This document shows, one piece after another, positions 1 to 64,000 of a stretch of 64,000 nt of DNA. Position 1 is the stretch's first letter, and each line of letters starts with the position of its first letter. This stretch comes from Bacteroidota bacterium (GTDB taxonomy: Bacteria; Bacteroidota; Bacteroidia; Chitinophagales; Saprospiraceae). The translations under genes were made by a program, and so were the position numbers. The stretch is taken from NCBI GenBank assembly GCA_017857395.1, contig JAFMDF010000015.1, forward strand, positions 1 to 64,000, given 5' to 3'. Below the pieces are notes generated by a model. That model did no database searches. It was not told the origin of the DNA and saw only the letters and a list, made by a program, of their open reading frames with translations.

Positions 1-1167
1 CCAGTGGATACGACTATCACGCCAGTAGATACGACTATCACACCAGTGGATACGACTATCACACCAGTGGATACGACTATCACACCAGAATTGTGTATCG
101 ACTTTATAACAGAGGAGGTTTTATTTGCGATGATTAATCGTTGTGATTCCTTAGCGACTTTCTGTATGGATATTCCGTTTGAGGAAATAAATGACTATGC
201 GATTACCGTTGATGGGCAAGTTTATCAAGGTGATTTAATGAATTGTACAGGAGGAACGGCGATTCAAGTTGGAGTAGGAGGATTTAGTTTCCTATTTGAG
301 CACCTAACTACAGGTTGCAAAGACAGTATTGTTTTGGCAGTAACTTGTGCAACTAGCCCTAGAGAGGAAGTAATAACCCTAGAGGAAGGGGAAACCGAAA
401 TTTATTGCCCCGCATCTGACGAATTAATCGGAGATATAATCACTATCAATAACGCTTGTCCTGAAGAGTCTGGTATTTTGACCATGCTGACTTTAGATAC
501 GGTTGACTATTGCATTAATGTAACTGGACTTTTGGCGGGCGAAGAAAAAGCCTGTTTGGTTTTATGTGATGCAAACGGCATTTGCGATACGACCTATTTG
601 ATTATTCGGGTGACCCCTAAACCATTATTAAAGCCAATAGCAGAAAGAGATATTGATACGACGGAGGAGTCAACCATCATCACAATTGATGTTTTAGCCA
701 ATGATTCTATCTTTGGTACGCTACAAAATATGGAGATTTTAGCGCAACCCGAAAATGGTACAGCTACCTTTAATCTGGATAATAGGATTACTTATATCCC
801 AAATGATGGCTTTTGCGATTCAGGACAACCCGATTTAATCATGTACGGTATTTGTAATGATAATGGTTGTGATACCGCTATGGTCGAAATATGGGTGTCT
901 TGTGGGAAATTGGACATTAAAAACGGTTTCTCTCCAAATAACGATGGCATTAATGATTATTTTAGAATTAGCGGCGTGCAAAATTTTCCAGATAATAAGG
1001 TGACCATATTTAACCGTTGGGGCTTAGAAGTATTCAGTCAGCAAGGCTATAAAAATAGATGGAATGGTACGTTCAAAGATAAAGACTTGCCTGATGGTAC
1101 TTATTTCTACATATTTGATGATGGAAAAGGAAAGAAATATTCTGGTTGGGTGCAGATAAATAGGTAA
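1..1167 (+). CDS. Large secreted T9SS cargo protein, 3' part (type B sorting domain)
   Basis: The reading frame is open from base 1, so the gene begins upstream of the window; the GTG at 4 is not a real start. The visible product begins with four copies of the heptapeptide VDTTITP. A cysteine-rich stretch follows, then an Ig/cadherin-like module (around residues 215-300, with DVLANDS and NGTATF, typical of tandem extracellular repeats). The C-terminal ~85 residues start at GFSPNNDGIND and contain FNRWG and the DGTYFY strand. These are hallmarks of the gliding-motility-associated C-terminal (CHU_C, T9SS type B) domain that directs export through the type IX system and surface attachment. The nearby porP/sprF gene fits, because type B cargo is usually paired with PorP/SprF proteins. 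The function of the exported part is unknown. Confidence 0.9.
   Translation, partial: PVDTTITPVDTTITPVDTTITPVDTTITPELCIDFITEEVLFAMINRCDSLATFCMDIPFEEINDYAITVDGQVYQGDLMNCTGGTAIQVGVGGFSFLFEHLTTGCKDSIVLAVTCATSPREEVITLEEGETEIYCPASDELIGDIITINNACPEESGILTMLTLDTVDYCINVTGLLAGEEKACLVLCDANGICDTTYLIIRVTPKPLLKPIAERDIDTTEESTIITIDVLANDSIFGTLQNMEILAQPENGTATFNLDNRITYIPNDGFCDSGQPDLIMYGICNDNGCDTAMVEIWVSCGKLDIKNGFSPNNDGINDYFRISGVQNFPDNKVTIFNRWGLEVFSQQGYKNRWNGTFKDKDLPDGTYFYIFDDGKGKKYSGWVQINR
4..87 (+). repeat. 21-bp in-frame tandem repeat, four copies
   Basis: Four consecutive 21-bp units, at 4-24, 25-45, 46-66 and 67-87, each encode VDTTITP. They differ only at third positions (gtg/gta, acg/aca). The array reaches the window edge and may continue upstream. 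The Thr/Pro-rich unit suggests an extended linker between domains of the secreted protein. Confidence 0.95.
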
Positions 1168-1490
1168 TTCAGTAGGCAGTTTGTAGAGTAGATATTGTTT
1201 GTTTAACTTTTCTGTATTAATGCAGCTAAATTAATCAGTTTTGAAAATAAAGAGATGAGTTTTGATGAAAGAGGTTAACCCTGTTAATCCTGAAAAATCC
1301 TGTCATCTTGTAAAAATATATTAAGGTGTTTTTAGTAAATGCTCGGCTGGTTTTGGCGGTCGAGCATTCTTTGTTTTAAGGAGTACTGAACTAATAAACT
1401 CTACTCGTCAAAAAAACTATATGCACTTTATGGTAGCAATTAAATTTTGTTCGTCAAAAATTAGGTCGCTAAAATATTTTGTCGTAGCAC
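1168..1490. other. Convergent intergenic gap with a terminator-like hairpin
   Basis: Gap between the T9SS cargo gene and engB, which converge here. It holds a hairpin at 1338-1368 followed by a T-rich tract. At about 1275-1305 there is a stretch of tandem 'aatcctg'-type units, which resembles the degenerate microrepeats in other gaps of this window. No coding region is supported. Confidence 0.5.
1338..1376 (+). terminator. Probable intrinsic terminator
   Basis: An 8-bp stem, AATGCTCG (1338-1345) with CGAGCATT (1361-1368), encloses a 15-nt loop and is followed by CTTTGTTTT. It could end the cargo gene transcript. The T tract is interrupted, so efficiency is uncertain. Confidence 0.5.
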
Positions 1491-2093
1491 TTATAGTTCA
1501 CTATTAACCGAATCAATAAAACCAAGAATTTCTGCTTGTCCTTCATCTTTAACAGAAGAGGTAATAAATTCTTGTGGCAATCCTTCCCAATGTTCCAAAA
1601 AGGAAGCTCGAATACGGTCAATATTGGGTTGTATTTCCGCAGGTTTAAGTCTATCAATTTTAGTATAGACGATTGCAAAAGGAACTTGTTTATCACCCAA
1701 CCAATTTAAGAAATCAATATCAATTTGTTGGGCAGGAACATTGGCATCAATGAGCACAAATGCACAAGCCAAGGTTCTGCGATGCTGCAAATACCCTTCT
1801 ATCATAATTTCCCATTCTCGTCTTTTCTTTTTAGAAATTTTAGCATACCCATATCCTGGTAAATCTACTAAATACCAGCTTTTCGCCACTAAAAAATAAT
1901 TTATCATTTGGGTTTTACCTGGCTTTTTTGAAATTCTTGCCAGACCATTTCTACCCGTTAACATATTAATCAAAGAAGATTTACCGACATTAGAGCGACC
2001 AATAAATGCATATTCTGGTCGTTCATCTTTTGGACAGAAAGAAATACTTGGATAACTTGCTACATATTTTACCTCTTGCATCGTTTTGGCCAT
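1491..2093 (-). CDS. engB: Ribosome biogenesis GTP-binding protein EngB/YsxC
   Basis: This 200-residue TRAFAC-class GTPase is needed for assembly of the large ribosomal subunit and acts in the cytoplasm. All G motifs are visible: the P-loop GRSNVGKSS near residue 32, the switch I region KPGKTQ, G3 DLPGYG, G4 TKID and the G5-like TSS near the C-terminus. The length is typical for the family. The ATG start is preceded by an AT-rich gap and no other in-frame start is better. The gene sits alone on the minus strand between T9SS genes, with no functional link to them. Confidence 0.96.
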   Translation of the reverse strand: MAKTMQEVKYVASYPSISFCPKDERPEYAFIGRSNVGKSSLINMLTGRNGLARISKKPGKTQMINYFLVAKSWYLVDLPGYGYAKISKKKRREWEIMIEGYLQHRRTLACAFVLIDANVPAQQIDIDFLNWLGDKQVPFAIVYTKIDRLKPAEIQPNIDRIRASFLEHWEGLPQEFITSSVKDEGQAEILGFIDSVNSEL

Positions 2094-2658
2094 ACCATAA
2101 TTTTTAAAATAAAAAACACAAAATTATAACTTTATAAGTTAGGATAGGTTGAAACTATTTGAGTGAGCTACAGATTCATAGAAAATAAGTAGAGTATGCA
2201 TATTTTTAAAGCGTTTCTATGGTTATATTGTTTACGAGCTGCTAACCATATAGCAATATAATCATATAGCCATTGTCTTATGTAAAACCCACTAAATTGT
2301 AGCAGATTAAACTATTTTTGCCTAAAGGGAGTCGTGAAAGAAGGAGGATTAAAAACGTCTGCTCAGCGCCAATTAGATAAAAAATTGGTATTCTAAACTA
2401 AAATGGGAAATAAAAGTTATAATTTGAACAACTTTGTAGTAGATTAAAACTTTAAAAAGTAACGAGGAATCAATAATTATCGTTTAATTTGTGGAATCGT
2501 ATTGATAATCAAAGAATATAGTGTTTCAGATGCAACTTAAAGGCGAATATTATTACTCTTATCTAAAAGAAAGTAGGGATTTGCCTTAGAAAGTATCCAT
2601 GCTTGAAATATTAAATATTTAGCACAATTCACTAAAATTCACCATCACGACGTCCGAT
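2094..2658. other. Divergent 565-bp intergenic gap
   Basis: Gap between engB (leftward) and the porP/sprF gene (rightward); it must hold promoters for both. An imperfect inverted repeat lies at 2217-2269, with ctatggttatattg pairing with caatataatcatatag, and 'atatagc' is repeated in the right arm. No convincing TAnnTTTG box or coding region was found. Confidence 0.45.
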
Positions 2659-3630
2659 ATGGTAAAAAATATACTTCTACTTATTACTTGCTGCACCACT
2701 TTTAGTCTCTTTGCACAGCAACCGAGTAATTATAGTTTATATATGTTTAATAAATTTTCCTATAATCCAGCTTATGCTGGAATGGATAATTCATTGAGCT
2801 TTAATGGACTTTATCGGAAGCAATGGTCAGGATTGACGGATAGCCCAACAACGCAAAATATTAATGTACATATGCCTTTATATATCCTAAATGGCGGTAT
2901 TGGCATAAATGTTGAGAATGAGAAGTTAGGCTTAGAAGAAAACCTACTTGCTACTCTTGCGTATAATTTTCAACTCCCCGTTGGAAAAATTGGAATTTTA
3001 TCTATTGGTGCAAGTGGTGGAATTTTTCAAAAAAGCTTAGATGGATTGATGATTTTGACCCCAGATGGTCAGTATGAAGGATTCACAATTAATCATAATG
3101 ATGATTTGCCATTGCCTACAGGCGATATAAGCGAATTAACCCCCACCTTTAATGCAGGCATTTATTTTAAAACAGAAACATTTGAAGCGGGATTATCTAC
3201 TAGTAATATTCAAGAACCAGTCATCGAGGGTACCTTCTTTTCTACGACTTTAAGTCGCAACTATTTTTTTAATGCAGCGTACCAATTTGACCTATTGAGA
3301 AGTGTAACTGTACACCCTTCAGTTCTAGTAAAAACGGATTTAGTAGAGACCCAAATCGAAGCATCTATTTTATTTAAATATAATGACAATATATTTGTAG
3401 GCGGTTCGTTAAGAGGATACAATACCAATACCTTAGATGCGGCTAGTTTGATCTTAGGATTGAACTTAAGTGAGAAAATAACTTTAGCGTATGCTTATGA
3501 TTATACATTGTCTGATTTAAATTTAGTTAGTAATGGTAGTCATGAAATTATGATTAGTTATAATTTAGGAAGAGAAATAGGAAAAGGTAAATTGCCCAAA
3601 ATTATTTTCAATCCAAGATATATAGATTAG
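2659..3630 (+). CDS. PorP/SprF family type IX secretion outer-membrane protein
   Basis: The 323-residue product has a Sec signal peptide (residues 1-19, ending LFAQ). Next comes the family signature around residues 24-42, YSLYMFNKFSYNPAYAG. The rest consists of alternating strands expected for an outer-membrane beta-barrel, with a C-terminal region rich in aromatic strand ends (YAYDYTL, MISYNLGR). PorP/SprF proteins work with the T9SS and are commonly paired with type B sorting-domain cargo, which is what the truncated gene at the window start is. The gene lies just upstream of gldK-gldN but is separated from gldK by 360 bp, so it may be transcribed separately. The family call is firm; which member it is (PorP, SprF or another paralogue) cannot be told. 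Confidence 0.9.
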   Translation: MVKNILLLITCCTTFSLFAQQPSNYSLYMFNKFSYNPAYAGMDNSLSFNGLYRKQWSGLTDSPTTQNINVHMPLYILNGGIGINVENEKLGLEENLLATLAYNFQLPVGKIGILSIGASGGIFQKSLDGLMILTPDGQYEGFTINHNDDLPLPTGDISELTPTFNAGIYFKTETFEAGLSTSNIQEPVIEGTFFSTTLSRNYFFNAAYQFDLLRSVTVHPSVLVKTDLVETQIEASILFKYNDNIFVGGSLRGYNTNTLDAASLILGLNLSEKITLAYAYDYTLSDLNLVSNGSHEIMISYNLGREIGKGKLPKIIFNPRYID

Positions 3631-3990
3631 CAACTAAAAATATGGCTGAAGAGCCGTATACCAAATATCTCAAACGGTGATCCATTTTAAGAGAAATGTA
3701 AGACAGTTTGCAAAAGTTTGAAATAAGTTATAATTAGCAACTTTTTTTGAAAAGTCAGACACTAAGATTTAGAATAAGGGCGTTTTAAGTTCGCTGATGT
3801 TAAAATAAAGACATAGGTTGATTAACTTGAAAAAGCAAGGAATTATCAAAAAGTAGGTGATTCTAGCTATTAATCTCCGAATTGTCGCCAATCATCAAGA
3901 TTTATTTATTTTTATTCTTTGAAAAAACACTTAACCGAGTAACTTTACGGTCGTTTTTGCGGGCGAGACCCAAACAAATTTAAGGTAATT
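3631..3990. other. Intergenic gap upstream of gldK
   Basis: A small hairpin follows the porP/sprF stop: atatggct (3640-3647) pairs with agccgtat (3652-3659) around a GAAG loop, with no T tract. The rest is AT-rich. The gldK promoter candidate is at its downstream end. No coding region is supported. Confidence 0.45.
3918..3947 (+). promoter_or_regulatory. Candidate Bacteroidota-type promoter for gldK
   Basis: TTTG at 3918-3921 is separated by 18 bp from TAACTTTA at 3940-3947, close to the Bacteroidota sigma-A consensus (TTTG, ~19-21 bp, TAnnTTTG). The last base of the -7 box differs. It lies about 43 bp upstream of the first gldK ATG. Confidence 0.45.
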
Positions 3991-5292
3991 ATGAGCGTCA
4001 ACATGAGAAAAATGTCAAAGTTTTTATTTTCCCTGGTTTTATTATACGGCCTTGCTACTTCTTGTGGTAAAAAAGAAGGTGGTGAATTGACTGGAGTGTT
4101 AGATCGTCCTTCTTTCAATGGAATCAATCCCTATGGTATGCAGTACATTCCTTCTGGAACTTTGCATATTGGTCCTGCTGATCAGGATTTAAGAAGTACC
4201 TACGTCCAAAGACCTAAGTCTATTTCGATTCAAGGTTTCTTTATGGATGAGACAGAAATCACCAATAATGAATATCGCCAATTTGTCGATTGGGTAAGAG
4301 ATGAAAAAGCTTTACGGCTGTTAGATTATATGGCAGAAGATGATAATGGAGATTTGACCGATAAGGTCGATTGGGATTATCGAGATGAAATAGACTGGGA
4401 AGATACGGAAAGTGAAATTCAAGATTTATTTTATGATGATGAAAGTTTTATCTACACGGGCGATGAGCCGAATATGGGTGGTAAAACAGTCGATATCGAT
4501 AAATTAGTTTATGAATATAAAACCTATGATTGGAAAAAAGCTGCAGAAGAACGAAGCTTTTCTAATATAGACAAGTATTCTCAAGAGCATTCTGTAAATA
4601 TCTATCCAGATATTTTCTGTTGGATTAGAGATTTCTCCTATTCTTATAATGAGCCAATGACTAGAAATTATTTCTGGCACCCTGCTTTCGATGATTACCC
4701 AGTAGTTGGAGTGAATTGGAAAATGGCACAGGCTTTCTGTAATTGGAGAACAGAACTTTGGAATACTTTCAAAGCGACGCAGAAGAATGAAGTAAATACA
4801 GAAGATTTCCGTTTACCTACAGAACACGAATGGGAATATGCTGCAAGAGGCGGGCATGATTTAGCACCATATCCTTGGGGTGGTTTTTACACTAGAAACG
4901 GTAAAGGTTGTTTATTAGCAAACTTTAAACCAGGTAGAGGTAATTACCCAGAAGATGGTGGTTTGTATACCGTAGCAGCAGATATGTATTTTCCAAATGA
5001 TTACTTGCTTTATAACATGTCAGGAAACGTCGCAGAATGGACTTCCTCTGCATATTATGAAAATGCTTACTCTTTCCTACATGATTTAAATCCAGATATT
5101 CGGTACGATGCAACAGATGATGATTATGAAGCGGATCAGCGTAAAGTAATCAGAGGTGGTTCTTGGAAAGATGTCGCTTACTTCTTACGTTGTGGAGTTC
5201 GACACTGGGAATACCAAGATACGACAAAATCTTATGTTGGATTTAGATGTGCGCTTACCTTCTTAGGTCGTTCAATCAACGATGATTTTTAA
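3991..5292 (+). CDS. gldK: Gliding motility lipoprotein GldK (T9SS ring component)
   Basis: GldK is an outer-membrane lipoprotein that forms the periplasmic ring of the type IX secretion system together with GldN. The 433-residue protein has a lipoprotein signal ending LATSC. A formylglycine-generating-enzyme (SUMF1-like) fold follows, with YIPSG, MDETEITNNEYRQF, EHEWEYAARGG, GNVAEWTSSAY, IRGGSWKD and a terminal GFRCAL. A strongly acidic insertion (roughly residues 105-180) interrupts the fold. ATGs at 3991, 4003 and 4012 are all possible; 4003 or 4012 gives the more compact signal peptide. GldK uses the fold structurally and is not expected to be an enzyme. The gene heads gldK-L-M-N, but a hairpin terminator separates it from gldL. 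Confidence 0.95.
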   Translation: MSVNMRKMSKFLFSLVLLYGLATSCGKKEGGELTGVLDRPSFNGINPYGMQYIPSGTLHIGPADQDLRSTYVQRPKSISIQGFFMDETEITNNEYRQFVDWVRDEKALRLLDYMAEDDNGDLTDKVDWDYRDEIDWEDTESEIQDLFYDDESFIYTGDEPNMGGKTVDIDKLVYEYKTYDWKKAAEERSFSNIDKYSQEHSVNIYPDIFCWIRDFSYSYNEPMTRNYFWHPAFDDYPVVGVNWKMAQAFCNWRTELWNTFKATQKNEVNTEDFRLPTEHEWEYAARGGHDLAPYPWGGFYTRNGKGCLLANFKPGRGNYPEDGGLYTVAADMYFPNDYLLYNMSGNVAEWTSSAYYENAYSFLHDLNPDIRYDATDDDYEADQRKVIRGGSWKDVAYFLRCGVRHWEYQDTTKSYVGFRCALTFLGRSINDDF

Positions 5293-5686
5293 TCAATAAA
5301 GCATAAAAAGAAAAATGGTACGAATATTTAACACAATAATGTTCGTACCATTTTAGTTATAAAATAATGGTTTGTAAAGGCGAATTCATTCGTCTTTTAT
5401 TTTGAGCCATAATATTTTAATTTATACACAAGGGACTTATTTAGGCGATTGAAAATCGCCAATACTTATACCAACTAAAAAATAAATAAAACACCCTTCA
5501 AAAACCGTTACTTTTTAGCAAATAATCATTATAGAAGTAAGAAAGAATAATTGGATATTGAAAACTTTGTAAACTGTTGACTTTAAATGATTTACGATAT
5601 TAAAAATCCAATATTTATTCCTTCTAAATTATTTTATTAAGTGACAATCTAACAATTTTAATAACCTACAATAACATTCAGAAGTT
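5293..5686. other. gldK-gldL gap with two hairpins
   Basis: This 394-bp gap lies inside the gld cluster. It holds the terminator-like hairpin at 5312-5354 and a second perfect hairpin at 5444-5460 (ggcgatt, GAA loop, aatcgcc) without a T tract. The remainder is AT-rich. The gap is long enough for a separate gldL promoter, but no clear box was identified. Confidence 0.5.
5312..5358 (+). terminator. Hairpin terminator or attenuator between gldK and gldL
   Basis: A perfect 13-bp inverted repeat, AAAATGGTACGAA (5312-5324) with TTCGTACCATTTT (5342-5354), has a 17-nt loop and ends in TTTT. It starts 20 bp after the gldK stop. The symmetry would also work on the opposite strand, but no gene lies there. 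Confidence 0.65.
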
Positions 5687-6277
5687 ATGAGTTTTGTAAA
5701 GTCAAAAGGATTCAAGTATTTAAAGAATTTGTTAATCGGTGTTGGTGCGGCTGTAGTATTAATGGGCGCATTATTTAAATTAGAGAGCTGGCCTTATGCA
5801 AGTGAGATGTTAATCCTTGGATTATCAGTAGAAGCATTAATTTTCTTAGTATTAGGAATATTAGGCCCTGAAAAAGATTATTACTGGGAAAAATTATATC
5901 CAGGTTTAGACCAATATGGCGCGAAAATCCAACCTTTAGCTGCTGGGCCAGGTGCTGTAACTCCAGGGTTGAACGGTGAAGTTGTGGAGCAACAATTAGG
6001 AGGTATGTTAAACGAATTACAAGGCATGTCTAAGAGCTTGGGTTCTTTGAAAGCATTGCAAGAAGCTGACTTCTCTGGTACAGGACAGCAAATTAAAGCA
6101 ATGAATAGTTTCTATTCAAAGCTAAACGAAGCAATGGCTGACTTAGCTGACTCTGTAGATGAAACAAAACACTATAAAGATCAATTAACTGCTTTAAATA
6201 CCAACTTGAACTCTTTGAATGGTGTTTATGGAGGTATGTTGTCTGCAATGTCTAATATCGGCGGACCTAGAAGCTAA
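5687..6277 (+). CDS. gldL: Gliding motility protein GldL (T9SS inner-membrane motor)
   Basis: GldL is the inner-membrane stator-like component of the proton-powered T9SS/gliding motor and binds GldM. The 196-residue protein has two transmembrane helices (about residues 11-30 and 37-57). The glutamates between and within them (LESWPYASE, EALIF) are typical of the proton-conducting core. A cytoplasmic tail follows with a helical segment around residues 100-190 (LNELQGMSKSLGSLKALQ, MADLADSVDETKHYKDQ). The start ATG begins MSFVKSKGFKYLKNL, a positively charged segment before the first helix, as in known GldL proteins. gldM follows after 159 bp. Confidence 0.95.
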   Translation: MSFVKSKGFKYLKNLLIGVGAAVVLMGALFKLESWPYASEMLILGLSVEALIFLVLGILGPEKDYYWEKLYPGLDQYGAKIQPLAAGPGAVTPGLNGEVVEQQLGGMLNELQGMSKSLGSLKALQEADFSGTGQQIKAMNSFYSKLNEAMADLADSVDETKHYKDQLTALNTNLNSLNGVYGGMLSAMSNIGGPRS

Positions 6278-6436
6278 GTATTGTTAAATGTTAAAATTGT
6301 TTTATTGTTTTTAAAACAGTAGGATAATCTAACAATAAAGCAATTTCAATTATTTAAAAATTAGTTGTGGGTTACATTTTACGAGAAAGTAATCAAGAAA
6401 ATATAAAATCTACAACGACTCATAAAATTTTCAAAA

Positions 6437-8086
6437 ATGTCTATTCCTAAGGATCCCAGGCAGTTGATGATTAACCTAATGTATCTGGTATTGACCGCAT
6501 TATTAGCGTTAAATGTTTCTGCCGAAGTGATGAACGCATTTAAGACTATTGACGATAGTTTAGTTAAATCAAATACAACTACTAATAAAGCAATTGACGA
6601 ACAAGCATCTGCTTTGAATGCTTTATTAGGCGAACAATCAAAAGAAAAATTTAAGCCGTTAGGTATTGCTGTGACAGATATTCGTGCAGAAATCGCAGGT
6701 TTTAGCGATTATGTAGAAACGATTAAAAATGATTTAATTGATGCTGCGGGTGATAAAAATGGTGAAGTTGATGACGCCGATTTTCTTTATCCTGAAAATC
6801 CTGCTAAGAAAATCATCAAGGGAAAGAAGAATAAAGATGTTACCACAAATATGTTGGTAAAAGAGGGAAAAGGAGATGAATTAGCAACTAAAATTGCGGA
6901 GGTTAGAAAAAATATTGTTGATATTTATACCAAAGTAATCAATGATAATAAAGAAACCTTTGGATTTGTAAAAGGGGGAAAAGTAGATCAAGCAGCTGCA
7001 GATGCTAATATTGCTTCTTTTGCGGAAAATATTTCTTTAGATATTGACCAAAATTGGGAAGAGCAATCAGATGGTGATAAAAAAAGTTGGGCGGATTTCC
7101 GATTCCGACAAATGCCTTTAATCTCTGTATTACCTTTATTGACTAAATTTCAAACAGATGCTAAAAATGCGGAAGCATTAGGTGTGGGTAAATTAGCAGA
7201 GTTAGTAGGTGGTAAGCAGATTGTCTTCAACCAGTTCTTTCCTGTAATCAACGCTAAAAAGGCTTATGTCATTAAAGGCGGAAAATTTGAAGCAGAAGTA
7301 TCTTTAGGTGCTTATAGTTCTGATATTCCACCTGCAAATATTAACCTTACTGTAAATGGTAAAAGATTGCCAGTTGGGAAGGATGGTAAAGCAGTCTTTT
7401 CAGATGCAGCTTCAGGCTTAGGTACTAAAACATTAAATCTTAGTGCGACCGTAACCAATCCTTTGACAGGAGAAGTAACGACTTCAAAGTCTACGTTTGA
7501 TTACGAAGTAGGAGAAACTTCTGCAACGGTATCTGCTGACAAAATGAATGTATTCTATATTGGAGTAGATAATCCAATTTCTGTTTCTGTTGCAGGGGTG
7601 TCTAGTAACGCCATAAAAGTAAACTGTGCTGGCGGAGGTTGTACCTTAACAGGTGGAAAAGGTAAATACGTTGTGAAGGTAAAGAAGCCAGGAGATGTTA
7701 AAATCAATATTTCTGGTGGTGGTTTGTCTAAGTCTGCTGATTTTAGAGTAAAGCGTATTCCTGATCCAGTAGCTAAGCTTGGTAAAAAGCAAGACGGTTC
7801 AATGGGAAATGGAGAATTTAAGGCACAAAGAGGGGTGATTCCTTGGTTAGAAGGCTTTGATTTTGATGCGAAATGTAAAATTCAGGGGTTCAATTTAGTT
7901 AGAGTTGCTAAACGACAAGATCCTGTTGCTAGTAATAACCCTGGTGGAACATTTAATCAAAAATCACTTCGATTAATACGAGCTGCTAAACCAGGTGATA
8001 CTTATTACTTTGAAAATGTGAAGGCTACTTGCCCAGGTGATGCTGCTGGTAGAAAGATTAACTCTATGGTCTTTAAAATTAGATAA
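6437..8086 (+). CDS. gldM: Gliding motility protein GldM (T9SS periplasmic shaft)
   Basis: GldM spans the periplasm from the GldL motor to the GldK/GldN ring. This 549-residue product starts MSIPKDPRQLMINLMYLV, the conserved N-terminus that enters a single transmembrane anchor (about residues 9-29). A helical periplasmic region follows to around residue 260. After that come several small beta domains: one around INAKKAYVIKGGKFEAEVSL, one around TVSADKMNVFYIGVDNPISV, and a C-terminal domain around RIPDPVAKLGKKQDGSM. This order matches known GldM. It lies downstream of gldL and upstream of gldN. Confidence 0.95.
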   Translation: MSIPKDPRQLMINLMYLVLTALLALNVSAEVMNAFKTIDDSLVKSNTTTNKAIDEQASALNALLGEQSKEKFKPLGIAVTDIRAEIAGFSDYVETIKNDLIDAAGDKNGEVDDADFLYPENPAKKIIKGKKNKDVTTNMLVKEGKGDELATKIAEVRKNIVDIYTKVINDNKETFGFVKGGKVDQAAADANIASFAENISLDIDQNWEEQSDGDKKSWADFRFRQMPLISVLPLLTKFQTDAKNAEALGVGKLAELVGGKQIVFNQFFPVINAKKAYVIKGGKFEAEVSLGAYSSDIPPANINLTVNGKRLPVGKDGKAVFSDAASGLGTKTLNLSATVTNPLTGEVTTSKSTFDYEVGETSATVSADKMNVFYIGVDNPISVSVAGVSSNAIKVNCAGGGCTLTGGKGKYVVKVKKPGDVKINISGGGLSKSADFRVKRIPDPVAKLGKKQDGSMGNGEFKAQRGVIPWLEGFDFDAKCKIQGFNLVRVAKRQDPVASNNPGGTFNQKSLRLIRAAKPGDTYYFENVKATCPGDAAGRKINSMVFKIR

Positions 8087-8098
8087 AATTTTAGAATA

Positions 8099-8178
8099 CA
8101 GAAGTCAGACCACTTTGTTGTCAGAAGTCAGATAATCTCGCTTCTGACAATTAATTTTAATTTATGGTTTGACTTCTG
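8099..8178. repeat. Nested inverted repeat built from a CAGAAGTCAGA unit (gldM-gldN gap)
   Basis: Outer arms cagaagtcagacca (8099-8112) and tggtttgacttctg (8165-8178) pair with one mismatch. Inside them, ttgtcagaag (8118-8127) and cttctgacaa (8141-8150) pair perfectly. The same 'cagaagtcaga' unit is repeated within the left arm. It sits between two genes that must be co-expressed, so strong termination here would be odd. Confidence 0.7.
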
Positions 8179-8296
8179 ACCTCTAAAAATAATATGTCAG
8201 CCTTTTAGCAAAAAGTATTTTTAAGCATAATTTTTGCAGCTTTAAAGGCGTTTTAGCATTGTAATTTTTTGTAAAATCTATCTATTAAAATCGATT

Positions 8297-9166
8297 ATGA
8301 ATATTAAGTGCTTAATTGGATGTTTCTTATGTTTTTTTGCTGTTCAACTGGTAAATGCTCAGGATTTACGAACTGGAACAGAGGGGGAGTATAAAACGGA
8401 AGCTGGTGCAGAATTTGATGCACCTTTGGACGGTATTGTAGAAAAGAAAATCATTACGGATAGACGAGTGCTACCTTATGACGACATCCGAGAAGCGGAT
8501 ATATTTTGGGAAAAAAGAGTGTGGAGAGTCATTGATGTAAGAGAAAAACTGAACCTTCCATTTTCTTACCCAGAAGAACCATTTTTCTCAATCCTAATGA
8601 AAGCTGCAGAAGAAGGAGAAATTACCGTTTATGGAACAGAAGATGATAAATTTTCTTATCCATTAGCACCAGATGAAGTAGCTTCAATGGGCGCAACTGT
8701 TGATACCATTATCGCTTTTGATCCGGAGACTTACGAAGAAGAAATTACGATTGTAAGAAATGACTTAAATCCAGAAGACATCAAACAATTTAGAATCAAA
8801 GAAATTTGGTTTTTTGATGAAGAATCTTCTACGCTTCAAGTACGAATCTTAGGAATTGCGCCACTAAAAGACGAATACGATGAGAATGGTAATTATAAAT
8901 ATACTACGCCATTATTCTGGGCTTATTATCCTGAATGTAGAGAGATTTTAGCTCGACATAAGGTATTCAATCCAGAAAATGATGCAGATATTACCACTTG
9001 GGAAGATTTGATGGAAGAACGTCGATTCTCTAGCTATATCATGAAACGATCAAACGTTTACGATAGAAAAGTAGAGGATTACCTAACTGGAGTAGATATG
9101 CTTTTAGAAGCAGAAAAAATCCGTATGGAAATCTTTAACTTCGAGCATGATCTTTGGTCGTATTAA
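8297..9166 (+). CDS. gldN: Gliding motility protein GldN (T9SS ring component)
   Basis: GldN is a periplasmic protein that forms the outer-membrane-associated ring with GldK. The 289-residue product has a signal peptide (cleavage near VNAQ) and the conserved segment with DDIREADIFWEKRVWRVIDVREKLN, where nearly every GldN carries the W-x-K-R-x-WR pattern. The family also shows YPLAPDEV, IKEIWFFDEESS, RILGIAPL and TTWEDLMEERRFSSYI, all visible here. Length is normal. It is the last gene of the gld cluster; a strong hairpin terminator follows at 9204-9256. Confidence 0.95.
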   Translation: MNIKCLIGCFLCFFAVQLVNAQDLRTGTEGEYKTEAGAEFDAPLDGIVEKKIITDRRVLPYDDIREADIFWEKRVWRVIDVREKLNLPFSYPEEPFFSILMKAAEEGEITVYGTEDDKFSYPLAPDEVASMGATVDTIIAFDPETYEEEITIVRNDLNPEDIKQFRIKEIWFFDEESSTLQVRILGIAPLKDEYDENGNYKYTTPLFWAYYPECREILARHKVFNPENDADITTWEDLMEERRFSSYIMKRSNVYDRKVEDYLTGVDMLLEAEKIRMEIFNFEHDLWSY

Positions 9167-9169
9167 ATA

Positions 9170-9195
9170 GTAGCTTGGGCTTCTAGCCCGAGTAG
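9170..9195 (-). repeat. Dispersed 26-bp hairpin repeat, copy 1 (reverse orientation)
   Basis: The reverse complement of this segment matches 9380-9405 with only two differences and 20856-20881 with a few more. Each copy is itself palindromic around TTCTAG (gcttgggc / gcccgag). It starts 4 bp after the gldN stop. Confidence 0.75.
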
Positions 9196-9203
9196 CAAGT
9201 ATT

Positions 9204-9256
9204 TTAAAAAATAAAAAGCCTCAACTGATATATTCGGTTGAGGCTTTTTATTTTTT
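9204..9256. terminator. Strong bidirectional intrinsic terminator after gldN
   Basis: A perfect 15-bp stem, ataaaaagcctcaac (9211-9225) with gttgaggctttttat (9237-9251), has an 11-nt loop. It is flanked by A-rich sequence on the left and a T tract on the right, so it can stop transcription from gldN (+) and from maf (-), which converge here. Confidence 0.85.
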
Positions 9257-9379
9257 AACTGTAGTTCGGGCATCTTGTCTAGAACTTCTTATTTGCTAAA
9301 TTTTCAGAATTTAGTAAATCTTCTTATTTTCAGTCAGCGTGTTGGGTATCCGCTTTGAGTCATCGCTACCATAAATTCA

Positions 9380-9405
9380 CTACTCGGACTAGAAGTCCAA
9401 GCTAC
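9380..9405 (+). repeat. Dispersed 26-bp hairpin repeat, copy 2
   Basis: Core actcggactagaagtccaag contains the hairpin ggact-aga-agtcc. It abuts the maf stop codon (9406-9408) and mirrors copy 1 at 9170-9195, so copies 1 and 2 form arms of a larger inverted repeat around the terminator. Confidence 0.75.
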
Positions 9406-10005
9406 CTAAAATTCCTGCAAATATCGATAAACCAAATCTACAGGCAAGCCCATAATATTACTATAAGTCCCTTTAATTTTAGAAATCTTGCATAAGCCAA
9501 TCCATTCTTGAATAGCGTAAGCACCTGCCTTATCATAGGGCTGAAATTTGTCGATATAATAATCAATTTCGACCGCAGATAATTTTTCTAATTTCACTTT
9601 AGAAACACCAATAAAACTAACTTTTTTCTTTTTAGACAACAGACAAACACCTGTAATTACCTCATGCCATTGACCAGATAATTTTTTTAGAATGCGTTCT
9701 GCATCTTTTTTATCGATAGGCTTTTCATAAATATTTTTTCCTTTGGTTACAATGGTATCTGCCGCTAAAATAATTTGCCCTTTTTTTAAAAATTCTTGAC
9801 AAGCTTTAGCCTTTTTCTCCGCTAAAAATAAAGGTATTTGTCGAGGTTTTAAGTTGGTAGGATAATTTTCGGCTACTTCTTTAGCTCGGACTTTAAAATT
9901 AAAACCTGCTTCGGCAAGCAATTGACTTCTACGTGGAGATTTAGAGGCAAGGATTAGTTGAGTGGAAACTAAAACTTCTGGAATAGACTTGATAAATTTA
10001 CTCAT
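9406..10005 (-). CDS. maf: Maf-like nucleoside triphosphate pyrophosphatase
   Basis: Maf/YhdE proteins hydrolyse non-canonical or regular nucleoside triphosphates (dTTP, UTP or modified CTP) to monophosphates and are linked to septum control and nucleotide-pool cleaning. The family motif LASKSPRRSQLLAEAGF occurs around residues 19-35, ILAADTIV with the catalytic Asp near residue 82, and the DKAGAYAIQEWIG segment near residue 158. A tail of ~15 residues precedes the core (MSKFIKSIPEVLVSTQ); a shorter start is possible. The gene follows kdsC with a 20-bp gap and is probably co-transcribed with it. Confidence 0.93.
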   Translation of the reverse strand: MSKFIKSIPEVLVSTQLILASKSPRRSQLLAEAGFNFKVRAKEVAENYPTNLKPRQIPLFLAEKKAKACQEFLKKGQIILAADTIVTKGKNIYEKPIDKKDAERILKKLSGQWHEVITGVCLLSKKKKVSFIGVSKVKLEKLSAVEIDYYIDKFQPYDKAGAYAIQEWIGLCKISKIKGTYSNIMGLPVDLVYRYLQEF

Positions 10006-10025
10006 TTAAGCATTTTTTCATTTAT

Positions 10026-10529
10026 TCACTTGGGTAACCAAACTTTTTTCAATCGGAGTACTTTTTCTATGACATCTCGGACACAACCTTCTCCTCCACC
10101 AAAAGGAGACATATACTGAGTGATTTCCTTGATTTCTGGAGCAGCATTTTTAGGACAAACAGGCAAGCCGACAAGACGCATGACAGTATAATCAGGCAAA
10201 TCATCACCCATATACAACACTTGCTCATCATCTATTTGATGGGCATATTTAAATTCATCATAGGCGGCTTTTTTATCTCTTATTTTTTCATATATATCTG
10301 TAATGCCTAATCCTTTAAAAATGGGCGCTAAACCATTTAAACTACCTCCTGAGATAATAGCTACCTTAAACTTGTTGTCTGTAGCTTTTTGCAAAGCAGT
10401 TAAATCTTTATCGTTTAATTTTCTTATAATTTGTCCGTTTTCAAAAACGAAGATACTGTGGTCTGTAAGGACGCCGTCTACATCGAAAACGAAAGCTTTA
10501 ACCCTGCGAAATTTTTCTAAATTATTCAT
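10026..10529 (-). CDS. kdsC: 3-deoxy-D-manno-octulosonate 8-phosphate phosphatase (KdsC)
   Basis: This HAD phosphatase removes the phosphate from Kdo-8-phosphate, the step before activation of Kdo by KdsB in LPS core/lipid A synthesis. The 167-residue length and absence of a cap domain match the tetrameric KdsC subfamily. The catalytic motif FVFDVDGVLTD (nucleophile Asp16, acid Asp18) is present, with IISGG for motif II, Lys in the DIYEKIRDKK region and MGDDLPD for motif IV. KdsB is encoded about 10 kb away at 20865. The gene lies between the trans-sulfuration enzyme and maf, all on the minus strand. Confidence 0.92.
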   Translation of the reverse strand: MNNLEKFRRVKAFVFDVDGVLTDHSIFVFENGQIIRKLNDKDLTALQKATDNKFKVAIISGGSLNGLAPIFKGLGITDIYEKIRDKKAAYDEFKYAHQIDDEQVLYMGDDLPDYTVMRLVGLPVCPKNAAPEIKEITQYMSPFGGGEGCVRDVIEKVLRLKKVWLPK

Positions 10530-10533
10530 AGCG

Positions 10534-10624
10534 AGAGGTAATAGAGGTTACAAGGTGTAGAGGTTACAAGGCATAGAGTTGAATACCTTGTAACCTCTAT
10601 GTCTTGTAACCTATTAACCTCTTT
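10534..10624. repeat. Palindrome with arms made of AGAGGTTACAAGG units
   Basis: The left arm (10534-10571) carries the unit agaggttacaagg twice and a shortened copy. The right arm (10584-10624) carries its complement ccttgtaacctct in the same staggered order and runs into TTTTTT. Another locus at 20183-20270 uses the same unit. It sits in the gap between two co-directional minus-strand genes. Confidence 0.8.
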
Positions 10625-10625
10625 T

Positions 10626-11774
10626 TTATAAATTCTGAAACGCTTTATCTAAATCCTCAATTAAATCATCTACATCTTCTACCCCCACACTTAAACGAAT
10701 TAAAGAATCCGTCAAGCCTACTTTCAATCTCTCTGGTTTAGGGATGGATGCATGCGTCATACTAGCAGGGTGTCCGATTAAAGATTCTACACCACCCAAT
10801 GATTCTGCTAAAGTAAATAAATGGGTATTAGTTAACACCTTTTTAGCCTCTTCATATTCATCATTGGCTAAATCAAAAGAAACCATACCGCCAAAATCTC
10901 GCATTTGTGCCTTAGCTATTTTATGGTTTGGATGGTCTTTAAAACCTGGATAGTAAACCTTGCCAACCTTTGGATGGCTTTGCAAAAATTTAGCTATTTT
11001 TTTGGCATTTTTACAAGCTCTTTCTACTCGTAAATGTAAAGTTTTGATGCCTCTTAAAATAAGGAAACAGTCTTGTGGACCAGGTACTGCACCTACTGCA
11101 TTTTGTATGTAATGTAAACGATCTGCTAATTTTTTAGTTTTGGCAACAACTGCACCTAAAATAGCATCGGAATGTCCGCCTAAATATTTCGTAGCAGAAT
11201 GCAAAACCAAATCTGCTCCTAAATCCAATGGATTCTGTAAGTAAGGAGAAGAAAACGTATTGTCTACACAAACTAGTAAATCATTAGCTTTTGCTATTTT
11301 ACAAATTGATTTTATATCAATAATACTTAGCATTGGATTAGTTGGCGTTTCAATCCAAACTAATTTAGTTTTACCTCGACTAATATGCTTTTTAAATTGC
11401 TTAGGATCATCCATATCAACAAAATGAGACTGAATACCATAAGGCTCAAAAATGGTGCGCATTAACCGATAAGACCCACCATATAAATCATTAGAAGCTA
11501 AAACTTCATCTCCAGGCTTTAATAATCTTAAAATAGCATCCATAGCTGCCAAACCACTTGCAAAACAAATCGCATCTTTCCCATTTTCCAGCGCCGCCAG
11601 ATTCTTTTCCAATACCGAACGAGTTGGATTTTTCGTTCTAGCATATTCATACCCTTTATTTTTACCTGGTGCTTCTTGCGCGTAAGTGGAAGTCTGATAA
11701 ATTGGGGTCATAATTGCTCCCGTAGCTGGGTCTGGCTCAATTCCTGCGTGGATTACTTTAGTTGCGAATTTCAT
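10626..11774 (-). CDS. Trans-sulfuration PLP enzyme (cystathionine gamma-synthase/lyase family)
   Basis: Member of the Cys/Met metabolism PLP-dependent family, which makes or cleaves cystathionine. With the start at the ATG at 11774 (MKFATKVIHAG, the usual family N-terminus) the protein has 382 residues. An in-frame upstream start at 11813 would add 13 atypical residues. Visible motifs are the YEYARTKNPTR segment, the phosphate-binding FASGLAAM, the PLP-ring Asp in VDNTFSSPYLQ, and the Schiff-base lysine Lys196 in HSATKYLGGHSD. Synthase, lyase and O-acetylhomoserine-using members cannot be separated by motif alone. A cystathionine beta-synthase lies at 23105, so a lyase role in reverse trans-sulfuration is plausible. 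Confidence 0.9.
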   Translation of the reverse strand: MKFATKVIHAGIEPDPATGAIMTPIYQTSTYAQEAPGKNKGYEYARTKNPTRSVLEKNLAALENGKDAICFASGLAAMDAILRLLKPGDEVLASNDLYGGSYRLMRTIFEPYGIQSHFVDMDDPKQFKKHISRGKTKLVWIETPTNPMLSIIDIKSICKIAKANDLLVCVDNTFSSPYLQNPLDLGADLVLHSATKYLGGHSDAILGAVVAKTKKLADRLHYIQNAVGAVPGPQDCFLILRGIKTLHLRVERACKNAKKIAKFLQSHPKVGKVYYPGFKDHPNHKIAKAQMRDFGGMVSFDLANDEYEEAKKVLTNTHLFTLAESLGGVESLIGHPASMTHASIPKPERLKVGLTDSLIRLSVGVEDVDDLIEDLDKAFQNL

Positions 11775-11830
11775 GATATGGTTAAGTGTAAATGGCGAAA
11801 ATGAGACAATCATTTACTGCCAAAAAATAA

Positions 11831-11886
11831 AATAAAAACCTCCAAACTGCACGAAATGTTTTACGGAACAGTTTGGAGGTTTATTT
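11831..11886. terminator. Intrinsic terminator, bidirectional
   Basis: A perfect 14-bp stem, aaacctccaaactg (11836-11849) with cagtttggaggttt (11869-11882), has a 19-nt loop. A-rich sequence lies on the left and T-rich on the right. On the minus strand it would end the transketolase transcript before the trans-sulfuration gene. Confidence 0.75.
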
Positions 11887-11999
11887 ATATCAAGTAAGAA
11901 AAAGAGATTTAAGACGAGTTAAATTGGTCTAGTACTAAAGATTTGTTGCTTACGCTAATACCTCTATACCTTTTAACCCTTATACCTCCATGCCTTTAT

Positions 12000-12959
12000 T
12001 TATCCTTTTCTCTTCAAAACAGCTTTTACAGAGTCAATGACATTTTGTATGCCAAGCCCATATTTATTCATTAAATCTAGTGGTTTTCCACTTTCCCCGA
12101 AGGAATCATTAACGGCAATATACTCTTGTGGCGTTGGTAAATGTTGTGCCAATACCTGTGCGACACTATCTCCTAAACCACCATGTCTTTGGTGTTCTTC
12201 CGCAGTTACGACACAACCCGTTTTTCTAACAGATTTAAGAATGGCTTCTTCATCTAAAGGCTTAATGGTGTGAATATTAATTAATTCACAAGAAATACCT
12301 TCCTTCGCCAATGCTTTAGCTGCTTCAATGGTATGCCAAACTAAATGTCCTGTAGAAAAAATCGTTACATCTGTTCCTTCACTCAACATTAAAGCTTTAC
12401 CAATTTCAAATTTTTGATTGTCTGGCGTAAAAACTGGCCATCCTGGGCGACCAAAACGTAGATAAACTGGGCCATGATGGTCAGCTATCGCAATAGTTGC
12501 CGCTTTAGTTTGATTATAATCACATGGATTAATAACCGTCATACCAGGCAACATCTTCATTAAACCAATATCTTCTAAAATCTGATGCGTTGCGCCATCT
12601 TCTCCTAAAGTCAATCCTGCATGCGAAGCACAAATCTTTACATTCTTATGCGAATACGCAATAGATTGACGAATTTGGTCATAAACTCTTCCTGTAGAGA
12701 AATTAGCAAAAGTACCTGTATAGGGAATTTTTCCGCCAATGGCTAATCCTGCTGCCACACCCATCATATTGGCTTCTGCAATGCCTGCCTGATAAAACCT
12801 TTCAGGACTATCTTTAATAAACTCTTGCATTTTTAGAGAGCCAATTAAATCGGCACATAAAGCAACGACTTGGTCATTTTTTCTACCTACTTCTGCCAAT
12901 CCTGCACCAAAACCATCTCTGGTTGATTTTTTACCGTTAGCGACAAGTTTATCTAACAT
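12000..12959 (-). CDS. Transketolase, C-terminal subunit
   Basis: The 319-residue product corresponds to the second half of a transketolase: a pyrimidine-binding domain (EAGIAEANMMGVAAGLA-like segment near residues 55-75, with the catalytic Glu that activates thiamine diphosphate) and a C-terminal domain (from about residue 190, IFSTGHLVWHTIEAAKAL, ending with EEHQRHGGLGDSVAQ). It would need the separate N-terminal, diphosphate-binding subunit to work in the non-oxidative pentose phosphate pathway. Split transketolases are common, but the two genes are usually adjacent. Here the upstream neighbour is a LOG-family gene and no N-terminal half is in the window. Confidence 0.92.
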   Translation of the reverse strand: MLDKLVANGKKSTRDGFGAGLAEVGRKNDQVVALCADLIGSLKMQEFIKDSPERFYQAGIAEANMMGVAAGLAIGGKIPYTGTFANFSTGRVYDQIRQSIAYSHKNVKICASHAGLTLGEDGATHQILEDIGLMKMLPGMTVINPCDYNQTKAATIAIADHHGPVYLRFGRPGWPVFTPDNQKFEIGKALMLSEGTDVTIFSTGHLVWHTIEAAKALAKEGISCELINIHTIKPLDEEAILKSVRKTGCVVTAEEHQRHGGLGDSVAQVLAQHLPTPQEYIAVNDSFGESGKPLDLMNKYGLGIQNVIDSVKAVLKRKG

Positions 12960-13060
12960 ATTTACTAATTAACGATGAACTTTAAATGATGAACGATGAA
13001 TAGAAAACGTTCAAATTTGGAATAGGGCGCAAAAATAACCGATTCTTAGAGGAATACCAA

Positions 13061-13633
13061 TTACTTCACCCACCATTTATCCACATATTCAATTTTCTGC
13101 CCTTTCATTTTGGCAATTAATTGTGCAGGGTTCGAATCTACCTTAATTCGGTCACCATGAAAATCTTTTAAAAAGCCTTCTTTAACCATGTGTTGGATGT
13201 GTGCTAGTATATGATCATAATATCCATTGACATTTAAAATACCAATGGGTTTGTCATGCAGTCCTAATTGTTGCCAAGTAAACATTTCAAAAAACTCATC
13301 CAATGTACCAATGCCACCAGGGAGTACAATAACACCTGCTGCTACATCTACCATTTTTTGCTTTCGTTCGTGCATGGTTTCTGTAATAATCAGTTCGGTA
13401 ATTCCATAATGTGCCACTTCTTTATCTACTAAAAATTGAGGAATTGTGCCAATTACTTTCCCTTTTTTAGACAGAACAGCATCTGCTACTACGCCCATTA
13501 AACCTACATTTCCAGCACCATACACTAAGGTAATATCTTGTTCAGCCATTATTTCTCCTAAAACTTGGGTGGCTTTGGTATATTCAGGGTTTATTCCTGG
13601 ACTGGACCCACAAAAAACGGCTATACTTTTCAT
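13061..13633 (-). CDS. LOG family protein (TIGR00730)
   Basis: A 190-residue Rossmann-fold protein of the LOG family, whose characterised members are cytokinin riboside 5'-monophosphate or other nucleotide 5'-monophosphate phosphoribohydrolases. It starts MKSIAVFCGSSPG (the family N-terminus), has VYGAGNVGLMGVVADAVL near residue 38, and contains the signature PGGIGTLDEFFE near residue 104, which supplies the catalytic Glu, plus the upstream R in MHERK. In bacteria the physiological substrate is often unknown. It lies 101 bp upstream of the transketolase half and is divergent from the cytochrome/DUF1553 gene. Confidence 0.9.
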   Translation of the reverse strand: MKSIAVFCGSSPGINPEYTKATQVLGEIMAEQDITLVYGAGNVGLMGVVADAVLSKKGKVIGTIPQFLVDKEVAHYGITELIITETMHERKQKMVDVAAGVIVLPGGIGTLDEFFEMFTWQQLGLHDKPIGILNVNGYYDHILAHIQHMVKEGFLKDFHGDRIKVDSNPAQLIAKMKGQKIEYVDKWWVK

Positions 13634-13800
13634 ATTGATTTTATTTTGATGAAAACAGAAGAACTATCTGTTTTTGCAATAGTTCTAACTTCGCCGCAAA
13701 GTAAGTAAAGAAAAATGGAATTAGGAATTGACAAAGGGAAATACTTTAACAAGTTGGTTCTACGGTGAAAACTATGGGTGAATCATATATAAAACATATG

Positions 13801-13855
13801 ACTCAGAATCGTCGTGCTACTTGTCCATCGCAACAGTAACACGACGCTCCTGAGT
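13801..13855. repeat. Dispersed hairpin element, copy 1 (related to 59549-59610)
   Basis: The arms actcagaatcgtcgtgctac (13801-13820) and gtaacacgacgctcctgagt (13836-13855) pair over 20 bp with three mismatches. The right half shares the string caacagtaacac.acgct with the element at 59549-59610, and both have 15-16-nt loops ending caaca. Confidence 0.75.
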
Positions 13856-13904
13856 GAATAGTTACGCAAATATTTTTACTATTTTTTTTTGAAACAGTAG
13901 ATAA

Positions 13905-13936
13905 TTTTCTGTTTTTTCAAAAAAAAACTATCTTTA
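13905..13936 (+). promoter_or_regulatory. Candidate promoter for the DUF1553 gene
   Basis: TTTT (13905-13908, three of four matches to TTTG) and TATCTTTA (13929-13936, seven of eight to TAnnTTTG) are spaced by 20 bp, 30 bp upstream of the ATG. The weak upstream box keeps confidence low. Confidence 0.35.
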
Positions 13937-13965
13937 GTCAGTATTCTAATGTATAACCAATTATC

Positions 13966-16900
13966 ATGAGTCGATTTTATTTTTTCATCCTTTCTCTAGC
14001 CTTTTGTGTAAGCAGCTGCGAACCTTCTATTCCAGAGAATTTGGAAGTAGCTTATCAGTCCTTACCAGCAGAAATTGACTTTAACCTGCATATACGCCCC
14101 ATTCTGTCAGACCGATGTTGGTCTTGTCATGGGCAAGATGAAGCTGCTCGGAAGGCTAATTTGCGTTTAGACCAAGAAAAGACTGCTTTTTCCCCCTTAA
14201 CGGAAAGCGAAGGATATGCATTGGTGAAAGGAAGTTTGAGAAAAAGCGAAGTATTCCATCGAATTATTTCTGAAGATCCTGAATATCAAATGCCTACACC
14301 AGAAAGTCATTTGACCTTAAACGCTAAAGAGAAAGCAACGATTATAAAATGGATAGAACAAGGAGCGGAATGGAAAGAACATTGGGCATTTATTCCACCA
14401 GTTAAACGGGAAATCCCTGTTGTGCAACAAGCTGGATGGATTCAAAATAATGTGATTGACCAATTCATTCAATCGAAGTTAGTAGAAAAGGACTTAATTC
14501 CTTCTCCAAAAGCAGCTAAAGAAAGATTGCTAAGAAGAGTCTATACGGATTTAACGGGTCTACCTCCTGCTATATCTGCAATAGATGCCTTTTTAGCAGA
14601 TAATTCGCCAAATGCTTTTGAGAAAGTAGTGGTTGAATTATTGCAAACCGATGCCTATGCAGAACGAATGACCATGGAATGGATGGATTTATCCAGATAT
14701 GCCGACTCTCATGGGATGCATGCGGACGGGGCAAGATTAATGTGGCCTTGGAGAGATTGGGTGATTGAAAGTTTTAAAAATAATAAATCCTATAAGGAAT
14801 TTGTTACCGAACAATTAGCGGGCGATTTATTGCCGAATGCGACTAAAGAACAAAAATTGGCAACGGCTTTTAACAGAAACCATGCGATGACCGCAGAGGG
14901 TGGGGCAGTAGATGAAGAATTTCGTTTGGAATATGTTTTTGACCGCTCCAATACTACGGCAACGGCGTTTTTGGGTTTGACAATGGAATGCGCTCGTTGT
15001 CATGACCATAAATTTGACCCTTTTTCCCAAGATGAGTTTTATCAATTTGCAGCATTTTTTAATAATGTCAAAGAATTAGGCATGACAGGAGATGATGGGA
15101 ATTACGGCCCCATGTTGACTTTGCCAGATGAAGAAACGGAAACTAAATTAGCGGAAATTAATTCTAGTATTCAAGCAAAAGAAGAAGCATTAAAACTCAC
15201 TAAAAAACAATTAACGGAACAAGGTACTTTTATCAAACAGTTAATAAGCAATTCCCCTAAAAAACCAAAAGGCTTAGTGGGTTATTTTCCTTTTGATAAA
15301 ATGAAGGATTATATTAATAAAGGAAAACGACCAGCTAAATATTTTGATGGTAATAAAAAATGTACTTCTGGTGGTGCACCTAAATTAGTGGAGGGAAAAA
15401 AGGGACAAGCAGTAACTTTTCCTGCTGGTTATGATGAAGTTTATTTAAGTGATATGGGCTTGTTTGAAATGACCGAGCCATTCTCGGCTGGCGCATGGGT
15501 TTATACGACGGAGGATGATCCAGAAAAGACCCAAGTGATTGTCGGAAATGCAGGAGAAAAGAATAACTTCTGGCGAGGCTGGGATTTTTACTTAGATAAT
15601 TCAAATCGAGTTGCTGTTCGTTTAATTCATTCGTTGCCGCATAATTATATTCATAATCGCAGCCAAAAATCCATTCCTTTAAATACTTGGACGCATGTGG
15701 CATTTACTTATGACGGTTCTGGAAAAGCAGCAGGAATTCAACTTTTTGTCAATGGTTTAACTGCTAAAAATGAAATTGCCTTTGATAATCTATATAAAAG
15801 TATTCATCCAGTAAAATCAGGTAATCATGAGCTAAATGATACCCCCTTGAGGGTTGGTAAAAGTTATCGAAGTTTTACAGGAGAAAGTGGCTTTTTTAAA
15901 GGAAAATTGGATGAATTAATGATTTTCGACCGTCAAATAACCCCTTTAGAAATTCAATGGATTGCCGATTTAGTTGATGAAAAAGAGGATGGGAAATTAT
16001 TTGAGGCCTATAAAATTGCCCATCAACCACCTATTAAGAAAATAGAAAGGCAGTTACAACGGTTACGAACAAAACGATTGGAGTTAATGAATCCAATTAT
16101 GGAAGTGATGGTCATGGAAGAAACGCCTGAAAATCGACCGATGCATGTGCTGAATAGGGGTGTTTACGACCAACCAAAGCATATTGTAGAGATGGCAACA
16201 CCTACCAAAGTATTAGCATTTTCAAAAGAATTTCCTGCCAACAGATTAGGTTTAGCCCAATGGCTGTTTGATAAAAATAATCCATTGACGGCTAGAGTAG
16301 CAGTCAATCGTTATTGGCAATTAATTTTTGGTAGAGGCTTAGTCAGTACCCCACAAGATTTTGGTAGCCAAGGTGCATTGCCTAGTCATCCTGAATTATT
16401 AGATTATTTAGCCGTTTCTTTTCAAGAGAATGGCTGGGATTTAAAAGCATTACTCAAAGAAATGGTGCTGTCTCATACCTATCAACAGACTTCAACTACT
16501 TCTGCGGAATTACTAGAAAAAGACCCACTTAATATCTGGTTATCAAGAAGTACGAGTTACCGATTGCCCGCAGAAATGATTCGAGATAATGCCTTGAAAG
16601 CAAGTGGTTTACTAGTTGAAAAAATTGGCGGCGCAAGTGTCAAACCTTATCAACCTGATGGATTATGGATTGATTTAGGTAATTTCTCCCACGAATTATT
16701 ACATTATAAAGAAGATGAAGGAGATAAATTATATCGACGGAGTTTATATACATTTTTGAGACGGACTTCTCCGCCTCCTTTTATGACTACTTTTGATGTC
16801 TCTTCCAGAGATAAATGTGTGGTGCAGAGAGAACAAACGAATACGCCATTACAAGCTTTAGTTTTATTAAATGATCCTCAATTTGTGGAAGCGGCAAGAG

Positions 16901-17190
16901 TTTTAGCGGTGCGCATGCAACAAGAAGGTGGTGAAAGAATTAATGACCAGATTACTTATGCTTTTAGAAATGCGACAGGTAGAAAACCACAAGCTAAAGA
17001 AATCGCTTTATTACGCGAATTATTTGAAAAAGAAAAAGCTCGTTTTCAACAACATCCAAAAGCAGCGAAGGAAGTCTTAGCTATTGGTAATTATCCCTTA
17101 GATAAGACGGTTAATCGAATTACAACGGCTGCCTTGGCAACGGTTGCGAATACTATTTTGAACCATGATGAAGCTTATATGCGACGATAA
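13966..17190 (+). CDS. Cytochrome-c / DUF1549 / DUF1553 lipoprotein with LamG domain
   Basis: A 1074-residue secreted lipoprotein (signal with Cys at position 18, VSSC). The order is: a planctomycete-type cytochrome c domain with one haem motif CWSCH (Cys51, Cys54, His55), DUF1549 (about residues 150-360, containing ERMTMEWMDLSRYADSHG and ECARCHDHKFDPFSQDEF, which has a second CxxCH), a coiled linker, a LamG/concanavalin-like domain (about 435-620), then DUF1553 (about 735-1020, NRLGLAQWLFDKNNPLTARV to QTNTPLQALVLLNDPQFVEAAR). These proteins are abundant in Planctomycetes and occur in some Bacteroidota, almost always next to a DUF1501 gene, as here 57 bp downstream. Roles in degradation of complex carbohydrates have been suggested; none is proven. 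Confidence 0.93.
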   Translation: MSRFYFFILSLAFCVSSCEPSIPENLEVAYQSLPAEIDFNLHIRPILSDRCWSCHGQDEAARKANLRLDQEKTAFSPLTESEGYALVKGSLRKSEVFHRIISEDPEYQMPTPESHLTLNAKEKATIIKWIEQGAEWKEHWAFIPPVKREIPVVQQAGWIQNNVIDQFIQSKLVEKDLIPSPKAAKERLLRRVYTDLTGLPPAISAIDAFLADNSPNAFEKVVVELLQTDAYAERMTMEWMDLSRYADSHGMHADGARLMWPWRDWVIESFKNNKSYKEFVTEQLAGDLLPNATKEQKLATAFNRNHAMTAEGGAVDEEFRLEYVFDRSNTTATAFLGLTMECARCHDHKFDPFSQDEFYQFAAFFNNVKELGMTGDDGNYGPMLTLPDEETETKLAEINSSIQAKEEALKLTKKQLTEQGTFIKQLISNSPKKPKGLVGYFPFDKMKDYINKGKRPAKYFDGNKKCTSGGAPKLVEGKKGQAVTFPAGYDEVYLSDMGLFEMTEPFSAGAWVYTTEDDPEKTQVIVGNAGEKNNFWRGWDFYLDNSNRVAVRLIHSLPHNYIHNRSQKSIPLNTWTHVAFTYDGSGKAAGIQLFVNGLTAKNEIAFDNLYKSIHPVKSGNHELNDTPLRVGKSYRSFTGESGFFKGKLDELMIFDRQITPLEIQWIADLVDEKEDGKLFEAYKIAHQPPIKKIERQLQRLRTKRLELMNPIMEVMVMEETPENRPMHVLNRGVYDQPKHIVEMATPTKVLAFSKEFPANRLGLAQWLFDKNNPLTARVAVNRYWQLIFGRGLVSTPQDFGSQGALPSHPELLDYLAVSFQENGWDLKALLKEMVLSHTYQQTSTTSAELLEKDPLNIWLSRSTSYRLPAEMIRDNALKASGLLVEKIGGASVKPYQPDGLWIDLGNFSHELLHYKEDEGDKLYRRSLYTFLRRTSPPPFMTTFDVSSRDKCVVQREQTNTPLQALVLLNDPQFVEAARVLAVRMQQEGGERINDQITYAFRNATGRKPQAKEIALLRELFEKEKARFQQHPKAAKEVLAIGNYPLDKTVNRITTAALATVANTILNHDEAYMRR

Positions 17191-17246
17191 ATTGGTTGTT
17201 TAGTCGAAATTTACTCATCACTCATAATTTATAACTCATAACTCCT

Positions 17247-18707
17247 ATGTCCTGTCATAATTACGAAAAAATCCACTCCAGAAGGTCTTTCTTAGCTAAA
17301 ACATCCATGGGCTTAGGGGCAGCAGCCTTGTCTTCTTTTTTAAACCCCATAACAGCTTTAGGAAATAATCAGGCGACGAATAATTTGTCCTTTAATGGCG
17401 GTGTATTAGGCAAACCTCATTTTGCTCCAAAAGCCAAAAGGGTCATTTATTTATTCCAAAGTGGAGGCCCTTCTCAATTAGATTTATTCGACCCTAAACC
17501 CCTGTTAAAGAAAATGAATGGAGAAGATCTGCCAGATTCTATTCGAGGCGGACAACGCTTAACAGGCATGTCAGGCGGACAAGCAAATTTCCCATTAGCA
17601 GGGTCTATTTTTGACTTTAAACAAAGAGGGGAGAGTGGCGCTTGGGTAAGTGAATTGATGCCACATACGGCTGAGATTGTGGATGATTTATGCTTTGTGA
17701 AGTCGATGTACACCGAAGCAATTAATCATGATCCCGCCATTACTTTTATGCAAACAGGTAGCCAATTACCCGGTCGGCCATCGATTGGTGCTTGGTTAAA
17801 TTATGGCTTGGGTTCAGCTAATGAAAATCTGCCAGGATTTGTAGTTTTAGTAACTAAAAATAAATATGGTCAACCGTTGTATTCTCGTTTATGGGGAAAT
17901 GGGTTTTTGCCCTCAGAACATCAAGGTGTACAATTTAGAGCAGGAAAAGACCCTGTTTTATACTTAAATAATCCCGATGGAATGACGAATTTATCGCGTC
18001 GAGATCAATTGGATTATTTAAAAAAATTGCAAGAAATACAATTTGAACAAATCGCTGACCCTGAAATAGAAGCACGAATAGCCCAATATGAAATGGCTTA
18101 TCGGATGCAAACTTCTGTTCCCGAAGTAACCGATACATCTGGGGAACCAGATTATATTTACGACATGTATGGCGAAGACAGTCGCCAACCTGGCACCTAT
18201 GCTGCCAATGCTTTATTAGCTCGACGATTAGTAGAAAAAGGCGTCAAATTTATCCAATTATACCATCAAGGTTGGGATCAACATGGTGCTTTGCCTAGCG
18301 CCATCAAAACGCAATGTAAGGAAACAGACCAAGCAACGGCTGCTTTAATTACCGACTTAAAACAAAGAGGATTATTGGAAGATACTTTGGTGATTTGGGG
18401 TGGAGAATTTGGCAGAACCAGTTACTCCCAAGGCAAATTGACGGTCGATAATTATGGTAGAGACCATCACCCAAAATGTTATACGATGTTTATGGCAGGA
18501 GCAGGTGTTAAGGCAGGATTTTCTTATGGTACAACGGATGACTTTGGCTATAATGTACAAACGAATGGCGTGCATGTCCACGATTTTCAAGCTACTTTAA
18601 TGCATTTATTAGGGATTAATCACGAGCAATTGACTTTTAAATTTCAAGGAAGACGATATCGTTTGACGGATGTACATGGAAAGGTGGTGAAGGATATATT
18701 AGCATAA
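17247..18707 (+). CDS. DUF1501 domain protein (sulfatase/phosphatase-like fold)
   Basis: A 486-residue partner of the preceding DUF1553 protein. The N-terminus has a twin-arginine-like motif ([21 protein letters not shown], residues ~11-31), suggesting Tat export. DUF1501 features include [38 protein letters not shown], the HQGWDQHG segment, GGEFGRT and NYGRDHHP. The Asp/His pattern resembles metal sites of the alkaline phosphatase/sulfatase superfamily to which DUF1501 is related. The two genes are 57 bp apart and probably form an operon. The activity is unknown. Confidence 0.93.
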
Positions 18708-18737
18708 GTAATGCTGAAAAAATAACTTGAACAACTA

Positions 18738-18768
18738 TAATTCGTGGGGATAATAAATTCGTGGGGAA
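18738..18768. repeat. Two tandem copies of aattcgtgggga
   Basis: The unit aattcgtgggga occurs twice in the gap between the DUF1501 and esterase genes. It is related to the atccgtgg units at 22640-22880 and 56066-56115. Confidence 0.6.
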
Positions 18769-18869
18769 TTTAATATTAGATGTTCGACTTATTTTTTATT
18801 CGTTACTAAGTTTAATATTTTTTAGTATTTTCGTACTAATTTTTACAAATATTTAAAATACTTAATATA

Positions 18870-20177
18870 ATGCAACGTCAATTACTTGTCTTTTTTGTTT
18901 TTATAGCCATGAGCTTCCCTACTTTTTCGCAAAATTCCATTGGAGGTTTAATGGAAGGGCAACCTGAGGAAGTTGGGATGTCTGATGCCCGATTAGCACT
19001 TTTGGATGGTCATATTCAAAAATATATAGCAGAAGGCACAATGCCTGGCGGTGTATTTTTACTTGCTCGAAAAGGAAAAATCGTTTATTATAAAAACTTT
19101 GGACATACGAGCTTAGATAAAAAAGAGGCTTACCAGAAAGACGATATTTTTCGTTTAGCTTCCATGACGAAGGCAGTGACGACTGTTTCGATTATGCAAT
19201 TATTTGAGCAAGGGAAATTAGGATTAGATGACCCTATTTTTTACTACATTCCAGGTTTTGCCAAAACACAGGTATTGGATACTTTTAATCCAGCAGATTC
19301 AAGTTATACGACTGTTCCTGTGGAGCGCCCAATCACTATTCGGCATTTATTGACCCATTCTTCAGGTATTGCTTATGGCGCTTTTAATCCTGGGAAAATT
19401 CAGGCAATTTATGAGAAAAATAATGCGAATCAATTTGGCTTGTCTCATCCAACTGCGAGTACTGCGGAAATGGTGGAACAAATTGCCAAAGCGCCGCTTA
19501 TTTATCAACCTGGAACGCAGTATATGTATGGTTTAAATATGGAAATTTTAGGTAGAATAGTCGAAGTGGTTTCTGGCATGCCTTTAAACCAATATTTCAG
19601 AAAGAATATTTTTGACCCAATTGGAATGGATGATACGTATTTTTATTTACCAAAAAATAAGCAGGATCGTTTAGTACCTATTTATACTTATAATGAGCAA
19701 AAAGAGATGGTCATGGCGGATAATTCTTTTGGTTTAGATCCAAACTATCCCATGTTTGCAGATAATAACCATTATGCTGGCGGCGGTGGATTGTCTGGTT
19801 CTACGATGGATTATGCGAAATTTATTCAAATACTTTGTAGTGGAGGCACTTATAATGGCGTAAGAATTTTAGGTAGAAAAACGATTGATGTGATGACTTC
19901 TGACCAATTAATTAAGCAAAACGAAAACGGTAAAGGATTTAGTCAAAAACCAGGTTTAACTTATGGCTTAGGTTTTTCTTTAAAAACAGCGGAAGGCCAA
20001 GCAATTAATCCTAAATCACCAGGTACTTTTGAATGGGGTGGCGCTTTTAATACGAAATTTTTTATTGATCCTGCTGAAGAACTAACCTTCGTTGGCATGA
20101 CCCAAATCATTCCTTTTGTTCGCCCTGATTTTTGGGATAGATTCTATGCTATTATTTATGGGGCGATAGAAGAGTAA
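18870..20177 (+). CDS. Serine hydrolase, class C beta-lactamase fold (family VIII esterase-like)
   Basis: A 435-residue exported protein with a signal peptide (residues 1-20, ending TFSQ). The nucleophile motif SMTK (SxxK) lies near residue 98 in FRLASMTKAVTT. The second motif reads YGLN, i.e. Tyr-x-Leu rather than the Tyr-x-Asn of class C beta-lactamases, and a WGG motif occurs late (EWGGAFNTKFF). Y-x-L and WxG are the pattern of family VIII carboxylesterases, so esterase activity is a better guess than beta-lactamase. It may be unrelated to the DUF1553/DUF1501 pair upstream (162 bp gap). Confidence 0.88.
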   Translation: MQRQLLVFFVFIAMSFPTFSQNSIGGLMEGQPEEVGMSDARLALLDGHIQKYIAEGTMPGGVFLLARKGKIVYYKNFGHTSLDKKEAYQKDDIFRLASMTKAVTTVSIMQLFEQGKLGLDDPIFYYIPGFAKTQVLDTFNPADSSYTTVPVERPITIRHLLTHSSGIAYGAFNPGKIQAIYEKNNANQFGLSHPTASTAEMVEQIAKAPLIYQPGTQYMYGLNMEILGRIVEVVSGMPLNQYFRKNIFDPIGMDDTYFYLPKNKQDRLVPIYTYNEQKEMVMADNSFGLDPNYPMFADNNHYAGGGGLSGSTMDYAKFIQILCSGGTYNGVRILGRKTIDVMTSDQLIKQNENGKGFSQKPGLTYGLGFSLKTAEGQAINPKSPGTFEWGGAFNTKFFIDPAEELTFVGMTQIIPFVRPDFWDRFYAIIYGAIEE

Positions 20178-20182
20178 GGTAT

Positions 20183-20270
20183 AGAGGTTCAAAGGTTCAA
20201 AGGTAACAAGGTATAAAGGTTGGTAGAAGCTACCCTTTGTACCTTGTTACCTCTAAACCTTGTAACCTCT
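20183..20270. repeat. Palindrome of AGAGGT(T/A)ACAAGG units between convergent genes
   Basis: The left arm 20183-20221 reads as staggered copies of agaggttcaaagg / aggtaacaagg, and the right arm 20232-20270 as their complements. Both arms are made of the same unit as 10534-10624. It fills nearly the whole gap between the esterase gene and the NUDIX gene and could act as a terminator for both. Confidence 0.8.
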
Positions 20271-20272
20271 CT

Positions 20273-20803
20273 TTACCACTCAAACTTCCCCATATGCACC
20301 TGTTGAATCCCCTTTTTCCTATCCTCAAAATAGCGTTTTAAAGTAAATCTGGAAGAAGGAAAAGCAATCTCCTCCCAAGGAATTTCTGCTTCGGTAAATA
20401 ATTCAATTGCTATACTTTCTGGTGTGAGTTGATAATCTAAGGCTTGTAAATTGGCTAAAAAATGCATGTAAACCTGATTGATTCTAGGAATGCTGTAAAC
20501 CATGTGTAAGCCCGTAATGGTTATTTTAGACAAGGTTTCTTCATATACTTCCCTAATCGCTCCTTCTTCTACTGTTTCCCCGTTTTCCATATATCCACCA
20601 GGTACATTCCAGTATCCTTTACGAGGAGAAATGCCTCTTTTGCACAACATTACTTTGTCTTCCCAAATCGGTAAGGCACCAGTCACTATATTTGGGTTTT
20701 GATAATGGATGGTCTCACAATTATCACAAACGTATCGGGGACGGTGGTCATCTGGTACCGTTTTTAAGTTGACTCCATGACCGCATTTGCTACAAAATTT
20801 CAA
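20273..20803 (-). CDS. NUDIX hydrolase with N-terminal zinc ribbon
   Basis: The N-terminal ~35 residues carry a Cys4 zinc ribbon (FCSKCG and YVCDNCETIHYQNP). After it comes a NUDIX domain whose box runs from GGYMENGETVEEGA to IREVYEET; the glutamates that bind Mg2+ are intact. The canonical small residue after EE-x is Leu here (EETLS). Proteins of this layout (NudC-like C-terminal architecture, COG1051-type) hydrolyse nucleoside diphosphate-linked compounds such as ADP-ribose or NADH; the substrate is not predictable. It lies 61 bp downstream of kdsB. Confidence 0.88.
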   Translation of the reverse strand: MKFCSKCGHGVNLKTVPDDHRPRYVCDNCETIHYQNPNIVTGALPIWEDKVMLCKRGISPRKGYWNVPGGYMENGETVEEGAIREVYEETLSKITITGLHMVYSIPRINQVYMHFLANLQALDYQLTPESIAIELFTEAEIPWEEIAFPSSRFTLKRYFEDRKKGIQQVHMGKFEW

Positions 20804-20855
20804 AATATTATTTTTATAAAGATGATTATTGTAAATTAACCTTACAACTAACGAA

Positions 20856-20881
20856 CTACTCAGACTAGAAGTCTAAGCTAC
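20856..20881 (+). repeat. Dispersed 26-bp hairpin repeat, copy 3
   Basis: Core actcagactagaagtctaag matches copies 1 and 2 at 9170 and 9380 and keeps the compensatory pairing (agact-aga-agtct). It overlaps the kdsB stop codon, so the repeat encodes the last few residues (SSLDF) of KdsB. Confidence 0.75.
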
Positions 20882-21608
20882 TTGAGGCTTGCTCCAAATC
20901 CTTAGGCGTATCAATCCCAATTGTTTCTATATCCGTTAAACCAATGCCAATTTTATACCCATTTTCTAACCAACGCAATTGTTCTAAAGATTCTGCTTTT
21001 TCTAAAATACTCACGGGTAATTTGGCGATCTCTAAAAGTGTTTCTATTCGATAGCCATACAAACCAATATGCTTATAAAAAATACCTTCGTTCAACCAAT
21101 CTTCTTTTTTGACATTTCTTAAAAATGGAATTGGACTGCGACTAAAATACTGTGCAATGTTATCTTTATTAAACACGACTTTGACAATATTTGGGCTAAA
21201 TAATTGTGCTGATTTCGTGATTTTTTTGGCTAAGGTAGCTATGTTTATGGTTGTATTTTGTTTCAATTGTTGAACAACAAGATCAATCTGTTGAGGATTA
21301 ATAAATGGCTCATCCCCTTGAATGTTTACGATAGCTTCCATATCTTGGAAGAACATTGCTACTTCTGCACAGCGATCAGTTCCACTTTGGTGGTTGTGAT
21401 TCGTCATAATTACTTGACCACCAAATGATTGTACATGATTATAGATGCGTTCATCATCGGTAGCAATAATAACTTTTGATAACATTTTAGCTTTACACGC
21501 TTGCAAATAGACTCGTTGTATCATCGTTTTGCCATTAATCTCCACTAAAGGTTTCCCTGGAAATCGAGTAGAAGCAAAGCGAGAAGGGATGATACCAAGA
21601 GTTTGCAT
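20865..21608 (-). CDS. kdsB: 3-deoxy-manno-octulosonate cytidylyltransferase (KdsB)
   Basis: KdsB couples Kdo to CMP, the activation step before Kdo transfer to lipid A. The 247-residue protein shows the nucleotide-binding N-terminus IPSRFASTRFPGKPLVEINGK (residues ~7-26), ATDDERIYNHVQSFGG, the NHQSGTDRCAE segment, NIQGDEPFINPQQ (metal-binding Asp) and GLYGYRIETLLEIAKLP near residue 180. Length is normal. It is transcribed leftward with the NUDIX gene downstream and is divergent from the LysM gene. KdsC at 10026 supplies the previous pathway step. Confidence 0.96.
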   Translation of the reverse strand: MQTLGIIPSRFASTRFPGKPLVEINGKTMIQRVYLQACKAKMLSKVIIATDDERIYNHVQSFGGQVIMTNHNHQSGTDRCAEVAMFFQDMEAIVNIQGDEPFINPQQIDLVVQQLKQNTTINIATLAKKITKSAQLFSPNIVKVVFNKDNIAQYFSRSPIPFLRNVKKEDWLNEGIFYKHIGLYGYRIETLLEIAKLPVSILEKAESLEQLRWLENGYKIGIGLTDIETIGIDTPKDLEQASSSLDF

Positions 21609-21696
21609 AATTTTTAAAGCTATTATTTTAAAACAGAAAACTAAGCATAAGGGCTGATATTTTCAATCTTTATGCTAGCACTAATTATTGGAACAA

Positions 21697-22566
21697 ATGA
21701 ACAAATGGTTATTTTGGGCAGCTTTATTTTGCTTGCCGTTAAACGTATATGGGAAAACAACTGCTGATCTTACTGGAGACAGCCTGAACTATCTCACACC
21801 GCAAGATACTATATTTCTTTCAACAGGTTTATACGGGCAAAAGGTTTTTACACATATTATGGAACCTAACCAAACCCTCTATTCTCTTTCTCGTTTTTAT
21901 GGGCTTACTTTGGATGAACTTTATTTTTATAATCCAAAAAATGAAGGTGGAAGATATGGTACGGGTAGTCGAATAAAAATTCCTGTTCCTAATCGAAGCA
22001 TTATTCGCTACAAACCTGTTGATTATGCGCCTCATCTTTATGTACCGATTTATTATGTGGTTAAAAAAGGAGAAACGATGTACCACGTCGCTCAAAGGCT
22101 ATTTAAGTTACCAATAGATACGATTATGGACAGGAATAACCTCATTGAACCTGTTTTATCTGTTGGTCATGAATTGCGAATTGGTTGGATGAATATTCAA
22201 GGGGTGCCGGATTCGTATCGACAACATAAGAAAGGGCATCCACTTTGGCAAAAAAGCTACGTTTACAAAAAGAAATATTATGCAGAAAAAAGGAGAAAAA
22301 AAGAATATCGCCGTAAAGGCCCTGCCGTTTTTATAGAAGGTACAAAAAGCACTTCCGATTTATTAGTGATGCATAAATATGCGCCTGTCGGGTCAATTGT
22401 TCAAATTACCAACCCAATGAAAAAACGTACGCTTTATGCAAAAGTCATCGCTAAAACTCCCGCCACCTATGATGCCAATGTAGAAATAGTCGTTTCTCCT
22501 AGAGTTGGTAAAATGTTAGGTGTTAGAGATAAAAAATTCTATGTCAAAACTCGATATTTAAGATAG
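21697..22566 (+). CDS. Exported double-LysM protein with RlpA-like C-terminal domain
   Basis: The 289-residue protein starts at the ATG at 21697 (MNKWLFWAALFCLPLNVYG, a clear signal peptide); a TTG 9 bp upstream is less likely. Two LysM modules (around residues 45-100 and 110-165, with PNQTLYSLSRFYGLT and KKGETMYHVAQRLFKLP) should bind peptidoglycan. The C-terminal ~80 residues (HKYAPVGSIVQITNPMKKRTLYAKVIAKTP) resemble the double-psi beta barrel of RlpA. The catalytic Asp of active RlpA-type lytic transglycosylases is not evident, so a structural role is likely. It is divergent from kdsB across an 88-bp gap. Confidence 0.82.
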   Translation: MNKWLFWAALFCLPLNVYGKTTADLTGDSLNYLTPQDTIFLSTGLYGQKVFTHIMEPNQTLYSLSRFYGLTLDELYFYNPKNEGGRYGTGSRIKIPVPNRSIIRYKPVDYAPHLYVPIYYVVKKGETMYHVAQRLFKLPIDTIMDRNNLIEPVLSVGHELRIGWMNIQGVPDSYRQHKKGHPLWQKSYVYKKKYYAEKRRKKEYRRKGPAVFIEGTKSTSDLLVMHKYAPVGSIVQITNPMKKRTLYAKVIAKTPATYDANVEIVVSPRVGKMLGVRDKKFYVKTRYLR

Positions 22567-23104
22567 GAGATTAGTAGGCAGTTTGCAGTTTGCAGTAAAA
22601 TCCTGATATTTATTATGATTTTTGCAGAAATACAGTTGTTTAAACGGTTTCCAAGATAAAAACATCCGTGTTGCTCATCATTCGTGGTAAAAAACTACAG
22701 AAAAATCCGTTGTCAATTTATATCCGTCGTAGTTTTATCCACGTTAAAAAACATCTGAGATAAATCACTAGCATCCCTTGTAATCCGAGCGAAACACATC
22801 CGTGGTAAAAAATATCCGTGGTATTTTCATCCGTGGGAAATTAATTCGTGAGGCATTTATCAACATCCGAGATAAAAACTAAAATCATCAATCCATATTA
22901 TCTTCAATCGTTCTTCCTGCCTTAGTTTAAATATATCTACTTTTGCCCCGTTTTGTAGGTTGACGATATTTTTCATCCATAACAAAACTCATTTCCATTT
23001 TTTTCGTTCTTCAAATAGAATAGCTTGTTGAGGTCAAATTGGAAATTAAATACCCATCTAAACCTGACAACTAATCAAAATCTTTTATCAAATAAATCAA
23101 GTTA
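22567..23104. other. Gap with an array of degenerate ATCCGTGG units
   Basis: Gap of 538 bp before cystathionine beta-synthase. From about 22660 to 22880 it carries at least eight degenerate units of the form atccgtgg(t)aaaa (atccgtgttg, attcgtggtaaaaa, atccgttgtc, atccgtcgtag, atccacgtt, atccgagcg, atccgtggtaaaaa, atccgtggta, atccgtggga, attcgtgagg), at irregular 15-40-bp spacing. The start has a fragment of the gcagtttgcag unit seen at 45601. No coding region is supported. Confidence 0.65.
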
Positions 23105-24460
23105 ATGTATCACGAAAATATCCTAAAAACAATAGGAGACACGCCCCTTATTAAGATTAATAAAATTGCTAAAGATATTCCAGCATTAGTATTAGTGAAA
23201 TTAGAGACTACCAATCCTGGACACTCTATCAAAGACCGTATGGCACTAAAAATGCTAGAAGATGCGGAGAAAAGAGGAGATATTTTACCTGGTGGAACGA
23301 TTATCGAATGTACGTCTGGCAACACAGGAATGGGTTTAGCAATTGCAGCTTGTGTAAAAGGCTATAAATCTATCTTTACGACAAGTGACAAACAGAGTAA
23401 AGAAAAGATTGATTTATTAAGAGCAATGGGGTCAGAAGTAATTGTCTGTCCGACCAATGTAGAACCTAGTGATCCACGGTCTTATTATTCCATAGCGGAA
23501 AAATTAAGCAAGGAAATTCCTAATTCTGTTTGGTGCAATCAATACGATAATTTATCTAATCGTCAAGCACATTACGAATCAACTGGCCCAGAAATTTGGG
23601 AACAAACGGCCGGTAAAATAACCCACATGATTGTGGGGGTTGGTACTGGTGGAACTATTTCTGGTACTTCTAAATACTTAAAAGAACAAAAGAAAGATAT
23701 TAAAATTATTGGGATAGATACGTATGGTTCTGTCTTTAAAAAATTCCATGAAACAGGGGAGTTTGACGAAAAGGAAATTTATCCATATATCACGGAAGGT
23801 ATCGGAGAAGATATTTTACCTAAAAATGTTGACTTTAGTTTAATTGACCATTTTGAAAAAGTAACCGATAAAGACGGTGCTTTGATGTGTCGAAGATTGG
23901 CAAAAGAGGAAGGAATGTTATTAGGATATTCAGCAGGGTCAGCTTTTGCTGGATTATTACAAATTAAGGATCAACTGACTAAAGATGATGTGGTAGTGGT
24001 AGTTATTCATGACCATGGAAGTCGCTATGTAGGAAAGATTTATAATGATGATTGGATGCGGGAAAGAGGCTTTTTAGAAGATGATTTGACGGTGAAAGAT
24101 ATGATTGCCGCAAAAAATGGAGAAAAATTCATTTCTGTAGCTCCTTCTGATACGGTTCGTTCTGTCTTTAATTTAATGAAAGAAAAAGACATTTCTCAAT
24201 TACCTGTAGTCGAAAAAGAAGAAATTATTGGTTCTGTTACAGAAAGTGCGGTCTTAACTTATTTATTGGAAAATCCTTTAAAAAATACAGAGGAGCCAAT
24301 TAAAACAATTATGGGAACAGCGTTTCCTTTAGTTGCAGAAGATTTGCCTGTGAAGAATTTGACACGGTACATTAGTAAAACAATTCCTGCGGTGGTGGCA
24401 AAAGATAAGGCAGGAAATATGCACATTTTGACCCAGTACGATATAATTCAGACGGTTTAA
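23105..24460 (+). CDS. Cystathionine beta-synthase with C-terminal CBS pair
   Basis: A PLP enzyme of the cysteine synthase/cystathionine beta-synthase family, 451 residues. The catalytic core (1-325) has GDTPLIKI, the Schiff-base lysine Lys43 in HSIKDRM, TSGNTGMGLA (PLP-contacting), and the glycine-rich phosphate loop VGTGGTISGT. The C-terminal 120 residues form a pair of CBS domains (SVAPSDTVRSVFNLMKEKDISQLPVV, then TIMGTAFPLVAEDLPVKNLTRYI), which in known enzymes bind AdoMet or adenylates as regulators. The CBS pair and HSIKDR context favour cystathionine beta-synthase over cysteine synthase, but O-acetylserine activity is not excluded. It can act with the trans-sulfuration enzyme at 10626. 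Confidence 0.9.
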   Translation: MYHENILKTIGDTPLIKINKIAKDIPALVLVKLETTNPGHSIKDRMALKMLEDAEKRGDILPGGTIIECTSGNTGMGLAIAACVKGYKSIFTTSDKQSKEKIDLLRAMGSEVIVCPTNVEPSDPRSYYSIAEKLSKEIPNSVWCNQYDNLSNRQAHYESTGPEIWEQTAGKITHMIVGVGTGGTISGTSKYLKEQKKDIKIIGIDTYGSVFKKFHETGEFDEKEIYPYITEGIGEDILPKNVDFSLIDHFEKVTDKDGALMCRRLAKEEGMLLGYSAGSAFAGLLQIKDQLTKDDVVVVVIHDHGSRYVGKIYNDDWMRERGFLEDDLTVKDMIAAKNGEKFISVAPSDTVRSVFNLMKEKDISQLPVVEKEEIIGSVTESAVLTYLLENPLKNTEEPIKTIMGTAFPLVAEDLPVKNLTRYISKTIPAVVAKDKAGNMHILTQYDIIQTV

Positions 24461-24475
24461 CCAGTTTGTCAGTTA

Positions 24476-24613
24476 CCGGTTACCAGTTACCAGTTGCCCG
24501 CAACTTGGGTTATTAGGTAAATTCATTCAAGTCTTTCCTCATAAATTTAGGATAAGTTTGGATGACTACATTGAATTTACAGCCTTTAACCCGTAACTGG
24601 CAACTGGCAACGG
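24476..24613. repeat. Palindrome of CAGTTACC / CAGTTGCC units
   Basis: The left arm (24476-24498) contains ttaccag repeated, e.g. ggttaccagttaccagttgc. The right arm (24593-24613) contains the complement gtaactggcaactggcaacg. The loop is about 94 nt. It lies between cystathionine beta-synthase and the sigma factor gene. Confidence 0.7.
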
Positions 24614-24659
24614 TCTTATAAAAAAGATTGGAAAAGAATTAAAAATTGACTTAGTTTAT

Positions 24660-24667
24660 TACCTTTG
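24660..24667 (+). promoter_or_regulatory. TACCTTTG, candidate -7 box of the sigma gene
   Basis: An exact match to TAnnTTTG. It ends only 6 bp before the ATG at 24674 and 21 bp before the next in-frame ATG at 24689. If used, the transcript would start at or beyond 24674, which favours the 24689 start or leaderless translation. No good TTTG box at 19-21 bp was found. Confidence 0.3.
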
Positions 24668-24673
24668 TTGCGA

Positions 24674-25246
24674 ATGGTAAAAGCTAATATGACTCAGCAC
24701 AATAAACACTTAATAATATGGAAAGATATGCTCAAGGGAGATTTAGCTGCCCTTGAACAACTCTATTCTTTATTTCATACCGACCTATACCACTACGCTT
24801 TAAAAATCACGGAACAATCAGATTTGGCAGAAGATGCCGTCCAAGATGTATTTGTAGATTTATGGAACTACCGCAAACAAATTACCAATATTAATTCCCC
24901 AAAATTTTATTTGATTCGATCACTTAGAAATCAATGCCTTAAATTGATTAAAAAACAAAATCGGTTGACTGATTTTGCTATTGTGAATCCTATAAATATT
25001 ATTATTGCTCCAGCAGAATTACAATTAAAAGCCGAAAACGATTTTGTGAAAAAAGCGATTGAAACGGCTCTGCATAAACTGTCTCCAAGGCAACGAGAAA
25101 TTATATATTTAAAATTTTATAATAATCTAGATTATGAGGAATTAGCGGAAATTTTAGAAATTAATTATCAATCAGTTGTCAATCATATACATAAAGCCAT
25201 GATAAAACTACGTCAAGCAGACGTTTTACAGCATTTAAAATATTAA
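24674..25246 (+). CDS. ECF-type RNA polymerase sigma factor
   Basis: Extracytoplasmic-function sigma factor, about 190 residues (185 if it begins at the ATG at 24689). Region 2 includes LEQLYSLFHTDLYHYALKI and DLAEDAVQDVFVDLWNYR; region 4 includes LSPRQREIIYLKFYNNLDYEELAEILEINYQSVVNHIHKAMIKLRQ, a helix-turn-helix. The next genes are a FecR anti-sigma factor (139 bp away) and a SusC-like transporter with an STN domain. This is the classic Bacteroidota arrangement in which ligand binding at the outer membrane releases the sigma factor to transcribe the transport genes. Confidence 0.93.
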   Translation: MVKANMTQHNKHLIIWKDMLKGDLAALEQLYSLFHTDLYHYALKITEQSDLAEDAVQDVFVDLWNYRKQITNINSPKFYLIRSLRNQCLKLIKKQNRLTDFAIVNPINIIIAPAELQLKAENDFVKKAIETALHKLSPRQREIIYLKFYNNLDYEELAEILEINYQSVVNHIHKAMIKLRQADVLQHLKY

Positions 25247-25384
25247 TTTTGCAATTTTTGAATTAAAATAGAGTATAAAATCGAATTAAACCTATCTTAT
25301 TAACAGTTTTAATTCGATTTCATATTATTCTCACATTTAGTACAACAAATATTCAAAACGATCTTGCGTCAGATTAATTAAGTA

Positions 25385-26422
25385 ATGAGCAAAAATAACA
25401 ACCTAGTAGAATTATTGAAAAATGCTTCTTTTTTGAGATGGCTCAAAAAAGAAGATGGAGTGGAGGAAAGCGCTCATTGGAATAAATGGCAGCAAGAGCA
25501 TCCAGAAAATGCTCAATTCGTGGAAGATGCTAAAATGATGGAACTTGGTATTCCTTTTAAAAAACAGTCTATAAATCAAGCTAAAACTAAAGCTAATTGG
25601 GATAAATTAGGAACAAAACTCCAAAATGCTACTTCAACAACCGAACCTTCTATTCCTTTACATAAACTACAATCGACTCGTCGAAATTGGCTAAAAATAG
25701 CGGCAACTATTGCAGTAGTTGCTTTTTCTTTTTTGGGTATTTCTACTTACCTCAATAAGGTTGAGCGCATACAGTATCAAACGGGATATGCCGAAAATCA
25801 GACCATTCAATTATCTGATGGGACGCAAATAATTCTTGCAGCGAATTCTACTTTAGCTTATAATGATAATTTTGTGGAACTGGATAATCGAAAAGTCCAA
25901 TTATCAGGAGAAGCTTATTTTAAGGTGGCTGCACAACCAACAGGTAAACAATTTATCGTTGAATTAAAAGATTTGGCAGTAACCGTTATCGGAACGGAGT
26001 TTAATGTAAATAGCCATCGAGAAAATTCCATTATTAGTTTAGTCGAGGGAAAGGTAACTTTAAATAAAGAAGGTGTTGCAGAACAACCCTTGTTGGCGGG
26101 GCAAACAGCAAGCTTTAACACCCAAACGGCTGTTTTTGATTTAGTAAACAATCAAACGGATTATTGGGCAGATTGGCGATACCAGAAATGGTCTTTTGGA
26201 GAAGGCACGCCTATGAAGGAAGTGATTCAACGAATTGAAGAAACGTTTGGTTTAACGGTCGAATTAGAAAATACTACTATTTTAGAAAAACAAGCTTCGG
26301 GTAGTATAGAAATTGATAATCAAAAAGTACTCTTTGAATCCCTTTCTTACTTGCTAAATATTGATTTTAGCATAAACGGTAGCCAATTATTTATTAGCCA
26401 AAAAGTAGAAAACGAGGAATAA
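25385..26422 (+). CDS. FecR family anti-sigma factor
   Basis: The 345-residue single-pass inner-membrane protein has a cytoplasmic N-terminus (sigma-binding, FLRWLKKEDGVEESAHWNKWQ) and one transmembrane helix at about residues 103-123 (LKIAATIAVVAFSFLGIST). The periplasmic FecR domain follows (QTIQLSDGTQIILAANSTLAY, KVQLSGEAYFKVA, IGTEFNVNSH), and a C-terminal DUF4974 module (GTPMKEVIQRIEETFGLTVELEN) that contacts the transducer's STN domain. It lies between the sigma factor and the STN-bearing SusC, matching the signalling order of the cascade. Confidence 0.94.
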   Translation: MSKNNNLVELLKNASFLRWLKKEDGVEESAHWNKWQQEHPENAQFVEDAKMMELGIPFKKQSINQAKTKANWDKLGTKLQNATSTTEPSIPLHKLQSTRRNWLKIAATIAVVAFSFLGISTYLNKVERIQYQTGYAENQTIQLSDGTQIILAANSTLAYNDNFVELDNRKVQLSGEAYFKVAAQPTGKQFIVELKDLAVTVIGTEFNVNSHRENSIISLVEGKVTLNKEGVAEQPLLAGQTASFNTQTAVFDLVNNQTDYWADWRYQKWSFGEGTPMKEVIQRIEETFGLTVELENTTILEKQASGSIEIDNQKVLFESLSYLLNIDFSINGSQLFISQKVENEE

Positions 26423-26647
26423 TTATAACGCTGTATTTACTCGCCTTTTTTGTGTCATTCGTCTATTTTTTCTTCAAAGTTTTATTAGTTCCTACTTTTT
26501 TTTACCATCTTTAGGAAAATAAGCAATACATTTTATTTTTTGTATTTCAATGCCTTAAGTTTAAAGAAACTACTTGTTTAATTTTAGCAATAAGTAGCTT
26601 TATTTTTTGCTTTTGAAATAGAGCGTTTTAGTTATAAATTAGTTGTT

Positions 26648-29600
26648 TTGAGGTACTTGTTTTATCATACATTATTCTTTTTACTTTTTCCGACAACCCT
26701 ATTCGGACAGCAACAAGTGAGTTATAAAGAAGCAGCGCCTAATTCCTTACCATTTATTCTGAATCAACTCAAAAAACAAAAAGAAGTATCTTTCTTATAC
26801 GAACCCGAAACCATTGCTAATATAAAAATTAAGACAGATTTTGATTATCGTGCAGATATCAAAACTATTCTAAGGAAGATACTCCCTCCTGTACATTTAA
26901 AATTTAAAAAAGTAGGGAGACAAAATTATATTATCAAGAAAGCTAAACTTAGAAAACGCGTTTTAAAGAATCGGATTAACCAGAAACCAAGCCAACCAAT
27001 ACTAAGTAAAAAAATCAATAGCAAAACACTTCCTCGAAAAATAATGGGGCAAATTCTCGATGAAAATCAAAAACCCCTTCTTGGTGCAACGATTTATTTG
27101 CCCAAAACAGCTAGGGGAACAACTACCAACGGAGAAGGATTTTTTGAGTTGTTATTGCCCTCAGGGAAACAACTAGTAGAAATTTCTTTTATTGGGTATG
27201 AAACGAATACCGTTGAGCTTATCCAACAAAAGCAGTTAAATCTCCAATTAATTCCTGCTAAAAATTTCTTGAATGAGATTGTCGTAAATGCTATCGGTTT
27301 TACGCAACCTAAGGATAGAATGGGCGCAACTACCGCTAATATTGACCCTGAATTGATTCAACAGTCAGGAGAAGTTACGCTTTTGAATGCGCTTGGTGGA
27401 AAAGCAGCGAATGTGCAAATTGCTCGAACAAATGGAGACCCTGGTGCTGCTTCCATCATTCGAATTAGAGGGGCTAATACCATTACAGGTTCGAGTGTTC
27501 CATTGATTATATTAGATGGTATTCCGATTAGTAATTCGACCATTTATGGCGGCGGCAATAACGTTACGGGTGGACGAACAGGCGGAGTAGCTCAGCAAAA
27601 CCGCTTGAGTGATTTAAACCCAAATGATGTTGCCAGTTTACAAATTTTGAAAGGTGCATCGGCAGCAGCTTTATGGGGGTCTAGGGCAGCGAATGGGGTT
27701 GTTGTGATAACAACTAAGAAAGGAACAGCTGGAAAATTGACCATTAACTACCAAACTACTTTCTCTTTTGATAAGGTGAACGAAGCATTTCCACTACAAA
27801 CCCTTTGGGGGCAAGGAAAACATGGAAAATATAGCCCTACAGCAGCGGAATCTTGGGGAGATTATATCCCTGAGCGAACAGGAGGTGCAGATAAACATTT
27901 GCAGGATGGAGCTTATTTTGAGGGAGACAATGGGATTAAATATTTACCCTTTCTTGAAAAGCATTCAAAAAATACCTTTACAAAACAGAATTGGGATCAA
28001 GTTATTGGAGGAGGAGGCTATAGTCAACATGATTTAAGCCTATCAGGTGGGAATAAAAGAGCCACTTTCTTTTTTAATCTAGGGCGATTAGATCAAGATG
28101 GCATCATTAAGAAAGCGAATTATAATCGCACGAATTTACGATTAAATGGCGATTTATACTTAACGGATTGGCTGACTTTATCTACCAAAGCAGCTTATAT
28201 CCATTCTAAATCTAATCGGATTCAGCAAAGTTCAAGTACCACAAGTTTATTATTGGGCCTTTTGCGCACGCCACCAGATTTTGATAACAGCACTTATAAA
28301 GGAACTTATTATGATGGCTTAGGCGGTAGCTTTCCAAATAGGCATCGTTCTTATCGACGTTATTTAGGAAGTAAACAGAACCCAATTTATAATAATCCAG
28401 GATGGACGGCTATCGAGCAAACCGCTGCTTCTACCGTCAATCGGTCTATTTATGCAACGGATATAAAAATTCAGCCTACCAAATGGATGCAATTTACACT
28501 CAGAGGCGGCTTAGATAAAGCGTTGGATCAACGTAATTATTTTTTTCCTATTGGTTCTTCAGGTTTCAGAAGCCCAGGTGTTTTTGCTGAAGATTTAATT
28601 AAAGAGCAAGAGCTTAATTTTGATGCTATCGGAAAGGCAAAATATCAAATCAATCCAACAGTAGAAGGGACGATTACGCTTGGTTGGAATATTAACGATC
28701 GACAACGGACCATAGCTTCTAAAGAATTAAAAGGATTTCCAGCGACTTCTATTCCTGAAATTAATAGTCTAAATGGCCCGATTAGCCAAACGGCTATTGA
28801 TAATAACCAAAGACATATTCGATCTAATCGAGGTTTTGCTATCCTTTCCACAAATTTATATGACCAACTATTCCTAACCGCCTCTGGCGGATTGGAAGCT
28901 ACTTCTAGTATTGCTGGTACTTTTTTTTACCCTGCAATGGATGTTGCTTGGCAATTTACTAAAGCTATTCCAATGCCTAAGTGGTTTAATTTTGGAAAAC
29001 TTCGTGCTTCTTTTGGGCAGGTAGGCATACAACCTGCGGCACATCGTTTTAGAACTTTAGCGGAAGACCAATTTGAATATTCCACTTATAGCGACCCTTT
29101 AGCGGTGAATTTATTTGGCGGTGGTTTTAGAATTGATGAGGATAAAGGGAATGCCAATTTGCGACCAGAAATAAAAACAGAGTGGGAGCTAGGTATGGAT
29201 GTACGGCTACTACAAAATAATTTGACCTTTTCAGCAACTTATTATCAAAATTGGATAAAGGATGTTTTGTTTTATTTGGATTTAAGCCCTTCTTCTGGTT
29301 ATGATACCCAATATGATAATGGTGGCAAAATGAGTAATCGAGGTTTTGAAGCCAATTTAGATTACGTTATTTTAAATAAAAGAAAATGGACAATAAGTAC
29401 CTACGCAAACTTTAGCCAAAATAAAAATAAAATCCTCGATTTAAAAGGTACTAAATCTATTGATTTAACAGGTTCTTCCTTGAGTTCTAGAGCGGTTGTT
29501 GGCTATCCTTTAGGTGTACTTGTAGGTACGGGGTCTTTAACTGATGACAATGGTGATTTTATTTTAAATGAAAATGGATTCCCTCAATTAACGCCAAGCC

Positions 29601-30199
29601 CAATAGTATTAGGTGACCCTAATCCAGATTGGAGAGGTGGTTTGGGGGTTCGAGTAAATTATAAAAAAATCAATCTGCATATATTATTCGAACATGCCCA
29701 AGGAGGCAATTATTCTCCACGAACACAATGGGTTTTAAATAGATTTGGGACAACTGCGGAGACTGCCAATAGAGTTACCCTTAACCAAGATTTAATGAAT
29801 TATGCAGGACAATTCATTCCAAAAGGAACAACGGTAAGAGGAAATTTAAAAGATTTTGGTGGCGGAACGGTTCTTTTGGATGAAACATGGTATCGAACGG
29901 GTATTGGTGGAGGATTTGGAGATAATCAAGCCTATAATTTTTCCATTAAAGACGCTACTTTTACTCGATTAAGAGAAGTCGCTTTAAGTTATACTTTGGA
30001 TACACCTTCCTTCCGTGAAAAATCGAAATTAGCTGCTATTCAATTTACTTTAGCTGCTCGGAATTTATTTTTATGGGATGAACTTCAAGGAATTGATCCA
30101 GAAACGAATCAGACAGGTGTTAGTAATGGATTTGGTTTGGATTATTTTACGAATCCTAGTACTCGGTCTTTTTTGATTTCAGTAAAAGCGACTTATTGA
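26648..30199 (+). CDS. SusC/RagA TonB-linked transporter with STN signalling domain
   Basis: A 1183-residue outer-membrane transporter/transducer. It starts at TTG (26648), the only start codon after the in-frame stop at 26591 that leaves a good signal peptide (MRYLFYHTLFFLLFPTTLFGQ). Next come an STN (secretin/TonB short N-terminal) domain at about 30-95, a CarboxypepD-like domain at about 130-205 (MGQILDENQKPLLGATIYLP), the plug with LIILDGIPISNS and the SusC signature LKGASAAALWGSRAANGV, then a ~22-strand barrel ending with FLISVKATY. The STN domain is the part that talks to FecR. It is strikingly similar along its whole length to the next gene, which lacks the STN domain. Confidence 0.94.
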   Translation: MRYLFYHTLFFLLFPTTLFGQQQVSYKEAAPNSLPFILNQLKKQKEVSFLYEPETIANIKIKTDFDYRADIKTILRKILPPVHLKFKKVGRQNYIIKKAKLRKRVLKNRINQKPSQPILSKKINSKTLPRKIMGQILDENQKPLLGATIYLPKTARGTTTNGEGFFELLLPSGKQLVEISFIGYETNTVELIQQKQLNLQLIPAKNFLNEIVVNAIGFTQPKDRMGATTANIDPELIQQSGEVTLLNALGGKAANVQIARTNGDPGAASIIRIRGANTITGSSVPLIILDGIPISNSTIYGGGNNVTGGRTGGVAQQNRLSDLNPNDVASLQILKGASAAALWGSRAANGVVVITTKKGTAGKLTINYQTTFSFDKVNEAFPLQTLWGQGKHGKYSPTAAESWGDYIPERTGGADKHLQDGAYFEGDNGIKYLPFLEKHSKNTFTKQNWDQVIGGGGYSQHDLSLSGGNKRATFFFNLGRLDQDGIIKKANYNRTNLRLNGDLYLTDWLTLSTKAAYIHSKSNRIQQSSSTTSLLLGLLRTPPDFDNSTYKGTYYDGLGGSFPNRHRSYRRYLGSKQNPIYNNPGWTAIEQTAASTVNRSIYATDIKIQPTKWMQFTLRGGLDKALDQRNYFFPIGSSGFRSPGVFAEDLIKEQELNFDAIGKAKYQINPTVEGTITLGWNINDRQRTIASKELKGFPATSIPEINSLNGPISQTAIDNNQRHIRSNRGFAILSTNLYDQLFLTASGGLEATSSIAGTFFYPAMDVAWQFTKAIPMPKWFNFGKLRASFGQVGIQPAAHRFRTLAEDQFEYSTYSDPLAVNLFGGGFRIDEDKGNANLRPEIKTEWELGMDVRLLQNNLTFSATYYQNWIKDVLFYLDLSPSSGYDTQYDNGGKMSNRGFEANLDYVILNKRKWTISTYANFSQNKNKILDLKGTKSIDLTGSSLSSRAVVGYPLGVLVGTGSLTDDNGDFILNENGFPQLTPSPIVLGDPNPDWRGGLGVRVNYKKINLHILFEHAQGGNYSPRTQWVLNRFGTTAETANRVTLNQDLMNYAGQFIPKGTTVRGNLKDFGGGTVLLDETWYRTGIGGGFGDNQAYNFSIKDATFTRLREVALSYTLDTPSFREKSKLAAIQFTLAARNLFLWDELQGIDPETNQTGVSNGFGLDYFTNPSTRSFLISVKATY

Positions 30200-30661
30200 T
30201 AATTTTAATCTTTTTGTAAGGAAAAGTAATTCATTGCATTATTTTTAATGAATACCTACACCTTCCCTTCCTCAATCAATTTTCATAGCTATTTTGGTTT
30301 TGAGCAACACTAAATAAAATTCAAATTATGATTTTTTAAATAGTTTGCAAACTTTATAAAAAAAAATCTAAAAACAGAGTATAAAAATAATCCTCTTTTC
30401 TCTAGTAATAGATGCAGAGTCAAAAAGAAAATTTCAAACGCAAAAGAAAAACAGGAAGCGAAAAACCATTTTACAACGTTTTATTATCCCACTATCAACA
30501 AATTCATTTTTAAGCTTCCTTTCAGTCAGGATTACAAACACATAGTTAAACTTATCCAAAATTATTGGATACTATAAGTCTTATTACTTATCGGTTTTCC
30601 TTATGTTTAAAATGTAAATCCTATTTAATACAATATTTTTTAATTAAATTAATGACTAATT
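30200..30661. other. 462-bp gap between the two SusC genes
   Basis: AT-rich gap without a coding region. No palindrome or tandem microrepeat comparable to those in other gaps was seen. Its length suggests an independent promoter for the second SusC, possibly the target of the ECF sigma factor, but no boxes could be assigned. Confidence 0.4.
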
Positions 30662-33600
30662 ATGAGATGTAAATTTACCCTTAGCCTCTTTTTTCTGCTA
30701 TCGGTTAGTATGAGTCTAATGGCTCAACAGACGGTAAGTGGAAAAATCATAGACTCCGACGGAGAACCTATGATTGGCGTTAACATTTTGGAGGTGGGTA
30801 CTTCCAATGGTACGATAACTGATTTTGATGGCTTATATTCCATCACAGTTGCGGGGCCAACTGCTGTTTTAGATATTTCCTATACAGGTTATGAATCCAT
30901 TAGCGAAACGGTTGGCGCTCGAACAACCATAGATATAAGGCTAAAGGATGATGTAGCAGTTTTGGAACAAGTAGTCGTTTCTGCTCTTGGATTTAAAGAA
31001 AAGAAAGATGAATTAGGTTCTACAGCCTCCATTGTTAATACGGAGGATATCGTCCGTTCTGGAGAAGCTAATTTCCTAAATTCCTTAGGAGCAAAGGCTT
31101 CAAACGTACAGATTTCTAGAGCAAATGGTGACCCAGGTGCTGGTACGACAGTTAGAATTAGAGGCGCAAATAGTATCTCTGGTTCTTCTAGTCCACTAAT
31201 TATTTTGGATGGTATTCCAGTATCTAATGGATCTGTTTATGGGAATGGTAGTTCTCGTTCAGGTGGTACTTCTCAGCAATCTCGTTTGAATGATTTGAAT
31301 CCTAATGATATTGCGTCTGTACAGATTCTAAAGGGCGCTTCAGCTGCTGCTTTATGGGGGTCTCGGGCTGCTAATGGGGTAATGGTTATTACGACTAAAG
31401 ATGGTAAAGCTGGAAAAGTGAAGATTGATTACTCTTCTTCTATTTCGTTTGATAAAGTACATGAAAGATATGATTTACAAACGACTTGGGGACAAGGACG
31501 AAGTGGAAGTTATGGTGCGACAAGAGCGGAATCTTGGGGAGATTATATTCCTGATCGTGCGGGTGGAGCAGATGCAGTAGACCAATCAGGACAGTTTTTT
31601 GAAGCGGCAGATGGTACTAAATACTACCCAATTGATACTAAAAATGACAAAACTACTTTTGTAGATGATAACTGGGATCAAGTATTCCAGACGGGTGGAT
31701 TTACCCAGCATGATTTAGCAATTAGTGGAGGTACAGAAAAGACGAGTTTCTTTTTTAGTTTAGGTCGATTAGATCAAGAAGGAATTGTGAGAAATAGTAG
31801 CTATGACCGAACGAATATTAGATTAAACAGTAAGTCTTTATTAGCGGATTGGTTGACTATTTCTACTAAAGGCGGATTTACAAACAGTTATTCTAATAGA
31901 ATTCAACAAAACTCTAATACAGGTGGTTTATTATTAGGACTATTACGGACGCCGCCAGATTTTGATAATAGAGATTATATCGGTTCATATACGAGTAATA
32001 GTGGTGCAATTACGAACTTAAGACATCGTTCTTACCGAAGATATTTAGGAAATAATGATAACCCAACTTATAATAATCCAGGTTGGACAGCATTTGAACA
32101 AACTTCTGACACTAGAGTCAATCGGTATACTTTTTCTGGAGATATTGATATCATTCCTACGAGTTCTATGCAAATCAAATTGAGAGGTGGAGTAGATGGA
32201 TATGATGATAGACGGCTTTATTTCTTCCCAATTGGTTCTGCTTCCAGAGTTTCTGGTGTATTAGAGGAAGAATCTCTAGGTAATTTGGAAACTAATTTTG
32301 ATGCGATTATCAGAAATAATTTCAAGATAAATTCTGATGTTTCTTTACAAGCTACCCTAGGTTGGAATTATAATGATCGAAGATTTAAGCGAATTTCTTC
32401 TGTAATCCAAGGTTTTGGTGCTAATGTTCGGAAGCCAACAACGGATTTAAATGCAGCTGCGGAGGCTTCACAATATGAAAATAGTAGAACTAATAGGCGT
32501 TCAAATAGAGGATATGCAGTATTGAATTTTGATTTATTTGATAAATTATACGTCAATTTAACAGGTTCTTTAGAAGCATCTTCTACTGTTAGAGGGCAAT
32601 TTTTCTACCCATCTGCGGACGTTGCTTATCAATTAATCAATCCATCTAACTCAAAAGGAATTCTTGATTTTGCAAAAATAAGAGCTTCTTTCGGTAGAGT
32701 AGGTATTCAAGCGCCTCCACACCGATGGGAAACATTAGCAGAAGGTGGGTTTTCTTATAGCACTTACTCTGACCCTTTACAAATTGCCTTATTTGGTGGT
32801 GGATTCCGATTGGATGATGATAAAGGAAATCCTGATTTAGAACCAGAAATTAAGACAGAGTTTGAATTTGGAGCAGATTTACGTTTGTTCAATGAAAAAC
32901 TAGGTTTAGGGTTGACTTATTACCAAAACAAGATTACGGGGATGATTATTCCTGTTTCTTTGACGCCTTCTTCTGGGTTCGATACGCAAACGTTGAATGC
33001 TGCGGAAATGGAGAACAAAGGATTTGAGGTAGAAGCTACCTACGAAATTTACAAGAAAGGAGATTTTGAAATCGGTACTTTCGTGAATTGGGGGATGAAT
33101 AGAAATAAAGTCTTAGATTTAAGAGGAACGGAAACAATTAACTTGACAGCAGGTGCTTCTGTAAGTTCTAGAGCAATTGTTGGTCAGCCTTTAGGTGTTT
33201 TATTTGGTACTTCTAGCCAGATGGATGCTGCTGGTAATTTAATCTTAAACGAAGATGGTTTCCCTCAATTAACAGATAGACCAGTTGTCTTGGGTGATCC
33301 TAATCCAGACTGGAGAGGTGGTTTAGGGATAAATATCAGATGGAAAGGGTTATTTGCGAATGCTATCATCGAACACTCTCAAGGTGGTGCTTTCTCTCCT
33401 AGAACACTTTGGGTATTGAGAAGATTTGGTACAACTAACGAAACAGCCAACCGCTTAACTTTAGATAGAGATTTAGTGAATTATGCTGGTAATACGATTG
33501 CAGCAGGAACTGTAGTAAGAGGGAATGTCGAAAATTTTGGTGATGGAGATGTATTATTAGACGAAAGCTGGTATAGAACTGGTATTGGTGGAGGTTTTGG

Positions 33601-33880
33601 TGATAACCAAGCTTATAACTTCTCTATTTTTGATGCGACTTTCACTAGATTTAAGGAATTAAGTGTTGGGTATATTTTTAATGGAAAAGAATTAAGAGAA
33701 AAGACGAAACTAGGTTCTGTTACCTTGACCTTCACAGGAAGAAATTTATTCTTATTGGATGATATTCCAGGGGTTGATCCAGAGGTAAATCAGTTCGGGG
33801 TAAGTAACGGTTTTGGGTTGGATTACTTTACGAATCCAAGTACGAAGTCTTTCTTATTCTCTGTGAAAATTTCTTATTAA
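30662..33880 (+). CDS. SusC/RagA TonB-linked outer-membrane transporter
   Basis: A 1072-residue SusC homologue. It has a signal peptide (residues 1-20, SLMAQ), a CarboxypepD-like domain (TVSGKIIDSDGEPMIGVNIL, about 23-100), a plug domain (LIILDGIPVSNG; LKGASAAALWGSRAANGVMV) and a barrel ending FLFSVKISY. Without the STN domain it is a pure transporter. Long blocks are nearly identical to the preceding gene (for example WYRTGIGGGFGDNQAYNFSI), showing a tandem duplication. The SusD partner follows after 166 bp. SusC forms the pore and SusD the lid for uptake of glycans or peptides; the substrate cannot be inferred here. Confidence 0.95.
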   Translation: MRCKFTLSLFFLLSVSMSLMAQQTVSGKIIDSDGEPMIGVNILEVGTSNGTITDFDGLYSITVAGPTAVLDISYTGYESISETVGARTTIDIRLKDDVAVLEQVVVSALGFKEKKDELGSTASIVNTEDIVRSGEANFLNSLGAKASNVQISRANGDPGAGTTVRIRGANSISGSSSPLIILDGIPVSNGSVYGNGSSRSGGTSQQSRLNDLNPNDIASVQILKGASAAALWGSRAANGVMVITTKDGKAGKVKIDYSSSISFDKVHERYDLQTTWGQGRSGSYGATRAESWGDYIPDRAGGADAVDQSGQFFEAADGTKYYPIDTKNDKTTFVDDNWDQVFQTGGFTQHDLAISGGTEKTSFFFSLGRLDQEGIVRNSSYDRTNIRLNSKSLLADWLTISTKGGFTNSYSNRIQQNSNTGGLLLGLLRTPPDFDNRDYIGSYTSNSGAITNLRHRSYRRYLGNNDNPTYNNPGWTAFEQTSDTRVNRYTFSGDIDIIPTSSMQIKLRGGVDGYDDRRLYFFPIGSASRVSGVLEEESLGNLETNFDAIIRNNFKINSDVSLQATLGWNYNDRRFKRISSVIQGFGANVRKPTTDLNAAAEASQYENSRTNRRSNRGYAVLNFDLFDKLYVNLTGSLEASSTVRGQFFYPSADVAYQLINPSNSKGILDFAKIRASFGRVGIQAPPHRWETLAEGGFSYSTYSDPLQIALFGGGFRLDDDKGNPDLEPEIKTEFEFGADLRLFNEKLGLGLTYYQNKITGMIIPVSLTPSSGFDTQTLNAAEMENKGFEVEATYEIYKKGDFEIGTFVNWGMNRNKVLDLRGTETINLTAGASVSSRAIVGQPLGVLFGTSSQMDAAGNLILNEDGFPQLTDRPVVLGDPNPDWRGGLGINIRWKGLFANAIIEHSQGGAFSPRTLWVLRRFGTTNETANRLTLDRDLVNYAGNTIAAGTVVRGNVENFGDGDVLLDESWYRTGIGGGFGDNQAYNFSIFDATFTRFKELSVGYIFNGKELREKTKLGSVTLTFTGRNLFLLDDIPGVDPEVNQFGVSNGFGLDYFTNPSTKSFLFSVKISY

Positions 33881-33886
33881 TACGTA

Positions 33887-34025
33887 CAACCCACCCCCAG
33901 CCTCTCCCTTAAAATGGAGGGGAAGTCGGCAATTACCTAATTATCGAACGCTCAGAGTTGATAAATTCTAATTTAGCCGAAAAAGTATTCCCTTCCATTA
34001 AAAGGAAAGGGGTAGGGATGGGTTG
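33887..34025. repeat. Long inverted repeat between susC and susD
   Basis: A 37-nt left arm (33887-33923, beginning caacccacccccagcc) pairs imperfectly with a 37-nt right arm (33989-34025, ending ggggtagggatgggttg), around a 65-nt loop. The arms are C-rich or G-rich and stand out from the AT-rich background. In RNA it would form a strong stem between two genes whose products work together. Confidence 0.8.
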
Positions 34026-34046
34026 AAAATAATATAAAATTAAATT

Positions 34047-35444
34047 ATGAAAAATATTATTAAAAATATATTTCTCGTGATGGCCATCTCCTTAGCTTCT
34101 TGTGAGAGCTTAGTGGAGGACATCAACTTGAACCCCAATAACATTGCCGTAGACGAAGTCGAAGCGACTTCTTTTCTAACGGGCGTTTTATTAGCCAACT
34201 CTTCTGCTCAATGTGGGCATACAAATAGAATTGCTGGACTTTGGAGTGGGCAATTAGTAGGATATACTTCTTTATATTCTAATATTTATGGCTATAATAT
34301 CTCAACTGCGGAGACAGATGGGTCTTGGAGTAGGGTCTATATTGCAATTATTCCTAATGCAAGACATATTCAAGCGGCTGCTCCGAATGATGCCTTACTA
34401 CAAGGAATCACTAAAACTGTAGAAGCTTTGGCCGTAAGTGCTGCCGCTAATATACATGGAGATGTACCTTATTCTCAAGTAAATTCAGAAGTTGAAGACC
34501 CTGCTTTTGAAAGTCAAGTAGCTGTTTTAAATGCGGCTTTAAGTTTATTAGATGAAGCTATCGCTGATTTAAGTGGTGCAAGTTCTCGCTCTTTGAGCGA
34601 AGATATTTACTTTAATGGAGATGCAGATAAATGGAAAGCAGCAGCTAATACTGTAAAAGCTAGAATTCATATGTGGATGAGAGATTATCCTGCAGCTTAC
34701 GCAGCAGCTCAACAGGGAATTTCTTCTACTAGCGGTAGTATGCAACATATTCCTAGAGGAGATGCAGCAGTAAATGATGGAGACAAAAACCTTTTCTATG
34801 AGCCGATTGCAGGTTCAAGAGCAGGGGATATTGGTTCAAGAGATTCTTATTTATTAGGCTTATTAGAATCTAGAGCGAATGATAAAACGGACGAAACTGC
34901 TCGTTTAGGATACTATACTATTCAAGAATCGACGGCAAGTGCGAATTTAGGTTTTGCGAATCAATTTGAGCCACAAGACATCGTTGCCTTCCAAGAAAAT
35001 CATTTGATTTTGGCAGAAGCAGGTGCAAGAAGTGTCAGCTTCGAGAGAGGTTTACAACACTTAAATGAATACCGAGCATTCATGAATGATGGCGGTGATG
35101 TGAATGATAATTTCCAAGATATGGCACATGTTTATATGCCTTACGAAGCAGCTGATTTTGAGGCTGGAGGTATAGAAAATACAGGGGAAAGCGCAGAGAG
35201 AGCTTTATTAAAAGAAATCGTTGAAGAAAGATATGTTTCTGGGTTTGGTACTTTTATGCCTTTCGATGATGCGCGAAGATTGCGTAAATCTGACCCAGAT
35301 TTAGTCGTACCTTTCCCATTAAATACATCGGCTGCATCTGCTTACCCAGAGCGTTTTCCTTACTCTGATGATGAGTTAAATACGAATGGCAATGCACCTA
35401 GCAATGACCCTGGCATCTTTACTAAGACAGAGGTTAACCAATAA
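34047..35444 (+). CDS. SusD/RagB family outer-membrane lipoprotein
   Basis: A 465-residue surface lipoprotein with a lipoprotein signal (Cys19, ISLASC). It has the SusD-like helical TPR scaffold: INLNPNNIAVDEVEATSFLTGVLL near the start, DKWKAAANTVKARIHMWM near 195, YLLGLLESR and FQENHLILAEAGAR, and a final segment with MPFDDARRL and the PERFPYSDDELNTNGNAP motif. The layout fits the 'SusD-like 2' nutrient-binding group. It partners the SusC gene just upstream. A strong terminator follows at 35493, so the operon probably ends here. Confidence 0.94.
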   Translation: MKNIIKNIFLVMAISLASCESLVEDINLNPNNIAVDEVEATSFLTGVLLANSSAQCGHTNRIAGLWSGQLVGYTSLYSNIYGYNISTAETDGSWSRVYIAIIPNARHIQAAAPNDALLQGITKTVEALAVSAAANIHGDVPYSQVNSEVEDPAFESQVAVLNAALSLLDEAIADLSGASSRSLSEDIYFNGDADKWKAAANTVKARIHMWMRDYPAAYAAAQQGISSTSGSMQHIPRGDAAVNDGDKNLFYEPIAGSRAGDIGSRDSYLLGLLESRANDKTDETARLGYYTIQESTASANLGFANQFEPQDIVAFQENHLILAEAGARSVSFERGLQHLNEYRAFMNDGGDVNDNFQDMAHVYMPYEAADFEAGGIENTGESAERALLKEIVEERYVSGFGTFMPFDDARRLRKSDPDLVVPFPLNTSAASAYPERFPYSDDELNTNGNAPSNDPGIFTKTEVNQ

Positions 35445-35492
35445 TAGTTATGAGTGATGAATGATGAGTAGGGATAGGATGTTTTAACTCTT

Positions 35493-35530
35493 AGAAGGAG
35501 GTTCTAGTTTAGAGCCTCCTTCTTTTATTT
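35493..35530 (+). terminator. Intrinsic terminator after susD
   Basis: Stem agaaggaggttct (35493-35505) with agagcctccttct (35511-35523), one G-U pair, a 5-nt loop and a following TTTTATTT. This is a textbook rho-independent terminator. Confidence 0.85.
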
Positions 35531-35572
35531 GAAATAGGTTGACAGTAATGTTCAATTTGTATTGACGAATTC

Positions 35573-35594
35573 ATTTGATCTGTACAGATCAAAT
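35573..35594. promoter_or_regulatory. 22-bp perfect palindrome
   Basis: ATTTGATCTGT and its exact complement ACAGATCAAAT form one uninterrupted palindrome followed by TTTTTGG. It could be an operator for a dimeric regulator or a weak hairpin terminator. It lies 43 bp beyond the susD terminator. Confidence 0.5.
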
Positions 35595-35600
35595 TTTTGG

Positions 35601-35628
35601 TGTTCGATATTTGATGTTCGATATTTGA
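35601..35628 (+). repeat. 14-bp exact tandem duplication
   Basis: The unit tgttcgatatttga occurs twice head to tail (35601-35614 and 35615-35628). It is followed by a short hairpin ttgaag..cttcaa. Confidence 0.8.
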
Positions 35629-35919
35629 AGGTTGCAACTTCAAATCAATATCATTGCTGTCTTTGCCTGTATTCTGCCGACTTAAATTGAGTCGATTCTT
35701 TCTAATTTTACTTAGAAATAGTGGTCAAAGACCACCTAAATACTGATTTTAAGATAAAATCTTAAAATATCGAGCGAATGGATTTATTAAAGAGAGATGC
35801 TTCAATAAAAATCAATAGTAAATCCGAATAATCCGTACAACCTATAAATAATTTTCTTAATAATAATTGCCAATTCTTAGTGCAAAACCATTAATTTGGT
35901 CGCCAAAAATAGCCAACTT

Positions 35920-37152
35920 ATGAATGCTTTTATCCTAAAATTGCCTCTCCTTTTTGTATTAATTTTTTCCACTTTTCAGTTATCTGCCCAAAATGCCCCC
36001 CCTAAAAAAGTACTATTTGTAGGCAATAGCTATACCTATTTTTGGAATTTACCCCAAACCGTACAAGCCATGGCAGCGGAAAAAAAGATAGCCATGACCA
36101 CTAGACAATCCACAAGTGGCGGCACGCATTGGGGGCACCATTGGCGAGGAGAACGAAATTTGAAAACCCAAAATATTATCCAATCAGGCAATTTTGATGC
36201 GGTTGTTTTACAGAATCATAGCATGAGTACGTTCAACCGTGTAGATTCTATGGCTCATTTTGGGGAATTATTGGGAGATTTAGCGAAGACCAAAGGCGCC
36301 AATTTATACTTGTATATGACTTGGGCGAGGGAATGGAATCCCCTTATGCAAAAGACCATTACCGAAGAATATACCAAATTAGCCAAAAAACTAAATGCCC
36401 AAATTATACCCGTTGGCCCTGCTTGGGAACTGGCTCGACAATTAAGGCCTAATTTTCCTTTATATGACGATGATGGTAGTCACCCGTCTGCTTTGGGGAC
36501 TTATTTATCTGCCTGTGTCTTTTATGGCGTTTTAACGGGGCAATCTCCTGTAGGTTTACCCAATAGATTAACTGCTTTTGATAAGGATAACGAGAAAATA
36601 TATTTGACGATTCAATCCAAAGAAAGTGCTACCTTTTGCCAAGAAATAGCCCGTGAAGTTTTAAAACAGACAGTCTATACCCAACCCATTAACTATTACA
36701 AAGCACCAAAGGATAGTTGGCGAACAGTCTATAAATCGGATAAAGAAGGAAAAAGAATAACAGGCAGCAAAAAAGATTTGATTCGTGCCATTAGACTAGG
36801 ATTGCCCATAAAAATAGGGTGGGGTGGTAAAGGTAAAAAACATTCTATTGAGCATGTTGCAGCACCTACTTGGTTGGCTATTTTAGATGAGCAAGAAGTT
36901 ACTGCACATCTTTCTCCGCAAGTATTATCTTCCACCGATTGGGAAGCCTTGACCGCTAATTATGCCAATCCTGCTAAATTGAAAGAAGAATGGAGAGTGG
37001 TCATTACGACTAAAGGTGCATTTGATGCCGTTTGGTATGATAGAAAACAGCATAAACGAATGAAGCGAGTGCCACAGCAACACCCTTTAACTTGGATGGT
37101 AAAAGGGCAAATTGATAAAACGGGGGCTGTTAAACCTTTGTTTGAGGAATAA
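35920..37152 (+). CDS. Secreted SGNH-type hydrolase (DUF4886-like)
   Basis: A 410-residue exported protein, started at the ATG at 35920 (MNAFILKLPLLFVLIFSTFQLSAQ is a good signal peptide; a TTG 24 bp upstream would add eight residues that spoil it). The N-terminal 200 residues show an SGNH/DUF4886 pattern: VLFVGNSYT with nucleophile Ser37, a Gly-rich block near STSGGTHWGHHW, VVLQNHSM, and the DDDGSHPSALGTYLSA block that supplies the catalytic Asp and His. The C-terminal ~200 residues have no recognisable domain. It lies downstream of the SusCD genes and may act on what they import, for example as a deacetylase; that is inference from position. Confidence 0.8.
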   Translation: MNAFILKLPLLFVLIFSTFQLSAQNAPPKKVLFVGNSYTYFWNLPQTVQAMAAEKKIAMTTRQSTSGGTHWGHHWRGERNLKTQNIIQSGNFDAVVLQNHSMSTFNRVDSMAHFGELLGDLAKTKGANLYLYMTWAREWNPLMQKTITEEYTKLAKKLNAQIIPVGPAWELARQLRPNFPLYDDDGSHPSALGTYLSACVFYGVLTGQSPVGLPNRLTAFDKDNEKIYLTIQSKESATFCQEIAREVLKQTVYTQPINYYKAPKDSWRTVYKSDKEGKRITGSKKDLIRAIRLGLPIKIGWGGKGKKHSIEHVAAPTWLAILDEQEVTAHLSPQVLSSTDWEALTANYANPAKLKEEWRVVITTKGAFDAVWYDRKQHKRMKRVPQQHPLTWMVKGQIDKTGAVKPLFEE

Positions 37153-37166
37153 AAATTACCTAGGAT

Positions 37167-39353
37167 TTAATCCAAAAATAACCATCGAAACCCAAAACGA
37201 GCTTGTAAATCAGGAATTGGATAGGTGTATGTATTATAATGAAAATCAGGTGTTGTGAAATGTAAAAGGTTTTCTCCAATAATAAAAAAGCGAAACTGTT
37301 GAATTCTAAAATTAAAGAATACATCCACAATTGGATAAAAAGGAACTTCCGTATCTTGTAAAAAGAACTGACTGGTCAAGGGTTGGAAATTATCTGGTCG
37401 GTAAGGGGTATTCAAGCGGACTGCTCCACCAAGATGAGATTTCATTACCTTGAATAATTTTAAATCCATGTATAGTCTATGAATCGAATAAATTTGAGGA
37501 ATCCGAATCACGTCTGCTGTCGCTTGCTGGAAATAGACGGTGTTTTGTAAATGAAACCGACCGACATCAATTTGATTATTGACACTTAATTGAAAAATAT
37601 TTAATCCATTGGATAATTGCTGTGGTTGAGCAAGGTTATCATTGTAAATATAATTGTCAATTAAGTGATAATTAACCGTTACATCCGTTTTTAATTTAGG
37701 AATGGTATAACTCGCTGATAAGCTATTTTCAAAAACCTTTTTAAAATTATTTTGCCAAGCATTTTGAGCAGTAACATAAAATTGTCGCTGTAATAAACTA
37801 GGCGTATATAACTGATTAGTTAAAGAAAATTCAATTTTACCTAGTTTTTTAGAATCCCACAGAAAATCACCTTTTAAATAATAATCGCCAATTTGTTTAA
37901 GTGTCCCAAAATGCCCGTAAGCTTTGATTTTCAATCGTTTAGAGGGTGTAAATTGAATTTTTCCAAAAACAAAAACATTATTAATCGTAGAATCTATTGG
38001 TTCTTGGTTGAGCTTGGTAAAAGTGTGATTGATACCTAATTCAATTAAATCTTTTTGAGTAGGATTATCGTTTTTTATTCTGCTAAAAACACTACTTTTT
38101 TCCGCTTTAGCTAATTTAAAAGTTCGGATACTAAAAGTGTTTTCTATTTGATTGGTTTCAATAAAATTTCTAACTCCTCTATCGTCTAATAGGAAATTAC
38201 CGTAATAACTTAAACTATTTTCATCCACATATTTATAGGTATTTCGTCGAAGGCTTAAATGGTGTTTTAAGGTAAATTTTCTACCTGTGGTAGGGATAAG
38301 CGGTGCAATAGGGCTTGGTGTAGCAGTAGGTGGAACAGGTCTTTTTCCTCTTTGTTGGGTCAGCGGTGGTCGCTGACTCTCTGGAGGAAGTATTTCACTA
38401 GGTTTTTTTGGTATTTTAGCATCAATTGAATCTTGAATTGGTTGAGTAACCAGCGCTCGTAAAGAATCTTCTTTGGTTGGTGTTAGTTCTTTTAATGGTG
38501 TTGTTTTTTGTAATAAATAAAACTGCGTATAATTAATATCTCTTTCAAAATATCTTGATTCCCCTGAGGTTGTATTCACTGGACGTCCAATAGCGACTAA
38601 ACCTTTCCGAAGTGTTACGGTGTCTGTTACGACCACTCCACCATTTTCTTTTTGTTCGACGGTATTGGTCGTAAAACTAAAATAACTTCGATATTTCTGA
38701 TTTTTAGATTGGTAACTATAAGTACCTGAAAAAGAATTGGTTCTGGCGGCTTGATGATTGTATTGTCCTGTATTGCGGATATTTCTATATCGAACCCCTA
38801 GAGCACCACTTTGACCAACAGGTTTGCTGAAATCAGCTTTAAAGGCTGTTTTTTCTTGACTGGTTTGTGAGAAATAAATATCAGAATAGGCTTTTTCTGA
38901 TTGATAATATCGAATATCAGTAGGTTTAGTGAGGTATAAATCATAATTATGAAAACCAGCATCAAAACCTTTATGAAAACGTTGTTGAAAAACAATCGGT
39001 CGATGGGCAGAACCTAAATTTCCTAAATGAACATACTCATATTTTGCTTGTCGAACGGGGTCATATAAATGAAAATTAAGCATACTACTATCTTGAAATA
39101 GTGTCTTTTCTTCGGCGTTATCTGCGTAATAATAATAAACTTCTTTATTCAATGTATCTCTAGACGGGTCTCTTTGACTTTGGCTTCGACCGCCTGAGCT
39201 TCCAGTATTTCCAAAACCACCACCACGGCTGCCTCCTTGATTTCTACTACCTGGAAATTGTGCCAAAAGGGTAGTTGTTAGCAATAGCATTGGTACAACC
39301 AATAGCCAATAGCTAACTATTTTAATCTTCCAATTATGAGTATTATCGACCAA
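37167..39353 (-). CDS. Putative outer-membrane porin
   Basis: A 728-residue protein of the Bacteroidota 'putative porin' family. After a signal-like hydrophobic segment (LLVVPMLLLTTTLLAQ) comes a Gly/Arg/Ser-rich linker (GGSRGGGFGNTGSSGGRS), then long alternating strands of a beta-barrel ending LQARFGFRWLFLD, with the C-terminal aromatic strand of an outer-membrane protein. A Pro-rich loop (residues ~318-350, PPESQRPPLTQQRGKRPVPP) interrupts the barrel. The start is a TTG at 39353 that overlaps the end of the upstream gene by 11 bp, consistent with translational coupling; no ATG gives a full signal peptide. Confidence 0.8.
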   Translation of the reverse strand: MVDNTHNWKIKIVSYWLLVVPMLLLTTTLLAQFPGSRNQGGSRGGGFGNTGSSGGRSQSQRDPSRDTLNKEVYYYYADNAEEKTLFQDSSMLNFHLYDPVRQAKYEYVHLGNLGSAHRPIVFQQRFHKGFDAGFHNYDLYLTKPTDIRYYQSEKAYSDIYFSQTSQEKTAFKADFSKPVGQSGALGVRYRNIRNTGQYNHQAARTNSFSGTYSYQSKNQKYRSYFSFTTNTVEQKENGGVVVTDTVTLRKGLVAIGRPVNTTSGESRYFERDINYTQFYLLQKTTPLKELTPTKEDSLRALVTQPIQDSIDAKIPKKPSEILPPESQRPPLTQQRGKRPVPPTATPSPIAPLIPTTGRKFTLKHHLSLRRNTYKYVDENSLSYYGNFLLDDRGVRNFIETNQIENTFSIRTFKLAKAEKSSVFSRIKNDNPTQKDLIELGINHTFTKLNQEPIDSTINNVFVFGKIQFTPSKRLKIKAYGHFGTLKQIGDYYLKGDFLWDSKKLGKIEFSLTNQLYTPSLLQRQFYVTAQNAWQNNFKKVFENSLSASYTIPKLKTDVTVNYHLIDNYIYNDNLAQPQQLSNGLNIFQLSVNNQIDVGRFHLQNTVYFQQATADVIRIPQIYSIHRLYMDLKLFKVMKSHLGGAVRLNTPYRPDNFQPLTSQFFLQDTEVPFYPIVDVFFNFRIQQFRFFIIGENLLHFTTPDFHYNTYTYPIPDLQARFGFRWLFLD

Positions 39354-40806
39354 CCATTATTTTTTTGGTTAACTGAAATTGTTCGCTGCGCAAAGATAGT
39401 AAGTATATGCCTTCGGGTAGCGAATTTGGTAATAAAATGGAAAAATCATTTGAACCAGCTACTAAATTTTGATAGTGCCAATCTTGCAATACTTGCCCAT
39501 TTATAGTCATTAACGAAACACCTAAGTTATCTAATGCCTCAGAAAGGTTAATGATAAGTGAAGCATGGTCAATAACTGGATTAGGACTTAATTTTATTTC
39601 ATTAAATGGGGTAAAATCATCAGTAGAGGTAAGGCTGCAAATTTGACTTTGTAAACAATTATTATTTCTTGATTGGTTACTACAATCATCATTCATTCCT
39701 TCAAAGACAAATAAACCACTTTGCATATCTGATACTAAAATATTTCCAGAAGGCAAAAAAGGATACACTCCCCAAGCACCTCGATATTGTGTGCCATCTG
39801 GGGGACTATAAGTATCAAAATAGCGAACTAATTCAGGTTCAGAAGGGGTAGAGATGTCGTAAATTCTGAGGCCATCATAATAATAAGAAACGTATAAATA
39901 ATTACAAGCGACAATTTGATTATGCGTAATGCTATTGGGATTAGCAACTTCCGCATTAAAGGTTTTGCTGACCTCTGGTTCGCATAAATCGCTAACATCC
40001 AATACTTTTAAATCAAATCCATGGTTTTCATCTCCTAAATAGTAAGTGCTACAATCTGTAGAAATCCAACCAGAATGATTATAGCCTCTACTTGGGTATT
40101 CTGTCACCGTACTCAATGTATGCGGATTAGCATCATCTGTAAAATTAACAATCGCCATTCCGTCATTCCCCAAATTCAAAAAGGCGATATTATTATCCAC
40201 ATATGCATCATGGACATGACTAGGCGTAAGCCCACCAAAATTATTATAATCCCCTAAGACGATTGGATTGGTTGGGTCGCTAATATCAAAAGTACGCAAA
40301 GGCGCATAACCAATGTCATCTCCTCTTGCAGCTAAAGCATATAATTTAGCGGCAGTGGTATCAATGAAAATATTATGAGCTGTTCTGAAAATATCCTTTT
40401 GATCATAGACTACTTCTATACGTTCTGGTAGACTTCGCATATCAATAATTTGCAAAGTACTATTATTGCCTTCTCCTGCGGCGGCATATAAATAACCACG
40501 ATAATCGTGATAGTCTCTATGGACAATTTGTCCACCTTGCACTTTTCCTGCGACAAAAAAAGCTTGGAAGGGCATACTGGGATTCGTCACATCAATAAAA
40601 TGCGTACCGGCCGTTGTGCCAATAACAGCATATTCATGATTATTGACGGCATAGCCCCAAATTTCATTATAGACATTCGTATGGTTGGCCGAACCAATAA
40701 TCGTTGTATCTGACCATTGGCCTAATAAATTAGCTTCGATTGCTTGCCCAAAATTTTGTATGACAATGAGTAGAAAAAAAGATGGAATTAAGAAAAATTG
40801 CTTCAT
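39343..40806 (-). CDS. Choice-of-anchor B family protein with T9SS type A sorting domain
   Basis: A 487-residue secreted protein with a signal peptide (residues 1-20, NFGQ). Its body repeats a LVIVP/beta-propeller-like unit (IDVTNPSMPF, IIDMRSLPERIEV, FDISDPTNPIVLGDYNNFGG, IYDISTPSEPELVRYFD) typical of choice-of-anchor B proteins, and it contains HNIFID and HDAYVDNN motifs. The last ~75 residues (SPNPVIDHASLIIN, TINGQVLQDW, LPEGIYLLSL, KKIMVGR) form a T9SS type A sorting domain, so the product should be exported by the gld/T9SS genes in this window. The stop overlaps the porin start by 11 bp. Confidence 0.88.
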   Translation of the reverse strand: MKQFFLIPSFFLLIVIQNFGQAIEANLLGQWSDTTIIGSANHTNVYNEIWGYAVNNHEYAVIGTTAGTHFIDVTNPSMPFQAFFVAGKVQGGQIVHRDYHDYRGYLYAAAGEGNNSTLQIIDMRSLPERIEVVYDQKDIFRTAHNIFIDTTAAKLYALAARGDDIGYAPLRTFDISDPTNPIVLGDYNNFGGLTPSHVHDAYVDNNIAFLNLGNDGMAIVNFTDDANPHTLSTVTEYPSRGYNHSGWISTDCSTYYLGDENHGFDLKVLDVSDLCEPEVSKTFNAEVANPNSITHNQIVACNYLYVSYYYDGLRIYDISTPSEPELVRYFDTYSPPDGTQYRGAWGVYPFLPSGNILVSDMQSGLFVFEGMNDDCSNQSRNNNCLQSQICSLTSTDDFTPFNEIKLSPNPVIDHASLIINLSEALDNLGVSLMTINGQVLQDWHYQNLVAGSNDFSILLPNSLPEGIYLLSLRSEQFQLTKKIMVGR

Positions 40807-40838
40807 CAGACAAAAATAATTGTCTGTGCTACCTGATG
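40807..40838. promoter_or_regulatory. Small inverted repeat at a divergent promoter region
   Basis: cagacaa (40807-40813) pairs with ttgtctg (40820-40826). An outer catcag/ctgatg pair extends it and overlaps the start codon of the choice-of-anchor B gene. It may be an operator or a translation-control hairpin in the 114-bp divergent gap. Confidence 0.35.
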
Positions 40839-40920
40839 CAACTTTAATCTTCTATAGTGTCGTTTAAATTTTATTTTAATAGGTTAAAAATGATAAATTT
40901 GATTGTTTAAAACTTTAATT

Positions 40921-42405
40921 ATGACTAACCTAAGAAACTTTTCCATCTTTTTCTTATTCTTCGTTTGCCAAAATCTAATTGCCCAAACTACTATGTCTGG
41001 TGATATAGTAAATCATTTGGGACAAATTATTGACGATATGCCTGGGGATACAGGTGATGATTATGCTGCACCAACGAATCCGCAGTTAGCAAATTGGGAA
41101 ACCTGTTTAGTAAATCTTTTACAAAAAAAATATGCGGAGTGTGAGGTGATTGCCAATCAACTAAATTACGATTTGATTCGATTTACCGATAATGGGAATA
41201 ATCAAGTGTATTATATTTTACAAAGCCAACCTTTGGGCAGTAATTATTGGGGAACGTATGTTTTTAATCCTACTGCCTGCCAATCTAACCTTATTATACA
41301 AGCACCACATCCAAGAAATGACAGCAATACAGGTGACCAGGGAATCTTTATTTTAAAAGAAATTGGGGCATTGTTTTTTATGGTGGCTGGGACACATCGT
41401 TGCAATAGTGATATTTTTTCTGCTTGTTCAGGAACGACTAGCACTTGTGATAATGGGGCAGAAAAATTTAGGGAATCAGATATGGCGCATACCGATGAAT
41501 CCATATTTCATAAAACCACAGCTATATTATTAGATACGTTAATTCAGCCATTTTTTATTCAATTACATGGTTTTAGCAAAGGAACAGATGATCCTTCTCT
41601 AATTTTAAGCAATAGCACGACTATTGCTCCACCGATTGATTATTTAAGTAAATTAGGGAATGCTTTAGTAGCGATTGACCCGACCTTGACTTTTGAAGTA
41701 GCACACCTAAATCCATCTATTAAACTCAAAGGCACAACTAATACCCAAGGGCGTTTAATCAACGGGAGTAGTAATGCTTGTTTTATTGCTTCTCCTACAA
41801 ATACAGGAAGATTTTTACACATTGAACAGGAACGACCTAAATTACGTGCGGATGCAATAGGTTGGCAGAAAATGGCGGATGCCTTAAAAGTAACCTTCCG
41901 CAATTTAAATTTAGGGACGAATAGTTTAATACTGAATGATTATAGCGCACTAGACACCCTTTCAGCAGCATCCGTAATTGAATCTGGTATGACTTCTATT
42001 TTTAAGGCAGGGAAATTAGTACAAATATTGAGTGGATTTCATTCGAAGTTTGGAAGTACATTTGTGGCTAAAATAGATGGTTGTTTACCATTGTCTCCTT
42101 TAAATCGAAGGATTCCTTTAATGGTTCAAACTAGACCGAATGTTAGTTCTTTGAAAGTTGCGCCAAATCCTTTTATCCGTTCTGTAATAATTGACTTAGC
42201 CGTAGGGGAATCACAAAGTATTTCGCTAAAGTTATATAGTGCAACAGGTATGCTCCTTAATAATATTGTGGTGAATAAACACTTAGATAAAGGTAATTAT
42301 AAATATAATTTAGTTGGTCAGGACTTTGTTGAGACAGGTGTTTATTTTCTGGAAATGGAAACTTCCACAACTACTATTACCCAAAAATTGATACGAATTG
42401 ATTAA
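40921..42405 (+). CDS. Secreted T9SS cargo, possible zinc amidohydrolase-like enzyme
   Basis: A 494-residue protein from the ATG at 40921 (signal peptide to LIAQ; an upstream TTG at 40903 is less likely). The middle (residues ~85-315) is not a family I recognise with certainty, but it has a suggestive series of residues: APHPRNDSNTGD (His130, Asp134), DMAHTDESIFH (His190, His197), QLHGF (His216) and FLHIEQERPKLR (His300, Glu302). This order is reminiscent of N-formylglutamate amidohydrolase/carboxypeptidase-like zinc enzymes. The last ~80 residues (LKVAPNPFIRSVIIDL to TQKLIRID) are a T9SS type A sorting domain. It is divergent from the choice-of-anchor B gene. Confidence 0.7.
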   Translation: MTNLRNFSIFFLFFVCQNLIAQTTMSGDIVNHLGQIIDDMPGDTGDDYAAPTNPQLANWETCLVNLLQKKYAECEVIANQLNYDLIRFTDNGNNQVYYILQSQPLGSNYWGTYVFNPTACQSNLIIQAPHPRNDSNTGDQGIFILKEIGALFFMVAGTHRCNSDIFSACSGTTSTCDNGAEKFRESDMAHTDESIFHKTTAILLDTLIQPFFIQLHGFSKGTDDPSLILSNSTTIAPPIDYLSKLGNALVAIDPTLTFEVAHLNPSIKLKGTTNTQGRLINGSSNACFIASPTNTGRFLHIEQERPKLRADAIGWQKMADALKVTFRNLNLGTNSLILNDYSALDTLSAASVIESGMTSIFKAGKLVQILSGFHSKFGSTFVAKIDGCLPLSPLNRRIPLMVQTRPNVSSLKVAPNPFIRSVIIDLAVGESQSISLKLYSATGMLLNNIVVNKHLDKGNYKYNLVGQDFVETGVYFLEMETSTTTITQKLIRID

Positions 42406-42413
42406 CTTATTAG

Positions 42414-42488
42414 GCAAATGGTAAGTTGTTGGAGAAGTTTAGTTATACCAAATACCAGAGATTTGACCTAGCTAAACATTCCATTTGC
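42414..42488. terminator. Terminator-like stem between convergent genes
   Basis: Outer stem gcaaatgg (42414-42421) with ccatttgc (42481-42488), and inner gtttag (42437-42442) with ctaaac (42472-42477). There is no T tract, so it would be a weak bidirectional terminator. Confidence 0.35.
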
Positions 42489-42500
42489 TCGCAATTAGGG

Positions 42501-43214
42501 TTAATTGTTATTCCTTAATCCTCTCGCAGTATCACCTAAATCAACACCAGCTAAATTAGCATTGTCAAATATAGCGCCTTCAATTTGTATGCCTTCCAAT
42601 TTAGCTTCAATCATATAAGCCGACTTTAAATTGGCTTTTGTTAGATTAGAACCGTCTAAATTAGCTTCTCTTAAATTTGCGATATTTAAATTAGCTGCTC
42701 TCAAATTTACATTTTTGAAATGGGCTTTACATAAATTAGCCTTGACTAAGGAAGCATTAGAAAGGTTAACATTTTTGAAAATAGATTGGTTTAATAGAAT
42801 ATTATCTAAAGAAGCATTGCTTAAATCTGCATCTTCTAAAAAGGAGTGTTCAAAAGTAGCAATTTTAAAAATTTTCTGGTAAGTAGCAGCATTCAGTTGT
42901 CTACTAACCAAAGAGCTAAGTAATAAACCTCTTTCTGGACTCACCTTTTTTACTAGCCCCAATGATACATCTTCTACTTTAGTAGGTTGTAGTCTATTGC
43001 ATAATGATCCTATTTTTAAAATTAGAGAATCAGATAATAGCCTACTAGAATTTTCAACGGATTCTAGATGTTGAACTTCTTGGTCAATACTAGATAAAAT
43101 AGCAGCATGTTCTTTGGCAAAATCTACTTGTTGTTGTTGATCGCTTACTAAATAGAAACCCAGAATAGCAACAGAAACAATAATTGGAATAATAAATTTC
43201 ATTGGCTTTTTCAT
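42501..43214 (-). CDS. Membrane-anchored pentapeptide-repeat protein
   Basis: A 237-residue protein with an N-terminal transmembrane or signal segment (FIIPIIVSVAILGFYLV), a ~90-residue helical region, then about 18 pentapeptide repeats of the A(D/N)LxN type (residues ~128-225, such as LSNASLVKANLCKAHFKNVNL). These fold into a right-handed quadrilateral beta-helix. No enzyme motif accompanies it. Such proteins are usually binding or scaffold proteins; DNA-gyrase mimicry is known only for cytoplasmic members. It has no operon partner: the neighbouring T9SS gene converges with it, and the next gene upstream is more than 700 bp away. Confidence 0.85.
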   Translation of the reverse strand: MKKPMKFIIPIIVSVAILGFYLVSDQQQQVDFAKEHAAILSSIDQEVQHLESVENSSRLLSDSLILKIGSLCNRLQPTKVEDVSLGLVKKVSPERGLLLSSLVSRQLNAATYQKIFKIATFEHSFLEDADLSNASLDNILLNQSIFKNVNLSNASLVKANLCKAHFKNVNLRAANLNIANLREANLDGSNLTKANLKSAYMIEAKLEGIQIEGAIFDNANLAGVDLGDTARGLRNNN

Positions 43215-43918
43215 TTGTAATTTGTTTTGGAGTTCAGTAATTTAATGATTTTCTCAAGTGCTAAATCTAATTGAAGCAATCGGACATAATTATTTGGATA
43301 ATAAATTCCTCATAAATATTTGATTGTCAGGATTTAATACGATCTAACTTCTTGCTTATTAGGTTCATTAATAAATAATGTTAATTAATATTTTCGATTT
43401 AAAATCTGATTAATAGTTGAAATAATCAGTATTAGATTTCTTTTGTTCTAAAAATATGTAATCTAGAAGAATGTGACTTCTATTATTTAATTTTTAAGTA
43501 GATTGTGTTGCGGAGCAAATAGGCTTTTAATAACAGAGAAGCATATAATGTAATACATTAAATTTATGCTTGTGTTAAAACATTGAGATTGAGAGAAGCT
43601 TACATTGGGAACTGATTTACACAAAGTTAGGCTAATTGTTTCAATAAATCAATAAATCATAGCTTGAAAAGGAATTTGTGAAAGTATAATTAATTATAAT
43701 ATATAATATTGATTGTATTTTAGTCATATTTTATGCACGCTATCCTTCTTTTTGTAATGAATATTTATTTTGTTTCACATAGTCCTTTATTCAAAGACCT
43801 GCTGATTTTCCTACTTGTATTTTTAACTTTCAGACAAATGATTATCTTTGCCGCATTACAAAATTAACAAACATAGACTCGGTGCATTAAAAAACCGAGT
43901 TAATGTAAAACTGATAAA
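43215..43918. other. 704-bp gap upstream of ettA
   Basis: The longest gap in the window, very AT-rich. It has no coding region of useful length, no strong hairpin and no microrepeat array. A -7-like box lies at 43843. It may contain an unannotated small RNA or long 5' leaders, but nothing in the sequence proves this. Confidence 0.4.
43843..43850 (+). promoter_or_regulatory. TATCTTTG, candidate -7 box of ettA
   Basis: An exact TAnnTTTG match 68 bp upstream of the ettA ATG. TTG at 43815-43817 is 25 bp upstream, longer than the usual spacing. Confidence 0.4.
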
Positions 43919-45592
43919 ATGTCCAACGAAAAAGTTATCTTTTCCATGGAACGGGTCACAAAAACATACCCACCAAAAAAACAAGTTTTAAAGAATATTT
44001 GGCTATCTTTTTTTTACGGTGCAAAAATTGGTGTGCTGGGATTAAATGGTTCTGGTAAGTCTTCTTTATTAAAAATTATTGCAGGCATCGATACCAATTT
44101 TGAAGGTCATGTGGTCTTTGATAAAGCTTATAAAATTGGTTATTTAGAACAAGAACCAACTTTAGACGAAAGTAAAACAGTTCGAGAAGTAGTCGAAGAA
44201 GGCGTACAAGAAGTAGTCGATACTTTAAAAGCTTACGAAGAGTTGAATGCCAAGTTCGCTGAACCGATGAGTGACGATGAAATGAATGCATTGATTGAAA
44301 AACAGGGCGAGTTAACCGATAAATTAGACCATTTAAATGCCTGGGAATTAGACAATCGGTTGAATACGGCAATGGATGCTTTGCGTTGTCCACCTGATGA
44401 TAAATCAGTAGCCGTATTATCTGGAGGAGAACGTCGCCGAGTGGCTTTATGTCGCTTATTATTAAGTAATCCAGATATTTTATTATTAGATGAACCTACG
44501 AATCACTTGGATGCGGAAAGTGTACATTGGTTAGAGCAATATTTACAAAATTTTCCTGGAACAGTCATTGCGGTGACGCACGACCGTTATTTCTTAGATA
44601 ATGTAGCAGGTTGGATTTTAGAGTTAGATAGGGGAGAAGGGATTCCTTGGAAAGGTAATTATTCTTCTTGGTTGGAGCAAAAAGCCAACCGCTTAGCAAA
44701 GGAAGAAAAAACAGAAAGCAAACGTAGAAAAACCTTACAACGAGAATTGGAATGGGTTAAAATGGCACCAAAAGGTCGTCGAGCAAAAGGGAAAGCAAGA
44801 TTAAGTGCTTATGATAAATTAGCCAATGAAGATGTGAAAGACAAAGAGAAGAAGTTGGAATTATTTATTCCGCCTGGAGAACGTTTGGGAGATGTTGTGG
44901 TAGAAGTAGAAGGCATTAGTAAAGCTTATGGGGATAAGTTGCTTTATGAAGATTTAACCTTTTCTATACCAAGGAATGGAATTGTTGGGGTAATAGGAGC
45001 GAATGGTGTAGGTAAGAGTACTTTATTCAAGATTATCATGGGCTTGGAACAGCCAGATAAAGGAAAAGTAACGATTGGCCCAACTGTGGACATTTCTTAT
45101 GTAGACCAAAGTCACAAGGATTTATTACCCGAAAAAACAATTTATGAAGTAATTTCTGGAGGTAATGACATCATTAAAGTAGGTAATTCAGAAGTCAATG
45201 CTAGAGCGTATTTAAGTAAATTTAATTTCGGGGGCAGTGACCAACAGAAAAAATTAGGCGTTTTATCAGGTGGAGAACGAAATCGTGTCCATTTGGCAAT
45301 GACCTTAAAAAATGGTGGTAATTTAATTTTATTAGATGAACCGACGAATGATATTGATATCAATACCTTACGAGCATTAGAGGAAGCCATTGAAAATTTT
45401 GCAGGTTGTGCCGTTATTATTTCTCACGACCGTTGGTTTATTGACCGTTTAGCGACGCATATTTTAGCTTTTGAAAATAATAGTGAAGTCGTCTTTTTTG
45501 AAGGAAATTATTCTGATTATGAGAAAAATAGAAAAGAACGATTGGGCGATATCGCACCTAAGCGACCTCGATTTAAGAATGTGATAAATTAG
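43919..45592 (+). CDS. ettA: Energy-dependent translational throttle protein EttA (ABC-F)
   Basis: A cytoplasmic ABC-F ATPase that binds the ribosomal E site and gates entry to elongation according to ATP/ADP level. The 557-residue protein has two ATPase domains without membrane segments: Walker [10 protein letters not shown] (41-49) and GANGVGKST (second domain), signatures [11 protein letters not shown] and [11 protein letters not shown], and Walker [14 protein letters not shown] and [12 protein letters not shown]. The EttA-type arm insertion ([29 protein letters not shown]) and the linker with [17 protein letters not shown] are present. Length and order match EttA very well. It converges with the M24 peptidase gene. 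Confidence 0.95.
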
Positions 45593-45600
45593 CAGTAAAA

Positions 45601-45693
45601 CAGTTTGCAGTAGGCAGTATTACAGTAGGCAGAATTAGTAGGACCAACTACCAAACTGTAATACTGCCTACTGCCTACTGTAATACTGCCTAC
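45601..45693. repeat. Palindrome of GTAGGCAGTATTACA units between convergent genes
   Basis: A perfect 23-bp inverted repeat: the left arm 45610-45632 starts gtaggcagtattacagtagg and the right arm 45671-45693 is its exact complement. The units cagtaggcag and cagtattacag recur, so alternative pairings exist (19 bp between 45608-45626 and 45656-45674). It fills the gap between ettA and the M24 gene. Confidence 0.9.
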
Positions 45694-45697
45694 CGTA

Positions 45698-47032
45698 TTA
45701 CCGACTCCGTGGAATAGATAAAATCTCCTCCATACGACTATCCAAGAAATAGAATCCATCTTTTCCATAAACACCATCCTCTTCTAGCATAATTCGGACA
45801 AGTTTTCCCCATTCTGGCACATCCGTAGCAGCAAATAATTCGATAGAATAAGCCGTATTGGGAAATAAGGGATAATCGCCTGTGCCTTTTACGCCTTGCT
45901 GTTTGTCCCACATACCAATAGCTGGTCCAGCTGCATGTCCATGCAAACCAATGGGATGCGTATAAATAGAACCATTAATGCCTTCTGCTTTTGCTTGTGC
46001 TAAAGCGGCTGAAAGCATCTGATTACCCGTTTTTCCTGTTGAGAATTGACTGGTCAAAATATCTTGTAGGCGATTACCCGTTTTTAAGGCAGCTTGTAAA
46101 TAGGCAGGAACTTCTTTTTCATTCGCCTTTAGTACATAAAAATGTTGTTGTTGGTCTGTATTCAATCGCAGATAAGTGATACCAAAATCTACGTGTAATA
46201 AATCACCTTGACGGATAATTTCCTGATCTGGCCGACGAGAAAAAGACCGTAAAAACTCTTGATTGCCTTCTGCTGCTCGCTGTACAGAAACCGAAGGATG
46301 AAACCATGTTTTTAAGCCATAGTCAATCACCAATTGGCGCAAACGCCATTCTACATCCGTAGTAGTGGTTACGCCTGGATGAATATTTTTTTCAGATAAA
46401 CCTTCTTGTAAAATTTTGTGGCCTAAATGGCAAATCATTGGATAAATCTGCAATTCCTTTTCTGAACGGGTTTCCAACCACGCAATAGACAGTCTTTCCG
46501 CAGAAATTACTCTATTCTTAAAACCAGTAGGCAATTTGGACATGAATTGGTCATGTTCCGTATCGACTAGACCATCTGCTAAAGCAAAATAATCTGATTT
46601 ATTAATCCCAATTTTCGTAGGATTTCTTTCTTTTATTACCTCCATCAAAGCTTCCCACTGGTCAGGGAAAACATTCAAATCCCAAGCGCCTTTTAATAAC
46701 TTACCTACATCATACCGAGCGATGGCAATTTTTTCTAAAGGTGCATCTCCTCCCTTATCATAGAAAACCATAATCGTACGTCGTCTAGCAGATAACCAAG
46801 TACTCGGTAACATGGTTTTCATCACAGGGTCTTCATTGTATTCTCTAGAGATAATGACCCACATATCAATGCCTTCTCTACGCATTAAAGTAGGTAGCAA
46901 ATTATCCAAGCGGTCTTCTAAAATTTCGTCTATGACTTGCGCTCTTTCTTGTATAGGTAAGATAAGGGTATGTTGTGCAGTTAAATCAGTGAAAAAGAAA
47001 GCAAGGAAAAAAATAGGAAATAATCTTAACAT
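45698..47032 (-). CDS. Secreted M24 family metallopeptidase (Xaa-Pro aminopeptidase-like)
   Basis: From the ATG at 47032 (444 residues; a TTG 24 bp upstream would extend it) the product has a signal peptide (LFPIFFLAFFFTDLTAQ). The N-terminal creatinase-like domain includes IDMWVIISREYNEDPV. The C-terminal pita-bread domain carries the metal ligands in the order Asp (HVDFGIT), Asp (LNTDQQQH), His (GLHGHAAG), Glu (YSIELFA) and Glu (LEEDGVYG). All five ligands are present, so it is likely active, cleaving an N-terminal residue next to proline or a related peptide outside the cytoplasm. Downstream of two rhodanese genes on the same strand. Confidence 0.9.
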   Translation of the reverse strand: MLRLFPIFFLAFFFTDLTAQHTLILPIQERAQVIDEILEDRLDNLLPTLMRREGIDMWVIISREYNEDPVMKTMLPSTWLSARRRTIMVFYDKGGDAPLEKIAIARYDVGKLLKGAWDLNVFPDQWEALMEVIKERNPTKIGINKSDYFALADGLVDTEHDQFMSKLPTGFKNRVISAERLSIAWLETRSEKELQIYPMICHLGHKILQEGLSEKNIHPGVTTTTDVEWRLRQLVIDYGLKTWFHPSVSVQRAAEGNQEFLRSFSRRPDQEIIRQGDLLHVDFGITYLRLNTDQQQHFYVLKANEKEVPAYLQAALKTGNRLQDILTSQFSTGKTGNQMLSAALAQAKAEGINGSIYTHPIGLHGHAAGPAIGMWDKQQGVKGTGDYPLFPNTAYSIELFAATDVPEWGKLVRIMLEEDGVYGKDGFYFLDSRMEEILSIPRSR

Positions 47033-47112
47033 GGTAGTATTAGTTAGTTTTGACAATTATAAAAATACGATTGCCAAAGCTAAACCAATCCCATCTAAAA
47101 AAGAAATTGTAC

Positions 47113-47637
47113 TTACCAAACTTTCTCGACTTTTTCTTCTTCGACCCATTGACTCCAATTTTTATTATAAGTATGCACTCTGTTTGTTGTTTGGTTCTGC
47201 TTATCAACTACCCGATAACCTTGGTTGACCCATTCAAAAATACTTCCATATAAATTATGGACATTACTAAACCCTTTTTTGCGCAATTTTTCGCCTATCT
47301 TTTCACTTCTGTACCCAATGGAGCAGTATAAGACTATTTTTGCATCTTTAGGAATGCCTAGCAATGCCTTTATTTCTAATTGATTATACCCAATATATTT
47401 GGCATTTGGAATATGGCTAATATCATACTCTTCTTTTTCTCTAGCATCCAGAATATATACTTTTTCAGTTGTTTCGTTTAATTCCTTCACGCCCATAGTT
47501 GGGATAGTAAAACTAATAGAATTACTTATTTTTTGGTCAAAGGCAGGATTCACCGTTTGTGGGCGAACTTCAGGTATTTGCGCACAACTAGATATAGCAA
47601 TGAGGAAAAAAGAAAAATAAAGCAATAAATTTTTCAT
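47113..47637 (-). CDS. Rhodanese-domain lipoprotein
   Basis: A 174-residue protein with a lipoprotein signal (Cys18 in AISSCAQ) followed by one rhodanese domain: YILDAREKEEYDISHIPNA and the active-site loop YCSIGYR with Cys105. It aligns without gaps to the adjacent upstream gene (47680-48204), including the C-terminal WSQWVEE-x-K-x-EKVW. It may transfer sulfur or act as a binding domain in the periplasm. The two copies and the M24 gene lie close together on the minus strand and may form an operon. Confidence 0.88.
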   Translation of the reverse strand: MKNLLLYFSFFLIAISSCAQIPEVRPQTVNPAFDQKISNSISFTIPTMGVKELNETTEKVYILDAREKEEYDISHIPNAKYIGYNQLEIKALLGIPKDAKIVLYCSIGYRSEKIGEKLRKKGFSNVHNLYGSIFEWVNQGYRVVDKQNQTTNRVHTYNKNWSQWVEEEKVEKVW

Positions 47638-47679
47638 AGGAACTTGTTTGGTTTTAAAGTTTAAGATTGAAAAAACGAT

Positions 47680-48204
47680 TTACCAAACTTTCTCCGCTTT
47701 TCCTTCTTCGACCCATTGACTCCAATCTTTATCATAAGTATGTAGTTTTTTAGTTTGTTCACCATTTTTATCAACTATAGGAAAACCATTATTCACCCAT
47801 TCAAAAATACTACCATACAGATTATGAACATTGGAAAAACCTTCTTGGCGTATTTTTTCTCCAATTTCTTCACTTCGATAACCAATAGAACAGTAAACGA
47901 TTACTTTAGCGTCCTTAGGAATGTTTTTTAAGGTTGCCTTTTCCATTTTACTATGACCAATATATTTCGCATTTGGAATATGACTAATGTTATATTCTTG
48001 CCTTTCTCTTGCATCCAAAATATAAACATTATCCATTTCTTCCTTTAGCGTCGTAACACCTATTGTTGGTATAGTGAAATGAATGGTACTACTTATTTTT
48101 TTGTCAAATTCGGGATTGACAGTAAAAGGTTTAATGATAGTCTCTTGCGCATAGCCCGATGCACTAAGGAGTATAAGAGACAAATAGATTAAATTCTTTT
48201 TCAT
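47680..48204 (-). CDS. Exported rhodanese-domain protein
   Basis: A 174-residue paralogue of the next gene (47113-47637), 42 bp upstream of it. It has a Sec signal (residues 1-20, GYAQ) but no lipobox cysteine. The rhodanese core YILDARERQEYNISHIPNA and active-site loop VYCSIGYRSEE, with Cys105 at the same position, are intact. The pair looks like a tandem duplication in which the two copies differ mainly in how they are anchored: one is a lipoprotein, the other a soluble exported protein. Role unknown beyond likely persulfide chemistry. Confidence 0.88.
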   Translation of the reverse strand: MKKNLIYLSLILLSASGYAQETIIKPFTVNPEFDKKISSTIHFTIPTIGVTTLKEEMDNVYILDARERQEYNISHIPNAKYIGHSKMEKATLKNIPKDAKVIVYCSIGYRSEEIGEKIRQEGFSNVHNLYGSIFEWVNNGFPIVDKNGEQTKKLHTYDKDWSQWVEEGKAEKVW

Positions 48205-48369
48205 AGTAAGTTATGGTTGGGTTCAATTAGTTTGAAATAGGCTTCTATATATTTTAGAAGGCCGAAGGTCAGTAACATTTTTAGTATAGAATATGATTAC
48301 CTGCTTTTCTCCGTGTATTTCTCTGTGAACCTCTGTAGAATAACCTTTCAAATATTGTGACTCAGAATT

Positions 48370-49458
48370 TTAAGTATCCAATTGTTCTGGGCCTTCTCCA
48401 ACCCAATCCGAAATCCACATATTATCTTCACAAAGTGGCACTAATTGTTCTTCAATAAAAGGACGTACTTCGTGAATGATATTTTCTGGATAAAGGACAT
48501 GCAAATTAGGGCCTGCATCTAAAGTGAAATAAATTGGGTGTTTAGTAGTTGCCCTATAATCCCGAATTAATTCAATCATTTTTAGTGAATTTGGCCGCAT
48601 CAAAATATAGGATGGGTCAGAAGTCATCATTAGGGCATGTAAGGTTAACGCTTCATTTTCTGCAATTTTACCAAAAGTTTCTACATCGCCGTTTTTCAAA
48701 ACTTCCACCAATTGTTGCATTCGGTCATTAGCTTGTTGATACCGAGGGGCAGCATAAGCATTGCCTTCCATCAAAGCATGTCCTGCACGACTAGAAACAC
48801 TTTTTTCACCCTGACTAGCAATTAAAATATCATCATGGAAATTTTTATAAACGTCATGCATTTCTTCCTCAAAAGGAATTGCATATTCATTAGCGGCGCC
48901 AATAATAGCACTTGTTTCTCCCCAAGCAGCCATTCCACCATAAATAGACCGACAAGCACTTCCAGAACCTAATCTCGCCACATAAGACGCTTTTTTATCA
49001 AACAATGTATCATCCTGTAAAGTTTGAAATAATTCGTCTTCTAGCGTACATAGGCATAAAGCCAAAGCACTCATACTAGAAGCGGAAGAAGCTATGCCCG
49101 CTGAATGGGGAAAAGAATTACCTGATTTTACGGTTAAATGCAGTTGGTTTAAAAAAGGAAAAATAGGTCGAATACTTTCTAAAAATTTAACCATTTTAGT
49201 TTTAAATGCCTCATTTTCTTCACCATGAAAAGTAAAATCCAATGAAATACCATCTCCTTGGTTTGTTTTTGGCTCATACCCCAAAATGGTTTGCGTAAAA
49301 GCATTTTCTAGTGTGAAACTAATTGAAGGGTTTCTTGGAAATTGGACGCCATATTTTCCCCAATATTTAATAAGGGCTATATTGGAAGGGCTTTTCCAGT
49401 TAATTGTTCCAGAAGGCGTAGTAGCAGTATTTAAAATTAAAGCAGGATTATCGAACAT
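48370..49458 (-). CDS. mvaD: Diphosphomevalonate decarboxylase
   Basis: GHMP-superfamily enzyme that converts mevalonate 5-diphosphate to isopentenyl diphosphate, the last step of the classic mevalonate pathway. The 362-residue product has the family N-terminus SPSNIALIKYWGKYG, the PSISFTLENAFT segment, the phosphate-binding SFPHSAGIASSASSMSALALC, and the ARLGSGSACRSIYGG block with a catalytic Arg. The C-terminal TLDAGPNLHVLYP is also typical. Mevalonate-pathway genes are known in several Bacteroidota lineages including the Saprospiria. No other pathway gene lies in the window. Confidence 0.94.
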   Translation of the reverse strand: MFDNPALILNTATTPSGTINWKSPSNIALIKYWGKYGVQFPRNPSISFTLENAFTQTILGYEPKTNQGDGISLDFTFHGEENEAFKTKMVKFLESIRPIFPFLNQLHLTVKSGNSFPHSAGIASSASSMSALALCLCTLEDELFQTLQDDTLFDKKASYVARLGSGSACRSIYGGMAAWGETSAIIGAANEYAIPFEEEMHDVYKNFHDDILIASQGEKSVSSRAGHALMEGNAYAAPRYQQANDRMQQLVEVLKNGDVETFGKIAENEALTLHALMMTSDPSYILMRPNSLKMIELIRDYRATTKHPIYFTLDAGPNLHVLYPENIIHEVRPFIEEQLVPLCEDNMWISDWVGEGPEQLDT

Positions 49459-49710
49459 TGCAAGATGTGATTGAATTTAGGAAAAGGGCAAATTTAAGAT
49501 ATTTTAGAGGAATAGGTAGGTAGTGAATTGACTTTTGGTTTTTTACAAGTTTGTAGACTTTTAGGAGGTCTCTGGTATCAGGTACTAGGCATCAGGTGTG
49601 ATGAATACGTCCAAATTTTCGCCTCGTATTTGATATCCATTATCATTTTTTATAAACTTAAATTGGTTCATTTACTTAAACAACTCGTACCCCGAAACTC
49701 GCAACCCGAA

Positions 49711-50328
49711 TCACCTCAACTTATGAGAAATATCCAAATCATACAACACTGCATCCAGTATCTTATCTTCTCCAATTTGATATTTTTCCCTTAGTTTATA
49801 GCCATAAATTCGACTCAAAGTACTCCAATAACTAGCAGTAAAACCACCTCGAAGACTTTTCATTAAGTCGTAAAAGCTAGTATCCAATTCTTTTTCAATC
49901 ATTTCAATCAAAATCTTGCCTTGGGTTTTACTTAGGTTTTTTAATGGGTCGGTAAATTCTTTTTTTAATTGTTTGTGAAGTCGTTTAATATGTTTTTTGC
50001 GTTTTCTTTTGTTCATCGTTAGGGTTACTTGCTCCACTTCTCTAAAAATTTTAATGGCCTCGACTGCATAAGGATACACTTTGGTCGCATATCGTTTATA
50101 TTTTTGGTAGCGAATATACTCATCAGGGTCGTCAAAATTTCTAGGAACAGAAACAGAAACACCTGCTAAATCAGAGACTAAGAGCGTGTCATTTTCTGAA
50201 TATTCGACCCCCACAATTTGCCCGTCTAGCTTATCCTTGACAACAGGTAAACTATCTTGTGCTACTAAATTTATAGTAACAATACAGCTAAAAGAAAGCA
50301 GTAAAATATGTCGAAAATTTAAAGTCAT
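49711..50328 (-). CDS. DUF4294 domain protein
   Basis: A 205-residue exported protein with a signal peptide (MTLNFRHILLLSFSCIVTINLVAQ). The DUF4294 region covers residues ~75-195: RYATKVYPYAVEAIKIFREVE, KKHIKRLHKQLKKEFTDPLKNLSKTQGKILIEMIEKELD and FTASYWSTLSRIYGYKLREKY. It is basic in the middle and helical. The family is widespread in Bacteroidota; its function is unknown. The gap to the next gene on this strand is 143 bp. Confidence 0.85.
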   Translation of the reverse strand: MTLNFRHILLLSFSCIVTINLVAQDSLPVVKDKLDGQIVGVEYSENDTLLVSDLAGVSVSVPRNFDDPDEYIRYQKYKRYATKVYPYAVEAIKIFREVEQVTLTMNKRKRKKHIKRLHKQLKKEFTDPLKNLSKTQGKILIEMIEKELDTSFYDLMKSLRGGFTASYWSTLSRIYGYKLREKYQIGEDKILDAVLYDLDISHKLR

Positions 50329-50471
50329 TAATCGTATTTTCTTATAGAACGTTTTCGATTCTAGTTTAAGTTTAGAAAGCGGGTTATTCTTTTGTTAAAG
50401 GTAGGTAGAGACAGAAAGCTAGGAATTATATTAGACCTTTCCGCCCTTCCGCCTCTTTGCCTTTTAACCTC

Positions 50472-50963
50472 CTAAAACAACTTCCCCTGAATAGCAAAAC
50501 TCATAGGGTTTTCCAATCGCAATAACTCCTGCTTAATGTCCACACCACCGCCAGAATAACCGACCATAGCTCCATCTTTACCAATACAGCGATGACAAGG
50601 CACAATAATGGCAATAGGATTATGTTTATTCGCCAAGCCTACGGCTTGATAAGCTTGTGGGTTTTTAATTAATTTGGCAATTTGCCCGTAAGAAATGGTA
50701 TGCCCATAAGGAACATCTAATAAAACACGCCAAACTTTTTTATTAAACTCAGAAGCGCCTTCCCAATCTAATTTTAAGTCAAAAGAAGTGCGCTTACCTG
50801 CAAAGTAAGCATTGAGCTGTTGAGCGCATTTTCGTAATACTTTGGGCAAATCCTCTGTAATGGATTCTTCGTAATCCAATCGGTGGACGGTAGCAATGCC
50901 TTTTTCGCTACCAGTTAATTCAAAAAGACCAAATTTTGTATAAATAACTGCTCGTTGCTCCAT
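50472..50963 (-). CDS. ogt: Methylated-DNA--protein-cysteine methyltransferase (Ogt)
   Basis: A suicide DNA-repair enzyme that takes the methyl group from O6-methylguanine onto a cysteine. In the 163-residue protein the active site reads IIVPCHRCIGKDGAMVGYSGG with acceptor Cys123; a helix-turn-helix precedes it (SYGQIAKLIKNPQAYQAVG) and the arginine-finger-like ANKHNP loop is present. Only the C-terminal catalytic region and a short N-terminal domain are present; there is no Ada AraC domain, so it is Ogt-like. Cys replaces the usual Val after PCHR. Confidence 0.93.
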   Translation of the reverse strand: MEQRAVIYTKFGLFELTGSEKGIATVHRLDYEESITEDLPKVLRKCAQQLNAYFAGKRTSFDLKLDWEGASEFNKKVWRVLLDVPYGHTISYGQIAKLIKNPQAYQAVGLANKHNPIAIIVPCHRCIGKDGAMVGYSGGGVDIKQELLRLENPMSFAIQGKLF

Positions 50964-51176
50964 GGTATTTCTTTTGAGAAGTTTAGAAGCCGTATGTTGA
51001 TAAAATAGAATTGCAACATCTTTTGTCTTTTTATCTGATAGCTGACTTCTCCCCTAATAATAAAGATTCCTTTTCTAAAGTTATAGTTGTGTGCCTTGCG
51101 AAGCAATAAAGTTAAGGTATTTCCTTATTTTTGGCAGCACATTCAGCATTCAATTATTCAATCGTAAAAATTAACT

Positions 51177-52382
51177 TTGAATTTACCCATAAAATTTGCT
51201 CGTCGTTACCTTTTTGCCAAGCGCTCAACGAATGCGATTAACATCATTTCAGGCATTACTGTTTTGGGTTTAGCTATCGGAACAGCGGCTTTAATTATTG
51301 TTTTATCTGTGTTTAATGGACTTGGCGACTTGATAAAAAGCATGAGTAGCAGTTTTACGCCCGACGTTAAGGTAGCCCCCATGAAAGGAAAAGTATTTGT
51401 GCCAGATGAAGCTAAATTATTTAAAATTAAGGAGTTACCAGGAGTGCTGTACACTTCTAAAACCCTAGAAGAAATTGCGCTGTTTGAATACCGAAAGAAT
51501 AATACCTTTGGGACGTTAAAAGGCGTAGATAATAATTTTCATAAAGTAACAGGCGTGGATTCTACCTTACAGGGAGAATATTTATTGAATAATGAAACAG
51601 CTAATTTTGCTATTTTAGGACGAGGGATGCGCAATAAGTTAGGGGTAAATATAGATAGCCCTGAAAATGTATTAAAAGTATATATGGCAAAACGGAAAGG
51701 TTCTTTAACAAATCCATTTCGAGAAAGACGAGCGGTGCCTAGAGGTGTTTTTAGTATTCAACCAGACTATGACGAGAAATATGTCTTGTCTTCTTTAGGT
51801 TTTGCCCAAAGCTTGATGAATTATAAGGAAGAAATTAGTTTTTTAGAAATAAAATTAAACCTGACCATTGAACCTGAAGAAACCTTAACCCAAATACGGA
51901 CTATTTTAGGCCCTGATTTTTCTGTCAAAGACCGCTACCAACAAGATGAAAGTTTTAATAAAGTAATGAATGTAGAAAAATTTATTACGGCATCCGTTAC
52001 GAGTCTAATTTTATTTCTTTTTTCTTTTAATATGGTGGGCGCTTTGTGGATGGTCGTGATGGATAAAAAGAAAGATATTTCCATTTTGAAATCTATGGGC
52101 GCTTCTGATAAGCTAGTCCGAAATATTTTTTTAAATGAAGGTATTTTACTAACCTTAGTTGGTATGGGAGCAGGTTTTGCTTTAGCCTTATTACTTTATT
52201 TTTTACAAAAACAATTTGGTATTGTGCCTAGCCCGGGATTTATCGTAGAGGCTTATCCAATTGAGATAAGATTTTTGGATTTTGTTTGGACGGCCATTAT
52301 TGTCTTTATCGTTGGCTTACTAGCTTCAATATGGCCATCTTTGAAAGCGGCGAGTATTCCTGCTATTGTCCGAGAAGATTAG
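51177..52382 (+). CDS. LolC/LolE-like FtsX-family permease
   Basis: A 401-residue inner-membrane permease. It begins at a TTG (MNLPIKFARRYLFAKRSTNAINIISGI), the usual N-terminus of lipoprotein-releasing permeases in Bacteroidota, and has a first helix at about residues 20-47. A large periplasmic domain (50-270) follows, then three C-terminal helices (SVTSLILFLFSFNMVGALWMVV, ILLTLVGMGAGFALALLLYFL, FVWTAIIVFIVGLLASIWPSLKA). The segment DISILKSMGASDKLVRNIFLNEG is the coupling helix that docks with an ATPase of the LolD type, which is not in the window. It probably helps release lipoproteins from the inner membrane; FtsX-like roles cannot be excluded. Confidence 0.88.
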   Translation: MNLPIKFARRYLFAKRSTNAINIISGITVLGLAIGTAALIIVLSVFNGLGDLIKSMSSSFTPDVKVAPMKGKVFVPDEAKLFKIKELPGVLYTSKTLEEIALFEYRKNNTFGTLKGVDNNFHKVTGVDSTLQGEYLLNNETANFAILGRGMRNKLGVNIDSPENVLKVYMAKRKGSLTNPFRERRAVPRGVFSIQPDYDEKYVLSSLGFAQSLMNYKEEISFLEIKLNLTIEPEETLTQIRTILGPDFSVKDRYQQDESFNKVMNVEKFITASVTSLILFLFSFNMVGALWMVVMDKKKDISILKSMGASDKLVRNIFLNEGILLTLVGMGAGFALALLLYFLQKQFGIVPSPGFIVEAYPIEIRFLDFVWTAIIVFIVGLLASIWPSLKAASIPAIVRED

Positions 52383-52418
52383 TCACCGTATCTATGAAAC
52401 TTTAAAAGCAAGAGAACT

Positions 52419-52773
52419 ATGACTAAAAAAGAACTAAAAAATCAATACAAAGAGACTAAATTCCCAATGGGTGTTTTCCAAATTAAAAACCAAGTCAATG
52501 GAAAAATATTGATAGATAGCGGTCTAAATATGCCATTCCAAATGGAAGCGTCATTTAACAGAATTGAAGTTCGGAAGCCATAGAAATAAAGGGTTGCAAG
52601 AAGAGTGGAATCAATTTGGCGAAACTGCTTTTGTCTATGAAGTGGTAGCAGAATTGGCGTATAAAAGTGCGACAGAGGATTATGGCAAAGAAGTAGCTGT
52701 TTTAGCCGAATTATACTTAGAAGAGTTGATGCCGTTTGGGGAGAAAGGGTATAATAAGCAGGCAAAAAAGTAG
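52419..52773 (+). pseudogene. GIY-YIG nuclease-family gene with a one-base frameshift
   Basis: Starting at ATG 52419 the frame reads TKKELKNQYKETKFPMGVFQ, IKNQVNGKILIDSGLNMP, and then runs into a stop within 17 codons. Skipping one T at 52536-52537 (ccattcc to ccatcc) restores SKWKRHLTELKFGSHRNKGL, QEEWNQFGETAFVYEVV, up to EKGYNKQAKK at 52773. Both halves match the small Bacteroidota/Firmicutes GIY-YIG proteins (MGVFQIKN, NGKILI, FGSHRN, W..FGE.AF..E, ELY.EEL.P.GEKGYN). The repaired protein has 117 residues. It is either a decayed gene or a sequencing error in a TT doublet; the rest of the frame is intact, so the break is recent in either case. Confidence 0.82.
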
Positions 52774-52998
52774 CTGGTTTAAGGGCTATTTCCCTATTAA
52801 AAAAATCGACAAATTTATATGACTAGTTGACAGTTAGTTTATTTTAAATTGAAAATGTAAAATAAAAATCTCAAAATCTAAAAATGTAAAATGTAATAAA
52901 TAATTGATTATGAATAAGTTAATACTGTTTTGTTACTTTTAAATTTTTAATTTAGATTTGTGAACTACTTTTATACAATTGATAAACTTGTCAAAAAA

Positions 52999-55011
52999 TC
53001 ACTCGATTAACCCTCTATTTTTAACTGCTAATTCCAATATTCCTTTCACCTCTTCTTCTAATAAATATCCTTGCTGAACTAAGTCGTCAGTAGCCTTTTT
53101 ATAGGCAGAATAATAGGATTCAAAGTTTGGATAGCGTTCCTCAATAGATTTTCTTGGGTCATTATTAGCACGTTGTTTCTTTTTTGTTTTAGAGAAAGGA
53201 ATATAACCGCCCGTTAACCGTAGTAATGCACCAGCTGCGCCCATCTTCGGCGTTCGTAGATTCCAACCTGTATAAGTGCCTGTAGGAACAGCCACAGCAG
53301 GCACTTTTAGCATGCCCATTTCATTATTGTCGGCATCTAATTTGGGGACATAAATTGGATAAGTTTCTTTAATAATTGGCGGATGTTGGGTGATGAATTT
53401 AGTCGTCAAAAAATTAGCCCCAAAATTGGCAGTATAAGCTTGTTGAATGACTGTTGGATAACTAATGTTTGAGATAGATTGCCAACCGACCGATTGCGCT
53501 TTCCAGTTAACTAAAGTACCATTTTTAAAGGTAGGATAAACACTTGGCGGGGGTGTTTTATCAGTTTTTATCCAATCATCTAACGCAACGATTAAGGTAC
53601 GAACAAATGGCGAATAGTTCGTATGATTAATAGCTATGCTACCTGCTTTTTTATTTTCAGGAATGCCATTTCCAGCACCATGTTGTCCAACAATGGCATA
53701 AAATCGAACATTTTCTGGAATTTTGTCATCTGCCAAAGGATGTTGACGAATATGCGATAAAGCAGCAGAACGATGCCAATACTCCGCAGAAGATTGGATA
53801 TGCATAATTTTAGGAGCTACTTTCTTAGCAATAGCTTTCTTTAAAATACCATCTGTTTTATTGGAAAATAAATGGGTTGATTCACTGTAAGTAAAAGGAA
53901 AAACATCCGCTGGGAAAAGGTGACTTTCTCGCTGTGTACTAAAGCGAGTAGGGGAGGCAAAACGATGATTAAAGAAGCCCATTCCTGCGCCTGCAACCAT
54001 TGGAACAGCGCCATCAAATACTTTTCGTCCCTGTTCGTCTTCATTAAAGCCTTCGTATAAAAATAGTCGAATGGCTCGACCACTTTGCGAAATACCAAAA
54101 CTTATGGTACGGTTGATAAATGGCTGATTACTAAAATCTAAAAGCGGATTGGTACCTCCTTTTTCGTACCGTAAAAAAGAAATAATATCTCTAATACCAG
54201 CAAAGCCAAGTCCTTGTACAATAGGATTTTTAGCTTCATAAATCAATTCATAAATATAATTGGCTTCAAAACTGTCTTCTAAAATCAATTCAACCTCAGG
54301 CAATCCATCTTTTTCACAATGATAAGCATCCCAACTACTTTCGATATAAAATTTATCAATTGGAATGACTTGCCTAGGGTCTGATTCCCGCATTCTTTTA
54401 GTCAGCGTAGCGGTTTTATGACCTCGCCCAGTTGGTTCATAAGCTCCATGTCCTAGACCATTAACATTTAGTCTGTTTTTTCCTTTTTGACCAATAATTT
54501 CTTGCCGAATTTTGCCAGTCAAGGTGCTTTGATTTTCCCCATATGCAATGGGCGCGCAAAGTCTTAATTTATTTTTATTAGGTAATAATTCTCCTATCCA
54601 TCCAGTCGAAACAAAAATGAAACCTCTGTTAAAAAGGGCATTGGTTTCGGCATCCACATAAGGCAAAAGCATGCCGCCTCGATTATTAAATTCATAGATT
54701 AAACTACCATTGATTTTGCTTTTATCAGTTGGGATAATTAAAGTAATATCCGCAGAAAAATTGACCATTCCAGCTTCATTTCTTTTAGCCAATTGCATAT
54801 CGACGACTGCTTGATTAATAGCTGCCAAAGGGTCAATTTCAAAATAAACTTTGCCTTTTAGTACATCATAAGTACCAATGTTATCAAACTTTTTACCGTT
54901 TTGATAAAGACTAGTACTTTGAATATCAATGTGGGTAACTTTTGCTTGTAGGGAGGTAATAAAAAAAATAGTGCAGTAACTGCAAAGTAGAAATAAGGTG
55001 CTTAATCGCAT
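52999..55011 (-). CDS. Large exported alpha/beta hydrolase-domain protein
   Basis: A 670-residue exported protein with a signal peptide (to SLQAK). It matches the alpha/beta hydrolase domain family with N-terminal beta modules (KVTHIDIQSTSLYQNGKKFDNIG; SLIYEFNNRGGMLLPY; FVSTGWIGELLP). The nucleophile elbow near residues 306-311 reads GISQSG, a GxSxG motif with Ser in place of the last Gly. A GQHGAGNG segment (near residue 460) may supply the histidine. No close homologue with known substrate is recognised. Upstream is a palindromic gap and the membrane protein at 55315. Confidence 0.78.
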   Translation of the reverse strand: MRLSTLFLLCSYCTIFFITSLQAKVTHIDIQSTSLYQNGKKFDNIGTYDVLKGKVYFEIDPLAAINQAVVDMQLAKRNEAGMVNFSADITLIIPTDKSKINGSLIYEFNNRGGMLLPYVDAETNALFNRGFIFVSTGWIGELLPNKNKLRLCAPIAYGENQSTLTGKIRQEIIGQKGKNRLNVNGLGHGAYEPTGRGHKTATLTKRMRESDPRQVIPIDKFYIESSWDAYHCEKDGLPEVELILEDSFEANYIYELIYEAKNPIVQGLGFAGIRDIISFLRYEKGGTNPLLDFSNQPFINRTISFGISQSGRAIRLFLYEGFNEDEQGRKVFDGAVPMVAGAGMGFFNHRFASPTRFSTQRESHLFPADVFPFTYSESTHLFSNKTDGILKKAIAKKVAPKIMHIQSSAEYWHRSAALSHIRQHPLADDKIPENVRFYAIVGQHGAGNGIPENKKAGSIAINHTNYSPFVRTLIVALDDWIKTDKTPPPSVYPTFKNGTLVNWKAQSVGWQSISNISYPTVIQQAYTANFGANFLTTKFITQHPPIIKETYPIYVPKLDADNNEMGMLKVPAVAVPTGTYTGWNLRTPKMGAAGALLRLTGGYIPFSKTKKKQRANNDPRKSIEERYPNFESYYSAYKKATDDLVQQGYLLEEEVKGILELAVKNRGLIE

Positions 55012-55314
55012 TGTTTTTTAGTCTCGTAAGTTCTAGGGCAAAAATAAACTAACCTCTTTTTTACCACATAGTCACAATAGTATTTTCACATAGTACATAT
55101 AGTTTTACTTATTAGATAGTTGTATTTAGTTCGTAAAACTATGTTTACTATGTGTTTTTCACTATATGACTATGTGGTAAAAACTGTAAAAATTGTTACC
55201 TTAATTTTGTCGAATTACTTAGGTAAAAGGAAAAGGGAGTAGGTGTAGCAGTTTTATGAAAATAAACTGCTGCACCTGCTATAAAGGTAAAGATAAAAAA
55301 TAATAATATACCTT
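55012..55314. other. 303-bp gap dominated by a long palindrome
   Basis: Gap between two leftward genes. It is largely occupied by the inverted repeat at 55058-55183. The remainder is AT-rich without a coding region. Confidence 0.6.
55058..55183. repeat. 51-bp arm palindrome of CACATAGTA units
   Basis: The left arm 55058-55108 (starting tttttaccacatagtc) and the right arm 55133-55183 (ending actatgtggtaaaaa) pair over 51 bp with few mismatches around a 24-nt loop. Within the arms cacatagt / cacaatagt / cacatagtacatatagt repeat. This is the longest such structure in the window. Confidence 0.88.
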
Positions 55315-55923
55315 TTAGCTTAATAGTTCTAGATATTCGTCAGGAATAGACAAACCTTGAAAAAAGCCTGTAAATCCTGCTAAAATTAGTAAGCCAATGA
55401 TAGCACCAACTGCCATAATAAATTTAGCATGCTTATCAGCAGACACCTTCCAACCTAATGCCATTACTTTTTGTCGATGAATACAAGCAACATGTGTAAA
55501 AAAGGCAAATACACCTAAAAAATAATAAGGGACATAAAAGAGGAGCATGGGAAATAAATTGACGACCATTGCACCATACCAAAAATTGGTATCCACTTCT
55601 AAATAATACCGACCGACAAAAATGGCAATTGGATGAAGCGTTAAAAAGAAAGCGAGGTATAAACCAGAGTAGACATGCAAACGGTCAAATCCATTTTGTA
55701 GGTTTTTCTTTTTGTTGCGATAAAGGCTAATCCCTGCAATAACTTGCGTGATACAAGCGCCGATGAGTAAAATTTCAAAAACAATATTTCTGTAAAGCAA
55801 TCTAGCGATTTCCATCACTTCAATATGCTTTTCGGGGCTGATAAGTGCGAATAGATGATTGCCAAAATGAATTAGGATAAAAATGCTAATAAATAGACCT
55901 GAATAATAATGTACTTTTTTCAT
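55315..55923 (-). CDS. Small polytopic membrane protein, possibly haem-binding
   Basis: A 202-residue protein from the ATG at 55923 (a TTG at 55932 is less likely). It has five or six predicted membrane helices. Two halves resemble each other: HYYSGLFISIFILIHFGNH (His5, His19, His23) and HVYSGLYLAFFLTLHP, each with a His at the start and end of a helix, as in cytochrome b-like or succinate dehydrogenase membrane subunits. A third helix ends near FFTHVACIHRQK. No haem family can be assigned with certainty, and no partner dehydrogenase gene is adjacent. Confidence 0.6.
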   Translation of the reverse strand: MKKVHYYSGLFISIFILIHFGNHLFALISPEKHIEVMEIARLLYRNIVFEILLIGACITQVIAGISLYRNKKKNLQNGFDRLHVYSGLYLAFFLTLHPIAIFVGRYYLEVDTNFWYGAMVVNLFPMLLFYVPYYFLGVFAFFTHVACIHRQKVMALGWKVSADKHAKFIMAVGAIIGLLILAGFTGFFQGLSIPDEYLELLS

Positions 55924-56065
55924 GATTGTCAATTTTAATGTAAGATTTACTAACTGACAATTGAATTGGATTTTTCGTGACCTTCAGAGCAGTATTTTTA
56001 TTAATTTTTTGATACGCTTCAAATTTTTAATCCTAAGAGGGCTATGGTTACTAAATAAGATAAAC

Positions 56066-56115
56066 ATCCGTGGAGGTTATCCATGGGTGTTAAAAAATTT
56101 ATTTTCTCCACGGAT
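56066..56115. repeat. Inverted repeat with ATCCGTGG units
   Basis: atccgtggag (56066-56075) pairs with ctccacggat (56106-56115). It is related to the atccgtgg array at 22660-22880 and the aattcgtgggga units at 18738. Confidence 0.7.
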
Positions 56116-56169
56116 ATTGTGGCTAATGATTGCCCATTTTTGTTATGTGTTCTATTATTTATTCAATCC

Positions 56170-57456
56170 TTATTCACTTGGATATTCCCAATCTCCTCGA
56201 TACTCCCGTTTCAATAAAGCATTAGCCGCAGCATCCTCAATGATTTTTTCATTCAGACCATCCCAATTAATACTTCTACCGACTTTATAGGAAATCATTC
56301 CCAAATGACTAATATTTGTAGCTAAATGTCCTTTTTCAATATCGCAAACAGGTAATCTATTCTTTTCAATAGCCTGTATAAAATCAGCCCATAGCTCTTT
56401 GATGTTTTGATGGTCAGGTGCATTTAAGGTCGGCTGTTGATGAATGACTTCGGCGTTTTTATTTTTAGGATAAAAAGACCAACCATCTCGCCAACCGAGG
56501 TGCAAAGTGCCTTTAGTACCATAAAAATAGCAACCAATACTATGCCCTTCATTTTCATTTTTTGCAAATAATTTATGTTCCCATTGGAGGGTAAAATCTT
56601 CAAATTGAAAAATAGCTAATTGAGAATCAGGCGCGTCTGTATTATCATTTTGAACATAACGATTTCCTGTGGAATAAATAGACTTGGGATATTTTTCATC
56701 CGTCCACCAAAGCACTTGGTCAAACCAATGAATGCCCCAATCTCCAATTTGCCCGTTGGCAAAATCTAGATATTGTCGAAATCCTTTAGGGTGAATGCCA
56801 GGTGTATAATCTCGATAAGGCGCTGGACCAAGCCACATATCCCAATTTAATCCATCTGGAATAGCGGTAGACGCTATTTTTTGCCCTGCTTTAGCCCAAT
56901 TATAATTGACAAAACATTTTACTTGATGTATTTTTCCGACCATTCCAGACCGTAAAAAATCCATTGCCATTATATTATGTGGCGATATTCTTCGATGAGT
57001 GCCTATTTGCACCGTTTTTCCGTATTTTCGAGCTGCATTTAAAATAGCCCGCCCTTCGCCAATGGTATGCCCAATCGGCTTTTCTAAATACAAATGTGCC
57101 CCTGCCTTGATGGCCGCAATAGCAGGTAAGGCATGCCAATGGTCTGGTGTGCCAATAATAGCAATATCTAATTTTTCTGTTGCTAATAAAACTCGATAAT
57201 CTTCATAGGTTTTAGGTTGGTCATTGGTTAATTTATCAACTTCAGATTTGGCAGTATCCAAGGCTCTTTTATCCACATCACAAAGTGCCACTATTTTACA
57301 ATTTCCGTAGGCGATGGCTTCTCGCAGAATATTCATGCCCCACCAGCCACTTCCAATCAGAGCAATGCGGTAGGTCTTGAAATGATTTAAGGCAGGGAAA
57401 AGAGGGAGCGCAGAAATAGCTAAACTGCTATTTTTAACAAAATTTCTTCTATTCAC
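56170..57456 (-). CDS. Gfo/Idh/MocA family oxidoreductase, probably exported
   Basis: The 428-residue protein begins MNRRNFVKNSSLAISALPLF, a Tat-like signal (RRNF, then a hydrophobic stretch), typical of the exported Bacteroidota members of this family. The NAD(P)-binding Rossmann motif is IALIGSGWWGMN and EKPIGHT is the substrate-site motif with the catalytic Lys. A downstream dehydrogenase domain contains NGQIGDWGIHWFDQVLWW. These enzymes oxidise or epimerise sugars or inositols; the substrate is not predictable. No sugar-utilisation partner lies next to it. Confidence 0.9.
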   Translation of the reverse strand: MNRRNFVKNSSLAISALPLFPALNHFKTYRIALIGSGWWGMNILREAIAYGNCKIVALCDVDKRALDTAKSEVDKLTNDQPKTYEDYRVLLATEKLDIAIIGTPDHWHALPAIAAIKAGAHLYLEKPIGHTIGEGRAILNAARKYGKTVQIGTHRRISPHNIMAMDFLRSGMVGKIHQVKCFVNYNWAKAGQKIASTAIPDGLNWDMWLGPAPYRDYTPGIHPKGFRQYLDFANGQIGDWGIHWFDQVLWWTDEKYPKSIYSTGNRYVQNDNTDAPDSQLAIFQFEDFTLQWEHKLFAKNENEGHSIGCYFYGTKGTLHLGWRDGWSFYPKNKNAEVIHQQPTLNAPDHQNIKELWADFIQAIEKNRLPVCDIEKGHLATNISHLGMISYKVGRSINWDGLNEKIIEDAAANALLKREYRGDWEYPSE

Positions 57457-57523
57457 AAGAGGACAGGATTTTATAGATTTAAAGAAAATAAGTGTATTTG
57501 TTGAGAGAAAATTAATAAAATCT

Positions 57524-58168
57524 TTAGGCTTTACCCAATTTTTTTACCAAACCTGCTAAAAAATTCTTTTTTGCTAATAAATCGGTTCCTGAAATCTCTG
57601 CACGTTGCACTTTCCAGAATTTAGGAAAGGTCCATTTTCCTTGACTAAAAGCATATAAATAAGTCAACTCAATAAATTGAAGACAGGAATTAATCACCCA
57701 AAAAGAACTAGCTTTACTTATGGTGAATCCTAATTTTTGAGCCGTTCGGTCATTGAAAAAATAACTATGGCCAACAATCGTAACTTCAGGGGATAATTGT
57801 CCAGTTTCTATTCGTTCAATAATCACCAAAAGGGCTTTGAAATAATGTTGTAAAAGCATTTTTTGTACTTTTATACCACGGTCTGCCCATTTGAAATTGA
57901 CCAAATAATCGAAGGTGAATACATTATGCAAATCATATTCCTTATCCGTTTGAACTGTAGAGAGTACCAATGGTGTTAAGTATTTATAATAGCCAATGAG
58001 CCGAAAGAAAGGGACAGATACTAGATTAAAAATGGGCGCTAAAATGGGCAAAAATAATAAGCCATAAGGTTTTGCCATAATGGGCATCATCGGTAGAAAT
58101 CCAATAAGCATTAATAAAATAGCAATCAACCACTGAACAAATTTAGGTAAATCATAAAATCGGCCCAT
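57524..58168 (-). CDS. Hypothetical membrane protein
   Basis: A 214-residue protein with two N-terminal hydrophobic segments (VQWLIAILLMLIGFLPMMPIM and YGLLFLPILAPIFNLVSVPFF), followed by a soluble ~150-residue region rich in aromatic and basic residues (FTFDYLVNFKWADRGIKVQKMLLQHYFKAL, GHSYFFNDRTAQKLGF). I do not recognise a family. GHSYFF is not a GxSxG hydrolase motif, since the residue two places after Ser is Phe. Its nearest neighbours are a dehydrogenase on the same strand and moaE divergent to it. Confidence 0.6.
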   Translation of the reverse strand: MGRFYDLPKFVQWLIAILLMLIGFLPMMPIMAKPYGLLFLPILAPIFNLVSVPFFRLIGYYKYLTPLVLSTVQTDKEYDLHNVFTFDYLVNFKWADRGIKVQKMLLQHYFKALLVIIERIETGQLSPEVTIVGHSYFFNDRTAQKLGFTISKASSFWVINSCLQFIELTYLYAFSQGKWTFPKFWKVQRAEISGTDLLAKKNFLAGLVKKLGKA

Positions 58169-58260
58169 ATTTCTGATTTAAGGTGAGTACATTTGTGAAA
58201 GGAAGTTTTTAATAAAAATAGATTTTTGACCATTTTGTTGTTAATAAAAACGAAGTATAC

Positions 58261-58683
58261 TTGGAAAAAATAGATATACAAATATTAGATAAAGATTTAG
58301 TGCCACAAGATTGTATTGATTTTGTGACCAATCCATCGTGTGGCGGCATTGATGTTTTCATCGGTACGGTTCGGAATCAAACCAAAGGGAAAAAAGTGAT
58401 TCAATTAGATTTTGAAGCCTATGTTCCCATGGCAATTTCTGAAATGCGCAAAATTGCCCAACGTGCTTGTGAGCAATGGCCGATTGAAAAAATATCAATC
58501 CATCACCGAATTGGGACTTTGGCAATTGAGGGCATTGCGGTCGTAATTGCTGTGGCAACGCCACATAGAAAGGCTTCTTTTGATGCTTGTCAATTTGCAA
58601 TCGACACCTTAAAAGAAACGGTTCCCATCTGGAAAAAAGAATTTTTTGAAGATGGAGAAGTTTGGGTTGCCGCACATCCTTGA
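58261..58683 (+). CDS. moaE: Molybdopterin synthase catalytic subunit MoaE
   Basis: MoaE, with MoaD, converts cyclic pyranopterin monophosphate to molybdopterin. The 140-residue product starts at TTG (MEKIDIQIL) and shows CGGIDVFIGTVRNQTKGKKV, the conserved EAYVPMA block, HRIGTLAIEGIAVVIAV and ATPHRKASFDACQFAIDTLKETVPIWKKEF, with catalytic lysines in the last part. No moaD, moaA or moaC lies beside it, which is unusual since these genes tend to cluster. The gene stands between two unrelated genes. Confidence 0.92.
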   Translation: MEKIDIQILDKDLVPQDCIDFVTNPSCGGIDVFIGTVRNQTKGKKVIQLDFEAYVPMAISEMRKIAQRACEQWPIEKISIHHRIGTLAIEGIAVVIAVATPHRKASFDACQFAIDTLKETVPIWKKEFFEDGEVWVAAHP

Positions 58684-58817
58684 CATGATGACATGATTAT
58701 TCAAGATTCACAGGATTGGATTAGGAGAATTTGCTACTTATTCAGCTAATTTATACAAGATTTAAATGGATTTTTCCTTAGGACTTATTAGGGATATAAA
58801 CCAATGACCAAAATTAA

Positions 58818-59507
58818 ATGACTATATTAAAAGATAAAAAGACAGCGATTATTTTTGGCGCAAGTGGCTTAATTGGCGGCCATTGTTTGCGGGCCTTATT
58901 GCAGCAAGAAGCCTATATAGAAGTACGAAGTTTTGGTCGAAGAAAATTACCTGTTGCCCATGAAAAGCTGAAGCAATTTGTGCTTGATTTTGAAAAAATG
59001 GAGGAATTGACTTCGGAGATAAAAGGGAACGATGTATATATTTGTTTAGGAACGACTCGGGCAAAATCAGGTCGAGATGGTTTCATTAAAGTAGATTTTG
59101 ACTATAGCTTTAATGCGGCTAAACATGCAGTTATGAATGGGGCAAATCAATTATTATTGGTGTCTTCCGTTGGCGCTGATAAAAATTCTTTTCTATTATA
59201 CCCTAAAACGAAGGGGCAATTGGAGGAGGCAGTCAAAAGATTACCCTTTTGGGCGACCCATATTTTACAACCTTCCTTATTATTAGGCAATCGCCAAGAA
59301 ACCAGAATTGGTGAGAAAATGGCAATTGGAATTAGTTCGATTGTCAATCGTTTCACAGATGGATTATTGGGTATTTATACGCCAATTGAAGCGGAAACGG
59401 TGGCTAAGGCGATGGTGCAATTAGCGCAAGGGATTGAAGGTGGTGTGCGGATACACACTTCTGCGGAGTTGATAAAAATGGTGGAAGAGCAGCGGTTAAT
59501 TAGTTAA
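58818..59507 (+). CDS. NAD(P)-binding oxidoreductase, TIP30/HTATIP2-like
   Basis: A 229-residue Rossmann protein with AIIFGASGLIGGHCLRALLQ near the start (GxSGxIG cofactor motif), VRSFGRRKLP, VYICLGTTRAKSGRDGFIKVD, and the segment LLLVSSVGADKNSFLLYPKTKGQLEEAVKRLPF, where the YxxxK-like pair sits. This is the atypical short-chain dehydrogenase group that includes human HTATIP2 (TIP30). Substrate unknown. It is transcribed alone, 134 bp after moaE. Confidence 0.82.
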   Translation: MTILKDKKTAIIFGASGLIGGHCLRALLQQEAYIEVRSFGRRKLPVAHEKLKQFVLDFEKMEELTSEIKGNDVYICLGTTRAKSGRDGFIKVDFDYSFNAAKHAVMNGANQLLLVSSVGADKNSFLLYPKTKGQLEEAVKRLPFWATHILQPSLLLGNRQETRIGEKMAIGISSIVNRFTDGLLGIYTPIEAETVAKAMVQLAQGIEGGVRIHTSAELIKMVEEQRLIS

Positions 59508-59548
59508 AAATAGGACTATAAGTATACCTTCTTCTACATACTTTTTGG

Positions 59549-59610
59549 CACAACTCACAGCGTTGTTTTACTTTCGAAATACCAACAGTAACACAACGCT
59601 GTAAGTTGTG
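59549..59610. repeat. Dispersed hairpin element, copy 2 (related to 13801-13855)
   Basis: Left arm 59549-59571 (cacaactcacagcgttgt...) pairs with right arm 59588-59610 (gtaacacaacgctgtaagtt...) over 23 bp with two mismatches. It shares caacagtaacac.acgct with the 13801 element, although the outer arm sequences differ and covary. It lies between the TIP30-like gene and the LytTR gene, which converge. Confidence 0.8.
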
Positions 59611-59683
59611 AAAACAAGCTTTTTTATAACCGCAAAAGAGTAGAAAATAATATTTTAATACAGGAGAATTTATTCTGAATTAT

Positions 59684-60511
59684 TTAGCTGCGTAAGTTGT
59701 CAAACTCAGCGATCCTTTCTGAGAACCTAGCCTTATAAGTCCTGCCAATTGGGATTTTATGCCCACCAATAATCAAAAAATCTCTTTCTATTTTATCAAT
59801 TTGTTTTAAGGAAATGACAAAACTTCTATGGATTCGACAAAAATAGGGCGGTAGACTTGAATCTAATTTACTGAGCGTTGTGCGTTGTAAAATTCGTTTT
59901 TCTGCGATATGGTAAGTAACGTAATTCTCCTCTTTTTCTAAAAAAAGTACTGCTGTCCAATTTAATTTATGGGTAATAGTGCCGCTTTTTAATAAAAATT
60001 CATCCCTAATAATTTTGGAAGGAGTTGATTTCATTGTAGATTTTACATTTTGTATCGATAAGGGCATCGTTTCTACTAAACTATTAGTAACCACTTTATC
60101 TTCCTTTTGATAAAAATTAAACATGCGAATACTAGCAGCTAATCCTATAATGGACAATAATAAAAAGGCATTGCGAATCAAGGGGATTTCATTAAAGAAA
60201 GTATAAGTTAAGCCAGTATCTTGTAGAACAATTCCAATCAATTCAGACCCAATTAACCAACGGTCGAGTAAGGTAGTCACCACAAAATGTAGGATAAAAT
60301 AACTGGCAAATTTAGCATAAGCTTTTTTTTGGAAAATAAATTGGGGTAATAAGATATAGATGACGATATAAGTTGCCATCATTATTAAAGGCAATCGAAT
60401 TAAATTAAACCAGACAAACTCCCATCCATCGGTTTCTTTAGAAAGATAGACCGTACTAGTCCAAAGGATGATGATTAACCAAAATAAAAAATGTTTAAAT
60501 AGTCGGCGCAT
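59684..60511 (-). CDS. Membrane-anchored LytTR transcriptional regulator
   Basis: A 275-residue protein with four N-terminal transmembrane helices (FLFWLIIILWTSTVYL, IRLPLIMMATYIVIYILL, FASYFILHFVVTTLL, LIRNAFLLLSIIGLAA) and a C-terminal LytTR DNA-binding domain (residues ~170-270, LKSGTITHKLNWTAVLFLEKEENYVTYH, FCRIHRSFVISLKQIDKI, IPIGRTYKARF). There is no receiver or kinase domain, so the membrane part itself may sense a signal and the regulator act as a one-component system. It is divergent from the DUF5916 gene (163-bp gap), its most likely target. Confidence 0.88.
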   Translation of the reverse strand: MRRLFKHFLFWLIIILWTSTVYLSKETDGWEFVWFNLIRLPLIMMATYIVIYILLPQFIFQKKAYAKFASYFILHFVVTTLLDRWLIGSELIGIVLQDTGLTYTFFNEIPLIRNAFLLLSIIGLAASIRMFNFYQKEDKVVTNSLVETMPLSIQNVKSTMKSTPSKIIRDEFLLKSGTITHKLNWTAVLFLEKEENYVTYHIAEKRILQRTTLSKLDSSLPPYFCRIHRSFVISLKQIDKIERDFLIIGGHKIPIGRTYKARFSERIAEFDNLRS

Positions 60512-60674
60512 AAATTCAGTGTCAATTTTTTTCTACAATAGAAAGTGTTTTTGTACAGATTTCAAAAAAAAGCAGCAACATTAACCATCAAAAAATGGTC
60601 GTTCTCGTCATTTATAAGGAGTTCCTGCCATATTTCAATATTTTTGGGACAAATCGAATTCAATTTCTGACAAT

Positions 60675-62870
60675 ATGAAAAAAATTACCTTAGCTATTCT
60701 ATTTCTTTTAGGTCATCATTTTCTGAATGCACAAGGAGTAACACCTACCGTTTCCTTGAATATCCAAGCTATTACAACACAAATAAAAGTCGATGGTAAA
60801 TTGGAGGAATCCGTATGGAAAGAAATTTCGCCTGCCACCAATTTTTGGAAACAAGCGCCAGTCGATGGAGAACAAGCCACTAAGCAAACAGAAGTCCGAA
60901 TGGCTTATGATGATAAATTTGTGTATTTATCGGCAGTCTGTTGGGATGACCCAAATTATGTGATTCAAACCTTAAAACGAGATAATTTTGGAGAAAGCGA
61001 TGCCTTTGCAGTCGTCATTGATCCCGTGAACGAGCAAACCAATGCCTATGCTTTTGCCGTCAATGCCAAAGGGGCACAATCCGAATTATTAATTTCAGGG
61101 GCGTCTGGCAATTCTGTAGATGAAAGTTGGGATAATAAATGGTTTGTAGCGGTGCAAAATGAAGCAGATAAATGGACAGTAGAAATAGCGATTCCTTTTA
61201 AAACACTTCGCTTTAAAACCGATTTAACCGAATGGGGAATTAATTTCGTTCGACTTGATCCAGGGACGAATGAAACCCACGTTTGGTCGCCCGTTCCTCG
61301 TCAATTTAATTTTTTTGACTTGGGTTACTTAGGAAATTTAAGCTGGGACAAAGCGCCTCAGAAAGTGGGTAAGAACATCGCCTTAATTCCTTATGCTAGA
61401 GTATCAGCTGACAAATTTAACCAACCGACTACTCGCAGAGAAGAAGATATTGCAGTAGGAGCAGATGCTAAAATAGCTTTAAGCCCCACGCTAAATTTAG
61501 ACTTGACTTTTAACCCAGATTTTTCTCAAGTAGAAGTAGACCAACAAGTAACAAATCTCACACGATTTAATATTTTCTTTCCAGAACGCCGACAGTTTTT
61601 CCTAGAAAATGCGGATGTATTTAATCAATATGGGCAATATGCCGACCGTCCATTTTACTCCCGTAGAATAGGTTTAGATGCGGGCGGAAATCCTATTCCA
61701 ATTTTGTATGGGGTTCGATTGAGTGGGAATGTCAGCTCAAAATCTAGAATCGGCTTGATTAATATGCAGACCAAAGATGGAGACAATCGTTTTGGGCAAA
61801 ATTATAGTGCAGTTACTTTCCAGCAAAGACTTTGGAAACGGTCTTCCTTAAAAGGCATTTTCTTGAATCGACAAGCCTATCAAGATAAAGAAAGTATTGC
61901 TAATAATTATGGGCGAAACTTAGGTGGTGAATTTAACTTTTCTACGCCTGATGGAAAAATACGAACCAATATTGGTTTAATGCAGTCTTATAAAAATGGA
62001 TTGACCGATAAAAACCAACATTTATATGGACGTTTTGATTATGATGGGCAGAATTTTAGGACTTTTCTGACGGTTCAGCATTTAGGCGAAAATTACTTTG
62101 CCGATATGGGTTTCAATGGCAGATTGGTTAATTTTAATCCTGAGACGGGCGAATCAACTAGAGTAGGTTATACGCAAATCGGGAATATGCTCAATTATTA
62201 CATTTATCCAAAAGATAGCAAAAAGGTCAATTTCCATTGGTCAGGGGCAGAAAACTTTGTTTATATCAATGATAATGCCAATGGATTAACCGAATGGTAT
62301 ACTCGCCTACGACATTTTATCTTTTTCAAAAATACCAGTCAATTGCGTTTTCGGTTGAATAATAATTATGTGGATTTACTCTTTCCGTTTGGTATTACAG
62401 AAACTCCTTTGCCCGCCAAAGCATATAATATGACCGAATTCAATGTGCAATTTAATACCGATGTACGAAAACTATTAAACACCCAAATGTTTGTGGTTTA
62501 TGGACAATTTTATAATGGGACTAAACTGACTTATCGAGGAAGTGTTTCCTATCGAGCGCAACCTTGGGGGAATTTTACACTAGGTTTAGAACGAAACGAT
62601 ATTTGGCTACCTGAATTATACGGCAATTTGCATTTTACTTTAGCTACTGCGAGAATGGAAATCAATTTTGCCACCAATTTATTTTGGACGACCTTTTTAC
62701 AGTATAATACTCAGCGAGATAATTTTAATATCAATAGTCGTTTTCAATGGCGATTTGCGCCCATGTCTGATTTGTTTTTTGTGTATACCGACAATTATGC
62801 GATTGAGGATTTATTTGGACCAAAGAGTCGGAGTTTTGTTTTGAAGTTTAATTATTGGTTGACTTTGTAG
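60675..62870 (+). CDS. CBM9-like / DUF5916 outer-membrane protein
   Basis: A 731-residue exported protein (signal to LNAQ). The N-terminal ~210 residues are a CBM9-like beta-sandwich (KVDGKLEESVWKEI, MAYDDKFVYLSAVCWD, VEIAIPFKTLRF). The rest is DUF5916, predicted to be an outer-membrane barrel: DLTFNPDFSQVEVDQQVTNLTRF, FFPERRQFFLENADVF, and a barrel of ~20 strands ending SFVLKFNYWLTL. The family is common in Bacteroidota, often in carbohydrate-active settings; its role is unknown. The promoter region is shared with the LytTR regulator on the other strand. Confidence 0.9.
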   Translation: MKKITLAILFLLGHHFLNAQGVTPTVSLNIQAITTQIKVDGKLEESVWKEISPATNFWKQAPVDGEQATKQTEVRMAYDDKFVYLSAVCWDDPNYVIQTLKRDNFGESDAFAVVIDPVNEQTNAYAFAVNAKGAQSELLISGASGNSVDESWDNKWFVAVQNEADKWTVEIAIPFKTLRFKTDLTEWGINFVRLDPGTNETHVWSPVPRQFNFFDLGYLGNLSWDKAPQKVGKNIALIPYARVSADKFNQPTTRREEDIAVGADAKIALSPTLNLDLTFNPDFSQVEVDQQVTNLTRFNIFFPERRQFFLENADVFNQYGQYADRPFYSRRIGLDAGGNPIPILYGVRLSGNVSSKSRIGLINMQTKDGDNRFGQNYSAVTFQQRLWKRSSLKGIFLNRQAYQDKESIANNYGRNLGGEFNFSTPDGKIRTNIGLMQSYKNGLTDKNQHLYGRFDYDGQNFRTFLTVQHLGENYFADMGFNGRLVNFNPETGESTRVGYTQIGNMLNYYIYPKDSKKVNFHWSGAENFVYINDNANGLTEWYTRLRHFIFFKNTSQLRFRLNNNYVDLLFPFGITETPLPAKAYNMTEFNVQFNTDVRKLLNTQMFVVYGQFYNGTKLTYRGSVSYRAQPWGNFTLGLERNDIWLPELYGNLHFTLATARMEINFATNLFWTTFLQYNTQRDNFNINSRFQWRFAPMSDLFFVYTDNYAIEDLFGPKSRSFVLKFNYWLTL

Positions 62871-62956
62871 GAGATTATTTCTTTTCTACATTATTTTCTT
62901 TTTTCATACCTGCAACTATTCCTAATTACTCCTATCATTCCTACCAAAGTATCTAT

Positions 62957-63006
62957 TAAGTTTGCAAAAGTGAAACATATTTATTACTTTTACTTTTGTA
63001 AACTTA
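62957..63006. promoter_or_regulatory. Probable PadR operator overlapping the padR promoter
   Basis: A 15-bp inverted repeat, TAAGTTTGCAAAAGT (62957-62971) with ACTTTTGTAAACTTA (62992-63006), has one mismatch. It brackets TTTG (62961-62964) and TACTTTTA (62985-62992, 20-bp spacer), i.e. the -33 and -7 boxes of a Bacteroidota promoter. Binding of a dimer here would block transcription of padR and its permease gene. Confidence 0.55.
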
Positions 63007-63036
63007 ATCAAAAGCAGTAAACAATACTATTTTACC

Positions 63037-63402
63037 ATGAAAAGAGTCAACCTTGGAGAATTTGAAGAACTGATATTATTACTAGTAGCCATCCTTAACG
63101 GAAATGCTTATGGGGTATTGGTTATGGGAGAATTGGAGCAACAAACAGGGCGTTCGGTGAATATTAGTGCAGTGCATGCAGCATTGCGGAGATTAGAAGA
63201 TAAGAAGTTTGTTAAATCCGATTGGAGTCAAGCTACTGCGGAAAGGGGAGGGCGTAGAAAACGCTTATTTACGATTACGCAGGCGGGGCAAACAGCTTTA
63301 AATACCTTGAAAGAAACACGGAATCGACTTTGGAATCAGATTCCTGATTTTGGAAGCACCAATTTTGCTTTATGGAATAGGTTGGCTTTTATTATCCAGT
63401 AA
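63037..63402 (+). CDS. PadR family transcriptional regulator
   Basis: A 121-residue PadR-type winged helix protein: NLGEFEELILLLVAILNGNAYGVLVM, then NISAVHAALRRLEDKKFVKSDW (recognition helix and wing), GGRRKRLFTITQAGQTALNTLKE and a short C-terminal dimer helix. Like other PadR proteins placed next to an ABC permease, it likely represses that operon and is released by a ligand. An inverted repeat just upstream (62957-63006) is a plausible site. The permease gene follows after 216 bp. Confidence 0.9.
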   Translation: MKRVNLGEFEELILLLVAILNGNAYGVLVMGELEQQTGRSVNISAVHAALRRLEDKKFVKSDWSQATAERGGRRKRLFTITQAGQTALNTLKETRNRLWNQIPDFGSTNFALWNRLAFIIQ

Positions 63403-63475
63403 GGAAGTTACTGGATAATTTAAACCCCATTACCTAATAATTTCCATGTTAAGGCATAATTAGAAGACTACAAAA

Positions 63476-63507
63476 ATCATCAAGTAACGGGAATGTTACT
63501 TGATGAT
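63476..63507 (+). promoter_or_regulatory. Perfect 13-bp hairpin between padR and the permease
   Basis: atcatcaagtaac (63476-63488) and gttacttgatgat (63495-63507) form a perfect stem with a 6-nt loop. No T tract follows, so it may modulate expression of the downstream gene or stabilise the padR mRNA end rather than terminate. Confidence 0.6.
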
Positions 63508-63618
63508 AGCCTTTCAGTGTATCGCTGAGAAACAGAATTCTTATGCAAAAAAAATGAAGAATAAGATATTATAATAATTTACTCAGATAAAAAAAATCTG
63601 ATTAAATACTTTACATTA

Positions 63619-64000
63619 ATGAGTCAACAATCACCTATACCGCCGAAATGGGCTGACCGTTTTTTAGAATGGTTTTGCCATCCTTATTTATTGGAGGAGA
63701 TTCAGGGGGACGCCTATGAATTATTTGAGCGGAGATGTAAAAAAGAAGGCGTCAAAATAGCCAGGCGTCAATTTATTTGGGATGTATTGCGTTCTTTTCG
63801 ATTATCCACTATTAAAAATTTAAACCCGACACCCATTATGCTTAGAAATAACTTTAAAACCGCCTTTCGACAGATTAAGCGACAAAAATTTTATAGCGCC
63901 GTGAATATCACAGGGTTGGCGTTAGGCATCGCATGTTGTTTGCTAATTGCTTTATACATCAAAGATGAATTAAGTTACGACCAACAGCACCCTAATGTAG
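63619..64000 (+). CDS. FtsX-like ABC permease with permease prefix domain, 5' part
   Basis: Begins at ATG 63619 (MSQQSPIPPKWADRFLEWF) and remains open to the window end. The first ~60 residues (HPYLLEEIQGDAYELFERR, RRQFIWDVLRSFR) form the permease prefix domain typical of Bacteroidota transporters next to padR. The MacB-type permease follows from about residue 75 (MLRNNFKTAFRQIKRQKF, then a first membrane helix ITGLALGIACCLLIALYIKDE). The rest, a large extracytoplasmic domain and more helices, lies outside the window. It may export peptides or lipophilic compounds, as MacB-like systems do. Confidence 0.88.
   Translation, partial: MSQQSPIPPKWADRFLEWFCHPYLLEEIQGDAYELFERRCKKEGVKIARRQFIWDVLRSFRLSTIKNLNPTPIMLRNNFKTAFRQIKRQKFYSAVNITGLALGIACCLLIALYIKDELSYDQQHPNV

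Follow-up and report, generated by a model that had tools for sequence, protein, structure and literature searches.

The STRR sequences of cyanobacteria are intergenic arrays of heptamers. Three heptanucleotides of Calothrix are cited in the report on the GGGAATC heptamer arrays of Xanthomonas, where the latter are described as dispersed between genes, located near stop codons and rare in divergent gaps, with approximately 70-75 inverted pairs per genome and with the prominent repeats at differing genes in two related species (PMC4692102). The P6b stem-loop of the Nostoc tRNA-Leu intron is, as described, a degenerate heptanucleotide hairpin in which the word class has been swapped wholesale with the stem kept (PMC4476775, PMC3488679). 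The TAACTGA repeats of the Beggiatoaceae are reported to be located, for the most part, immediately upstream of start codons, and one inverted case alone is given (PMC4679880). REPs are described as dispersed extragenic palindromes with family- or species-specific sets, which are found in tandem and convergent gaps near stop codons (PMC3733652). Finally, inverted repeats have been described as overrepresented both between genes and downstream of stop codons (PMC4060949, PMC13155455).

We analyzed a stretch of 64,000 nucleotides (hereafter the window; contig JAFMDF010000015.1 of assembly GCA_017857395.1, a member of the Saprospiraceae) in which several intergenic gaps contain what we denote stuttering palindromes, that is, inverted repeats with arms that are themselves degenerate tandem repeats. 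The first-pass annotation of the window knew of no named family of this description; published relatives do exist, namely, as far as the cited descriptions go, the inverted heptamer arrays of Xanthomonas (PMC4692102) and the trnL-intron hairpin of Nostoc (PMC4476775, PMC3488679). The repeats analyzed here resemble the former in being intergenic 7-nt arrays with inverted pairs (period 7 in 44 of 69 arrays, a partner in 30 of 69), but the Xanthomonas arrays, as described, involve one G-rich word per genome that was studied for G-quadruplexes (PMC4692102), whereas here there are many words in clade-private pools, and orthologous slots retain their hairpins as the words of these change. With respect to the G-quadruplex, GGG and CCC are absent among the 25 of 45 words listed. 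Nostoc P6b, in the published accounts, is one stem in a group I intron with two word classes, in contrast to the dozens of words found here at a large number of intergenic sites near gene 3' ends. Degenerate tandem 7-nt repeats between genes, as in the STRR sequences, are present, and intergenic heptamer arrays with CAGTTA/TAACTG-like words are a further likeness to both STRR and the TAACTGA repeats; unlike the Beggiatoaceae repeats, as these are described, the arrays here form paired palindromes at 3' ends. With REPs, the stuttering palindromes have in common that they are dispersed, extragenic and near gene 3' ends. However, REPs are described as 20-40 bp long, with a GTAG/CGTC tag and a conserved sequence (PMC3733652), whereas the stuttering families are longer, of variable length and without fixed ends, and neither the tag nor a fixed-length conserved sequence was found in their arms as judged by eye. 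Another, non-stuttering family of the same genome looks GTAG-like by eye. Eight paired palindromes of the form GTAGCTTGGACATC...GTCCGAG, resembling GTAG-tagged REPINs, are present in the sample described below (L036:9728, L039:19591, L127:10107, L134:2657 and others), and related-looking pieces occur at 9167-9405 of the window. The stuttering hairpins thus look like a little-described variant of the known bacterial repeat hairpins; a repeat system that combines a large vocabulary, pools private to clades and orthologous 3' slots in which the hairpin persists as its word is replaced was not found in the open-licence literature searched, outside of which most subscription journals lie.

The window belongs to contig C68 of a genome of 10.15 Mb in 631 contigs (G000), and the comparison involved its congeners G001-G008; all relatives are draft assemblies. 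The census sample comprised 60 loci (918 kb, 9% of the genome), namely the window, 19 stretches of contigs matching the focal palindrome and 40 contig starts picked by number. Genes were called with a home-made gene finder, and gaps of 20-1500 nt were counted. Palindromes were scored as unbranched and imperfect (match 3, mismatch -4, gap -8), with those scoring at least 45 considered strong, and the expected numbers were taken from shuffled gaps; for the gaps of Table 1, significance was assessed against 1000 dinucleotide shuffles each. The thresholds were set in the course of the analysis.

Inverted repeats had originally been noted in seven gaps of the window (Table 1). Six of these beat the shuffles (p = 0.001-0.005), the exception being the one at 2217-2269; predicted folds contain stems at all seven places. 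The accompanying description of the arms as tandem microrepeats stands for some of the gaps: in a test for periods 6-9 over the whole gap, 20183, 24476 and 45601 are clear (p = 0.001 each), 10534 is borderline (p = 0.057) with arms that repeat at lag 16 (p = 0.01), 55058 is weak (p = 0.025 for the whole gap and 0.54 for the arms alone), and 8099 is not significant (p = 0.235). The focal palindrome begins at the stop codon of the ABC-F-like gene and ends just short of the 3' end of the convergent M24-peptidase-like gene; its arms (45592-45626 and 45655-45689) are 89% complementary, and a second arm pair of 23 nt (45610-45632 and 45671-45693) is 100% complementary. Stretches like the 8089-8188 palindrome are found at several further places in the genome. 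The loop of the 24461-24607 palindrome contains approximately 100 nt that are absent from the G006 ortholog; given that the loop of the latter is 3 nt, this insert (24495-24600), which bears a hairpin of its own (24517-24533/24564-24580), looks like a hairpin gained or lost within a hairpin loop. The G000 loci searched, which cover part of the genome, contain no second copy of the insert, and its assignment as a mobile element was accordingly rejected. At the very start of the window (1-88), an open frame contains a 21-nt tandem repeat of 4.2 copies.

Table 1. Genes, palindromes and comparison hairpins of the window
Feature	Coordinates	Strand	Remarks
Upstream gene, ABC-F-like ATPase (two ABC_tran and ABC_tran_Xtn)	43919..45592	+	domain matches; orthologs found
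Convergent gene, M24-peptidase-like	45698..47056	-	domain matches
gldM-like gene	6437-8086		directly before the 8089 palindrome; suggestive of Bacteroidota
Focal stuttering palindrome, CAGTAGG/CAGTATTA words	45592..45693		occupies almost the entire gap of the convergent pair; p = 0.001
Stuttering palindrome, AGGTTACA-type octads	10534..10622		p = 0.001 vs shuffles
Stuttering palindrome, convergent gap, word family common to 10534	20183..20270		p = 0.001 vs shuffles
Stuttering palindrome, CAGTTACC-type words	24461..24607		p = 0.005 vs shuffles
Nested AGAAGTCAG palindrome, directly after the gldM-like gene	8089..8188		p = 0.004 vs shuffles
Dispersed palindromic element, fixed sequence, TTTTTACCACATAG ends	55058..55183		p = 0.001 vs shuffles
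Site of the first-pass annotation, ordinary by shuffles	2218..2266		p = 0.64
Comparison: U-tract terminator-like hairpin	9204..9258		similar in G006 and G002; by test not in G005 and G007
Comparison: terminator-like hairpin (CCTCCAAACTG)	11827..11890		sequence kept in G005 and G002 by test, in G006 by eye

The scan of intergenic DNA for inverted and tandem repeats that had been proposed with the initial description was carried out on the 918 kb sample and detected strong palindromes in 164 of 548 gaps, against 5.0 expected from the shuffles, and arrays of 6-9-nt units in 69 of the 548, against 2 in the shuffled gaps; the objection that random sequence of the same composition might yield similar counts therefore fails. 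The 40 loci that were not chosen by matches agree, with a palindrome in 65 of 261 gaps against 1.8 expected, distributed over 19 of 41 convergent, 41 of 172 tandem and 5 of 48 divergent gaps. Per 10 kb of intergenic DNA, there are 27.9 palindromes between convergent genes, 11.4 in tandem gaps and 5.1 between divergent genes. Within tandem gaps, palindromes with tandem arms are located near the stop codon of the upstream gene, at a mean relative position of 0.29 (n = 22, KS p = 0.007), and the mean for plain palindromes is 0.37 (n = 68, p = 0.003). Tandem arms (p <= 0.05) were detected in 46 of the 164 palindromes, with period 7 in 19 and period 8 in 13. Among the 69 arrays, 44 of which have period 7, an inverted partner in the same gap was found for 30, which leaves 39 unpaired, and a further direct copy for 3. 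The palindromes fall into three kinds, namely plain hairpins (a number of which have U-tracts), fixed-sequence palindromes in dispersed copies, and stuttering palindromes.

Contrary to the initial impression that the repeat unit is mostly private to its locus, the words form families that recur at dispersed sites of a genome and are confined to particular species or clades. A search of the same genome with the 45601 stretch alone yields 94 matches (E <= 10), many of them representing the two strands of one place, and a relative within the 9% sample was found for 30 of the 46 tandem-arm and 38 of the 118 plain palindromes. In the window, 10534 and 20183 belong to one word family, and 8099 and 55058 resemble dispersed elements. 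The vocabulary is wide, given that the 63 arrays of period 7-8 yield 45 distinct consensus words. Word pools were traced for two ABC-F-slot occupants in nine genomes, with both strands counted so that the figures are rough. The G004 occupant has at least 75 matches in G004, at least 8 in G003 and at least 7 in G008, with none among the matches listed in the six others; the G000 occupant has at least 38 matches in G000, at least 28 in G002, at least 14 in G006, at least 12 in G007 and at least 1 in G005, with none among the matches listed in G001, G003, G004 and G008. The element at 55058-55183 has 17 further distinct copies of at least 100 nt that are 76-92% identical (4 in G000, 6 in G005, 6 in G007 and 1 in G006) and, with its fixed sequence, terminal inverted repeats and many copies, is a candidate MITE.

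Several other repeats were observed alongside these families. Palindromes built of AAATCAT words at L129:8583, L131:13280 and L033:5719 have stuttering arms about a partly conserved core, with part of the loop in common (TGTCACG..TTTA..), and L131:13478-13570 matches many contigs of G005 and G007. Positions 18701-18830 of the window are a piece of another dispersed element, with similar stretches in 9 other G000 loci and many G006 contigs, and 52801-52955 has matches on many G002 contigs, frequently at the ends of these; this additional dispersed repeat is located close to a convergent gap with a palindrome.

The CAGTAGG-type palindromes extend far beyond the genus. At least 112 stretches of named genomes contain CAGTAGGCAGTA, 20-50 nt and TACTGCCTACTG, several genomes repeatedly; the records among the matches listed include Leptolyngbyaceae, Mesorhizobium, Hyphomonadaceae, Brevundimonas, Saprospiraceae, Cytophagales, Runella, Prevotellaceae, Chloroflexi, Acidobacteria, Planctomycetes, Nitrospinota, Desulfobacteraceae, Chlorobiota, Acidimicrobiia and others. 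The GC content of the stretches listed is 0.37-0.72, and 110 of the 112 contain a palindrome with a score of at least 45. Among the matches listed, 86 palindromes lie between two called genes, 26 of these in convergent, 55 in tandem and 5 in divergent gaps, compared with shares of intergenic bases of 13%, 61% and 26%, respectively (p = 3e-5 for convergent, 2e-6 for divergent); the remaining palindromes are at stretch edges (21) or within an ORF call (3). This convergent excess and divergent deficit indicate that the positional rule is general. A special meaning of CAGTAGG itself was considered and rejected: among 395 genomes that belong to the phylum of the window, 1 has the exact pattern with a spacer of 5-35 and 2 have a mirror word of the same composition. 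Given that there are about 1170 possible heptads (4^7 over rotations and strands), the sharing of words between phyla may be due to convergence, and we do not claim horizontal transfer. In Mesorhizobium records (L162-L163, L189, L208 and others), CAGTAGG is mixed with GGGAATAGG-type units reminiscent of the GGGAATC repeats of Xanthomonas.

Orthologous gaps were compared, beginning with the one that follows the ABC-F gene, for which close orthologs were found in seven of the eight congeners searched (not in G003), so that eight species including G000 are available. Within 170 nt downstream of the stop codon, seven of the eight have a hairpin at p = 0.003, the minimum attainable with 300 shuffles (p = 0.07 in G007), and tandem structure is present in six of the eight (p <= 0.05). 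Among the 28 pairs of hairpins, clear similarity is confined to G005-G007; that of G005-G008 (p = 0.04) is about the chance level for 28 tests. This slot and the gaps described below support the original reading that the layout and the intergenic position, here at gene 3' ends, are kept while the sequence changes. Outside the genus, a hairpin is present in the slot (p <= 0.05) in 4 of 15 relatives (a sixteenth, ending at the stop codon, was left out). The ABC-F proteins of G000 and G006 are 98% identical and share the convergent neighbor, yet their hairpins differ (CAGTAGG vs GGTTACC/CAGTTGCC). In the 8087-8296 gap, G000 and G006 agree at 97% over the 101 nt that follow the hairpin, yet the G006 hairpin is unrelated; the identity of this flank to G000 is 87.5% over 64 nt for G005 and G007 and 75% over 108 nt for G002. 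The words of which the hairpins in this gap consist are AGAAGTC in G000, G005 and G002, CAGTTGCC in G006 and ATTAGTC-like in G007. The 10534 gap contains AAGGTATA words in G006 and G005 and other words in G007 and G002.

The recurrence of hairpins was tested on 102 pairs from 46 gaps (G000 against G006, G005, G007 and G002), which are not independent. At a score of at least 40, the relative has a hairpin in 32 of 52 cases if G000 has one and in 9 of 50 if it has none (p = 8e-6); in 19 of the 35 cases with nothing similar to the G000 palindrome left, another hairpin is present. The difference depends on the threshold, with 18 of 39 against 15 of 63 at a score of 45 (p = 0.029) and 13 of 37 against 12 of 65 at 50 (p = 0.092), and for tandem gaps alone it is significant at a score of 40 only. 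Ordinary terminators change too, as indicated by the dissimilarity of the 9204-9258 hairpin in G005 and G007.

In convergent gaps, stuttering palindromes sit in place of a U-tract terminator, in the sense of a statistical substitution. With a canonical terminator defined as a stem followed by 6 T of 8, one is found on 5 of 36 strands of G000 convergent gaps with a stuttering palindrome, on 34 of 94 strands without a palindrome and on 34 of 62 with a plain one; the corresponding figures for the relatives are 1 of 28, 11 of 40 and 17 of 36, and pooled, 6 of 64 for stuttering against 45 of 134 for no palindrome (p = 0.0002). When the definition is relaxed to 5 T and a shorter stem, significance is lost for G000 in two of the three length classes; the space left over in convergent gaps that contain a stuttering palindrome is small (median 19.5 nt). 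In tandem gaps, the difference is absent (6 of 24 against 55 of 222).

A drift to G.U on the transcribed strand still pairs in RNA, whereas a drift to A.C does not. Mismatches of the two kinds were compared in tandem gaps, where the transcribed strand is known. Hairpins with a U-tract and a score of 30-60 show 29 G.U against 12 A.C (p = 0.012; 37:20, p = 0.033, for all scores from 30). Among palindromes without a U-tract and with a score of at least 45, the preference is absent (135:150), both in the stuttering subset (36:49, n = 41, p = 0.19) and in the plain one (99:101), and the ratio differs from that of the U-tract control (p = 0.007); an earlier count made without the U-tract split agrees (151:165). 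Thus, there is no sign that the arms without U-tracts are kept as RNA helices, and the proposed selection on RNA folding, which the U-tract hairpins do display, is not supported for the stuttering palindromes. Compensatory change gives no support either: orthologous stuttering arms are mostly unalignable because the words differ, and the alignable copies of the 55058 family, with 15 kept against 18 broken double changes, show no covariation, so that this line of proof was rejected.

What, then, might the stuttering palindromes be? Chance or base composition, which accounts for one of the listed loci (2217-2269), is refuted by the shuffles as an explanation of the 164 palindromes and 69 arrays and has a practically negligible probability. 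We also regard as very improbable that these are ordinary rho-independent terminators, or other structured RNAs selected for folding, that have diverged in sequence. The 3'-end bias, with stem-loops after the stop codon, and the stable predicted folds would suit this interpretation, and termination without a U trail has been described in the report cited here (PMC8355165). Nevertheless, a U-tract adjacent to the stem is generally lacking, with at least 6 T in 6 of 42 tandem-arm compared to 33 of 103 plain palindromes (16 of 42 in a laxer 5-T count, against a background of 25%), RNA pairing is not kept (36:49, as above), none of the known families in Rfam is matched at the gathering score, and the word families are dispersed.

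Two further explanations involve DNA-level change, and we consider each of them unlikely. In one, suggested in part by the first-pass annotation, every locus keeps its palindrome while slippage and hairpin-templated copying rewrite the arms in place until the word has changed. The arrays of period 7-8 are compatible with such rewriting, as is the greater agreement between arms (0.87) than between units within an arm (0.72), seen in 42 of 46 palindromes and biased by the selection on palindrome score, and slippage in place can be seen in one homogenised arm, that of G006 in the 10534 gap. However, the words of the two tested occupants are abundant in their own genomes and absent among the matches listed in four or six of the nine genomes, which speaks for block replacement, and in the 8087-8296 gap the replacement is sharp, adjoining the 97% identical flank. 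The other explanation, to which we assign a similarly low probability, invokes miniature elements of the REP/REPIN or MITE kind moved in trans by a transposase, for example one of the Y1 (RAYT-like) type. The copies are indeed dispersed, 55058 is a fixed-sequence palindrome with conserved ends, the genome contains Y1_Tnp matches (7 over the cut-off, 4 of them strong), and the GTAG-like family of paired palindromes has 8 members in the sample; yet the stuttering families are without fixed length or ends, and no common flanking family is present at the 4 of the 7 Y1_Tnp places inspected, so that a RAYT is not favored as the mover. One stuttering palindrome lies approximately 1 kb from one of the Y1_Tnp matches at these places. 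A mobile element is thus likely in the case of 55058 and unproven for the word-built palindromes.

We lean, by a small margin of confidence, toward the interpretation that the stuttering palindromes represent dispersed families built of words from clade-private pools, which occupy slots at gene 3' ends and are replaced there as blocks. They would constitute many small families of dispersed extragenic palindromes with arms made of 7-8-nt words, and each clade of the genus would carry its own pool of word families. The occupied slots would be densest between convergent genes, close to the upstream stop in tandem gaps and rarest between divergent genes; from species to species, a slot would tend to keep a hairpin, with its occupant giving way, as one block, to another made of words that are plentiful in that genome. 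The swapping of occupants was seen at several gaps, and origin from the own pool for two occupants. The arrays probably grow by slippage of the 7-8-nt units, and, given that the mismatches are symmetric, the arms would come to pair in the DNA itself, through template switching or inverted copying, and would not be tuned as RNA. Considering that, in convergent gaps, the stuttering palindromes stand in place of U-tract terminators, their likeliest role is that of a bidirectional transcription stop or an insulator or, at the minimum, of a tolerated stand-in. Both the copying mechanism and the terminator function are putative.

In a broader and distinctly more tentative reading, which we regard as possible but doubtful, this genus has, at the 3' ends of its genes, slots that retain a hairpin of exchangeable sequence, and DNA-level copying of the lineage's own 7-8-nt words fills them; a like process, with some of the same words, would operate in many phyla, and word-built 3'-end palindromes would be a general class in bacteria. 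If slots and their occupants are indeed separate, closely related species retain a hairpin at a given gene end with its sequence wholly exchanged, so that the needed structure would be separable from the inherited sequence, a natural case of repeat DNA replacing terminators. Such a class would also join the scattered reports on the Xanthomonas heptamers, the Nostoc P6b stem, STRR and the TAACTGA repeats. The symmetry of mismatches and the substitution of terminators provide two simple tests that are applicable to any genome.
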